The notes under the pieces were generated by a model. It made no database searches, was not told the DNA's origin, and saw only the letters and a list, made by a program, of their open reading frames with translations. Shown one piece after another: positions 1 to 39,565 of a DNA stretch of 39,565 nucleotides. Origin of the DNA: Pyrolobus sp. (lineage in GTDB: Archaea; Thermoproteota; Thermoprotei_A; Sulfolobales; Pyrodictiaceae). How positions within the stretch are numbered: the stretch's first letter is position 1; each line of letters opens with the position of its first letter. Location: positions 1 to 39,565 of the forward strand of contig WAOO01000113.1 in the NCBI GenBank assembly GCA_015521195.1, in the 5' to 3' direction. The translations under genes were made by a program, and so were the position numbers.

Positions 1-818
1 CCCACCACCTCCGCCCTCTTCCCCTTAGCCCCCAGCGCGTCTCCCCCCAGGATGCTCTTCTCGGTCTCAGCCCAGACTACTATCCCGCTGCCCGGGCCCA
101 GGTGAGGGTCCCTGCCCGGCGGGTAGTACTCGAGGTCTATCTTGATGGGCGTTTCCGGGAACCTCTTGCGGAGTAGCGCCTCAGCGGCCCTAGCCTGCCT
201 CTCGGCCACGTGGCTCGGCAGCCTGACACAGTGGGATAGGCCGCGTATAGCGAGGACCCCACCCCTCTCGACAAGCTCTACCGGCCTAAGCTCCCCCGGA
301 GGCTCCTCCACCCTGAACACCACTATCCCGCCGCCCTTCGGATAATGCCCCCTCCTCTTCACCTCCAGGTCGAAACTATACCCGAACTTCTCGAGGAGCG
401 GCCTCAGCACGAACCTTACATAGTCGACCGGGGGGCTCCAGGGGACGTCGGTACCCCCGCGTATCTCGAGCTCGACGGGCTCCGGGGCATAGGCTGCGAC
501 GGGGAGCACGGCTTGCAGGACGAGGGTGACGCTACCGGCTGTGCCTATATCGAGGCGGAACCTGCCGCCTCGCAGCCCCCTAGGCTCGAAGACCAGCGTC
601 GTCGAGCCCAGTTTCAGGCCCTCGACCTTGGCGTTCGAGAGTAGCGCAACAGCCCTAATCGCCGTCATGTGCTGTCTCTGCAGCCCGGGGTTCCTCCTCT
701 TCGCACGTATATTGTATATCCGGAGCCTAACCCCGAGGACCGCGGCCAACGCTACGCTCGTCCGGAGTATCTGGCCTCCACCCTCGCCCATGCTGCCGTC
801 GATGACCACCTCGCGCAT
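1..818 (-). CDS. rtcA: RNA 3'-terminal phosphate cyclase, C-terminus cut by window edge
   Basis: Converts RNA 3'-phosphate ends to 2',3'-cyclic phosphates with ATP. The reverse strand reads MREVVIDGSMGEGGGQILRT at the N-terminus, the RtcA hallmark (DGSxGEGGGQILR). It continues with RRNPGLQRQHMTAIRA, then GTAGSVTLVLQAVLPV and the GRDPHLGPGSG region. About 272 residues are visible against about 340 in the family, so the last part, including the catalytic His region, lies outside the window. The ATG at 818-816 overlaps the nadM stop as TGATG, which suggests translational coupling. It is the last visible member of the minus-strand run with the DUF62 gene and nadM. Confidence 0.93.
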   Translation of the reverse strand, partial: MREVVIDGSMGEGGGQILRTSVALAAVLGVRLRIYNIRAKRRNPGLQRQHMTAIRAVALLSNAKVEGLKLGSTTLVFEPRGLRGGRFRLDIGTAGSVTLVLQAVLPVAAYAPEPVELEIRGGTDVPWSPPVDYVRFVLRPLLEKFGYSFDLEVKRRGHYPKGGGIVVFRVEEPPGELRPVELVERGGVLAIRGLSHCVRLPSHVAERQARAAEALLRKRFPETPIKIDLEYYPPGRDPHLGPGSGIVVWAETEKSILGGDALGAKGKRAEVV

Positions 819-1336
819 CAATGCCCACCCGTTATCCTTCGGAGCCTCTCGACGCCCCCAATCCTCTTCAAATACTCGGCCACAGAGGGGGGCACGAGGC
901 TCTCCCAGTCGCCGCCCTCCAGCATAAGCCTACGTATCCTCGTCGCCGTGAACCTCCCGCGGTCGAACATAGGCGGCTCTATCACACAGTAGCCATACTC
1001 GCGGAAGAGCTGTACGACCAGAGGGTTGCCCGAGACCACGCAGTCGAAGCGGGGTGTGAGCATCTCAACCCAACGCGGCCAAACATGGTTAGTCTCGATG
1101 TCGAGGACCGGTATCAGCCAGACCCTCCCCTCGTCAATACCCGCGTCCCTCAACCCAAGCCTCAGCATCTCGAGGCGCTCCCCAGCGGTAAACGGGTTGG
1201 TGAACGTGTGGCTCTTCTGCGCCGAGCCTACGACAACTACCGCCTCGTCGAACCTCTCCAGGACCCAGCGTATCAGGTGGAAGTGTCCCCAGTGAGGGGG
1301 TTGGAAACGACCGGGTATCAACGCCCTGCTAGGCAA
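818..1336 (-). CDS. nadM: Nicotinamide-nucleotide adenylyltransferase, archaeal NadM type
   Basis: Joins NMN and ATP to give NAD+. The 172-residue protein has the nucleotidyltransferase signature GRFQPPHWGH near residue 9, the GSAQKSHTFTNPFTAGER segment typical of archaeal NMNAT, SGNPLVVQLF, and the C-terminal FTATRIRR motif in place of the usual SxTxIR. Length matches the family. The start is a TTG at 1336, which overlaps the upstream SAM hydrolase gene by 19 bases. A later TTG at 1321 would make a TTGA junction but would remove most of the first beta strand (SRALIP), so the longer form is preferred. Confidence 0.93.
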   Translation of the reverse strand: MPSRALIPGRFQPPHWGHFHLIRWVLERFDEAVVVVGSAQKSHTFTNPFTAGERLEMLRLGLRDAGIDEGRVWLIPVLDIETNHVWPRWVEMLTPRFDCVVSGNPLVVQLFREYGYCVIEPPMFDRGRFTATRIRRLMLEGGDWESLVPPSVAEYLKRIGGVERLRRITGGH

Positions 1337-2133
1337 ACCTCGTCACCCTCCCTCACGCCCAGCTCTTTAGCTGCACTCCCCTTGTAGACGGCAACCTCGA
1401 CAAATCCGAAGCTATTGTAGTAGAGCGCCGCCTCGCCCTCCCCCACCTCGCTGAAGCTCCTCACACACCTGGCTGTCACACACCTCTCGCCGCTACAGGC
1501 TTCAACCAAGCCTCTTCTACAGGCGCGCTCGTAGACCCCGTCACCCCTCTCGGCGGAGAGAGCCACGTTGCCAAAATCGTCTACGTACACCACCTTCAGG
1601 CAGGTCATACCCTCCCTCTCGGCAACGTACTTCAGCTCGAGCTTCACCAGCCTCTCTCCGGGGATAGGCGAGCCCAGAGACTCTATCGGGGTGCCGAGCG
1701 CCAGCAGCGTAGCGGCGGGCGCGAATATGTCGCGACCGTGGAACGTGTATGAGACCGGCTTCAGCCACACAGCCTGCTCGTCGAGCACGACCGCCTTCAC
1801 GAGGCCGTCTGCAGCGACAACCGGCCAGAGGACGCCGTTGTTGGGCCCGACTAGGTAGAAGCGTCTAGTCTCTATCGCCACGGGCTCCCTCGACCCACCG
1901 ACACCCGGGTCAACGACGACGAGGAACACTGTACCCTCGGGGGCGTAGCGGTGCGCGGCATACAACACATAGGCGCCGGCGCGCACATCGAAGCTCCTCA
2001 CGTTGTGCGCGACATCGATAAGCTTTACACGGCCTCCCCCCAGCTTCTCGACGACAAGGTGTACTAGGCCAACGTAGGGGCTGTGAGGGCCGAAGTCCGA
2101 GATGAAGGCTATGACGCCGTTCGGCTTCGCCAT
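1318..2133 (-). CDS. SAM hydrolase / S-adenosyl-L-methionine hydroxide adenosyltransferase (DUF62)
   Basis: Members of this family cleave S-adenosylmethionine with water to adenosine and methionine and are related to fluorinase and chlorinase. The 271-residue protein begins with FISDFGPHSPYVG, then has DVAHNVRSFDVRAGAYVL, VVDPGVGGSREP and VGPNNGVL, all characteristic DUF62 segments, and HGRDIFAPAA further on. The cellular role in archaea is not settled. The ATG lies only five residues before the conserved ISDFG strand, so an alternative start is unlikely. That start shares a CATG with the divergent NSUN gene. The 3' end overlaps nadM. Confidence 0.9.
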   Translation of the reverse strand: MAKPNGVIAFISDFGPHSPYVGLVHLVVEKLGGGRVKLIDVAHNVRSFDVRAGAYVLYAAHRYAPEGTVFLVVVDPGVGGSREPVAIETRRFYLVGPNNGVLWPVVAADGLVKAVVLDEQAVWLKPVSYTFHGRDIFAPAATLLALGTPIESLGSPIPGERLVKLELKYVAEREGMTCLKVVYVDDFGNVALSAERGDGVYERACRRGLVEACSGERCVTARCVRSFSEVGEGEAALYYNSFGFVEVAVYKGSAAKELGVREGDEVCLAGR

Positions 2134-3181
2134 GGCTGACCGTAGGTGCCTTGACGAGAAGGGTGTAAAGCTGTTCTCGAGGAGGCTGGAGGAGAGGCAT
2201 TACAGGCTAGCCGAGAGGTACAAGGTCCACCCCTTCATGGCGGCGAGGTACGAGGAGCTGCTTGGGCCCGTCGGTGCACGTGAACTCCTAGAGCTGCAGC
2301 CGGGCGACATCCTCCGCGCAATCCGGGTGAACACGCTGCGCACCAACGTGGACGCGTTGCGCGAGATGCTAGAGGAGAAGGGTTTCGCGCTCAGAGGCTA
2401 TTGGATACCCTACACCCTGATAGTCGAGGAGGAGCCTATACCAATCGGCGCCACACACGAGTACATGCAGGGCCTCTACTATGTCCAGGGTGCTGGCTCC
2501 CAGGTCCCAGTCTATATCACCGACCCGAAGCCCCTCCAGCGCGCGGTGGACCTCTGCGCGGCGCCCGGCGGGAAGACCAGCCAGATAGCCCAGCACCAGA
2601 GGGACACCACGCCGATAATAGCAGTGGATATCTCGCCGCGCCGCCTCCAAGCGCTAAAGAACAATATGAATAGGTTGGGCGTCCGAAGCGTAATCGCCCT
2701 GAAGCTAGATGCGCGTCTGGCGCCCAGCGTCCTCGGCGAGTCGAGGTTCGACTACGTGCTCCTCGACGCCCCCTGCACGGGCGAGGGGCTCCTCCCCCTC
2801 GAGAAGGGCAGACGCTCCGAGCGTCGACCCGAGGACCTGGTGGACAGGTTATGCCTCCAGATAGAGCTCCTCGAGGCTGCGGCTAGGCTTGCCGCCTGCA
2901 ACGCCACCATAGTCTACACCACTTGTAGCATAGCCCCAGAGGAGAACGAGTATGTGGTCAGCCGTGTGCTCGAGAGGCACCCGGAGCTTGAGCCGGTAGA
3001 GCCTCTAGTCAAACCCCCCGTGTACCGCCCCGGTGTAACCGGGTTCAACGGTGTAGAGTTCGACGAGAGGGTGTCGAGGTGTATACGCCTCTACCCCCAC
3101 GAGACGCGCACGGAGGGTTTCACCGTATGCGTGTTGAGGAAGAGGTGTGCAGGTATAGGCGGGGAGGGTATGAGCTCCTAG
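2132..3181 (+). CDS. NOL1/NOP2/Sun-family RNA m5C methyltransferase
   Basis: SAM-dependent cytosine-5 methyltransferase acting on tRNA or rRNA. The 349-residue protein has the SAM-binding motif DLCAAPGGKTSQIAQ, the acidic VDISPRRL, motif IV DAPCTGEG with one active-site Cys, and motif VI YTTCSIAPEENE with the catalytic Cys. An N-terminal PUA/NSUN-N-like region with RVNTLR precedes them. An ATG at 2102 in the same frame would overlap the divergent DUF62 gene by 32 bases. The ATG at 2132 gives the usual length and meets the neighbour in a shared CATG. The substrate (tRNA or rRNA position) cannot be told from sequence. Confidence 0.9.
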   Translation: MADRRCLDEKGVKLFSRRLEERHYRLAERYKVHPFMAARYEELLGPVGARELLELQPGDILRAIRVNTLRTNVDALREMLEEKGFALRGYWIPYTLIVEEEPIPIGATHEYMQGLYYVQGAGSQVPVYITDPKPLQRAVDLCAAPGGKTSQIAQHQRDTTPIIAVDISPRRLQALKNNMNRLGVRSVIALKLDARLAPSVLGESRFDYVLLDAPCTGEGLLPLEKGRRSERRPEDLVDRLCLQIELLEAAARLAACNATIVYTTCSIAPEENEYVVSRVLERHPELEPVEPLVKPPVYRPGVTGFNGVEFDERVSRCIRLYPHETRTEGFTVCVLRKRCAGIGGEGMSS

Positions 3182-3648
3182 CCTCGTTCCTCTCGAGGTA
3201 CGTCGGCGACTCCCAGAGGGTCCTAAGGGGCCTCGAGGTCGTTATGGTCGAACATGAGGCTGGTGCAGAGCTCCTACTGGTGCCCAGCCGCGTCTATCGG
3301 CTGCTTGGCGGGCTCTGCAGCCTCGTCTATACAGCCGGGCTTCACGCGGCATCGCTGAGGAGGGGGAGGCTTCTCCCCACCCTCAGCCTCGGTCAGCTCG
3401 TGGAGCACGCGATAGTGGAGTGCTATGTTGTGCTCCCGGAGAGGCTGGTCGCCAAGCTAACGTACGGCAGGAGCATCATAGTGGAGCCGAGGGGGCTTCG
3501 CCACAGGCTGCGAGACGCGTGCAACCCCGTAGCCGTTCTAGCGGAGAATGGAAGGTTTGTTGCATGGGCGCGGGTCGAGAGGCAGGCGGACAAGCTTCTT
3601 ATCAAGCCGTTGGTGGACGTCGGCTGGTACCTGCGGAGTGGGGTGTAG
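3127..3648 (+). CDS. NIP7-like ribosome biogenesis / PUA-domain protein
   Basis: A 173-residue protein whose layout follows NIP7. There is a pre-PUA region with a LRRGRLLPTLSLGQL segment like the FTKTHKFRLHVTALDYL stretch of eukaryotic NIP7. Then comes the PUA half with VVLPERLVAKLTYG, NPVAVLAENGRFVAWARVE and a final PLVDVGWYLR comparable to the QxDIGEYxR ending. NIP7 acts in large-subunit pre-rRNA processing. The gene overlaps the 3' end of the NSUN gene by 55 bases if the ATG at 3127 is used. A GTG at 3145 would shorten the overlap, and an ATG at 3079 is less likely. The assignment rests on remembered motif similarity only. Confidence 0.65.
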   Translation: MRVEEEVCRYRRGGYELLASFLSRYVGDSQRVLRGLEVVMVEHEAGAELLLVPSRVYRLLGGLCSLVYTAGLHAASLRRGRLLPTLSLGQLVEHAIVECYVVLPERLVAKLTYGRSIIVEPRGLRHRLRDACNPVAVLAENGRFVAWARVERQADKLLIKPLVDVGWYLRSGV

Positions 3649-3654
3649 CGCGAG

Positions 3655-4389
3655 ATGGCCCTCCAGAAGGGCGACTTCGTGCTAGTCGAGTACGAGGTTA
3701 GGACTAAGGATACGAACCGCCTGGTCGACACGACCGACGAGGAGCTCGCCAAGAAGGAGGGCGTGTACGAGCAGGATAGGGTCTACGGCCCCGTGCTTGT
3801 GGTCGTCGGCGAGGGTAAGCTGATACCCGGGCTCGAGGAGGCCATAGCCCAGATGGACGTCGGCGAGGAGAAGACCTTCGAAATCCCCCCGGAGAAGGCC
3901 TACGGGAAGCACGACCCAGGCAAGGTCAAGACTGTGAGCCTCGGCGTCTTCCGCCGGAGGGGTATAATCCCGAAGCCCGGCGACCTGATAGAGATAGACG
4001 GGCAGGTGGCGCGCGTAGTAGCAGTGTCGGGCGGCCGCGTCATACTCGACTTCAACCACCCGCTCGCAGGCAAGACGCTCGTAGCCCGTGTAAAGATAGT
4101 GGCGAAGCTGGAGAAGGACGAGGATAAGGTGAAGCACCTGGCGGCCAGGAGGCTGCGCGCCAAGCCCGAGGATGTGGACGTCGAGATAGACAGGGAGAGG
4201 GGGCTCGTTAGGATAAAGCTATCGACGAGGGCCGCGCTACGCGCCACGCCAAGCGCCAAGCTGCTCCTCGTCGACGAGATAAGGAGGTATATTGGATGGG
4301 TGAAGAGGGTAGAGTTTGTCGAGGAGTACGAGATTAGGCGCGAGGAGGGAGGCGAGAAGCGGGAGGAGGGTGGGGAGAAGCAGGGCTAG
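3655..4389 (+). CDS. FKBP-type peptidyl-prolyl cis-trans isomerase, long archaeal (SlyD-like) form
   Basis: Folding helper that isomerises X-Pro bonds. The 244-residue protein opens with GDFVLVEYEVRTKDTNRLVDTT, followed by LVVVGEGKLIPGLEEAIAQM and GEEKTFEIPPEKAYGKHDP, the FKBP core with the insert-in-flap domain (PGDLIEIDGQVARVVAVSGGRVILDFNHPLAGKTL split across it). A C-terminal alpha/beta extension of about 90 residues is typical of the 26-29 kDa archaeal form. The tail ends in a duplicated charged segment (REEGGEK repeated). The ATG lies 6 bases after the NIP7-like stop, so the three genes from 2132 probably form one operon. Confidence 0.92.
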   Translation: MALQKGDFVLVEYEVRTKDTNRLVDTTDEELAKKEGVYEQDRVYGPVLVVVGEGKLIPGLEEAIAQMDVGEEKTFEIPPEKAYGKHDPGKVKTVSLGVFRRRGIIPKPGDLIEIDGQVARVVAVSGGRVILDFNHPLAGKTLVARVKIVAKLEKDEDKVKHLAARRLRAKPEDVDVEIDRERGLVRIKLSTRAALRATPSAKLLLVDEIRRYIGWVKRVEFVEEYEIRREEGGEKREEGGEKQG

Positions 4390-4401
4390 GCGCACGCCCC
4401 C

Positions 4402-5478
4402 TCAACTAATGACGCCCGTGACGCGGGCCAGCCTCTCCGCAGCCTCCCATGTCAACCCGCTCTCCCCGAGTATCGTGTAACGCTCTGGCCTCACACGGTG
4501 CGCCATGGTCAACGCCTTCACGATATAATAGTCGTCTATGCCCAGCTCTTTCGCGGTCACGGGCAACCCTATCTTCTTCAATATCGCTCTAACCTTCCGC
4601 CAAGGCCCCCCGTGCAGATACATCATCATTATCGTGCCGACCGCGACCTGCTCTCCGTGCAGCGCGGGGCGGGGCGCTATAAGGTCGAGAGCGTGGCTGA
4701 AGAGATGCTCGGAGCCGCTGGCGGGCCTCGTAGACCCGGCTATGCACATCGCAACCCCGCTGCTTATCAGCCCCTCGACTACAACGTGGGCTGCTTCGAC
4801 CCCACCCCGGCGTATAAGGCTTGCATAGCGTATCACGTGGCGCGCCGATAGGAGGGCTAGGCTCGCCGCATAGCTCCCGTAATACTCGCCCTTCAGCTTA
4901 TGAGCCAGCCTCCAGTCCCGCACCGCTGTAAGCTTGGCTATCAGGTCTCCGCTGCCCGCCCTGAGGAGCCTCTGGGGAGCCTCCGCGATAATCTTTGTAT
5001 CAGCGATTATGGCCACCGGGGCCTTGACCCTAATCGACATCGGCCCGTTATACCCCTTTATCGATGCGAAGGGCGACGCTATACCATCGTGGGAGGCTGC
5101 AGTCGGGACGCTTACCGCGTCAACGTCCAGCTTGAACGCGGTGTACTTTGCGACGTCGATGGCCTTTCCCCCGCCGAAGCCGACTATGACGCGGGGCCTT
5201 GCATCCTTGGCTTCCTCGATAACCCTTTCAACCTCCTCCAGGGATGAGCTCCTAGCAGTGATAACGGTGTACTCGAAGCCCTCTAGCGCCCCCTCGAGCC
5301 TAGAACGGTACCTGGCGTAGACGTGGGGGCCGGTTACGACGAGGATGTTGCTCTTCACACCGAGGTCGGCCAACACGTCTCGAAGCCTATCCAGCACCCC
5401 GACGCCGATGATTATCCTCTTGGGGAGCTCTATCCTATGCTCCCTACGCTGCACGGAGCCTCCAAACCCGCGCTCCAT
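4402..5478 (-). CDS. egsA: sn-Glycerol-1-phosphate dehydrogenase
   Basis: Reduces dihydroxyacetone phosphate to sn-glycerol-1-phosphate, setting the stereochemistry of archaeal membrane lipids. The 358-residue protein has the Rossmann motif [17 protein letters not shown], the substrate/metal region [17 protein letters not shown], and Zn ligands in [12 protein letters not shown] and [14 protein letters not shown]. Length is normal. The ATG at 5478 lies 42 bases from the divergent proteasome gene. The 3' end converges on the FKBP gene with a 12-base gap. Confidence 0.96.
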
Positions 5479-5492
5479 TTTTAACGATGAGA

Positions 5493-5500
5493 TGTTTTAG
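5493..5500. promoter_or_regulatory. Shared TATA-like element between egsA and psmB
   Basis: The 42-base gap holds an A/T stretch (tgttttag on plus, ctaaaaca on minus). It lies about 20-25 bases from both start codons (5478 minus, 5521 plus). This fits two leaderless or nearly leaderless transcripts driven from one small divergent promoter. Inference from spacing only. Confidence 0.4.
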
Positions 5501-5520
5501 CCTCTCGCGGGTAGATTGTT

Positions 5521-6141
5521 GTGCGCGAGGCCATCCTAGAGCGCAGGGCGGTCATCGCAAGCAGGACTACAACGGTGGGCATGGTGCTCCGCGATTATGT
5601 GGTGCTCGCGGCAGATAGGAGGGCTACTGCTGGCTACTATGTTGCGCACAAGAAGACGAGGAAGATTGTAAAGATAACGGAGTATATGGCCATGACGACC
5701 TCCGGACTTGTCGCCGATGCACAGGCCCTTGCGGATATACTGAGAGAGGAGCTGAGGTACTACGAGCTGACGACCGGCAAGAGGCCGAGCGTAACGGCGG
5801 CTGCGAACATACTAGCCGCTATAATCTACTCCTCCGCGCGCTTCTACCCGTATATAGTGCAGCTGCTCCTCGGAGGCTACGATACCGCCCCGAGGCTCTA
5901 CATGATAGACTGGTTTGGCACAGTGACGAGCGAGAAGTATACGGCGACGGGTTCCGGCTCGCCGATAGCGCTCGGTGTGATAGAGGAGGGCTACCGCGAG
6001 GACCTAAGCCTAGACGAGGCTATGGAGCTTGCAGCTCGTGCCGTACGCGCGGCGATGGAGAGGGATACGGCTACCGGCAACGGGATAGACGTGGTCGCCA
6101 TAGGAAGAGACAAGTATATAACGAGGAGCTACAGCGTGTAG
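5521..6141 (+). CDS. psmB: Proteasome beta subunit, catalytic type, with unusual cleavage site
   Basis: N-terminal nucleophile subunit of the 20S proteasome. After a 15-residue leader the mature form would begin TTTVGMV. Counting from that Thr as 1, Asp17 (in AADRRA), Lys33 and Gly47 (TTSG) fall exactly at the catalytic positions, and TGSGSP is present near 130. IVQLLLGGYD and RDTATGNG also match the active crenarchaeal beta type. The residue before Thr1 is Arg (VIASR|TTTVG), whereas self-processing beta subunits normally have Gly there. The start is GTG; a stop codon three codons upstream closes the frame. Confidence 0.93.
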   Translation: MREAILERRAVIASRTTTVGMVLRDYVVLAADRRATAGYYVAHKKTRKIVKITEYMAMTTSGLVADAQALADILREELRYYELTTGKRPSVTAAANILAAIIYSSARFYPYIVQLLLGGYDTAPRLYMIDWFGTVTSEKYTATGSGSPIALGVIEEGYREDLSLDEAMELAARAVRAAMERDTATGNGIDVVAIGRDKYITRSYSV

Positions 6142-6210
6142 ACTAGCGGCTCTGCCGGCTTTCTCCCCGTCGCCACCATGTTTCACAACACCGTGTGAGA
6201 GTGTCCTGCC

Positions 6211-8169
6211 ATGTACCGTGTAGGAGAGCTCCCAGTCGCCCTCCAGAGGGCAATCGCGAAGCATGTCCCGCCAGAGGCTATGATAACCAGGGTGGAGTTC
6301 GAGGGGCCAGAGATAGTAATCTATGTACGCAACCCGGCGTTGATAGCCTCTAGGCCCGAGATAGCTAGGAATCTCGCCAAGGAGCTGAAGAAGAGGATAG
6401 TGTTCAGGGCGGAGAAGGATGCCAGGAAGCCCCCAGAGGAGGCTAAGAAGATTATAATGGAGATTGTCCCCAAGGAGGCCGAGATAAAGACGATAGTGTT
6501 CGATGAGGTGCTCGGAGAGGTCGTAATCAAGGCCAGGAAGGTTGGCCTCGTCTACGGCCGCGGTAAGGCGATATACAACAAGATATTCGCTGAGACCGGC
6601 TGGAGGCCGGTCATCCTACGCGCCCCCGACTGGGAGTCAACCACGCTCAACTCGATAGTCTCGTTCATGCTGAGGGAGAGTAGCTACAGGTCGAAGATAC
6701 TGCGAGAGATGGGTGAGAGGATACACCGTGGAGTCCTCTTCGAGAACAGGTACGTGAGGATAACGGCCCTCGGAGGCTTCATGGAGGTGGGAAGGTCCGC
6801 TATCCTCGTCGAGACCGGCGAGAGCAGGGTGCTCCTCGACTTCGGCGTAAACCCCGGAGGCACCGGTTACAACATGTACCCCCATGTCGATGTAGACCAG
6901 CTTCGACCAGAGGAGCTCGACGCTGTGATAGTGACGCACGCCCACCTAGACCACATGGGGCTAGTACCATTCCTATTCAAATACGGCTACCGCGGCCCAG
7001 TCTTCGTCACCAAGCCGACCAGAGACCTGATGGTACTATCGCTCTACGATTATCTCGATGTGGCGTCGAAGGAGGCGGGTAGGGCGCCCTTCACTCACCA
7101 CGATATAAAGAAGATGATACTGCATACGATAGCGCTTGACTACGGCGAGGTGACCGACGTAGCACCAGACATCAAGCTCACGTTCTACAACGCGGGCCAC
7201 ATCCTAGGTTCTGCGATAGCCCACCTCCATATCGGCGAAGGCCTCTTCAACCTAGTCTACACCGGCGACCTGAAATATGCAAACACGAGGCTATTGACCA
7301 AGGCTCACACGGAGTTCCCGCGGGTAGAAGCTCTCATAATAGAGTCGACCTATGGTAACAAGAGGCAGCCGAAGCGCTCGCAGGCGGAGATGGAGCTGAT
7401 ACAGTGGATCGTGAGGACGATACAGGTGAAAAAGGGCAAGGTGCTGATACCGGTTCTCGCCGTTGGCAGGGCGCAGGAGATACTCTTGGTCATATCCGAG
7501 GCTGTTGCCAAGAAGTTCATGCCAGAGGTCCCGATATATGTCGACGGCATGATAGACGAGGTTACTGCAATCCACCTCACCTACCCCGAGTACCTCTCCG
7601 GCTCTCTTAGGAAGAAGATACTGTACGGTGAGAACCCCTTCACGGCAGACTATATCGTGAAAGTGGAGCACCCCTCGATGAGAGAAGAGATAATCAGTAG
7701 CACCGAGCCCTGCATAATCATCGCGACCTCCGGCATGCTCAACGGCGGGCCCTCGGTCGAGTACTTCAGGAAGCTGGCCAGCGACCCGAGGAACACCCTG
7801 ATATTCGTAAGCTACCAGGTGAAGGGTACGCTAGGCAGGCGCGTCTTAGAGGCTGGTACGGGTGGACAAGTTACACTGGTCTCTCCTGACGGGAAGCTAG
7901 AGGTGATAAAGATAAACATGGACGTCGTCAGCGTTGAGGGCTTCTCGGGCCACTCTGACATAGACCAGCTGATAGCGTTCCTACGCGACATCAAGCCTAA
8001 GCCGAAATACTTGATACTAAACCATGGCGAGCCGGAGGCGATATACAAGTTCAAAGCGCGTATCGAGAGAGAGTGTAGGAGGGGAGGTAGGCTAGAAGGG
8101 GCACCCTTCTGCGAACCCGGCAGGATATACACGCCTAGCAACCTCGACAGCCTGCTCCTCACAAGATAG
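6211..8169 (+). CDS. Archaeal CPSF-like ribonuclease aCPSF1 / FttA (KH + metallo-beta-lactamase + beta-CASP)
   Basis: 3'-end processing nuclease that acts as the archaeal transcription termination factor, homologous to eukaryotic CPSF73. The 652-residue protein has two N-terminal KH-like domains (about 1-145). The metallo-beta-lactamase domain follows, with ALGGFMEVGRSAILVETGE, the zinc motif THAHLDHMG near residue 245, NAGHILGSA, YTGDLKY and IIESTYGN. The beta-CASP part has VLIPVLAVGRAQEIL and IIATSGMLNGGP, and the final zinc His sits in GFSGHSDIDQL and LNHGEPEA. Length is the family norm. It sits beside other RNA genes (Lsm, MCT-1-like). Confidence 0.95.
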   Translation: MYRVGELPVALQRAIAKHVPPEAMITRVEFEGPEIVIYVRNPALIASRPEIARNLAKELKKRIVFRAEKDARKPPEEAKKIIMEIVPKEAEIKTIVFDEVLGEVVIKARKVGLVYGRGKAIYNKIFAETGWRPVILRAPDWESTTLNSIVSFMLRESSYRSKILREMGERIHRGVLFENRYVRITALGGFMEVGRSAILVETGESRVLLDFGVNPGGTGYNMYPHVDVDQLRPEELDAVIVTHAHLDHMGLVPFLFKYGYRGPVFVTKPTRDLMVLSLYDYLDVASKEAGRAPFTHHDIKKMILHTIALDYGEVTDVAPDIKLTFYNAGHILGSAIAHLHIGEGLFNLVYTGDLKYANTRLLTKAHTEFPRVEALIIESTYGNKRQPKRSQAEMELIQWIVRTIQVKKGKVLIPVLAVGRAQEILLVISEAVAKKFMPEVPIYVDGMIDEVTAIHLTYPEYLSGSLRKKILYGENPFTADYIVKVEHPSMREEIISSTEPCIIIATSGMLNGGPSVEYFRKLASDPRNTLIFVSYQVKGTLGRRVLEAGTGGQVTLVSPDGKLEVIKINMDVVSVEGFSGHSDIDQLIAFLRDIKPKPKYLILNHGEPEAIYKFKARIERECRRGGRLEGAPFCEPGRIYTPSNLDSLLLTR

Positions 8170-8183
8170 CGCCGCTGACAACA

Positions 8184-8675
8184 TCACAGTTTGCGCGCAT
8201 ACTCCCAGAGCCTATCACCCATATAGTGGAGCCTCTTCGACACCACACCCTTCTCCATAGACTCTAGCTCCACCTTAGACACGAGCGCCTCGTGCACAGC
8301 TATAGGTATCTTCTTCAGCGGCTCCAGAATCACCACGATGTCTCCCTTCTCGAAGTCGCCTTCCACCGAGACGATGCCGGGTCTCATCAGATTGGCGCCC
8401 CTCGTTATAGGACGAACTGCACCCTCATCGACGATTATCCTCGGGAGCCAACCTGTACCGACATCCAGCAGGTAGTTTATCAGCGGGATTAGCTTCCCGG
8501 ATATCCTCGCGAACGCGGGCCTCCCCTCGATAATGTAGAGCTCCTCGATACCACTCTTCCTGTCCGAGACTACCTCTACATCCTCGTCGCCGGTTAGAGG
8601 CGCGTTGGGCCACTTGGAGCGTATCTCTTCGAAAAGCCTGCGCTTATCCCTCTTTGACAGCCGCCAGCGTCTCAC
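8184..8675 (-). CDS. MCT-1/MCTS1-like PUA-domain RNA-binding protein
   Basis: The protein has an N-terminal pre-PUA (DUF1947-like) half and a C-terminal PUA domain with IIVDEGAVRPITRGANLMRPGIVS, closely parallel to VDKGAIxFVLSGANIMCPG of eukaryotic MCT-1. It ends in GVVSKRLHYMGDRLWEYARKL, comparable to the MCT-1 ending NIHYLNDGLW. MCT-1 with DENR acts in ribosome recycling and re-initiation; the archaeal role is inferred. The GTG at 8675 is chosen because an AATTAA element sits about 25 bases upstream, favouring a leaderless start. The frame is open to a GTG at 8696. Confidence 0.8.
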   Translation of the reverse strand: MRRWRLSKRDKRRLFEEIRSKWPNAPLTGDEDVEVVSDRKSGIEELYIIEGRPAFARISGKLIPLINYLLDVGTGWLPRIIVDEGAVRPITRGANLMRPGIVSVEGDFEKGDIVVILEPLKKIPIAVHEALVSKVELESMEKGVVSKRLHYMGDRLWEYARKL

Positions 8676-8733
8676 GGCCCCACGCCAGTAAACCACTTAA
8701 TTCAAGCGGCTAAGGTGGGTTGCGGGAGACGCG

Positions 8734-8961
8734 ATGGTAGAGACGACGCACAAGCTCCTCGAGCAGAATATAGGCAGCACGGTCCTCGTAAAGCTGCGCG
8801 GCGACATAGTCGTGAGGGGCAAGCTCAGGAGTTTCGACCAGCACCTAAACCTAGTCTTGGATGACGCCGAGGAGATCAAGAGCGATGGTAGTACTAGGAA
8901 GCTCGGGACCCTCGTGATACGCGGAGACAACGTGATACTCATATCACCCACTATGGTCTAG
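8734..8961 (+). CDS. Sm-like archaeal protein (Lsm)
   Basis: RNA-binding Sm-fold protein that forms hexameric or heptameric rings on U-rich RNA. The 75-residue protein shows Sm1 ([31 protein letters not shown]) and Sm2 ([14 protein letters not shown], the IRGxNV motif) in order. Length is typical. The ATG is preceded by a purine-rich gcgggaga stretch. It is followed 19 bases later by the L37e gene, a widely conserved archaeal pairing. The start region faces the divergent MCT-1-like gene. Confidence 0.95.
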
Positions 8962-8980
8962 CCGCCGGGGGTAACGAGGC

Positions 8981-9169
8981 ATGAGCAAGGGTACACCATC
9001 CTTCGGTAAGATGGGTAAGGGCAAGACGCACATCAGGTGTAGGCGCTGCGGGCGCCACGCGTTCAACGTTGCTAAGGGGTATTGCGCGGCGTGTGGGTTT
9101 GGCAGGAGTAGCAGGCTACGCAGGTATAAGTGGATGAACAAGAAGGTCAACCGCGTGCGCATAAAGTAA
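8981..9169 (+). CDS. rpl37e: Large ribosomal subunit protein L37e
   Basis: A 62-residue basic zinc-ribbon ribosomal protein. It begins [20 protein letters not shown] and carries two CxxC pairs (CRRC and CAAC) holding zinc, with the [12 protein letters not shown] tail that threads into 23S rRNA. Length and start match the family. It is probably co-transcribed with the upstream Lsm gene. Confidence 0.97.
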
Positions 9170-9179
9170 GCGTCGTGTA

Positions 9180-9190
9180 TTTTAAAAACG
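9180..9190 (+). promoter_or_regulatory. Promoter of the rpoH-rpoB-rpoA operon
   Basis: The A/T-rich box tttaaaaacgg stands out in a GC-rich 90-base gap between rpl37e and rpoH and looks like an archaeal TATA box. Transcription would begin near 9210, giving a leader of about 50 bases. A Shine-Dalgarno-like ggagggtg lies at 9244-9251, just ahead of the rpoH ATG. Confidence 0.6.
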
Positions 9191-9259
9191 GTATAACCGC
9201 TAATAGGGGCCTGTAGCTGCCCTGCCGCTTCTGGGTCTCTCCTCGGAGGGTGCACGCTT

Positions 9260-9523
9260 ATGGCTCGCCAAAAGAAACAACAGTTCAACGTTCTGGAGCA
9301 TGAGCTGGTGCCGGAGCACCGAGTTCTAAGCCCGGAGGAGGCTGCGCGAGTCCTACGCGAGTTGGGTGTAGAGCCTTGGCAGCTGCCGTGGATCAGCTAC
9401 AACGACCCCGTGGTGAGGGCTATCGGGGCGCAGCCGGGCGACATTATAGAGATTAAGAGGAAGAGCTTCACTGCGGGCGAGATTAAGGTCTACCGCGTGG
9501 TAGTCGCGTATAGCAGGAAGTAG
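9260..9523 (+). CDS. rpoH: DNA-directed RNA polymerase subunit H (Rpb5-like)
   Basis: The 87-residue subunit corresponds to the C-terminal domain of eukaryotic Rpb5. It shows [47 protein letters not shown] and a final VYRVVV, all diagnostic. It heads the RNA polymerase operon, 14 bases before the rpoB ATG, in the standard crenarchaeal order H-B-A'-A''. Confidence 0.97.
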
Positions 9524-9537
9524 TCAGGGTGATTGCC

Positions 9538-12500
9538 ATGGCGGAGGCTAAGTCCGGGCAGGCTTGGGCCCCTTCGCCTGAAGACCGCTGGCTGGTCATG
9601 AAGAAGTTCTTCGAGACCTACGGGTTAACCCGCCACCATCTAGACTCGTACAATAGGTTCGTCGAGAGGGATTTGCTAGAGATACTCAAGTCCTATCGGG
9701 TCATAGACGCGGGCGGCCAGTATAGGCTCGAGTTCGTCCTCGATGGTATTACGAACGGGCTCCAGCTCCTTGGCAACCCGGTGATAAAGGAGGCGGATGG
9801 TAGCGAGCGCTTCGACATAACTCCGTTCGAGTGTAGGGTCCGCGACCTGACATACGAGGTGCCGATAAAGGTTCGTGTGAGGCTAGTTGAGAACGTTGTC
9901 GTCGAAGAGGATGAAGTCATCCTCGGTATGCTGCCGGTGATGCTGCGGTCGAAGGCAGACCCGCTGGCCAGATGCTTCTATGAGAAGGGTAACGTGCCGG
10001 AGTGCTACGAGATCCTCGTTAGGAACTTCGAGGATCCGAAGGACCCGGGAGGCTACTTCATAATAAACGGCTCCGAGAGGGTCATCGTGATACAAGAGGA
10101 GCAGGTTGTGAACAGGGTGCTTATCGATAAGGGTAGGCAGCAGACGGGCGTAAAGTACACGGCTAAGGTCCTATCCTTCCACGCGGGCCTCCGCTACCAG
10201 CTCATACTCGACATGCACAAGGATGGGACGCTCCACGTCTCCATGACGAGGGCGATAACAAAGATACCCTTTGTGATCCTGCTTAGGGCTTTGGGGCTCG
10301 AGAAGGACCGTGATATCGTACTCGCGGTGTCCCCCGACCCCGAGATACAGAGCCTCCTCTACCCGAGCCTGGAGCAGGCGCGCGCGATTGCAACCAGAGA
10401 TGAGGCCCTCGAGTTCATCGGTGCTAGGTTCCGCGAGGGTATAGGCAAGCCGAGCGAGCAGCGCAAGAAGGTGGCTGAGCAGGCGATAGACAACCTGCTC
10501 CTGCCGCACCTCGGCACTACGCCCGAAGCTAGGCTGCGTAAGGCGCTATTCCTCGCCGATATGGCGCGTAAGCTTCTCGAGCTGGCGCTCGGCAGGAGGA
10601 AGCCCGACGACAAGGACCACTATGCGAACAAGAGGCTCCTCCTCGCAGGCGACCTGATATCCATAGTGTTCCGTACAGCGATGAGAGCCCTCTACCAGGA
10701 TGTACGCTCGCAGCTGGAGAAGGCCAAGGCCAGGGGCAGGAAGATAACGGCTAGGACGCTGATAAGGAAGGATATAATCAGCAATAGGCTCCACGACGCA
10801 CTAGCCACCGGCAACTGGCCTGGGCAGAGGACTGGCGTAAGCCAGCTGCTTGACCGTACCAACTGGCTCTCAATGCTAAGCCACCTGCGCCGCGTGGTAT
10901 CCCCGCTGTCCCGCAGCCAGCCTCACTTCGAGGCAAGAGACCTGCACGGCACCCACTGGGGTAGGATATGCCCCTTCGAGACCCCAGAAGGACCCAACTG
11001 TGGCCTCGTCAAGAACCTGGCTCTCTCAGCCTACATATCCGCTGGTGTAGACGAGGGCCAGGTTGAGAAGGTTATACGCGAGAACTTCGGCGAAGAGCTG
11101 GTAGACGCGGAGGACCTCCTACGGAAGCTCATCGAGAGTGGCGAGGACACGGGCTTCCTATCCTACTATGTCGAGGTTACCTCGAAGTACACCAGAGTGT
11201 ATCTGAATGGCCGCCTTATAGGCTACCATCCGGACGGCGCCAAGCTCGCCAACGAAATTAGGAGGCTCAGGAGGCAGGGCAAGCTGCACTACGAGGTGAG
11301 CGTAGCCTACTACCCCGACGTCAACGAGCTCTACATAAACACCGACCCGGGCCGCGTAATGCGCCCAGTGTTCGTAGTGGAGAATGGCCAGTTGAAGCTA
11401 CGACCCGAGCATATAGAGAAGCTGAAGAGCGGCGAGTGGGGCTTCCTAGACCTGGTTAAAAACGGTATAGTGGAGCTCCTCGACGCAGAGGAGGAGGAGA
11501 ACGCCTACATAGCACTAGACCCGAAGGACCTGACCCCCGAGCACACGCACATGGAGATATGGACGCCGGCGATATTCAGCGTGACGGCCGCTACGATACC
11601 GTATGCCGAGCACAACCAGTCTCCGCGCAACACCTACCAGGCTGCGATGGCCAAGCAGGCCCTAGGCCTCTACGCTGCAAACTTCCACATACGCGCGGAT
11701 ACGCGTGGACACCTGCTACACTACCCTGAGAAGCCGCTGGTTCAGACCAAGGCGCTCGAGGTCATAGGTTTCAACGAGAGGCCGGCCGGCCAGAACATGG
11801 TCGTGGCTGTGCTAAGCTTCACCGGCTACAACATCGAGGACGCGCTCATAATGAACAAGTCGTCCGTCGACCGCGGCTTAGCCCGCTCGACGTTCTTCAG
11901 GCTGTATGCGGCCGAAGAGAGGAGCTACGGCGGCGGCGTCACCGACAAGATACACTGTATAGGGTCTGTCGAGCAGAGGCCCAACTGCATAGACGTTAAG
12001 AGCGTGAGAGGCGCCAAGCCGCCGATAGCCTACCGTAAGGTAGACTACGACGGCATTGTAAGCCCCGAGGTTGAGGTCGAGAGCGGCGACGTGCTGATAG
12101 CGAAGGTCTCGCCGCCCAGGTTCACCGAGCCCTATCGCGTAATGGGCCTCGAGTTCGAAGAGAAGAAGGATGAGAGCGTCACAGTGAGGCACGGCGAGAG
12201 GGGCACAGTGGACACGGTCTTCGTGACCACCAACTCGGAGGGCTTCAAGCTTGTAAAGGTGAGGGTCCGCGACCTCCGCATACCCGAGCTAGGCGACAAG
12301 TTTGCCTCGAGGCATGGGCAGAAGGGCGTGATAGGCCTCCTCGTACCCCAGTACGACATGCCGTTCACCGAGGACGGCATAACGCCCGACCTCATCATCA
12401 ACCCGCACGCATTCCCATCTCGTATGACTCTAGGCCAGCTGATGGAGAGCATTGCCGGCAAGGTAGCCGCGCTAGCAGCACGTGAGGTCGACGCGACGCC

Positions 12501-13062
12501 GTTCTACGGCGAGCCCGTCGAGAAGCTCCAGGTGGAGCTGATGCGCTACGGCTACTCGCCGGACGGCACCGAGATAATGTACGATGGTAGGACGGGTGAG
12601 ATGCTGAGACACCCGGTGTTCATAGGGATAGTCTACTACCAGAAGCTGCACCACATGGTAGCCGACAAGATACACGCCAGGGCGACCGGCCAGGTCCAGC
12701 TGCTCACCAGGCAGCCGACCGAGGGTAGGGCGAGGGGAGGCGGTCTAAGGTTCGGAGAGATGGAGCGCGACTGCCTCGTAGGCCACGGCGCTGCGATGCT
12801 CCTGCGCGAGAGGATGATGCACAGCAGCGACGAGTACGTGATGTACGTGTGCGAGCTCTGCGGCCACATAGCGTGGTTCGATAGAAGGCGTGGCACGTTC
12901 GTATGCCCGATACACAAGACTGAGGGTAAGATAGCGGCCGTACGCGTGCCATACGCGTTCAAGCTGCTGCTACAGGAGCTGATGAGTATGGGTATAATGC
13001 CCCGTCTCCGCCTAGCACCTAAACACGAGCTTGGAAAGAAGGGTAAGGGTGGAGAGCCTTGA
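9538..13062 (+). CDS. rpoB: DNA-directed RNA polymerase subunit B (unsplit)
   Basis: Second-largest catalytic subunit, one polypeptide of 1,174 residues, as in Crenarchaeota; many Euryarchaeota split it. Recognisable parts include the fork/protrusion start with [58 protein letters not shown], the hybrid-binding [15 protein letters not shown], and the C-terminal zinc site [23 protein letters not shown] near residue 1105. The ATG at 9538 is preferred over a GTG at 9529 because ggtga at 9528-9532 then serves as ribosome binding site. The stop overlaps the rpoA1 start as TTGA. Confidence 0.98.
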
Positions 13063-15749
13063 CGGCGGCTGTGCCACCCCTCGTGCGTAGGCAGCGTGCG
13101 CTTGTAGAGGAGAAGATAATCAAGGAGATAAAGTTTGGAATACTGTCGCCGGAAGAGATTAGAAGAATGTCGGTAGTCGCCATTACGACAGACCAGCTGT
13201 ACGACCGTGACGGTCGCCCGGTGCCAGGCGGCCTGATGGACCCGAGGCTGGGTGCAGCGATACCAGGCATGGTGTGCGAAACCTGCGGCAACGACTTCCG
13301 CCGCTGCCCAGGCCACTTCGGCAGAATCGAGCTAGCAAGGCCCGTCATCAACGTTGGCTTCGCACGCCACATCTACGATATTCTGCGTGCGACGTGCAGA
13401 CAGTGCGGCAGGATAAAGCTGCCGGAGAAGGAGCTCAAGAGGTATCTTAAGCTGCTGGAGAGGCTGAAGGACAAGTGGCCGCTTCTAGCCAAGGCGCTTG
13501 TCAACGAGGTCAAGCAGAGGGCGGCTAAGACGCCCGAGTGCCCGCACTGCGGTACACACAACTATAAGATAGTGTTCGAGAAGCCCTACCGCTACTACGA
13601 GGAGAGGCCGACCGGCAGGGTCTTCCTCAACCCGCAGGAGGTGCGAGCAAGGCTAGAGAAGATCCCCGACGATGACGTGAAGCTGCTGGGTCTCGACCCG
13701 AAGGAGGCTAGGCCCGAATGGATGGTCTTCACGGTGCTCCCTGTTCCACCGATACACGTCAGGCCCTCGATAGTCCTCGAGACGGGTATCAGGGCCGAGG
13801 ATGACCTAACCCACAAGCTCGCCGACATCGTCAGGACTAACATCAAGCTGCGCGAGAGCATCGAGAACGGCATGCCTCAGAGCGTTATCGAGGAGTGGTG
13901 GAACCTCCTACAGTACCACGTTGCAACCTACATCGACAACGAGCTGCCAAAGATACCAGTGGCCAGGCAGAGGGGCTCCCTAGGCAGGCCGCTGAAGGGC
14001 CTAGCTCAGAGGCTGAAGGGCAAGGAGGGCAGGTTTAGGGGCAACCTGAGCGGCAAGCGTGTCAACTACTCGGCGCGTACCGTGATATCTCCAGACCCCA
14101 ACATAAGCATCAACGAAGTCGGCGTGCCAGTGGAGATAGCGAAGGTGCTCACGGTCGCGGTGAGGGTCACTCCGTATAACGTCGAGGAGCTTAGGAAGTA
14201 TGTGTTGAACGGGCCCGACAAGTGGCCTGGCGCTAACTTCGTGATAACACCTGACGGCAGGAAGATAGACCTGAGGTTCGCAGACCGTAAGACGATAGCC
14301 GAGAGCCTCGCAGAAGGCTATATTGTCGAGAGGCACCTGAAAGACGGCGACATCGTGCTCTTCAACCGTCAGCCGTCGCTGCACAGGATGTCGATAATGG
14401 CTCATATTGTGAGGGTGCTTCCGGGCAGGACATTCCGCCTGAACCTGCTAGTCTGCCCGCCCTACAACGCAGACTTTGACGGCGACGAGATGAACTTGCA
14501 CGTGCCTCGCACGGAGGAGGCTCAGGCAGAGGCTAGAGAGCTGATGCTAGTACAGTTCCACATACTCACGCCGCGCTACGGAGGAGTCATCATAGGAGGA
14601 TTGCAAGACTATGTGAGCGGCGCCTACCTGCTGACGAGCAAGGCTACGCTCCTAGACCTTGACGACGTGGTGGACCTCCTCGCGGCGGCCAAGTATGAGG
14701 GTGAGATACCGGAGCCAGTCATACTGTCGCCTAAGAAGAAGTGGACCGGTAAGCAGCTGGTGAGCCTCTTCCTGCCAAAGGACTTCACCTACTTCGGCAA
14801 GGCCAAGATAAACGCGGGCAGATTCGCCTGCGCCAACGAGCTCTGCTGGAACGACAGCTACGTTGTGATAAAGAACGGCGAGCTGTTGGAGGGCGTGTTC
14901 GACAAGAAGGCTATCGGCGCAGAGCAGACTGAGAGCGTGCTACACCAGATAACCAAGGAGTATGGCTTCGACACGGCAAGACGCCTCATGGACACGCTGT
15001 TCAAGATGTTCCTAAGGTATATCGAGAAGTATGGCTTCACAATGACGCTTGATGACGTCGCGCTGCCAAAGGAGGCGTATGAGAAGATACGCGAGATACT
15101 CAAGGAGGCCGAGAAGAAGGTCTATGAGCTCATCGAGGAGTATAAGCAGGGTAAGCTGGAGCCCGTGCCGGGCAGAACTCTCGAAGAGACGCTAGAGCTT
15201 AGGATAATCGAGGTGCTGACCCAGGCCAGGCGCGAGGTAGAGGCTTATGTCGCAGACGTGCTTGACCCGTTCAACAACGTCTTCATAATGGCTAGGACTG
15301 GCGCCCGCGGCAACGAGCTCAACATAACCCAGATGGCTGCCCTCCTAGGCCAGCAGTCTGTGCGCGGCGAGCGTATCAGCCGTGGATTTAGGGACAGGTT
15401 CCTAGCCCACTACAAGCCCGGTGACCTAGGGCCAGCCGCCCGTGGCTTCGTCTACCACGGGTTCTACGAGGGTCTAACACCGACAGAGGTGTTCTTCCAT
15501 GCTGCTGGCGGCCGCGAGGGTCTGGTCGACACGGCTGTAAGGACGAGCCAGAGCGGCTACATGCAGAGGAGGCTCATCAACGCACTCCAGGACCTGCGCG
15601 TCGAGTATGACGGTACTGTTAGGCTGCCGGACGGCACGCTGGTCCAGATAAAGTATGGCGAGGATGGCGTAGACCCGATGAAGAGTGCCCACGGCAAAGC
15701 GGTAAACATTGATAGGGTCGTAGAGCGCGTGATAGGCTGGAGAATGTAG
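13059..15749 (+). CDS. rpoA1: DNA-directed RNA polymerase subunit A'
   Basis: Largest catalytic subunit, N-terminal part, 896 residues. It has the N-terminal zinc site [20 protein letters not shown] and a second CRQCG/CPHCG pair, the [11 protein letters not shown] segment, and the absolutely conserved catalytic loop [10 protein letters not shown] near residue 469. The bridge-helix region [23 protein letters not shown] lies near the end. It starts with TTG overlapping the rpoB stop (TTGA), with ggtggag a few bases upstream. The A'' part follows one base after its stop. Confidence 0.98.
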
Positions 15750-15750
15750 C

Positions 15751-17007
15751 ATGAGCAAGCTCTACGACCCCCAGCTTTTAATCCACGATTGGGAGAAGCT
15801 CTCGAAGTTGATTGAACCCGAGTTAGAGGAGGCAAAGAGGAGGCTACCAAAGCGTATATACGACGAGCTGGTCGAAAAGCTGCAAAAGGTTGCATCGGAG
15901 TATGGCCTAACGCCCGACGAGGCAAAAGAGATAGTGAAGCAGGTCATCGACGAATACGAGATAAGTTTGGTTGAACCCGGTGAGCCTGTGGGCACCGTTG
16001 CCGCCCAGTCGATTGGAGAGCCTGGCACGCAGATGACTCTGCGAACCTTCCACTTCGCAGGTGTACGCGAGTTCAACGTTACACTCGGCCTACCCCGGTT
16101 CATCGAGCTGGTCGACGCGAAGAAGGAGCCTTCGACCCCCATGATGACGGTGTATCTCGACGAGGAGCACCGTTACGACCTGGAGAAGGCGAAGCAGGTT
16201 GCGCGTGCAATAGAGTATACTCGTGTAGAGAACGTCGCGAAAGAGGTCTATATCGACATGGCGACTCTCAGCATCGTAGTTGTGCTCGACCCGGTGATGC
16301 TCGAGGATAAGGGTGTGACCGTAGAGCAGGTCAAGAGAGTGCTTGAGAGGCTGAAGCTGGGGCCGGTACGCAAAGAGGATGATTACACCCTCGTCATAGA
16401 GCTTCAGGTGAAGGAGGGCTACATCAACATAATGGAGTTGAACAAGTTGAAGGAGAGGGTGCTAAACGCCAAGATAAAGGGCATCAAGAAGATCAAGAGG
16501 GTTATAGTGCAGAGTAGGAGATTGCCCGACGGCCGCGAAGAATACTACCTCTTGACCGATGGAAGTGCACTCAAGGAGGTGCTTGAGGTTAAGGGTGTCG
16601 ACCCTCGCAGAACGATAACGAACAACATTCGTGAGATAGAGCAGGTGCTGGGCATCGAGGCTGCGCGTTACGCGCTGATAACAGAGATGAAGAAGGTGCT
16701 GGACGAGCAGGGTCTGGACGTGGATATACGCCACCTGATACTAGTCGCTGATATAATGACGCAGACTGGTAGGGTTAGGCAGATTGGCAGGCACGGGGTG
16801 AGCGGGGAGAAGCCGAGCGTGTTGGCTAGAGCAGCTTTCGAGATGACAGTCCAGAACCTGTTCGACGCCGCGGCGCGCGGCGAGGTCGACAAGCTGCTAG
16901 GTGTGACGGAGAACGTGATAATCGGAGGTATTGTGCCCGTCGGTACCGGGATGACAGAGATATACATGAGGCCGCAGGTTGAGCCGGTGAGGAGGGAGGA
17001 GCGTTGA
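15751..17007 (+). CDS. rpoA2: DNA-directed RNA polymerase subunit A''
   Basis: C-terminal part of the largest subunit, 418 residues, separate from A' as in all archaea. It carries [28 protein letters not shown], the trigger-loop region, then [13 protein letters not shown] and the jaw/cleft segments, ending with [39 protein letters not shown] (the helical C-terminal clamp part) across two stretches. The ATG at 15751 follows the A' stop directly. The stop overlaps the L30e start as TTGA. Confidence 0.98.
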
Positions 17008-17342
17008 GCGAGGCGAAGCAGCTCGCCGGCTTCGAACGCGAGCTCCACAACGCGATAAAGACTGGTAAGGTCGTCCTAGGCACGAGGAAGACTATGAAAC
17101 TGTTGAAGCTGGGACGTGTGAAGGCTGTGGTGGTGGCTGCCAACGCTCCACCCGAGGTGAAGCAAGATGTGTTTTACTATGCGTCGCTGGGCAACATCCC
17201 CGTATACGTATACCCGGGGACGAGCCTAGAGCTTGGAGCGGCATGCGGCAAGCCATTCACGGTAATGATGCTGGGGATTATAGACGAAGGCCAGTCTCGC
17301 ATCGTAGACCTGATACGCGAGGCTGCCAGGCAGTCCATGTAA
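17004..17342 (+). CDS. rpl30e: Large ribosomal subunit protein L30e
   Basis: A 112-residue RNA-binding protein of the L7Ae/L30e fold: [24 protein letters not shown], then [45 protein letters not shown]. Start is TTG, overlapping the rpoA2 stop by 4 bases, with ggaggag directly upstream. In Crenarchaeota this gene regularly sits between rpoA2 and nusA. A T-tract (cctttttac) just after the stop may end part of the transcripts. Confidence 0.97.
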
Positions 17343-17345
17343 CGC

Positions 17346-17353
17346 TCCTTTTT
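17346..17353 (+). terminator. T-rich stretch after rpl30e
   Basis: The sequence cctttttac follows the L30e stop within 10 bases, at the start of a 121-base gap. Archaeal termination (intrinsic or aCPSF1-assisted) favours such U-tracts. It could separate the rpo operon from nusA, which has its own TATA-like box. Not certain. Confidence 0.35.
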
Positions 17354-17404
17354 ACATGAAGGTGTGCCCGTAGGCCTCTCATCGTATCAGACAGCGTCTT
17401 ACCG

Positions 17405-17420
17405 TAGAAAAGGGGATATA
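17405..17420 (+). promoter_or_regulatory. Promoter-like element upstream of nusA
   Basis: tagaaaagggg followed by atata resembles a BRE plus TATA box. It would place the RNA start near 17443, just before a strong ribosome binding site ggaggtg (17447-17453) and the GTG start at 17464. Confidence 0.45.
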
Positions 17421-17463
17421 CGCTGCCAGCCTGCCGAGCCCCCTACGGAGGTGGGTTCAAGGA

Positions 17464-17901
17464 GTGCCTAGCAACGAGATTAGGCTTTCCGCGGAAGAGA
17501 TACGCTACATGTCCCTCCTTCAGGACCTCACCGGTGCAGTAGCCCGCGACTGTATAATCGACCGCGAGAATAACCGCATAATCTTTGTCGTGAGACCCGG
17601 GGATGCGGGCAAGGTTATAGGAAGACGCGGTGTGAACATCAACAGGTTGCGTAAGTTCCTAAACAAGGATGTAGATGTAGTCGAGTATGCTGATACCCTC
17701 GAAGAGATGGTGAAGAACGTGTTCTCCCCGGCAAAAGTGCTTGGCATCCGGCTTGTAACCCGCGGCGATAAGAAGATCCTCTATGTTACTGTCGATCCGA
17801 ATGATAGGGGTAAGGCGATAGGCAGAGGCGGCCGTAAGATTTCGCTGGCGAGGCTGGTGCTGAAGAGGTATTTCGACATCGACGATGTGAGGATAAGATA
17901 G
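17464..17901 (+). CDS. nusA: NusA-like transcription factor, two KH domains
   Basis: Archaeal NusA is a short protein made of two KH domains only. The 145 residues contain both nucleic-acid-binding loops, GKVIGRRG near residue 43 and GKAIGRGG near residue 120, and begin with IRLSAEEIRYMSLLQDLTGA. The start is GTG, preceded by ggaggtg with 10 bases of spacing. The position between rpl30e and rps12 is the conserved crenarchaeal order. It is expected to act in elongation or termination, but its archaeal role is less well defined than in bacteria. Confidence 0.95.
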   Translation: MPSNEIRLSAEEIRYMSLLQDLTGAVARDCIIDRENNRIIFVVRPGDAGKVIGRRGVNINRLRKFLNKDVDVVEYADTLEEMVKNVFSPAKVLGIRLVTRGDKKILYVTVDPNDRGKAIGRGGRKISLARLVLKRYFDIDDVRIR

Positions 17902-17906
17902 TCTTG

Positions 17907-17918
17907 CCTATAAAAGGG
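17907..17918 (+). promoter_or_regulatory. Promoter of rps12
   Basis: cctataaaaggg, a strong TATA box match, lies six bases after the nusA stop. The predicted RNA start near 17938 leaves a leader of about 15 bases including gagggg before the TTG start at 17953. Confidence 0.6.
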
Positions 17919-17952
17919 TCTGGGTGGAGGCGGAACTGAGGGGCTTGAAGCC

Positions 17953-18396
17953 TTGACGGGCAAAAAGTCGCCCAACGGTCTATTCGCGGCGAGGAAGCTG
18001 AGGAAGAAGAGGCTCAAGTTTAGGTGGAGCCAGCGTGAGTTCAAGATACGCATGCTAGGCCTCAAGAAGAAGTACGACCCCCTGGAAGGTGCGCCCATGG
18101 CTCGTGGGATAGTGCTCGAGAAGACGGGCGTTGAGGCCCGTCAGCCCAACTCTGCGCTCCGAAAATGCGTGCGCGTACAGCTGGTCAAGAACGGTAGGGT
18201 TGTGACGGCATTCGTGCCTGGCGACGGAGGCTTACTAGTGATAGATGAGCACGACGAGGTGCTCATAGAGGGTATTGGCGGTCCGCGTGGCCGCTCAATG
18301 GGCGACATCCCCGGCGTAAGGTACAAGGTTGTGACTGTAAACGGTGTATCCCTGAAGGCGATACTGGAGGGCAAGAAGCAGAAGCCTACGAGGTAA
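17953..18396 (+). CDS. rps12: Small ribosomal subunit protein S12
   Basis: Decoding-centre ribosomal protein, 147 residues, archaeal/eukaryotic S23e type. It has [59 protein letters not shown] (the universal PNSA loop) and VPGDGG with the [20 protein letters not shown] region. The TTG start is supported by the family start (usually MPGKKSPNG) and by gagggg nine bases upstream. It is separated from rps7 by an inverted DUF151 gene. Confidence 0.98.
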
Positions 18397-18445
18397 CAAC
18401 CGACTTTCAGGCAATTGAATGATATTGGCCGGGCAAGGTTATCAC

Positions 18446-18976
18446 TTAAGGGCCGTACTCCTCTCCCTCTTCTCCCTCTCCCTCTTCCTCCCCCTCTCCT
18501 TCCTCTTCCTCCTCCAGCCTCATCATCTCCAGCTCATACATTTCCTGCTCGTCGACAAGTCTTTTTGAAACGTATATTGGCTTGCCAGCCAGCAGTGCAA
18601 GGTATATTGCGTGGCTCGGTATCATCCTTTTACGTAGAACTATGCCGCCTAGGTTAAACTCTATCTCGGCCGTATAGAGGCCGGTATTGTAGTCGAGCTC
18701 GCTGATGACAACCCTGTCTATCTTGTCTAGCAGGTCTTTTATGAACTCCCTAAGGTCTACGAGGGCGTCGAAGACGCTCTCACGGTTAGCGAATATCTCG
18801 TAGCTGTACCCCTCTTTCATCTTGTTGACTCCACTTGCAACCTCCGGAGGTATGCCGTAGAGGCGGAATACGCGTCCGTCCTCAAGCCTGAACTCTAGGA
18901 CGTATCCAGCGTCGGTTAGTTTTGGCGTCACCTCTTCTACTAGGAGTTTGACATCCCTGCCTGGCGGAGGCGGCAA
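18446..18976 (-). CDS. DUF151 / bifunctional-nuclease-like protein with acidic tail
   Basis: The 176-residue protein matches the BFN/DUF151 domain: YVLEFRLEDGRVFRLYGIPPE, then an AEIEFNLGGIVLRKRMIPSH strand-rich part and HAIYLALLAGKPIYVSKRLVDEQ, comparable to the SDAIALALRxxxPIYVxxxxL motif. The family is linked to nuclease activity in plants, but its archaeal role is unknown. The last 22 or so residues are almost only Glu and Gly, ending EEYGP. Start is TTG at 18976; a stop precedes it in frame. The gene lies inverted between rps12 and rps7 and converges on rps12 with a 49-base gap. Confidence 0.75.
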   Translation of the reverse strand: MPPPPGRDVKLLVEEVTPKLTDAGYVLEFRLEDGRVFRLYGIPPEVASGVNKMKEGYSYEIFANRESVFDALVDLREFIKDLLDKIDRVVISELDYNTGLYTAEIEFNLGGIVLRKRMIPSHAIYLALLAGKPIYVSKRLVDEQEMYELEMMRLEEEEEGEGEEEGEGEEGEEYGP

Positions 18977-19000
18977 GCGAGCTGCTCCCGTCGGAGACTT

Positions 19001-19022
19001 GTAGCGATAAATCCCCTATATA
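19001..19022. promoter_or_regulatory. Divergent promoter region for rps7 and the DUF151 gene
   Basis: The 93-base gap contains gataaatcccctatatag. On plus, tatata at 19017-19022 fits a TATA box for rps7 (ATG 19070, with ggtgg just before it). On minus, gatttatcg lies about 25-30 bases before the TTG at 18976, suggesting a leaderless start. Confidence 0.5.
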
Positions 19023-19069
19023 GGGCATGGCTTTTAGGGAGTATTTTGAACCCCAGCCCGGGTGGCTAG

Positions 19070-19684
19070 ATGGCGACTGCGGAGGAGAAGAGCGTAGAGA
19101 GGGGCTTGGAGCCTCAACCCGAGATACCCAAGCTGTTCGGTAAATGGGATTTCGTTGGCGTCGAGATACGCGACCCTAGTCTCAAGAGGTATATTAGCCT
19201 GAAGCCCGTCTGGCTGCCGCATACCGGGGGTCGCCACGAGCATAGGCGTTTCGGCAAGGCTGAGGTCCCGATAGTAGAGAGGCTGATAAACAAGCTGATG
19301 AGGCCGGGGCGCAATATGGGCAAGAAGCATCTGGCGTACAATATAGTCAAGCAGGCCTTCGAGATAATCTACCTAAGGACGGGTATGAACCCGATTCAAG
19401 TTCTCGTAAGGGCCATTGAGAATGCAGCGCCTCGCGAAGATGTGACGCGCATAATGTACGGTGGTATCACCTACTTTGTCGCCGTCGATGTCTCGCCCCA
19501 GAGGCGTGTAGACGTAGCACTAAAGCATCTCACCGAGGGTGCAAGGCAGTGTGCGTTCAACAACCCGAAGCCCATTGAGGAGTGCCTCGCCGACGAGATA
19601 ATAGCGGCGGCCAACAATGATACCAGGAGCTATGCTATAAGGAAGAAGGAGGAGATAGAGCGTATCGCGCTCAGCTCGCGCTGA
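19070..19684 (+). CDS. rps7: Small ribosomal subunit protein S7
   Basis: Primary 16S rRNA-binding protein of the small-subunit head, 204 residues, archaeal length. Diagnostic stretches are [71 protein letters not shown] (in two pieces), [18 protein letters not shown] and [29 protein letters not shown] start with ggtgg upstream. It precedes tuf and rps10 as in the archaeal str cluster. Confidence 0.98.
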
Positions 19685-19701
19685 CGAGCCTCTCAACCTC
19701 T

Positions 19702-19715
19702 TAAAGCTTATAAGC
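19702..19715 (+). promoter_or_regulatory. Promoter of the EF-1alpha gene
   Basis: taaagcttataagc combines a BRE-like purine run and a TATA box (cttataag, 19707-19714) in the short gap after rps7. The predicted start near 19737 leaves a short leader with ggtggaagaggt before the ATG at 19754. A separate strong promoter would suit an abundant protein. Confidence 0.55.
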
Positions 19716-19753
19716 ACGTTTTACTTGTGCCCATCCCCGAAGGTGGAAGAGGT

Positions 19754-21070
19754 ATGAGCGAGAAGAAGCCACACTTGAACCTGATAGTAATCGGCCACGT
19801 AGACCACGGTAAGAGCACCCTCGTAGGCCACCTGCTATACCGTCTAGGCTACATCGATGAGAAGACGATGAAGCAGCTCGAAGAGGAGGCCAAGAAGAGG
19901 GGTAAGGAGAGCTTCAAGTTCGCCTGGATCCTTGACAAGCTCAAGGAGGAGCGTGAGCGCGGCGTCACCATCGACCTGAGCTTCATGAAGTTCGAGACCA
20001 AGAAGTACTACTTTACCATCATCGACGCGCCGGGTCACAGGGACTTCGTCAAGAACATGATCACTGGCGCCAGCCAGGCCGATGCTGCGCTGCTGGTGGT
20101 ATCGGCTAGGAAGGGTGAGTTCGAGGCTGGCATGAGCCCCGAGGGCCAGACTCGTGAGCACCTAATCCTCGCCAAGACTATGGGTATCGACCAGATAATT
20201 GTCGCTGTAAACAAGATGGATGCCACTGAGCCTCCGTGGAGCAAGGAGAGGTATGAGCAGATAGTGGCTGTCCTCAAGAAGTTCATGAAGAGCCTCGGCT
20301 ACAAGGTGGACCAGATACCGTTCATCCCTGTCTCCGCGTGGACTGGCGACAACCTAATCGAGCGCAGCCCGAACATGCCGTGGTACAACGGCCCGACGCT
20401 AGTAGAGGCCCTCGACATGCTACAGCCTCCCAAGAAGCCCATCGACAAGCCGCTACGCATCCCGATCCAGAACGTCTACAGCATCCCAGGCGTTGGCACC
20501 GTGCCTGTTGGCAGGGTTGAGACTGGCGTGCTGAAGGTTGGCGACAAGGTAGTCTTCATGCCGCCGGGCGTCGTCGGCGAAGTTAGGAGCATCGAGATGC
20601 ACCATGTGAGGATGGAGAAGGCTGAGCCTGGCGACAACATCGGCTTCAACGTGAGGGGTGTCTCCAAGAAGGACATCAAGCGCGGCGACGTCGCCGGTCA
20701 CCTTGACAACCCGCCGACGGTGGCCGACGAGTTCACCGCTAAGGTCTTCGTAGTATGGCACCCGACTGCCATCGCGCCGGGCTACACGCCGGTCGTTCAC
20801 GCTCACACCGCCAGCGTCGCGTGCAGGATAACCGAGATTGTCGCGAAGCTAGACCCGAGGACGGGCAAGGTCATCGAGAAGAACCCGAGCTTCATCAAGC
20901 AGGGTGAGGTCGCTATCGTCAAGTTCAAGCCGATAAAGCCGATGGTCATTGAGAAGTTCAGCGAGTTCCCAGCGCTAGGCAGGTTCGCGATGAGGGATAT
21001 GGGCAAGACTGTTGGCATCGGTGTAGTCATCGACGTTAAGCCGAAGAAGGTCGAGATACGCAGCAAGTAA
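19754..21070 (+). CDS. tuf: Translation elongation factor 1-alpha (EF-Tu family)
   Basis: GTPase that delivers aminoacyl-tRNA to the ribosome, 438 residues. G1 is GHVDHGKST near residue 14, G2 RGVTIDL, G3 DAPGHRDF, G4 NKMD and G5 within VSAWTGDN. The beta-barrel domains 2 and 3 follow with [20 protein letters not shown] and [19 protein letters not shown]-like sequence ([17 protein letters not shown]). The start is set at 19754, since [20 protein letters not shown] matches the family and gaggt precedes it. An upstream in-frame ATG-like start at 19727 is not needed. Confidence 0.98.
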
Positions 21071-21095
21071 GGTTGTCCTCCCGGCGTATCACTCT

Positions 21096-21107
21096 TATTT
21101 TTAAAGG
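21096..21107 (+). promoter_or_regulatory. Promoter of rps10, overlapping a T-tract
   Basis: tatttttaaagg, in the 73-base gap after tuf, can serve as a TATA box for rps10 (RNA start near 21127, ATG 21144). The same T-run may help end the tuf transcript. Confidence 0.5.
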
Positions 21108-21143
21108 AACGCTTCTCCTCCCCGTCCTCCCGGGGGCTTCACC

Positions 21144-21473
21144 ATGTCAGCCGCGCCGATGGCCCGCATTAAGCTCTGGAGCCCAGATGTACAGAGCTTG
21201 AACGACGTGGCTCAGAAGATAGTAGCGATTGCCAAGAAGATGGGCGTTGAAGTGAGAGGCCCCATACCGTTGCCGACGAAGCGCCTCATTGTGCCAACGC
21301 TTAGACTCCCGCACGGCGAGGGTTCTAAGGTGTGGGATAAGTGGGAGCTGAGAATACACTCGCGGCTAATACTCGTAAGGCTCGATGAGAGGCTGATGAG
21401 GGAGTTGATGAGGATTAGGGTTCCCGAGAACGTCCACATCGAGATAAAGGTGCCTAGAGCGAGAGGCCGGTGA
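21144..21473 (+). CDS. rps10: Small ribosomal subunit protein S10
   Basis: A 109-residue archaeal S10/S20e protein: [54 protein letters not shown] and a final [10 protein letters not shown]. The ATG at 21144 is used; an internal ATG five codons later (MARIKLW) is also possible and closer to some relatives. It closes the str-type ribosomal group just before tRNA-Ser. Confidence 0.96.
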
Positions 21474-21486
21474 GGAAGCATCCGAC

Positions 21487-21496
21487 ACTTTTAAAC
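21487..21496 (+). promoter_or_regulatory. TATA-like box upstream of tRNA-Ser
   Basis: acttttaaac lies about 40 bases before the mature tRNA 5' end. It would start a precursor near 21517 with a short 5' leader for RNase P to remove. The following guide RNA candidate has no obvious promoter of its own. Confidence 0.5.
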
Positions 21497-21530
21497 ACCG
21501 GAATCTTTCCATCTACCCATGGTCCCGGGT

Positions 21531-21619
21531 GCCGGGGTGCCCGAGCGGTCCAAGGGGCCGGCCTGGAGAGCCGGTGGGGGGCTACCCCCGCGCGGGTTCA
21601 AATCCCGCCCCCGGCGCCA
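21531..21619 (+). tRNA. tRNA-Ser, anticodon GGA, CCA encoded
   Basis: A full cloverleaf can be folded by hand. The acceptor stem GCCGGGG (21531-21537) pairs with CCCCGGC (21609-21615). The anticodon stem is CCGGC/GCCGG around loop CTGGAGA, with anticodon GGA at 21565-21567. A long variable arm GGGGG-CTA-CCCCC is diagnostic of a class II tRNA, and the T-arm is GCGGG-TTCAAAT-CCCGC. Discriminator G at 21616 is followed by encoded CCA. No intron. It reads UCC and UCU codons. Confidence 0.96.
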
Positions 21620-21630
21620 CTCGTCCTCTC

Positions 21631-21686
21631 GCGTTGATGAGGTTCGCTAGGGCTGAGTTGTGATGTTGTATGGCGGAGGCTGAGCA
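21631..21686 (+). ncRNA. Candidate box C/D guide sRNA between tRNA-Ser and gatD
   Basis: The order of elements matches an archaeal double-guide RNA: C box tTGATGA (21634-21640), 12-base guide ggttcgctaggg, D' box CTGA (21653-21656), 3-base spacer, C' box GTGATGT (21660-21666), 13-base guide tgtatggcggagg, D box CTGA (21680-21683). A short terminal stem GC/GC brackets it with one bulged base before box C, as a kink-turn needs. The first C-box base is T instead of a purine. No own promoter is visible, so release from the tRNA-Ser precursor or the gatD leader is inferred. I cannot name the targets. Confidence 0.65.
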
Positions 21687-21734
21687 GGTAGGCTATGTTA
21701 TCCTGGGTTCCGGTGCCGTTTGAGGGGTGGTGCG

Positions 21735-23102
21735 TTGAGCGAGACGTATCTCGGGTATAGTGGCGAGCTTGCTAAGGTGTTGAGGGAGCTTGGGGTAGGG
21801 GTTGGTGACAGGGTTAGAGTTGTGAAGCCCGATGGTAGCGTCTATGAGGGTCTCTTGATGCCACGTTATGCTTTGTCCTCGAGGCCTATTATCGTGTTGA
21901 AGCTCGATAACGGCTACAATATCGGTGTTCGTTACGAGCCGGGGACGAGGATAGAGCTTGTAGAGAAGCGTAGGGTTGTTGTTGGCGGCAGGGTTACAGT
22001 TCCCCTTCTCGAAGAGTCTCCTCCGCCGGGGCCGAAACCCCGGGTCTACATTATCGGCGCTGGGGGGACAATAGCGAGTAAGATAGAGTATGAGACGGGA
22101 GCTGTACGTGCAGCTATGAGCCCCGAGGAGATTGTAGAAGCTGTCCCTGAAATAGCATTTGTCGCTGATGTTGGCGCCGGGGTCTTGTTCAACATTCTCA
22201 GCGAGAACATGACGCCCGAGCACTGGGAGAAGATTGTGGACGAGGTGGCGAAGAAGATCGAAGCAGGGTATGACGGTATAGTGGTGACCCATGGCACCGA
22301 CACTATGGCCTATACTGCCGCGGCCCTCGCCTTCGCCCTCCGGGGGCTGCCGGTACCGGTCGTCCTTGTAGGAGCCCAGAGGAGCAGTGACCGGCCTAGT
22401 AGCGACGCGGCGTTCAACCTCCACGCTGCTGTGTTGACGGCGGCTAGGGCGCCTTTCGCGGAAGTAGTTGTGGTCATGCATGGAGAGACTGGCGACACGT
22501 ATGCACTTGCGCACCGTGGGGTAAAGGTTAGGAAGATGCATACGAGCAGGCGTGACGCGTTCCAGTCGATAAACGCGCTGCCTCTTGCGAAGATATGGCC
22601 TTCGGAGGGTCGAATCGAGGTCATCGACAACTCGTTCCGGAAGAGGGGCGAGGAGGAGCTTCGCGTGGAAAACGGGTTTGAGAGGCGTGTCGCCCTCGTC
22701 AAGTACTACCCCGGGATGAGTAGCGAGATAATCGACTTCCTCGTCGACAGGGGGTATCGCGGCATTGTCCTGGAGGGCACGGGGTTGGGGCATGTTGGCG
22801 AGTGGCTGGTAGACAGTATACGCAGGGCTGTAGAGGAGGGCGTCGTGGTGGTTATGACAAGCCAGTGTCTCTTCGGAAGGGTCAACATGAACGTCTATAC
22901 TACCGGTAGGAAGCTCTTGGCGGCCGGGGTCATACCCGGCGAGGACATGCTGCCCGAAGTGGCGTTCGTGAAACTATCGTGGGTGTTGGCTCATACGAGC
23001 AGCCCGGAGGAGGCGAAGAAGCTTATGCTGACAAACCTCGCGGGAGAGATCAACCCGAGGCACACGGTAAACCTCTACCCGAGGTGGCCGCACGAGGGGT
23101 GA
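21735..23102 (+). CDS. gatD: Glu-tRNA(Gln) amidotransferase subunit D
   Basis: Asparaginase-like subunit that releases ammonia from glutamine or asparagine for the archaeal GatDE enzyme, which turns Glu-tRNA(Gln) into Gln-tRNA(Gln). About 455 residues. An N-terminal barrel-like region (GVGDRVRVVKPDGSVYEG) precedes the amidase domain with VYIIGAGGTIASKIEYETGA (first catalytic Thr) and VVTHGTDTMAYTAAALAFAL (second Thr, Asp). AQRSSDRPSSDAAFNL and MTSQCLFGRVNMNVY follow. The TTG at 21735 is chosen, with gaggggtgg just upstream; an open ATG-less extension to 21720 is unlikely. gatE follows after 6 bases. Confidence 0.95.
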   Translation: MSETYLGYSGELAKVLRELGVGVGDRVRVVKPDGSVYEGLLMPRYALSSRPIIVLKLDNGYNIGVRYEPGTRIELVEKRRVVVGGRVTVPLLEESPPPGPKPRVYIIGAGGTIASKIEYETGAVRAAMSPEEIVEAVPEIAFVADVGAGVLFNILSENMTPEHWEKIVDEVAKKIEAGYDGIVVTHGTDTMAYTAAALAFALRGLPVPVVLVGAQRSSDRPSSDAAFNLHAAVLTAARAPFAEVVVVMHGETGDTYALAHRGVKVRKMHTSRRDAFQSINALPLAKIWPSEGRIEVIDNSFRKRGEEELRVENGFERRVALVKYYPGMSSEIIDFLVDRGYRGIVLEGTGLGHVGEWLVDSIRRAVEEGVVVVMTSQCLFGRVNMNVYTTGRKLLAAGVIPGEDMLPEVAFVKLSWVLAHTSSPEEAKKLMLTNLAGEINPRHTVNLYPRWPHEG

Positions 23103-23108
23103 GCAGGC

Positions 23109-25070
23109 TTGCCCCTCAGCCCGAAGGCGAGCCTGGAGGGCATAGATTTCAGGAAGCTGGGTTTGAAAGTGGGGCTTGAGATACACCAGCAGCTCGCCAC
23201 ACGCCATAAACTATTCTGCAGCTGCCCCGTCGAGCTCGTCGAGGAGGGGCCCGAGGATGTATTCCCTCGTAGGCTGCGCCCGACGCGCAGCGAGATAGGA
23301 GAGGTTGATGTTGCAGCCCTCTTCGAGTGGAGGAAGGGGAGGGTGTACGAGTACCACGCTCCGAGGGCTGCAAGCTGCCTAGTGGAGGCCGACGAGGAGC
23401 CGCCCCACGAGATCAATAGGGAGGCCCTGGTAATCGCACTTGCGGTAGCGAAGGCGCTCCACGCGAAGCCGGTCGACGAGGTCCACGTGATGAGGAAGAT
23501 TGTCATCGACGGCTCTAACACCACAGGGTTCCAGAGGACTGCCATAGTCGCTCTGGGCGGGTATGTGACCCTCTCGAGTGGAAAGAGGGTAGGGATACAG
23601 ACTATCTGCGTCGAGGAGGACGCTGCGAGGAAGATAGGCGAGGAGGGCGTCAGGGTCAAGTATAAGCTCGACCGCCTCGGGATCCCGCTTATAGAGGTTT
23701 CGACGGCGCCGGATCTCGAGACGCCCGAGGAGGCCCAGGAGGCGGCCTACCTGATAGGCCAGTTGTTCAGGCTGACGGGCAGGGTTAGGAGGGGTATAGG
23801 CACCATAAGGCAGGATCTAAACGTCTCGATAAAGGGCGGCGCGAAGGTCGAGATTAAGGGTGTACAGAGGCTCGACTTGATAGCAAAGGTTGTCGCGTAT
23901 GAAGCGCTCCGCCAGTACCGCCTTCTACAGATACGTGATGAGTTGCGCTCCCGCGGGGTTAAGCCGGAGGACCTGGACAACGTGGAGATAGTCGACGTTA
24001 CAGATGTGTTCCGGGGTACAAAGAGCCGGGTCATCCGCAGGGCGTTGAGCAGGGGTGGGAGGGTTCTGGCTGTAAAGCTGCCCGGCTTCCACGGCATACT
24101 GGGCGTTGAAGTACAGCCGGGTAGGAGGTTTGGCACGGAGCTCGCGGATTATGCGAGATTCTGGGGTGGCGTGGGCGGCCTCTTCCATACTGACGAGCTC
24201 CCCGCCTATGGTATAACGAGTGAGGAGGTCGAGAAGCTCTACGAGAAGCTAGGTGCCAGGAAGGGATGGGATGCGATAGTCATCGTGGCCGACGAGGAGC
24301 GCAAGGCTCGGAAGGCCTTGGAGGCTGTAGTCGAGAGGGCTAAACAGGCGCTTATCGGTGTGCCTCGCGAGACGAGGGCTGCGCTAGAGGATGGAACAAC
24401 GAGGTATATGAGGCCGCAGCCTGGAGCGGCAAGGATGTACCCCGAGACCGACATACCGCCCTTCGAGATAACGGAGGATGTTCTGAAAGAGGCGGAGGCT
24501 CTGGTCCCGGAGCCCCCCGAGAAGAAGCTTGAGAAGCTAAAGTCCTATGGTCTTAGCGATGAGCTCGCCCAGCAGGTCCTACGCGACATACACCTGGACC
24601 TCATCGAGAAGCTCATAGAGGAGTTCCGCGGCAGAGTGCCGGCAACCCTGATAGCATCGACGTTCACCAATATACTTCGCAGCCTTAGGCATGAGGGTGT
24701 GGACGTTGAGGCGATACCCGAGCATGCATACCGCGAGCTCTTCTCGATGATAGCGGAGGGTCGTCTAGCGAAAGACGCGATACCCGACGTCCTGAAGTTC
24801 CTGGCAGAGAACCCGGGCTCAAACGTCTCCGAGGCTATAGAGAAGCTAGGGCTGGGCGGCGTCAGCCTAGAGGAGGTGGAGCGTGAGGTCGAAAAGATAC
24901 TCGACCAGCTTGAAGGCGAGCTGCGGGAGAAGGGCGAGAGGATATTCGGCAAGGTGATGGGCAGGGTCATGGCGAAGTATAGGGGCAGGGTTGAGGGTAG
25001 GGTTGTCGCAGAGATAGTGAAGAGAAGGATAAGGGAGAGGCTCGAAAAACTCGGAGTCGGGAAAAGGTAG
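23109..25070 (+). CDS. gatE: Glu-tRNA(Gln) amidotransferase subunit E
   Basis: Kinase/transferase subunit of GatDE, 653 residues, related to GatB. The GatB-like catalytic part has GLKVGLEIHQQLATRHKLFC (the conserved EIHxQL), VHVMRKIVIDGSNTTGFQRT and GIGTIRQDLNVSI. An inserted AspRS-type (GAD) domain follows around 285-400 with LPGFHGILGVEVQPGRRFGT and GVGGLFHTDELPAYG. After PETDIPPF comes a C-terminal YqeY-like helical tail that contacts tRNA. Start is TTG with ggggtgag upstream. A second guide RNA candidate lies in the 68 bases after its stop. Confidence 0.96.
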   Translation: MPLSPKASLEGIDFRKLGLKVGLEIHQQLATRHKLFCSCPVELVEEGPEDVFPRRLRPTRSEIGEVDVAALFEWRKGRVYEYHAPRAASCLVEADEEPPHEINREALVIALAVAKALHAKPVDEVHVMRKIVIDGSNTTGFQRTAIVALGGYVTLSSGKRVGIQTICVEEDAARKIGEEGVRVKYKLDRLGIPLIEVSTAPDLETPEEAQEAAYLIGQLFRLTGRVRRGIGTIRQDLNVSIKGGAKVEIKGVQRLDLIAKVVAYEALRQYRLLQIRDELRSRGVKPEDLDNVEIVDVTDVFRGTKSRVIRRALSRGGRVLAVKLPGFHGILGVEVQPGRRFGTELADYARFWGGVGGLFHTDELPAYGITSEEVEKLYEKLGARKGWDAIVIVADEERKARKALEAVVERAKQALIGVPRETRAALEDGTTRYMRPQPGAARMYPETDIPPFEITEDVLKEAEALVPEPPEKKLEKLKSYGLSDELAQQVLRDIHLDLIEKLIEEFRGRVPATLIASTFTNILRSLRHEGVDVEAIPEHAYRELFSMIAEGRLAKDAIPDVLKFLAENPGSNVSEAIEKLGLGGVSLEEVEREVEKILDQLEGELREKGERIFGKVMGRVMAKYRGRVEGRVVAEIVKRRIRERLEKLGVGKR

Positions 25071-25079
25071 GTGTTTCGG

Positions 25080-25137
25080 AGGCGATGATGTATACTTCCG
25101 GCGCTGAGGCGTGATGTAAAGGCATTTGTCTGAGCCT
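25080..25137 (+). ncRNA. Candidate box C/D guide sRNA downstream of gatE
   Basis: All elements are in order: terminal stem AGGC (25080-25083) with GCCT (25134-25137), one bulged base, C box ATGATGT (25085-25091), 12-base guide atacttccggcg, D' box CTGA (25104-25107), 3-base spacer, C' box GTGATGT (25111-25117), 12-base guide aaaggcatttgt, D box CTGA (25130-25133), then a T-run. It fills the convergent gap between gatE and the disulfide oxidoreductase gene. By the N+5 rule the predicted target sites are G in CGCCGGAAGUAU and the middle A in ACAAAUGCC; I cannot place them in an RNA. Confidence 0.75.
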
Positions 25138-25138
25138 T

Positions 25139-25864
25139 TTAGAGGCCGGTTGCGCTCTCGCTTATTATCTGCGTCTCTACCTTCTCGTGCTTCAGGGCCA
25201 CCCTCTCAATCCTGTCTATGAAGTCCTCCTCGTAGGGGACGCCGACGAAGGCCAGTACACCGTTAATCGCGATGGCGGGCACGCTCGTAACGTTGTACTT
25301 GTCGGCGATGTCCGGGTTCTCGTACGCCTCGACAGTGTCGGCTATGAAGTCGCGGCGCCCAGCCTTCCAAGCCTCAAAGGCGAACATGTTGGCCAGTAGC
25401 GCGGCATAGGGGCAGTAGGGGCACTGGGGTGTCACAACAATCTCGATGTGGACCGGCACGTTTATCTTCTTAATCCTCTCGATGGTGGACTCGTCGAGGC
25501 CGCTGTCGTCCGTCGATATCCTGATAATCGTCTCTACCAGGCCGCGCACCTCTTCGCCGGCCGGCACGCCAGTGTACCTTATCACGCCGTCCAGCATGGT
25601 GAGCGAGGGTATCCTCTCAACCTTCTGCTTCTTAAACATCTCGTCGTGCTTGCCCTTCTCCCATACATGCACCTTTATCAGCTTCTGGCCGTTGCGCACC
25701 GGGGCAGCCTCTTCAAGCGTCTTCACGAGCTTCAGCATCTCGTCGCAGTATTCGCAGTTAGGCCCTATGAACACGTGCAGCTCTACGGGCTTCTCCATGT
25801 CCTCTAGTGCTTCTCTAAGCTCCTGCTTCTCCTCCTCTGTGAACTTGACCTCCACCGGCTTCAC
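25139..25864 (-). CDS. Protein disulfide oxidoreductase, two thioredoxin-fold domains
   Basis: Hyperthermophile PDO, an intracellular disulfide-forming and isomerising enzyme that helps stabilise disulfide-rich cytosolic proteins. The 241 residues hold two glutaredoxin-like units. The first has CEYC at 37-40 with cis-Pro in RIPSLTM; the second has CPYC at 148-151 with cis-Pro in SVPAIAINGVLAFVG. Length agrees with known PDOs. The start is GTG. Its stop codon abuts the T-run of the plus-strand guide RNA candidate. Confidence 0.93.
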   Translation of the reverse strand: MKPVEVKFTEEEKQELREALEDMEKPVELHVFIGPNCEYCDEMLKLVKTLEEAAPVRNGQKLIKVHVWEKGKHDEMFKKQKVERIPSLTMLDGVIRYTGVPAGEEVRGLVETIIRISTDDSGLDESTIERIKKINVPVHIEIVVTPQCPYCPYAALLANMFAFEAWKAGRRDFIADTVEAYENPDIADKYNVTSVPAIAINGVLAFVGVPYEEDFIDRIERVALKHEKVETQIISESATGL

Positions 25865-25897
25865 GGCTACCAGCCGTTAGGTTCTCACGCTGGCCCC

Positions 25898-25915
25898 GGG
25901 GGGTTGTTATCCCCC
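25898..25915. repeat. G/C inverted repeat in the divergent gap
   Basis: GGGGGG-ttgttat-CCCCC in the 157-base gap between the disulfide oxidoreductase (minus) and the HTH regulator (plus). It could be a hairpin in RNA or a binding site. Nothing else is distinct in the gap except a TATA-like box at 25988. Confidence 0.3.
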
Positions 25916-25987
25916 TCTATTGTGTAGGACCGAGATGCTATTGACGCCGGGCATAGTTTTGCATGTGTCAAGTATCGTGCACTGGAA

Positions 25988-25996
25988 GATATAAGA
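25988..25996 (+). promoter_or_regulatory. TATA-like box of the HTH / ThiI-like operon
   Basis: gatataaga lies about 30 bases before the first GTG start (26022), so the transcript would start close to the gene with almost no leader. Confidence 0.5.
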
Positions 25997-26021
25997 GGAG
26001 GTTTAGCGGTGTTAAACAAGG

Positions 26022-26402
26022 GTGGAGACTGTGAGTAACGTTAATGAGCACGTGCTTCTAATGCCCTGTGAGGTCGCGACGAAGAAGGTGCTGCCAGCGC
26101 TCCGCGCGGCCACAGCAATAGTGCTCGTCAACGAGTATGGCTTCACGACCTACAGGACGGCCAAGCTGCTGGGGCTAACCCCCGCGGCCGTCTCGAACTA
26201 CCTCTTCAGGAGGCGTGGAGCTGAGCTTGTGGACATCCTCCTAAACAACAAGAAGTATAAGAAGATCGTCGAGGAGATTGCAAGCAGGTTGGTTAGCGGG
26301 GCGAGCCCCGAGGAGATAACGGTCTATGCCTGCCTCCTCTGCAGAGAGATACGCACCGAGCTGATATCCAAGCTTAGGTCGGGAGATAAGGGGCGAGTTT
26401 GA
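26022..26402 (+). CDS. Helix-turn-helix transcriptional regulator (small archaeal type)
   Basis: A 126-residue protein. An N-terminal segment with LMPCEVATKKVLPALRAATAIVL leads into a clear HTH, NEYGFTTYRTAKLLGLTPAAVSNYLFRRRG (about residues 37-66; shown as the key span), in which AVSNYLF is the recognition helix. A helical C-terminal part with CLLCRE follows. The same build occurs in predicted archaeal regulators of about 120 residues whose targets are unknown. GTG at 26022 or 26031 may start it; the second has ggtggag three bases upstream. It overlaps the ThiI-like gene as TTGA, so the two are probably translated together. Confidence 0.8.
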   Translation: METVSNVNEHVLLMPCEVATKKVLPALRAATAIVLVNEYGFTTYRTAKLLGLTPAAVSNYLFRRRGAELVDILLNNKKYKKIVEEIASRLVSGASPEEITVYACLLCREIRTELISKLRSGDKGRV

Positions 26403-27295
26403 AGCGAGTAGGGTTTGTTGCAATCGTCCGCTATGCGGAGATAGGCGTCAAGCTGGGTAAGGCTCGCCGCTTGTTCGAAGAGAGCCTCGTTAGAGGCATA
26501 CGCTGCCACATCGCCTCCCGCGGCCTCCTTCTCCCGACCAGGCTTACGCCCGGCAGGGTGTACATAGAGGCGGGGAGCCTCGAGGAGGCTAGACGGGCAG
26601 CTCTTGCAGCTGCATGGGCGTTCGGTGTGCACAGTTCTACGCCAGCCTACCGCATCCCAAACGGCATCGACGACCTGAAGAGCATGATACCGCGACTGTT
26701 CGGCGACCATCTATCGAGGGCTTCAAGCTTCGCAATCCGGGCTCGCCGCGTCGAGGTGTATCCGGTCACCAGTAGGGAGATTGAGAAGCTTGTCGGAGCG
26801 GCTGTGAAAGAGGCTTACCCGCACCTTCGCGTCGACCTAGAGAAACCGGATGTGCTTATACGAGTCGAGGTCCGGTCTAGGCGGGCTTACGCATACCTAG
26901 ACTCCTGGGTGGTTGAGGGGCCGGGCGGCTTACCCTACGGGGTTGAAGGCCTAGCGGTAGTGCCGCTACTCGAATGTAGCGACGACGAGTTGTTTGCAGC
27001 GTGGCTCGCTGCCAGGAGGGGTGCAAGGCTCGTTCTGCTTTCCGAGAGGCGGTGTAGGCGGGTCGAGGATTTCGTCGAAAGATGGGTGCCATGCGGAGAT
27101 GCTACGCTCAAAACAGTCCCCAACCCTCTCGTATACGCTGCTCGACTAGCTGAACGTCTATCGGCCCTCCCCGTCTACGTGAAAGCCTTGCGCCTCCCCA
27201 ACGGGCTATACACGGTGTCGCCCGTGGAGCTTGCGCCCGGCGAGCTGCTAGAGAAGCTACGCGGGCTCTATGCTAATGGGCCTACTCCTCGATAA
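26399..27295 (+). CDS. ThiI-like THUMP protein with lost PP-loop signature
   Basis: The first 190 residues follow ThiI, the tRNA 4-thiouridine synthase. There is a ferredoxin-like start (VRYAEIGVKLGKARRLFEE), a THUMP domain (VEVYPVTSREIEKLVGAAV, VDLEKPDVLIRVEVRSRRAY) and the linker GPGGLPYGVEGLAVVPLL. ThiI then has the ATP-binding SGGIDSPVAAWL. Here the aligned stretch reads ECSDDELFAAWLAARRGARL, so the Ser-Gly-Gly-x-Asp-Ser signature is gone while the flanks stay. At 298 residues it is shorter than full ThiI, and no rhodanese domain is present. It may bind tRNA without thiolating it. Start is TTG within the upstream stop. Confidence 0.75.
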   Translation: MKRVGFVAIVRYAEIGVKLGKARRLFEESLVRGIRCHIASRGLLLPTRLTPGRVYIEAGSLEEARRAALAAAWAFGVHSSTPAYRIPNGIDDLKSMIPRLFGDHLSRASSFAIRARRVEVYPVTSREIEKLVGAAVKEAYPHLRVDLEKPDVLIRVEVRSRRAYAYLDSWVVEGPGGLPYGVEGLAVVPLLECSDDELFAAWLAARRGARLVLLSERRCRRVEDFVERWVPCGDATLKTVPNPLVYAARLAERLSALPVYVKALRLPNGLYTVSPVELAPGELLEKLRGLYANGPTPR

Positions 27296-28271
27296 GCTGT
27301 ATCATCTTCTCGAGGTTATCGCGCTTATACCATTCCTCCATGAACCGGAGTGTCAGGTAGGCTGCCCTCTCGTTGCCGTATGGTTCGCCGAGCCTGGAGA
27401 AGAGGGTGAGAACCCTATCGTTGTGGTCGAACTTGTACCCCTCGTCTACAGCCTCGTGTCCACGTATTATCAGCCTCGTGTTTGTAAGGCTGAGTACCTT
27501 CTCGGTTACCCTCCTTCCCCACAGCTTACCCGCCCCCCTCGGGTTGGGGCCGTAGTCGTCGCAGTCCGGGCAGGGGTCGTTCCAGAGCAGCTCCTCGAGG
27601 ATGCCGAGGGGGGTCGGATACTGGTCTGCTGCGAGCGCCTCCCTCCAGTCGTTGGCCTCGAGGAAGGTGGTCGGAGGGCCGCCGTGCACTAGAAACACCC
27701 TACCCTCTATGAGGGCTACATCGGGGAGCCTCGGGAACACCTCCTCGAGGAAAGTCTGGTATAGTTTCTCTGCAAACCCGCTGTACTTAGCCTCAGGGTA
27801 CCGTATCTTCAGGTAGATTGGAAAGTCGTGAGGGTATGGTATGAGCTCCGGCGGGGGCTCATGATTACCCCTAAGCATTATGACTCGGTCTGGGTGCTCA
27901 GTGTACATCAGCATCGGTATAAGTATGGTCTCGAGCTGCTTCGGCCCACGGTCGACATAGTCACCGAGGAATATCACATAGCCGTTCTCGAGCGCAGTTT
28001 CGACGTCGGGGTCCTCTAGTATGGCGCGCAGCGTATCCAAGTCACCGTGAATATCGCCTATTATGACTGCCGGCTCGTGGGGCTTAGCGATAACGATGTG
28101 ATTGTATATCCTTATATCGCCTTTTGCACCCTCCTCGCGGTGCTCGTCAATCACCGAGATGAACTCCTGTATCTTCTCCAATAGCTCCTCCGGGTCCTCT
28201 GCAACCTCTAACGCCAACTCGACATAGTCGAGCGGCTTCCGGGCGGCCAAGACCCCACCCTCATACCTCAA
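27282..28271 (-). CDS. PPP-family serine/threonine protein phosphatase (Py-PP1-like)
   Basis: Metal-dependent phosphoprotein phosphatase. The 329-residue protein has all PPP signatures in order: GDIHG at 72-76, GDYVDRG near 105, RGNHE near 135, HGG near 205 and RGHE near 275. The metal ligands and catalytic His are therefore present. About 60 extra residues precede the core. Py-PP1 from Pyrodictium abyssi is a known hyperthermophilic member of this type, which supports the suggested lineage. It overlaps the convergent ThiI-like gene by 14 bases. The substrate is unknown. Confidence 0.93.
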   Translation of the reverse strand: MRYEGGVLAARKPLDYVELALEVAEDPEELLEKIQEFISVIDEHREEGAKGDIRIYNHIVIAKPHEPAVIIGDIHGDLDTLRAILEDPDVETALENGYVIFLGDYVDRGPKQLETILIPMLMYTEHPDRVIMLRGNHEPPPELIPYPHDFPIYLKIRYPEAKYSGFAEKLYQTFLEEVFPRLPDVALIEGRVFLVHGGPPTTFLEANDWREALAADQYPTPLGILEELLWNDPCPDCDDYGPNPRGAGKLWGRRVTEKVLSLTNTRLIIRGHEAVDEGYKFDHNDRVLTLFSRLGEPYGNERAAYLTLRFMEEWYKRDNLEKMIQLIEE

Positions 28272-29155
28272 CGTTTACCACGTAAGAGTGGTGATGCGCG
28301 TTTTAGCTGTATCTCTAGACCTGCAGTACACCAGCCGGGCAGAACAGCTGCAACCATAGACCCCTGTATAACCTCTAGCTCCTCGCAGCCGCAGGCGCTG
28401 CACACCCTAGCCTCTCTTACAGGCGCGTCAGAGTACAGCTCGAGCTTTACTGGGTGTAGGTGGGGGTTCCATACTGTGAAGAGCATCGCATCCCCATCCT
28501 CCACCGCGTTCAGCACAACAACGTCGCCCTGAAGCCTCACCCTGGCCTTCAGCGTGTTGAATGCCGCGCGGATTAGTGTGGAGATGAAGCCGGGCCTACA
28601 CCTGGACACCCTATAGGACCTGGCCTCCCCCTCCACCCTCACAACCCCAGGCTCTATGTCGACGAGTAGAGGCTCGCCGCCCGACGCTAGGAACGCCACC
28701 CCGCCGCCCGGTGTCTCTATGCAACCGGCCCACAGCTGCAGCTCTCCATACTCGACCCTAACCCTCCTCACCGCTAGAGGCTCAGGGTATAGTATGAGCG
28801 GAGCGTATACGTCGCGAAGCCTAGGCTCAGCCTCCCTGAGGGAGGCGGCTGCAAACAGCCTTCGACTCCCCGCTTCAAGCCTATACTCGATACGCGGCAT
28901 CCACGCGGGCGGAAGGCCAGGCGCCAGCGGCGTATACGAGGATACACACCTCCCGCCGCCAACCTCTATACACAACCCGTTCGTCCTCGAATAAGCCCGT
29001 ATACACTCGACGCTGCTCGACGGCAGCACCTCTACCCTAGCAGCCCCCAGGAGTACAAGCTGGGGGAGCTCGTAGAGCCTTAGGAGCTCCAGGTTCGAAA
29101 GCTCAATCCTCTCCGCCCTTCCTATCCGCGGCGTATACTCGACTATCTTGTTCAA
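28268..29155 (-). CDS. Unrecognised 295-residue protein
   Basis: I do not recognise this protein. It is rich in short beta-strand-like stretches and in Arg, Glu, Val and Leu, without membrane segments or a signal peptide. Near the C-terminus a cysteine pair VCSACGC and the segment LFTVWNPHLHPVKLELYSDAP resemble a beta-sandwich domain such as those at the end of some glycoside hydrolases; this is only a look-alike. Its ATG overlaps the stop of the 133-residue gene by 4 bases, and its own stop overlaps the phosphatase start by 4 bases. It thus sits inside a tightly coupled minus-strand operon. Confidence 0.7.
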   Translation of the reverse strand: MNKIVEYTPRIGRAERIELSNLELLRLYELPQLVLLGAARVEVLPSSSVECIRAYSRTNGLCIEVGGGRCVSSYTPLAPGLPPAWMPRIEYRLEAGSRRLFAAASLREAEPRLRDVYAPLILYPEPLAVRRVRVEYGELQLWAGCIETPGGGVAFLASGGEPLLVDIEPGVVRVEGEARSYRVSRCRPGFISTLIRAAFNTLKARVRLQGDVVVLNAVEDGDAMLFTVWNPHLHPVKLELYSDAPVREARVCSACGCEELEVIQGSMVAAVLPGWCTAGLEIQLKRASPLLRGKR

Positions 29156-29553
29156 CTCTTGCCACCGCGGGTTGCATCCTCAGCTACGCTAATCGAATCG
29201 ATGACCACCCTAACACCGTCACCCCTCACCTTGAAGACAGCATGTACACGCTCCTCGCTGACGTCAACGTTTGCACCGAGAGACTCCAGCTGCTCAGCGG
29301 CTCTCTTCGCCCTATCCCTGCTCCTCGCGTGCACAGTAACCCTAACCACAATCCTACCGTTCTGAGACGCGCTCCACGTGACCTTATACTTCCCCTCCTT
29401 GAACCCCACGACCTTCTCCTCGTAGACGGTTTCGCCTAGTAGGCCCCGGGTCTCGACCCTCTTCTTCTCCACGTGTAGCCCGGCATTCTCCATAACACGG
29501 ACTACCATGTCCCTTGCACGACTCCTATCAATCCTGGGCTGCAAAACCACCAC
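29152..29553 (-). CDS. Unrecognised 133-residue basic protein
   Basis: No family recognised. The protein is charged and soluble, with alternating strands and a helix (RSRDRAKRAAEQLESLGANV), an arrangement like a small alpha/beta RNA- or nucleotide-binding domain. The start is uncertain: GTG at 29553 or 29550, or TTG at 29544. It is followed with a 4-base overlap by the 295-residue gene and then the phosphatase gene, and preceded by the S30e gene 43 bases upstream. Confidence 0.65.
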   Translation of the reverse strand: MVVLQPRIDRSRARDMVVRVMENAGLHVEKKRVETRGLLGETVYEEKVVGFKEGKYKVTWSASQNGRIVVRVTVHARSRDRAKRAAEQLESLGANVDVSEERVHAVFKVRGDGVRVVIDSISVAEDATRGGKS

Positions 29554-29596
29554 CAGAAGCTAGGATATACGGTTGGGTGGCGGAAAACCATTAGGC

Positions 29597-29755
29597 CTAG
29601 GCTAGGGCAGCCTGCTCCTGCATCCTCTTCAACAGCCGGAGATACTCCTTACGGTTGCGCACCCTAGGACACGGGTTCTTCCTAGGCTTTGGGGGTATCT
29701 TAGGGGTCTGCTTCCTAACCTTACCAGCCTTCGTGATCGAACCGTGCGTTGGCAT
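29597..29755 (-). CDS. rps30e: Small ribosomal subunit protein S30e
   Basis: A 52-residue very basic protein that reads [20 protein letters not shown], then [19 protein letters not shown] and a short helical end. MPTHGSLTKAGKVR-Q-P and the SPRVRNR-like core are the signature of archaeal S30e, which binds near the decoding site. It is shorter than most gene-finder cut-offs and could easily be missed. It probably belongs to the minus-strand run that starts with Alba. Confidence 0.93.
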
Positions 29756-29792
29756 AGACCCCTACCCGGTGGACCCCCGCGCTCAACCCCTG

Positions 29793-29990
29793 CTATAAGT
29801 ATTCGCGTAGCCCAGCCTGCCTTGCGAGAAGGTTGTAAAGCGTGCATAGTCTGAGGAGCATGACGACGAGCTTCGGGTTTGCTTCGAGAGACTGGGCTAC
29901 CAGCGCGTAGGGAGGAGCATCCCTCCAGGAATGCCACGATACCAGGAGCGAGGCTAGCTTCTCGACGCTGCACTGTGGTGCTTGCGGCAT
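29793..29990 (-). CDS. Small unrecognised ORF (65 residues) between Alba and S30e
   Basis: ATG at 29990 with gagagg just upstream. The product has a helical, Leu-rich core (NPKLVVMLLRLCTLYNLLAR) and a Trp-containing start. It fills the gap in the Alba to S30e run with the same strand and normal spacing (37 bases to S30e), which supports it. A longer ORF in another frame of this strand overlaps S30e and is rejected. Confidence 0.45.
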   Translation of the reverse strand: MPQAPQCSVEKLASLLVSWHSWRDAPPYALVAQSLEANPKLVVMLLRLCTLYNLLARQAGLREYL

Positions 29991-30036
29991 GAGCCTCTCT
30001 AAAAAATCGCTTATCCGCGTTGGGGGTTCACCCGCG

Positions 30037-30333
30037 TTACTCGCCCTTCTTCTCGAGCACTATCTCGATGGTGGAGACGCGGGTGCGGCGGCCGTCGGGG
30101 TTCTGTATCTCCTGGCTGTCGATCTTGATCTCCTTGATGTCGACCTTGCCGGGCAGGAACCTCTTCCTCACGATCTCGACGGTGTCGACGGCCTTGCTGA
30201 TGGCGCGGCCCCTAGCCTTGATGACGACCTCCTTGACGCCCTGGTTTAGCAGGGTTAGGGTCGCTAGCACGTAGTTCATGACGGGCTTCTTGCCTACGAG
30301 GACCACGTTGCTCTGGGCGGCCTGGGCGACCAT
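30037..30333 (-). CDS. alba: DNA/RNA-binding protein Alba (first paralogue)
   Basis: Small chromatin protein that coats and bridges DNA and also binds RNA. The 98-residue sequence reads [20 protein letters not shown], then [28 protein letters not shown] (in two pieces), with the KKP DNA-binding lysine loop that is regulated by acetylation in Sulfolobus, and [23 protein letters not shown]. gaggtggg lies six bases before the ATG. A TTTTTTA tract follows the stop on the minus strand. A second paralogue is at 36292. Confidence 0.97.
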
Positions 30334-30380
30334 CGCTCACCCACCTCGCTCTCTTCGTGTGGCGCGAGCACCTCCTCAAG

Positions 30381-30392
30381 CCTATTTATACC
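30381..30392 (-). promoter_or_regulatory. Promoter of alba, overlapping the nnr stop codon
   Basis: On the minus strand ggtataaatagg is a near-ideal TATA box with ggataagg before it as BRE. The RNA start is predicted near 30360, leaving a leader of about 27 bases. The nnr stop TAG (30384-30382) is part of the box. Confidence 0.65.
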
Positions 30393-31899
30393 TTATCCCC
30401 GCTAGGATGCGGGAAACCTCTCTTAACAGCAGGGTCGGGGCGGCCCTGCCATGCTCCTCTACGCTCCGTTCGCCGGCAAGCCCCGTCACGTACGGTGCGA
30501 GCAGGGCTGCGGGCTCGGGGCTCCTGGCTTGAGCTGCGAGGCCTGCCGCGACGCCCGCCAAGACGTCGCCCGTGCCTCCGGCCGTCATGTCGGGCGTCCC
30601 GCTCCTGTTCAACCTGTAACGGTCATCTGGGTATGCTACTATATCGACGCGCCCCTTGAGCACTGTGAACGCGTCTAGCCTCCTTGAGAGCTCGGTTGCC
30701 GCCCTTATCCTCGATTCGAGCGAGTCGTCAATCCTCCTACCCAGGAGGAGCGACGCCTCTCCGAGATGCGGCGTCAGTATACCGAGCCCGTTTAGACTCT
30801 CGACTCTATCCCGTGGCGTCTCGTGACCAGCCAGGGCTTTCAAGCCGTCAGCGTCGACCACCACTACCTTACCCTTCTCCAATGCGGTCTTCACCAGCAG
30901 CCTCGCGGCCGTCAGTGTCTCGCGGTGCAGCCCTATACCCGGCCCTACGAGCACAGCGTCAGCCTTCTCCAGGTGGGGTTCGAGCTCCTCGACGTGGCTC
31001 ACCCTGAGCCTCTGGCCTCCAAGCCTAACCGGTATGACCTCCGGCGAGTATATCGTCGAGAAGACGGGCTCGGGTGCCGCCAGGTAGACGAGGTCCGCGC
31101 CGGAGTAGAAGGCTGCGAGGGCAGCTATCCAGGGGGCGCCGTAGAAGTCGATGCTCCCTCCCACAACGAGGACACGCCCAGCCTCCCCCTTCCGCGCCCA
31201 CTCCCTCCTCCTCGGCGTGTACACCTCGAGGTCGCCGGGTCCTATGTAGAGCCAGGCGTCCCTCGGCACGCCTATATTCGCGACGACCACCCGGCCTGCA
31301 TATCTAGGCCCCTCTCCCTCGACGAGCCCGCGTTTAACGCAATGCATTGTAATGGTGGCCTCCGCTCGTACAGCGACGCCGAGCACCCTGCCAGTGTCCG
31401 GGTCTACGCCGCTAGGCACGTCTATCGACACTACCCTCGCCTTCGCCTCGTTCAGGGCGCCGATGACGTCGGAGTAGGGGCGTCTAACCTCGCCCTTAAC
31501 CCCCGTGCCCAGCAACGCATCGATGACGACGTCGGCTTCGAGCCACTCTCGTCCGCCGCCCCACCTCCAGTAATCCTCGATTATCTCCACGCCGCTGGCC
31601 TCCAACGCCCTCAGCGCATCGACGGCGTCAGGGTGGTGTACCAGCTGCCTACGGTAGAGTAGGTATACACGCACCTCCACCCCGTATGTCGCAAGGTGCC
31701 TGGCTGCGACGAACCCGTCTCCGGCCTTGCCGCCGGTCCCCGCGACCACATGGACTCTTCTCGGCCTGAACTCCTCGTAGACGAAACGCGCAACCGCCGC
31801 CCCGGCGTTCTCCATTAGGAGGCGTGTTGGGACTCCGAGGGCCGCCGAGTTAACCTCCCACGCTCTCATCTCCCGAGTTGTGCACCTGGAGCCGTACAC
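30382..31899 (-). CDS. nnr: Bifunctional NAD(P)H-hydrate epimerase / ADP-dependent dehydratase
   Basis: Repairs hydrated NAD(P)H, which forms readily at high temperature. About 505 residues with two domains. The N-terminal epimerase (YjeF_N) has LMENAGAAVARF, VVAGTGGKAGDGFVAARHLA and VIDALLGTGVKGEVR with SIDVPSGVDPDTG. The C-terminal kinase-fold dehydratase has VLVVGGSIDFYGAPWIAALA, LVGPGIGLHRET, VVDADGLKAL, LTPHLGEASLLLG and TAGGTGDVLAGV with the catalytic Asp. The start is unclear: TTG 31908, GTG 31899 (gagg ten bases before) or ATG 31869. All overlap the methyltransferase gene. Confidence 0.93.
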   Translation of the reverse strand: MYGSRCTTREMRAWEVNSAALGVPTRLLMENAGAAVARFVYEEFRPRRVHVVAGTGGKAGDGFVAARHLATYGVEVRVYLLYRRQLVHHPDAVDALRALEASGVEIIEDYWRWGGGREWLEADVVIDALLGTGVKGEVRRPYSDVIGALNEAKARVVSIDVPSGVDPDTGRVLGVAVRAEATITMHCVKRGLVEGEGPRYAGRVVVANIGVPRDAWLYIGPGDLEVYTPRRREWARKGEAGRVLVVGGSIDFYGAPWIAALAAFYSGADLVYLAAPEPVFSTIYSPEVIPVRLGGQRLRVSHVEELEPHLEKADAVLVGPGIGLHRETLTAARLLVKTALEKGKVVVVDADGLKALAGHETPRDRVESLNGLGILTPHLGEASLLLGRRIDDSLESRIRAATELSRRLDAFTVLKGRVDIVAYPDDRYRLNRSGTPDMTAGGTGDVLAGVAAGLAAQARSPEPAALLAPYVTGLAGERSVEEHGRAAPTLLLREVSRILAGIRYK

Positions 31900-32668
31900 G
31901 GCTCTCAAGCCTCGCGTGTATAACCCGCGCCCGCGAGCCGGGTAGGTGGACGGTCTCCACTATTCTAAAGCCGAGGTTCTTCAGGGTCTCGTATATCCGG
32001 GTGACCCACTTCCTCTCGGCGCCAGCGAACACGGAGATGCTGCCGCCTGGCTTCAACAGCCTGGCGAGCGTGGCGAGAAACCGTCTAGAGTAGAGGCGGG
32101 GGTTGCGCCTAGGGTTCGGCCCCCCGTCGTGGATGATATGGTCGAAGCTCGCCTCTGGGAGCAGCCTTGTGAGCCTAACAGCGTCTCCGAGGAGGAGGAC
32201 TACATCCCTCTTCCAGAGCGCCTCCTGGTAGGCGGGGACGGGGTTACGGTAGAGGGCGATTGCGTGTATGACGGGGTCTACGTCGATGCTCACATAGAGG
32301 CTCGTCTCTACGGTCACGTGCACCGCGTACCTCGTCCTCCCTATCCCGGTGCCTATCTCGAGCACCCTCCCAGCCTCCGGTACGGCCTCGGGCCATGCTA
32401 TCACGGAGCCCGCAAGCCCCATCCTGAAAGGGTCGAAGAGGTCGTCCTCCCTGTCGCCCAGGCCGCCGGTGACACCCCTAACGTGGCGTACGAGCCTCTG
32501 CCACCCGAGCCTCTCGACTATATAGTGGAGGGCGTCTAGCGCGACGAGCCTCGTTAGCCTATCGGCTCTCCTAAGCTCGCCCTTCGCCACAGCCTCTGGT
32601 ATTATCTCGTCGCGCGCCTCTACCGCGAACCAGTCCTCCATAAGCATCACCCTGGATGGTATCCTCAT
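31850..32668 (-). CDS. Archaeal SAM-dependent methyltransferase (COG2521 type)
   Basis: The 272-residue protein has a class I Rossmann methyltransferase core: motif I RVLEIGTGIGRTRYA near residue 120, acidic YVSIDVDP, LLGDAVRLTRLL, then FDHIIHDGGPNPRRNPRLYS and LKPGGSISVFAG. The HDGGP segment and the long N-terminal helical part agree with the predicted archaeal methyltransferases of COG2521. The substrate is unknown. Internal ATGs at 32647 and 32641 are possible starts. The first ATG shares its CATG with the reverse gyrase start. Confidence 0.8.
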   Translation of the reverse strand: MRIPSRVMLMEDWFAVEARDEIIPEAVAKGELRRADRLTRLVALDALHYIVERLGWQRLVRHVRGVTGGLGDREDDLFDPFRMGLAGSVIAWPEAVPEAGRVLEIGTGIGRTRYAVHVTVETSLYVSIDVDPVIHAIALYRNPVPAYQEALWKRDVVLLLGDAVRLTRLLPEASFDHIIHDGGPNPRRNPRLYSRRFLATLARLLKPGGSISVFAGAERKWVTRIYETLKNLGFRIVETVHLPGSRARVIHARLESRVRLQVHNSGDESVGG

Positions 32669-35600
32669 GGCGAGGCTGCTGCTGGTCTATGAGGCTGGCT
32701 GCCCAAACTGTGGAGGCGTTATAGGCGAGGATAGGCTTATCTCGGGGCTGCCGTGCGCCAGGTGCCTCCCGCTCGGCAGGGATGGAGTCGAGTATCTCAG
32801 TAGGCTGGGTTTCCGTGACCGCGTGCTCGCGGTTGCAAGGCTGCTCGAGGAGGCGGGGAGCCTCAACGGCTGGGCTTGGCTGGCACGAGAGGAGGAGGAG
32901 CTGGACGTCTTCGAGAGGTTCTTCGAGAGGGCTACGGGCTCCAGGCCGTGGAGTGCTCAGAGACAGTGGGCCCGCAGACTGCTGCGCAGGGAGAGCTTCG
33001 CGATAGTAGCTCCGACGGGCGTCGGCAAGACGACCCTCCTCTCGGTCTACGCGCTCTACGCCGCATCCCTCGGCCGCAGGGTCTACTACCTGCTCCCGAC
33101 GAGCAACCTCGCCAGGCAGGTGGCCGAGAAGCTCCGGATTCTGGCCTCCAACGCCTCGCTGAAGAGGAGGATAGTCGAGTATCACAGCATGATGGGGAGG
33201 AGGGCTAAGGAGGAGGCAATAGGCGCGATAGAAGAGGGCGACTACGACATCCTCGTGACCACGACTGCCTTCCTATCACGCCGCTGGGGCCTACTCGAAG
33301 GACGCCGCTTCGACACCGTGCTCGTCGACGATGTGGACGCGGTGCTTAGGAACTCGGTGAACGTCGATAGGATACTAGTCCTCCTGGGCGCCACGTGGGA
33401 GGAGGTGAAAGCCGCTCAGAGACTTGTAAGGCTACAGCTGAGGGTGAGGGCAAACCCCGCGCTCTACCAGAGGCTCCGCGGCGAGATTGAGGAGCTTTCG
33501 CGTCTAGTCGCGGGTGTCAGGGGGCGTCTAGGCCAGCTGGTGGTCGCGTCTGCGACGGGGAGAGCCCGCGGCCTCAAGAAGCTAGTACTATCCAAGCTGC
33601 TGGGCTTGAGCGTCGGCAGCGTGATGGGCTATGCCAGGAACATCGCCGAGTATAAGCTGCTCGACCCAGACCCTGTTAGACGCGCCGTCGAGATAGCGTC
33701 TAGGCTTGGGCCCGGGGGCCTAGTGTTCGTCGCGAAGCCTCTCGGCGCCGAGACTGCGAAGAGGATAGCCTCTATGCTGCGCGAGGAGGGCGTGAGGGCT
33801 GAGGCGGCTCTCGCGGGGAGGAGGGTCGTAGAGAGGTTTGAGAGGGGAGACGTGGATGTGCTGGTCGGCGTCGCGACCTACTATGGGGTCATGGTGAGGG
33901 GCCTCGACCTCCCCTACCGCATAGCCTACGCGGTGTTCGTTGAGCCTCCCTTCTCCCGTGTCGAGCTCGGCAAGGCGTTGAAGAGCCCGCGGAGGATACT
34001 CGCGCTCGCCAAGGCGCTCGGCCTAGAGTATAAAAGGTATGCGAGGCTTCTTGCGAGGCTCTCGCCCGACGAGGTTGAGCTCGTACGCCTCGCGCTATCC
34101 GGCCGCATCGAGGCTGGCGGGAGGCTTGCAGAGGTCGTCGAGGAGGCCGAGAAACTCGCCAAGCAGGTGGAGGAGGCGGTAGCGGGGCTCAGCGGGCCGG
34201 TGAGAACGAGCACCGGTATACTTGTGCCGGAGCCCCCCTCGCTACAGGCGCCCGACGTCTACACCTACATCCAGGCCTCGGGGCGGACGTCGAGGCTGAT
34301 AAAGGGGTATATGAGTAGAGGCGTGGTTATCGTCATCTCCTCGAACCCGGTCCTCCTCGAACTGTTCGAAGAGAGGCTTCGACGCATACTGCCATCTGTA
34401 TCCCTGCGCGACTATGACGAGGACGAGGTTGTAGAGGAGCTTGGGGGCGCGTGGAGGAGTAGACGCTACCCGGGCTCACCTCCCTCGATAAAAGTCGAGA
34501 TTGAGACCTCGCTCGTGATAGTCGAGTCGCCGACCAAGGCGAGGATGATTGCGAGCTTCTGGGGTAGGCCTGCGCGCAAAGAGTACAACGGGGTAAACGT
34601 CTATGAGACCATGGTATACAATCCGAAGACCGGCAAGACACACCTCATGATGGTGACCTCCGTCAAAGGCCATGTGTACGACCTTACCGAGGAGGATGTG
34701 GGCGAGCATGGCGTCATAATCGAGGAGGATACGGTGAAACCGGTATACGCGCCGATAGTGAGGTGCAGGGACTGCGGCGCCCAGCACGCTGGCCTCTTCG
34801 AAAAGTGCCCCGACTGCGGCTCCGACAACATCGAGGATAAGAGGAGTATAGTGGAGGCTCTCCGCAGGATAGCCCCCCTCGTAGACCGCGTCTATATAGC
34901 GACGGACCCCGACTATGAGGGTGAAAAGATAGCCTGGGACATCTACGCGCTCCTCTCTCCACACGCGAGGCGCATAGACAGGATAGAGTTCCACGAGGTG
35001 ACGCGCAACGCGTTCCTCGAGGCCCTGGCCAACCCTAGGAGCGTCGACCGTAGGCTTGTCGAAGCCCAGGTTGTCAGGAGGGTAGAGGATAGGTGGATTG
35101 GCTTCGCCCTCAGCCAGCACCTGTGGAGAGTGTTCAACGCTAGGTGGCTCGGGGCGGGCAGAGTTCAGACACCTACCCTAGGCTTCCTGGTTGAAAGGCT
35201 ACACGAGTGGAAGAAGGGCAGATGCTACGCCGTCGTGCTCGAGATGCCATGGGGTCGCGTCAAGATATGCTATCGTGACGCGGATGCAGCCAGGGAGGCC
35301 CTCCGAGAGGCTCTAGAGGAGGGTGTGGAGCTCAGGGTGGTCGAGAGGCGCGAGGAGTATATCCCGCCGCTGCCCCCCTATACGACAGAAACCCTGATAT
35401 ACGATGCGTCGAGGATACTTGGCTACACGTCAGAGAAGACGATGAGGATAGCACAGGAGCTCTTCGAGAACGGCCTCATAACCTATCACCGCACCGACTC
35501 GACGAGGGTCAGTGACGTTGGCCTAGGAGTCGCAAAGGCCTACCTGACGCGCAAGGGATTGTCTTTCGTGCCGCGCAGGTGGGGGGAGGGCGGGGCGCAC

Positions 35601-36314
35601 GAGGCGATAAGGCCGACAATGCCACTTGATGCCGACGAGCTGAGAGACGCTATAGCGGAGGGTGAGGTGAGAGTAGCCTCTAAGCTCAGGGAGTCGCACT
35701 ATAGGCTATACCAGCTAGTCTTCCAGAGGTTCATGGCAAGCCAGATGCCGCCGGCCCACGTCGAGAAGAGTAGGGTGAGACTGATGCTCAACGGCGTGGA
35801 GTACGAGGATGTGGTTGTCACGAAGATATACGAGCCCGGCTTCGCAACCCTCTACCCCTACACGCTCCGCGTGGCAGAGGGTCTCAGGCCTGGCAGGGTT
35901 AAGCCGCTCAAAGCTAAGCTGGTGCGTACCTCGACAGTGCAGCTTTACACGCATGGCGACCTTGTAGCAGAGATGAAGAGGAATGGGATTGGGCGGCCGA
36001 GCACATACGCCAAGATAATAGACGCTCTCAAGCGGCACGGGTACGTCGTGGAGAGCAAGTACCGCAAGTACCTGATACCAACCAGGACGGGGATACGCGT
36101 GTATAACTACCTGTCAAGCAGGTTCAGTAGCCTAGTCTCGCTCGAGAGAACCCGCCTGATAGAGAAGCTTATGGAGCTGGTTGAACGCGGCGAGGAGGAC
36201 GCAGCAACGCTCCTACTGCAGCTGCACGACGAGGTTGTGAATGCGGTGAGGATGGCCGAGGAGGTGAGAGATGCCATCGGAGAGAACGAGGCTAGATCGT
36301 CCGTTTCACCCTAA
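32667..36314 (+). CDS. rgy: Reverse gyrase
   Basis: Introduces positive supercoils; the hallmark enzyme of hyperthermophiles. The single 1,215-residue chain opens with a zinc finger (Cys12, Cys15, Cys30, Cys33). A helicase-like half follows with Walker A PTGVGKTTLL near 116 and the reverse-gyrase variant Walker B DDVD near 221. The topoisomerase IA half has a Toprim start LVIVESPTKARMIASFWG near 615, a second zinc site CRDCG/CPDCG near 695-715, DPDYEGE near 747 and the nucleophile Tyr in LITYHRTDSTRVSD near 941. Length is normal. The ATG overlaps the divergent methyltransferase start. The 3' end overlaps the second alba gene by 23 bases. Confidence 0.97.
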   Translation: MARLLLVYEAGCPNCGGVIGEDRLISGLPCARCLPLGRDGVEYLSRLGFRDRVLAVARLLEEAGSLNGWAWLAREEEELDVFERFFERATGSRPWSAQRQWARRLLRRESFAIVAPTGVGKTTLLSVYALYAASLGRRVYYLLPTSNLARQVAEKLRILASNASLKRRIVEYHSMMGRRAKEEAIGAIEEGDYDILVTTTAFLSRRWGLLEGRRFDTVLVDDVDAVLRNSVNVDRILVLLGATWEEVKAAQRLVRLQLRVRANPALYQRLRGEIEELSRLVAGVRGRLGQLVVASATGRARGLKKLVLSKLLGLSVGSVMGYARNIAEYKLLDPDPVRRAVEIASRLGPGGLVFVAKPLGAETAKRIASMLREEGVRAEAALAGRRVVERFERGDVDVLVGVATYYGVMVRGLDLPYRIAYAVFVEPPFSRVELGKALKSPRRILALAKALGLEYKRYARLLARLSPDEVELVRLALSGRIEAGGRLAEVVEEAEKLAKQVEEAVAGLSGPVRTSTGILVPEPPSLQAPDVYTYIQASGRTSRLIKGYMSRGVVIVISSNPVLLELFEERLRRILPSVSLRDYDEDEVVEELGGAWRSRRYPGSPPSIKVEIETSLVIVESPTKARMIASFWGRPARKEYNGVNVYETMVYNPKTGKTHLMMVTSVKGHVYDLTEEDVGEHGVIIEEDTVKPVYAPIVRCRDCGAQHAGLFEKCPDCGSDNIEDKRSIVEALRRIAPLVDRVYIATDPDYEGEKIAWDIYALLSPHARRIDRIEFHEVTRNAFLEALANPRSVDRRLVEAQVVRRVEDRWIGFALSQHLWRVFNARWLGAGRVQTPTLGFLVERLHEWKKGRCYAVVLEMPWGRVKICYRDADAAREALREALEEGVELRVVERREEYIPPLPPYTTETLIYDASRILGYTSEKTMRIAQELFENGLITYHRTDSTRVSDVGLGVAKAYLTRKGLSFVPRRWGEGGAHEAIRPTMPLDADELRDAIAEGEVRVASKLRESHYRLYQLVFQRFMASQMPPAHVEKSRVRLMLNGVEYEDVVVTKIYEPGFATLYPYTLRVAEGLRPGRVKPLKAKLVRTSTVQLYTHGDLVAEMKRNGIGRPSTYAKIIDALKRHGYVVESKYRKYLIPTRTGIRVYNYLSSRFSSLVSLERTRLIEKLMELVERGEEDAATLLLQLHDEVVNAVRMAEEVRDAIGENEARSSVSP

Positions 36315-36561
36315 TCTCTATGAAGGGTATGAGGCGGTTGTTGCGCCCAATTTCACTATCTATCTTGACGGAGACGAGCTGGAGGGAGTCTGCGAGCCTA
36401 CTCTTAAGAGCATTGTAGACGTCTACAGCTTTGCTTATCATCTGGCCACGGCCAACTATAACAACCTCGTCGTATCCCTCGTTGAACTTTAGGATTACGT
36501 CGAGGACGTATTCGGGGATGCTCTTCTTGCCGATGATAACCATGTTGTCCTCTACCCTCAT
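36292..36561 (-). CDS. DNA/RNA-binding protein Alba (second paralogue)
   Basis: The 89-residue Alba2-type protein reads MVIIGKKSIPEYVLDVILKF, GYDEVVIVGRGQMISKAVDVYNALKSRL and VKIDSEIGRNNRLIPFIEIRV. It diverges from the first copy mainly in the loop after IDSE, which is short here. Alba paralogues form heterodimers that change how DNA is packed. ATG at 36561 has a ggggg tract before it; an ATG at 36543 with agagg upstream is also possible. It overlaps the end of reverse gyrase on the other strand. Confidence 0.93.
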   Translation of the reverse strand: MRVEDNMVIIGKKSIPEYVLDVILKFNEGYDEVVIVGRGQMISKAVDVYNALKSRLADSLQLVSVKIDSEIGRNNRLIPFIEIRVKRTI

Positions 36562-36594
36562 CTTTACCCCCGCCGCACACGCACAACTTCAAGC

Positions 36595-36604
36595 CTTTTA
36601 AGCG
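36595..36604 (-). promoter_or_regulatory. Promoter of the second alba gene
   Basis: On the minus strand gcttaaaagg lies about 35-40 bases before the ATG at 36561. The stop codon TAA of the upstream gene (36600-36598) is inside this box, as with the other alba gene. Confidence 0.5.
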
Positions 36605-37143
36605 CTCGGGCTGCCCCGCGTGAGCCTCAACAGCTTCTCATAAACCTCCGATATACAGCCCACGGCTGGCTTGACTAGGGACTCCGGGTCTACCCCAGGG
36701 TATACCCATGTGCAGAGGCTTGCGGGCAGCTGTGTAACCAGGTTCTCGAGGGCCTCCCTCCTACACAGCTTCGCCAGAAACCTGCCGCGCCTCAGCTCCG
36801 CGAACACGGCGTACGCGTCGTAAACCCCGCATCTGGCGAGTATCAGCTTAGCCGATGGAGTTTCGTCTGCCTGGTCGAAGGTCCTCCGGAGTATACTGAG
36901 ACGCGCATCTGGCGCTCTACCCGAGGCCTTATACTCGAGCACCGTTGTCGCCGCATACCTGTCCCACAGTCCCATTGCATCCCCCAGCTTTGAGAGAGGC
37001 ACCCGGTGTAACACCCTCCTAGTCTCCTCCTCGTAGTCAACCACCTCTATGCCGCTCTTCCTCAACATGGCTATGAACGACGTGAGGGAAGCCTCGGGTT
37101 TCAGGGTAGACGTTGCAAGTATATACCAGTATAGTCTCGCCAA
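36598..37143 (-). CDS. Unrecognised 181-residue protein
   Basis: I do not recognise it. It looks soluble and alpha/beta: a strand start ARLYWYILATSTL, a helix LTSFIAMLRKSGIEVVDYEE, several Cys residues (ARCGVY, AKLCRRE, SLCTWVYPG, VGCISE) and a helical end. Four or five of the Cys are spaced along the C-terminal half without a clear zinc pattern. The start is TTG at 37143. The bases just before it, gctgaggg, act as ribosome binding site and at the same time form the D box and terminal stem of a guide RNA candidate. Confidence 0.65.
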   Translation of the reverse strand: MARLYWYILATSTLKPEASLTSFIAMLRKSGIEVVDYEEETRRVLHRVPLSKLGDAMGLWDRYAATTVLEYKASGRAPDARLSILRRTFDQADETPSAKLILARCGVYDAYAVFAELRRGRFLAKLCRREALENLVTQLPASLCTWVYPGVDPESLVKPAVGCISEVYEKLLRLTRGSPSA

Positions 37144-37145
37144 TA

Positions 37146-37207
37146 CCCTCAGCCGGGGATAACGTCATCACATAGGGAAATCAGCTTACCTCGATTACAT
37201 CACGGGG
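37146..37207 (-). ncRNA. Candidate box C/D guide sRNA aimed at the 23S peptidyl-transferase centre
   Basis: Minus-strand elements in order: stem CCC (37207-37205), bulged C, C box GTGATGT (37203-37197), 12-base guide aatcgaggtaag, D' box CTGA (37184-37181), 9-base spacer, C' box GTGATGA (37171-37165), 12-base guide cgttatccccgg, D box CTGA (37152-37149), stem GGG (37148-37146). The D guide pairs over 11 bases with the universally conserved CCGGGGAUAAC of 23S rRNA (E. coli 2442-2452); the N+5 rule gives G2446. The D' guide pairs over 8 bases with ACCUCGAU (2497-2504); N+5 gives C2498. rRNA numbers are from memory. Confidence 0.85.
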
Positions 37208-37266
37208 GCTCGGGAACACGAGCCCTCCTCACCCTTCAGCTCTCCGTGGCGGTCGTCACAGCCCCC
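37204..37266 (-). ncRNA. Candidate variant box C/D sRNA in tandem
   Basis: Just upstream on the minus strand: stem GGGGGC (37266-37261), bulged T, C box GTGACGA, 13-base guide ccgccacggagag, D' box CTGA (37239-37236), 3-base spacer, C' box GTGAGGA, 12-base guide gggctcgtgttc, D box CCGA (37213-37210), stem GCCCCC (37209-37204). The 6-bp stem and single bulge fit a kink-turn, and the U-U pair of the C/D core would be C-C. A TATA box puts the RNA start near 37268, at the stem. Against it, the second guide can itself fold with the following bases into a 7-bp hairpin. Confidence 0.5.
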
Positions 37267-37286
37267 CGGGCTGTCAGCGTAAGAGC

Positions 37287-37300
37287 CTCTTTTTAAAACA
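37287..37300 (-). promoter_or_regulatory. Promoter for the tandem guide RNA region
   Basis: On the minus strand tgttttaaaaagag directly follows the helicase stop codon. It is the strongest A/T box in the 160-base gap, and predicts transcription from about 37268 through both guide RNA candidates into the 181-residue gene. Confidence 0.6.
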
Positions 37301-37303
37301 CGG

Positions 37304-39565
37304 CTAGTAGAAGCTCCTGAGCCTCTGGATAACTGCTATAGCGTTCAATACTATGTAGGGTAGTGTGCGCCTCGAGACATAGTAGTAGCGTGGTATGCCC
37401 GTCTTATCGTCGTCTGTCAACGGGATTACCTTCAACTCGTATATCTCCTCGAATGGCACGCGGCGTAGGAAGTCCTCCCGTTTCTCGATAACATCCCTCG
37501 CGGATATCAGGACGTGGGCGAAGTCCTCCGAGTTCATAGCCCTAACCATCAGCACGAAGTGTTCGTCGAGCCTCAGCGGCCGGAAGCTCTCGCGGAACTC
37601 CTCGGAGGAGGCTATCTCCTCTACATCCTCCTCGAGGGCCCACCTCCAGTCGCCGGTGTCAACGTCTATGAACTGGAAGACGCGGTAGGGTGAGCCGGGC
37701 TTCCTCATCTCTCGCAGCTTAGAGGTTATCAGCTTCTCCGGCAGCCCGGTCATAGACGCTAACTCCTCGACTGTGAATGCGAGCCCCTTCATAGCCTCGG
37801 CTATCTCCTTCTCGATGTCAACCTTCCAGAGCTTCTCCTCCGGCATCGATACCAGCATGCGTGCCAGTGGCGTTGCTCCGCCGACGGCGTGTTTGACTAC
37901 ACGGCCCTCCTGCAGGAGCTTCAGCACCCTCCTAGCCTCCTCGAGGTCGAAGAACTCTTCAAGCGCTTGTCTCGCCGCCTCCCGTTTGACTAGGTTATCG
38001 TCGCCGCTCATCTTGGATATCTGTCCGAAGGCTAGGCGTATGTCGCGCAGCATGTTGAGATAGTATGGCGTCTTCATTATGGCCTCGAGGGCTAGTTCGT
38101 CTAGCTCAGAGGGGTCTACCCCTAGTAGGACCTCCAAGGGGTTGAACTCGGGGCTCGAGCGTATAGCGACGCCATAATAGCTCGTCTTTATCGCGGATGT
38201 GTAGCTGCGGGCGGCGTACAGCGCCACATACCCCAGGGTCCTGGCGGCGGCCTCGCCCATGAGCCCGAGTAGTACGATATCGTCGCCGACCTGCTCCAAG
38301 ACGAGCCTATCGCGGCTCGGCAGGGGCTTCCTATACCTCCTATACTCGTCTATGAACCTCTCGACAGTCTTCCTCGCATCATCGGTCAGCCTCACCCATG
38401 TCAACCCGTCCACGCCCCTCTCGTACACCTCGTGGAGCACGTGGTCTAGCGCCTCTAGCGCCGTCTTGGATGCTTCGGGGCCGAGCCCCCTCCACATCGG
38501 TATTATCGCTGGCGCCCCCTGAGCCTCCCTGACGATTATCTTTGCGGAAAGCTCGTCAATATCGACTATAGTCCACGTCTTCCCGCCGAGCTTTATCGAG
38601 GCGCCGGGGTACAGCTTGTACACGTAGCTTGCGTCAAGCTCTCCCACGACGCGCCCGTCCTCAGTTCTAACTGTGTAGGTCGACCTCTCGCCTATCGTCG
38701 AGAAGAACGAGGAGAAGCTCCTAACCCACCATGCTCTCTTATCGCCGCCGCGGTCGAACCTCCATATCTTGTAGAATAGCTGTCCGACCTTCACCCGCCT
38801 GTCATCGACCCTCTGTAGTACGCCGTTGCGGAGGAGCACGTCCACCACCTCGTCGAACTCCTCTCGCGTCATGCTACGGTAGTGGTAGGTGGACTTGAAC
38901 ACCTCGAACGCCTCGTCCAGGTCTACGGGGTTCTGTAGCGCCATGCCCACCAGCGACTTCACTAGCACGTCGAGGGGCTTCTCGGGTATCCTAGGCTCCT
39001 CTATGTTGCCGTTGGCGGCCGCCCAGGCGAGGGCGGCAGAGTAGAGAACCTCCATAGCGTCGTTCGCGATTATGACGCCGTTCAAGACCTCTATGTCGTA
39101 CCGGTGGCCGCTCCTGCCGAGCCTCTGCACCAGGCTGAAGACTGTGCTCGGCGGACGGAACAGGATTACCCTCTTAACGTCGCCGACGTCGATGCCGAGC
39201 TCAAGGGTCTTGGTGCATATTACCGCCTTTACCCGGTTCTCTCGCAGCGCCTTCTCCGCCAGCGCCCTCTCCTCTGGCGAGAGGCTGGCATGGTGAACCA
39301 TTATGTCGCGGTGGCCTAGCTTAGCAAGCTCCTCGTGGAGCCTCTCCGCCGCGTACTTAGAGTTGACGAATATCAGGGTCACCGGCTCTATATACTTGGC
39401 TATCTTCTCGGCAGCCTTCCTCCAGTAGCCATCCTTATCCGGCACAACGTCTATCGTAATGTCTATCTTCTTCCTCCTTGCGACCGATACGACGCTGCCC
39501 GGCCTCCGCGACCCGTATGTGTAGACTCGGAGCACCTTCTCCGGGCTCCCGACGGTGGCCGATAT
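37304..39565 (-). CDS. Lhr-like large DEAD/DEAH helicase, N-terminus cut by window edge
   Basis: The frame is open to the window end, so the first part (with Walker A and B) is missing. The visible 750 or so residues start within helicase motif III (ISATVGSPEKVLR). The second RecA domain follows with VTLIFVNSKYAAERLHEEL, VMVHHASLSPEERALAEK-like sequence (IMVHHASLSPEERA), VKAVICTKTLELGIDVGDV and QRLGRSGHR (motif VI). The long C-terminal part with winged-helix and beta-rich domains is typical of Lhr-family helicases, used in DNA repair. No termination signal is apparent apart from the A/T tract after the stop. Confidence 0.88.
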   Translation of the reverse strand: MSATVGSPEKVLRVYTYGSRRPGSVVSVARRKKIDITIDVVPDKDGYWRKAAEKIAKYIEPVTLIFVNSKYAAERLHEELAKLGHRDIMVHHASLSPEERALAEKALRENRVKAVICTKTLELGIDVGDVKRVILFRPPSTVFSLVQRLGRSGHRYDIEVLNGVIIANDAMEVLYSAALAWAAANGNIEEPRIPEKPLDVLVKSLVGMALQNPVDLDEAFEVFKSTYHYRSMTREEFDEVVDVLLRNGVLQRVDDRRVKVGQLFYKIWRFDRGGDKRAWWVRSFSSFFSTIGERSTYTVRTEDGRVVGELDASYVYKLYPGASIKLGGKTWTIVDIDELSAKIIVREAQGAPAIIPMWRGLGPEASKTALEALDHVLHEVYERGVDGLTWVRLTDDARKTVERFIDEYRRYRKPLPSRDRLVLEQVGDDIVLLGLMGEAAARTLGYVALYAARSYTSAIKTSYYGVAIRSSPEFNPLEVLLGVDPSELDELALEAIMKTPYYLNMLRDIRLAFGQISKMSGDDNLVKREAARQALEEFFDLEEARRVLKLLQEGRVVKHAVGGATPLARMLVSMPEEKLWKVDIEKEIAEAMKGLAFTVEELASMTGLPEKLITSKLREMRKPGSPYRVFQFIDVDTGDWRWALEEDVEEIASSEEFRESFRPLRLDEHFVLMVRAMNSEDFAHVLISARDVIEKREDFLRRVPFEEIYELKVIPLTDDDKTGIPRYYYVSRRTLPYIVLNAIAVIQRLRSFY

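Follow-up and report, generated by a model that had tools for sequence, protein, structure and literature searches.

A predicted double-guide box C/D sRNA in Pyrolobus with target sites at G2446 and C2498 of 23S rRNA

The window, i.e., the whole 39,565-nt stretch of a Pyrolobus sp. contig (WAOO01000113.1) that was analysed, contains a small RNA element on the minus strand (37146..37207), located within a 160-nt gap between two minus-strand genes. The upstream gene (37304..39535, minus strand) encodes a large-helicase-related (Lhr-type) helicase; the downstream gene is a conserved 181-aa ORF (36598..37143, minus strand) with a TTG start 5 nt past box D of the element. This ORF matches no Pfam or NCBIfam family, is followed by an Alba-like gene, and is found between the sRNA and the Alba-like gene in 12 genomes representing four genera of the window's own family (here, the home family). 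The gap also includes an upstream C/D-like sRNA (37204..37267, minus strand), GGGGGGCU-GUGACGA-CCGCCACGGAGAG-CUGA-AGG-GUGAGGA-GGGCUCGUGUUC-CCGA-GCCCCC, which has CCGA as its box D. The 3′ stem strand of this upstream sRNA would share nucleotides with the 5′ stem strand of the downstream element, a compact arrangement. The upstream sRNA is conserved in G012, a complete genome from the same genus, where the end of its D′ guide differs; its D guide forms 9 bp and one GU pair at local position A714 of the G012 23S rRNA, and its weaker D′ guide forms 8 bp, starting from the fifth base, at local position 734.

Read from 37207 to 37146 on the minus strand, the element presents the order stem, box C, D′ guide, box D′, linker, box C′, D guide, box D, stem, with the sequence 5′-CCC GUGAUGU AAUCGAGGUAAG CUGA UUUCCCUAU GUGAUGA CGUUAUCCCCGG CUGA GGG-3′. 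The four boxes, C (GUGAUGU, 37197..37203), D′ (CUGA, 37181..37184), C′ (GUGAUGA, 37165..37171), and D (CUGA, 37149..37152), are all present in this order when compared to the consensus sequences RUGAUGA and CUGA; only the last base of box C departs from consensus, and the same deviation is found in orthologs. The C-D′ and C′-D spacers, which represent the D′ guide AAUCGAGGUAAG (37185..37196) and the D guide CGUUAUCCCCGG (37153..37164), both have the canonical length of 12 nt and are separated by a D′-C′ linker, UUUCCCUAU (37172..37180), that has diverged between species. The C/D kink-turn is closed by a 3-bp terminal stem formed by CCC (37204..37206) and GGG (37146..37148). The initial annotation had placed a box C/D guide RNA at 37146-37207 and left its strand unstated; sequence and the G012 ortholog confirm these coordinates for the whole RNA, short terminal stem included, and assign it to the minus strand. 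No Rfam family reached its gathering cut-off (the best score over the element was 18 bits versus 60), and the element did not meet the cut-off of the named Rfam C/D families (sn1185, snoPyro_CD, sR14, etc.). A minimum-energy fold of 161 nt gave no useful information (z = -0.41), as is expected of a kink-turn RNA.

The assembly containing the window (G000) is a MAG with 78% completeness, and a search for its own 23S rRNA found none; pairing was therefore checked on G012, the nearest complete relative, with E. coli numbering taken from a 2905-nt 23S copy (one base over the standard 2904). The D guide forms 11 of 11 continuous pairs with the G012 23S segment CCGGGGAUAAC, which is identical in E. 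coli 23S rRNA and in all archaeal 23S rRNAs examined, and its fifth base falls on E. coli G2446; pairing length and site are the same as initially proposed. The D′ guide forms 9 continuous pairs with UACCUCGAU, with the fifth base on C2498. Here the initial annotation had the site right and the helix, given as 8 bp, one pair too short for the same-genus 23S rRNA; the weakness that it reported near the 3′ end of this match corresponds to guide positions 1 and 2, which adjoin box D′ and are unpaired on the G012 23S rRNA. Both D and D′ are thus preceded by rRNA complementarity (11 bp and 9 bp, respectively, on the same-genus 23S rRNA) that spans the fifth base, with N+5 inside the helix in each case, and the two sites lie 52 nt apart in the same 23S domain.

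To assess chance pairing, random 12-mers with the dinucleotide composition of the window were paired against rRNA. Of the trials, 0.3% gave at least 11 pairs anywhere in rRNA, 7.8% gave 9 pairs at some rRNA position, and 0.4% gave at least 9 pairs no more than 100 nt from G2446; the last value, together with the 52-nt spacing, bears out the earlier suggestion that two guides about 50 nt apart are unlikely to arise by chance. Scanning for the motif returned six C/D arrangements for the real window versus 0.33 per shuffled window, and the only strict double guide in the real window was the element at 37207..37146, versus none in 60 Markov-shuffled windows. The two unpaired positions of the D′ helix, as well as the coupling of the G2446 guide to unrelated D′ guides in other genera, would be consistent with a single-guide RNA that has a real D guide and a fortuitous D′ match. 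However, the D′ match has the 0.4% chance level given above, the D′ guide is identical in G012 and on target in four genera from two families, and its presence tracks C2499 (see below), all of which make a single-guide RNA very unlikely.

The G012 ortholog is syntenic, with the same gene order; its D′ guide and the 11-nt pairing core of its D guide are identical to those in the window, the D guide differing only at the unpaired 12th base, and the linker has diverged. The double guide was also found in seven genomes from three genera of a second family, where flanking guide bases shift and N+5 is still on C2498. The terminal stem is CC/GG in the window and GG/CC in these second-family orthologs, a compensatory change from C-G to G-C. 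Retention of the boxes and of the pairing parts of both guides, alongside a diverged linker and a compensatory stem, together with the link between the C2498 guide and 23S position 2499 (see below), upholds the class, both target sites, and the double-guide reading that had been put forward from the window alone. Of 229 genomes in the taxonomic class, 40 have the D guide with its boxes (i.e., the G2446 guide), among them 15 of the 20 home-family genomes, while a reversed-pattern control gave 0; the G2446 guide is also present in records from Methanothermococcus, Nanoarchaeota, Hodarchaeota, Marsarchaeota, and Woesearchaeota. In home-family genera other than that of the window, the neighbours of the locus are kept and the D′ guide is different. 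A search with the D-guide pattern gave 18 stretches, approximately 10 of which were set aside as apparent bacterial or coding chance matches. A chance match in intergenic DNA deserves almost no credence given this conservation, the frequency of the guide versus its reversed control, the shuffled windows, and the random-guide trials. The element is very likely a genuine guide RNA, as judged from its sequence; it is a new instance of an archaeal class that is already textbook knowledge. We are confident in reading 37207..37146 as a box C/D sRNA with two guides and predicted methylation at G2446 and C2498; its host would be an archaeon of hyperthermophilic type, probably from an order-level group of Thermoproteota.

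The D guide also has a potential partner in the small subunit, and a real C/D sRNA could use this guide on 16S ACGGGGAUAACC instead of, or in addition to, 23S G2446. Guide positions 2-11 form a perfect 10-bp match with G012 16S CGGGGAUAAC at approximately position 130, and this 16S site is identical in two other home-family genera. However, the pairing with 23S rRNA is one base longer, the partner D′ guide targets the same 23S domain, and position 2446 is a methylation site in eukaryotes. In addition, Marsarchaeota and Woesearchaeota carry the same D guide, yet their 16S site is not complementary, while CCGGGGAUAAC is unchanged in E. coli and in all archaeal 23S rRNAs examined; persistence of the guide without a 16S match points to 23S rRNA as the common target. 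We thus consider a 16S-directed D guide unlikely; the complementarity indicates that 16S rRNA may be a second target.

Location of the element immediately upstream of an ORF raises another alternative, namely a role in cis as an L7Ae-bound kink-turn leader that controls translation of 36598..37143. Box D adjoins the TTG start of this ORF, and the order helicase-sRNA-ORF-Alba is kept in all genera where the ORF was found. On the other hand, leader length ranges from 6 to 58 nt, the double-guide RNA of the second family occurs without these neighbours (within the stretches examined), and selection acts on rRNA complementarity; a cis-acting leader is therefore highly improbable.

Among the 76 genomes of the taxonomic class with a readable site, position 2499, adjacent to the predicted D′ target, is A in 59 genomes, C in 16, and U in 1; in these archaea it is a variable site that lies within the peptidyl transferase region. 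The D′ guide in the window carries the G required by C2499; G012 has C2499, and two other home-family genera have A2499. Among genomes that carry the G2446 sRNA and whose 23S rRNA could be read, the C2498 guide was found in four of eight C2499 genomes (G012, G045, G046, and G080) and in none of 10 A2499 genomes (one-sided Fisher test, 70/3060 = 0.023, a value that ignores shared ancestry and rests on few lineages). The 23S rRNA of G017 (L031) was set aside as it looks foreign to the home family; it is strongly unlike the 23S rRNA of that family, has a bacterial-like helix 89, and may represent a contaminating contig.

In archaeal C/D RNPs, the two kink-turns are the platform on which L7Ae, Nop5, and fibrillarin come together, and the resulting complex methylates the ribose of the nucleotide that faces the fifth base of a guide. 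For the RNA described here, L7Ae would bind the C/D and C′/D′ kink-turns, as known for this class, Nop5 and fibrillarin would then assemble on the RNA, the D and D′ guides would pair with 23S positions 2442-2452 and 2496-2504, respectively, and fibrillarin would methylate the ribose opposite the fifth base of each guide; we infer ribose methylation at G2446 and C2498. Fibrillarin was detected above the cut-off in 16 of 20 home-family genomes, including G012, and was not found in a search of the window's own MAG; the absence of fibrillarin and 23S rRNA from this MAG is attributed to its 78% completeness. The two target segments coincide with the strands of helix 89 or lie immediately beyond them; we take this helix to be E. 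coli 2454-2498. In addition to methylation, the RNP may therefore hold the base of helix 89 during folding and act as a chaperone; with target segments that flank this helix, a folding role like the one that Dennis et al. proposed (2015, PMC4644070) is plausible.

The text of Dennis et al. (PMC4644070) describes C/D double-guide RNAs with targets at most 100 nt apart and with hot spots near the peptidyl transferase centre, and proposes a chaperone role for dual pairing. The element resembles the RNAs presented there in having two kink-turn box pairs, two guides, and rRNA targets less than 100 nt apart; the seven species in that study apparently exclude the home family, and its text, supplementary site tables aside, does not name G2446 or C2498. 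E. coli G2446 corresponds to Gm2815 in yeast 25S rRNA, which is guided by snR38 and approximately 95-99% methylated (PMC5199042, PMC8817022); this correspondence uses a yeast-E. coli offset of 369, derived from Um2921 = Um2552 and applied to Gm2815. Human, plant, and Dictyostelium rRNAs also carry the methylation equivalent to Gm2815 (PMC5199042, PMC8817022, PMC11542601), and snR38, human snR38A-C, and AtsnoR38Y, while eukaryotic, guide modification of the same nucleotide as the D guide described here (PMC8817022, PMC5199042). In E. coli, Cm2498 is set by RlmM (PMC11542601), a stand-alone protein, whereas the same predicted product, 2′-O-methyl C2498, would be RNA-guided here. Our literature search found no archaeal paper naming both sites (supplementary tables aside) and no archaeal report of C2498 methylation; a search on the guide letters gave unrelated primer papers only. 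G2446 thus appears to be common to archaeal and eukaryotic RNA guides, and C2498 is reached by a protein in bacteria. There is about an even chance that, in archaea that keep C2499, RNA-guided methylation of C2498 is convergent with RlmM and the guide was lost or replaced at A2499, with the two-guide RNA bracketing helix 89 and helping to fold the catalytic centre. For the peptidyl transferase centre, the element yields a prediction that is both precise and testable, and the occurrence of the C2498 guide only with C2499 provides a natural series for guide-target co-evolution.

Two other C/D-type double guides were observed in the window, both on the plus strand. One (21634-21683) is located 14 nt after tRNA-Ser(GGA); its D′ guide forms 10 bp at local position 2596 of the G012 23S rRNA (approximately E. 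coli 2389), and its D guide forms 9 bp and one GU pair at local position 2519. The other (25085-25133) has a GGC/GCC-like terminal stem, with a D′ guide forming 9 bp and one GU pair at G012 23S local position 2113 and a D guide forming 10 bp at local position 2145.
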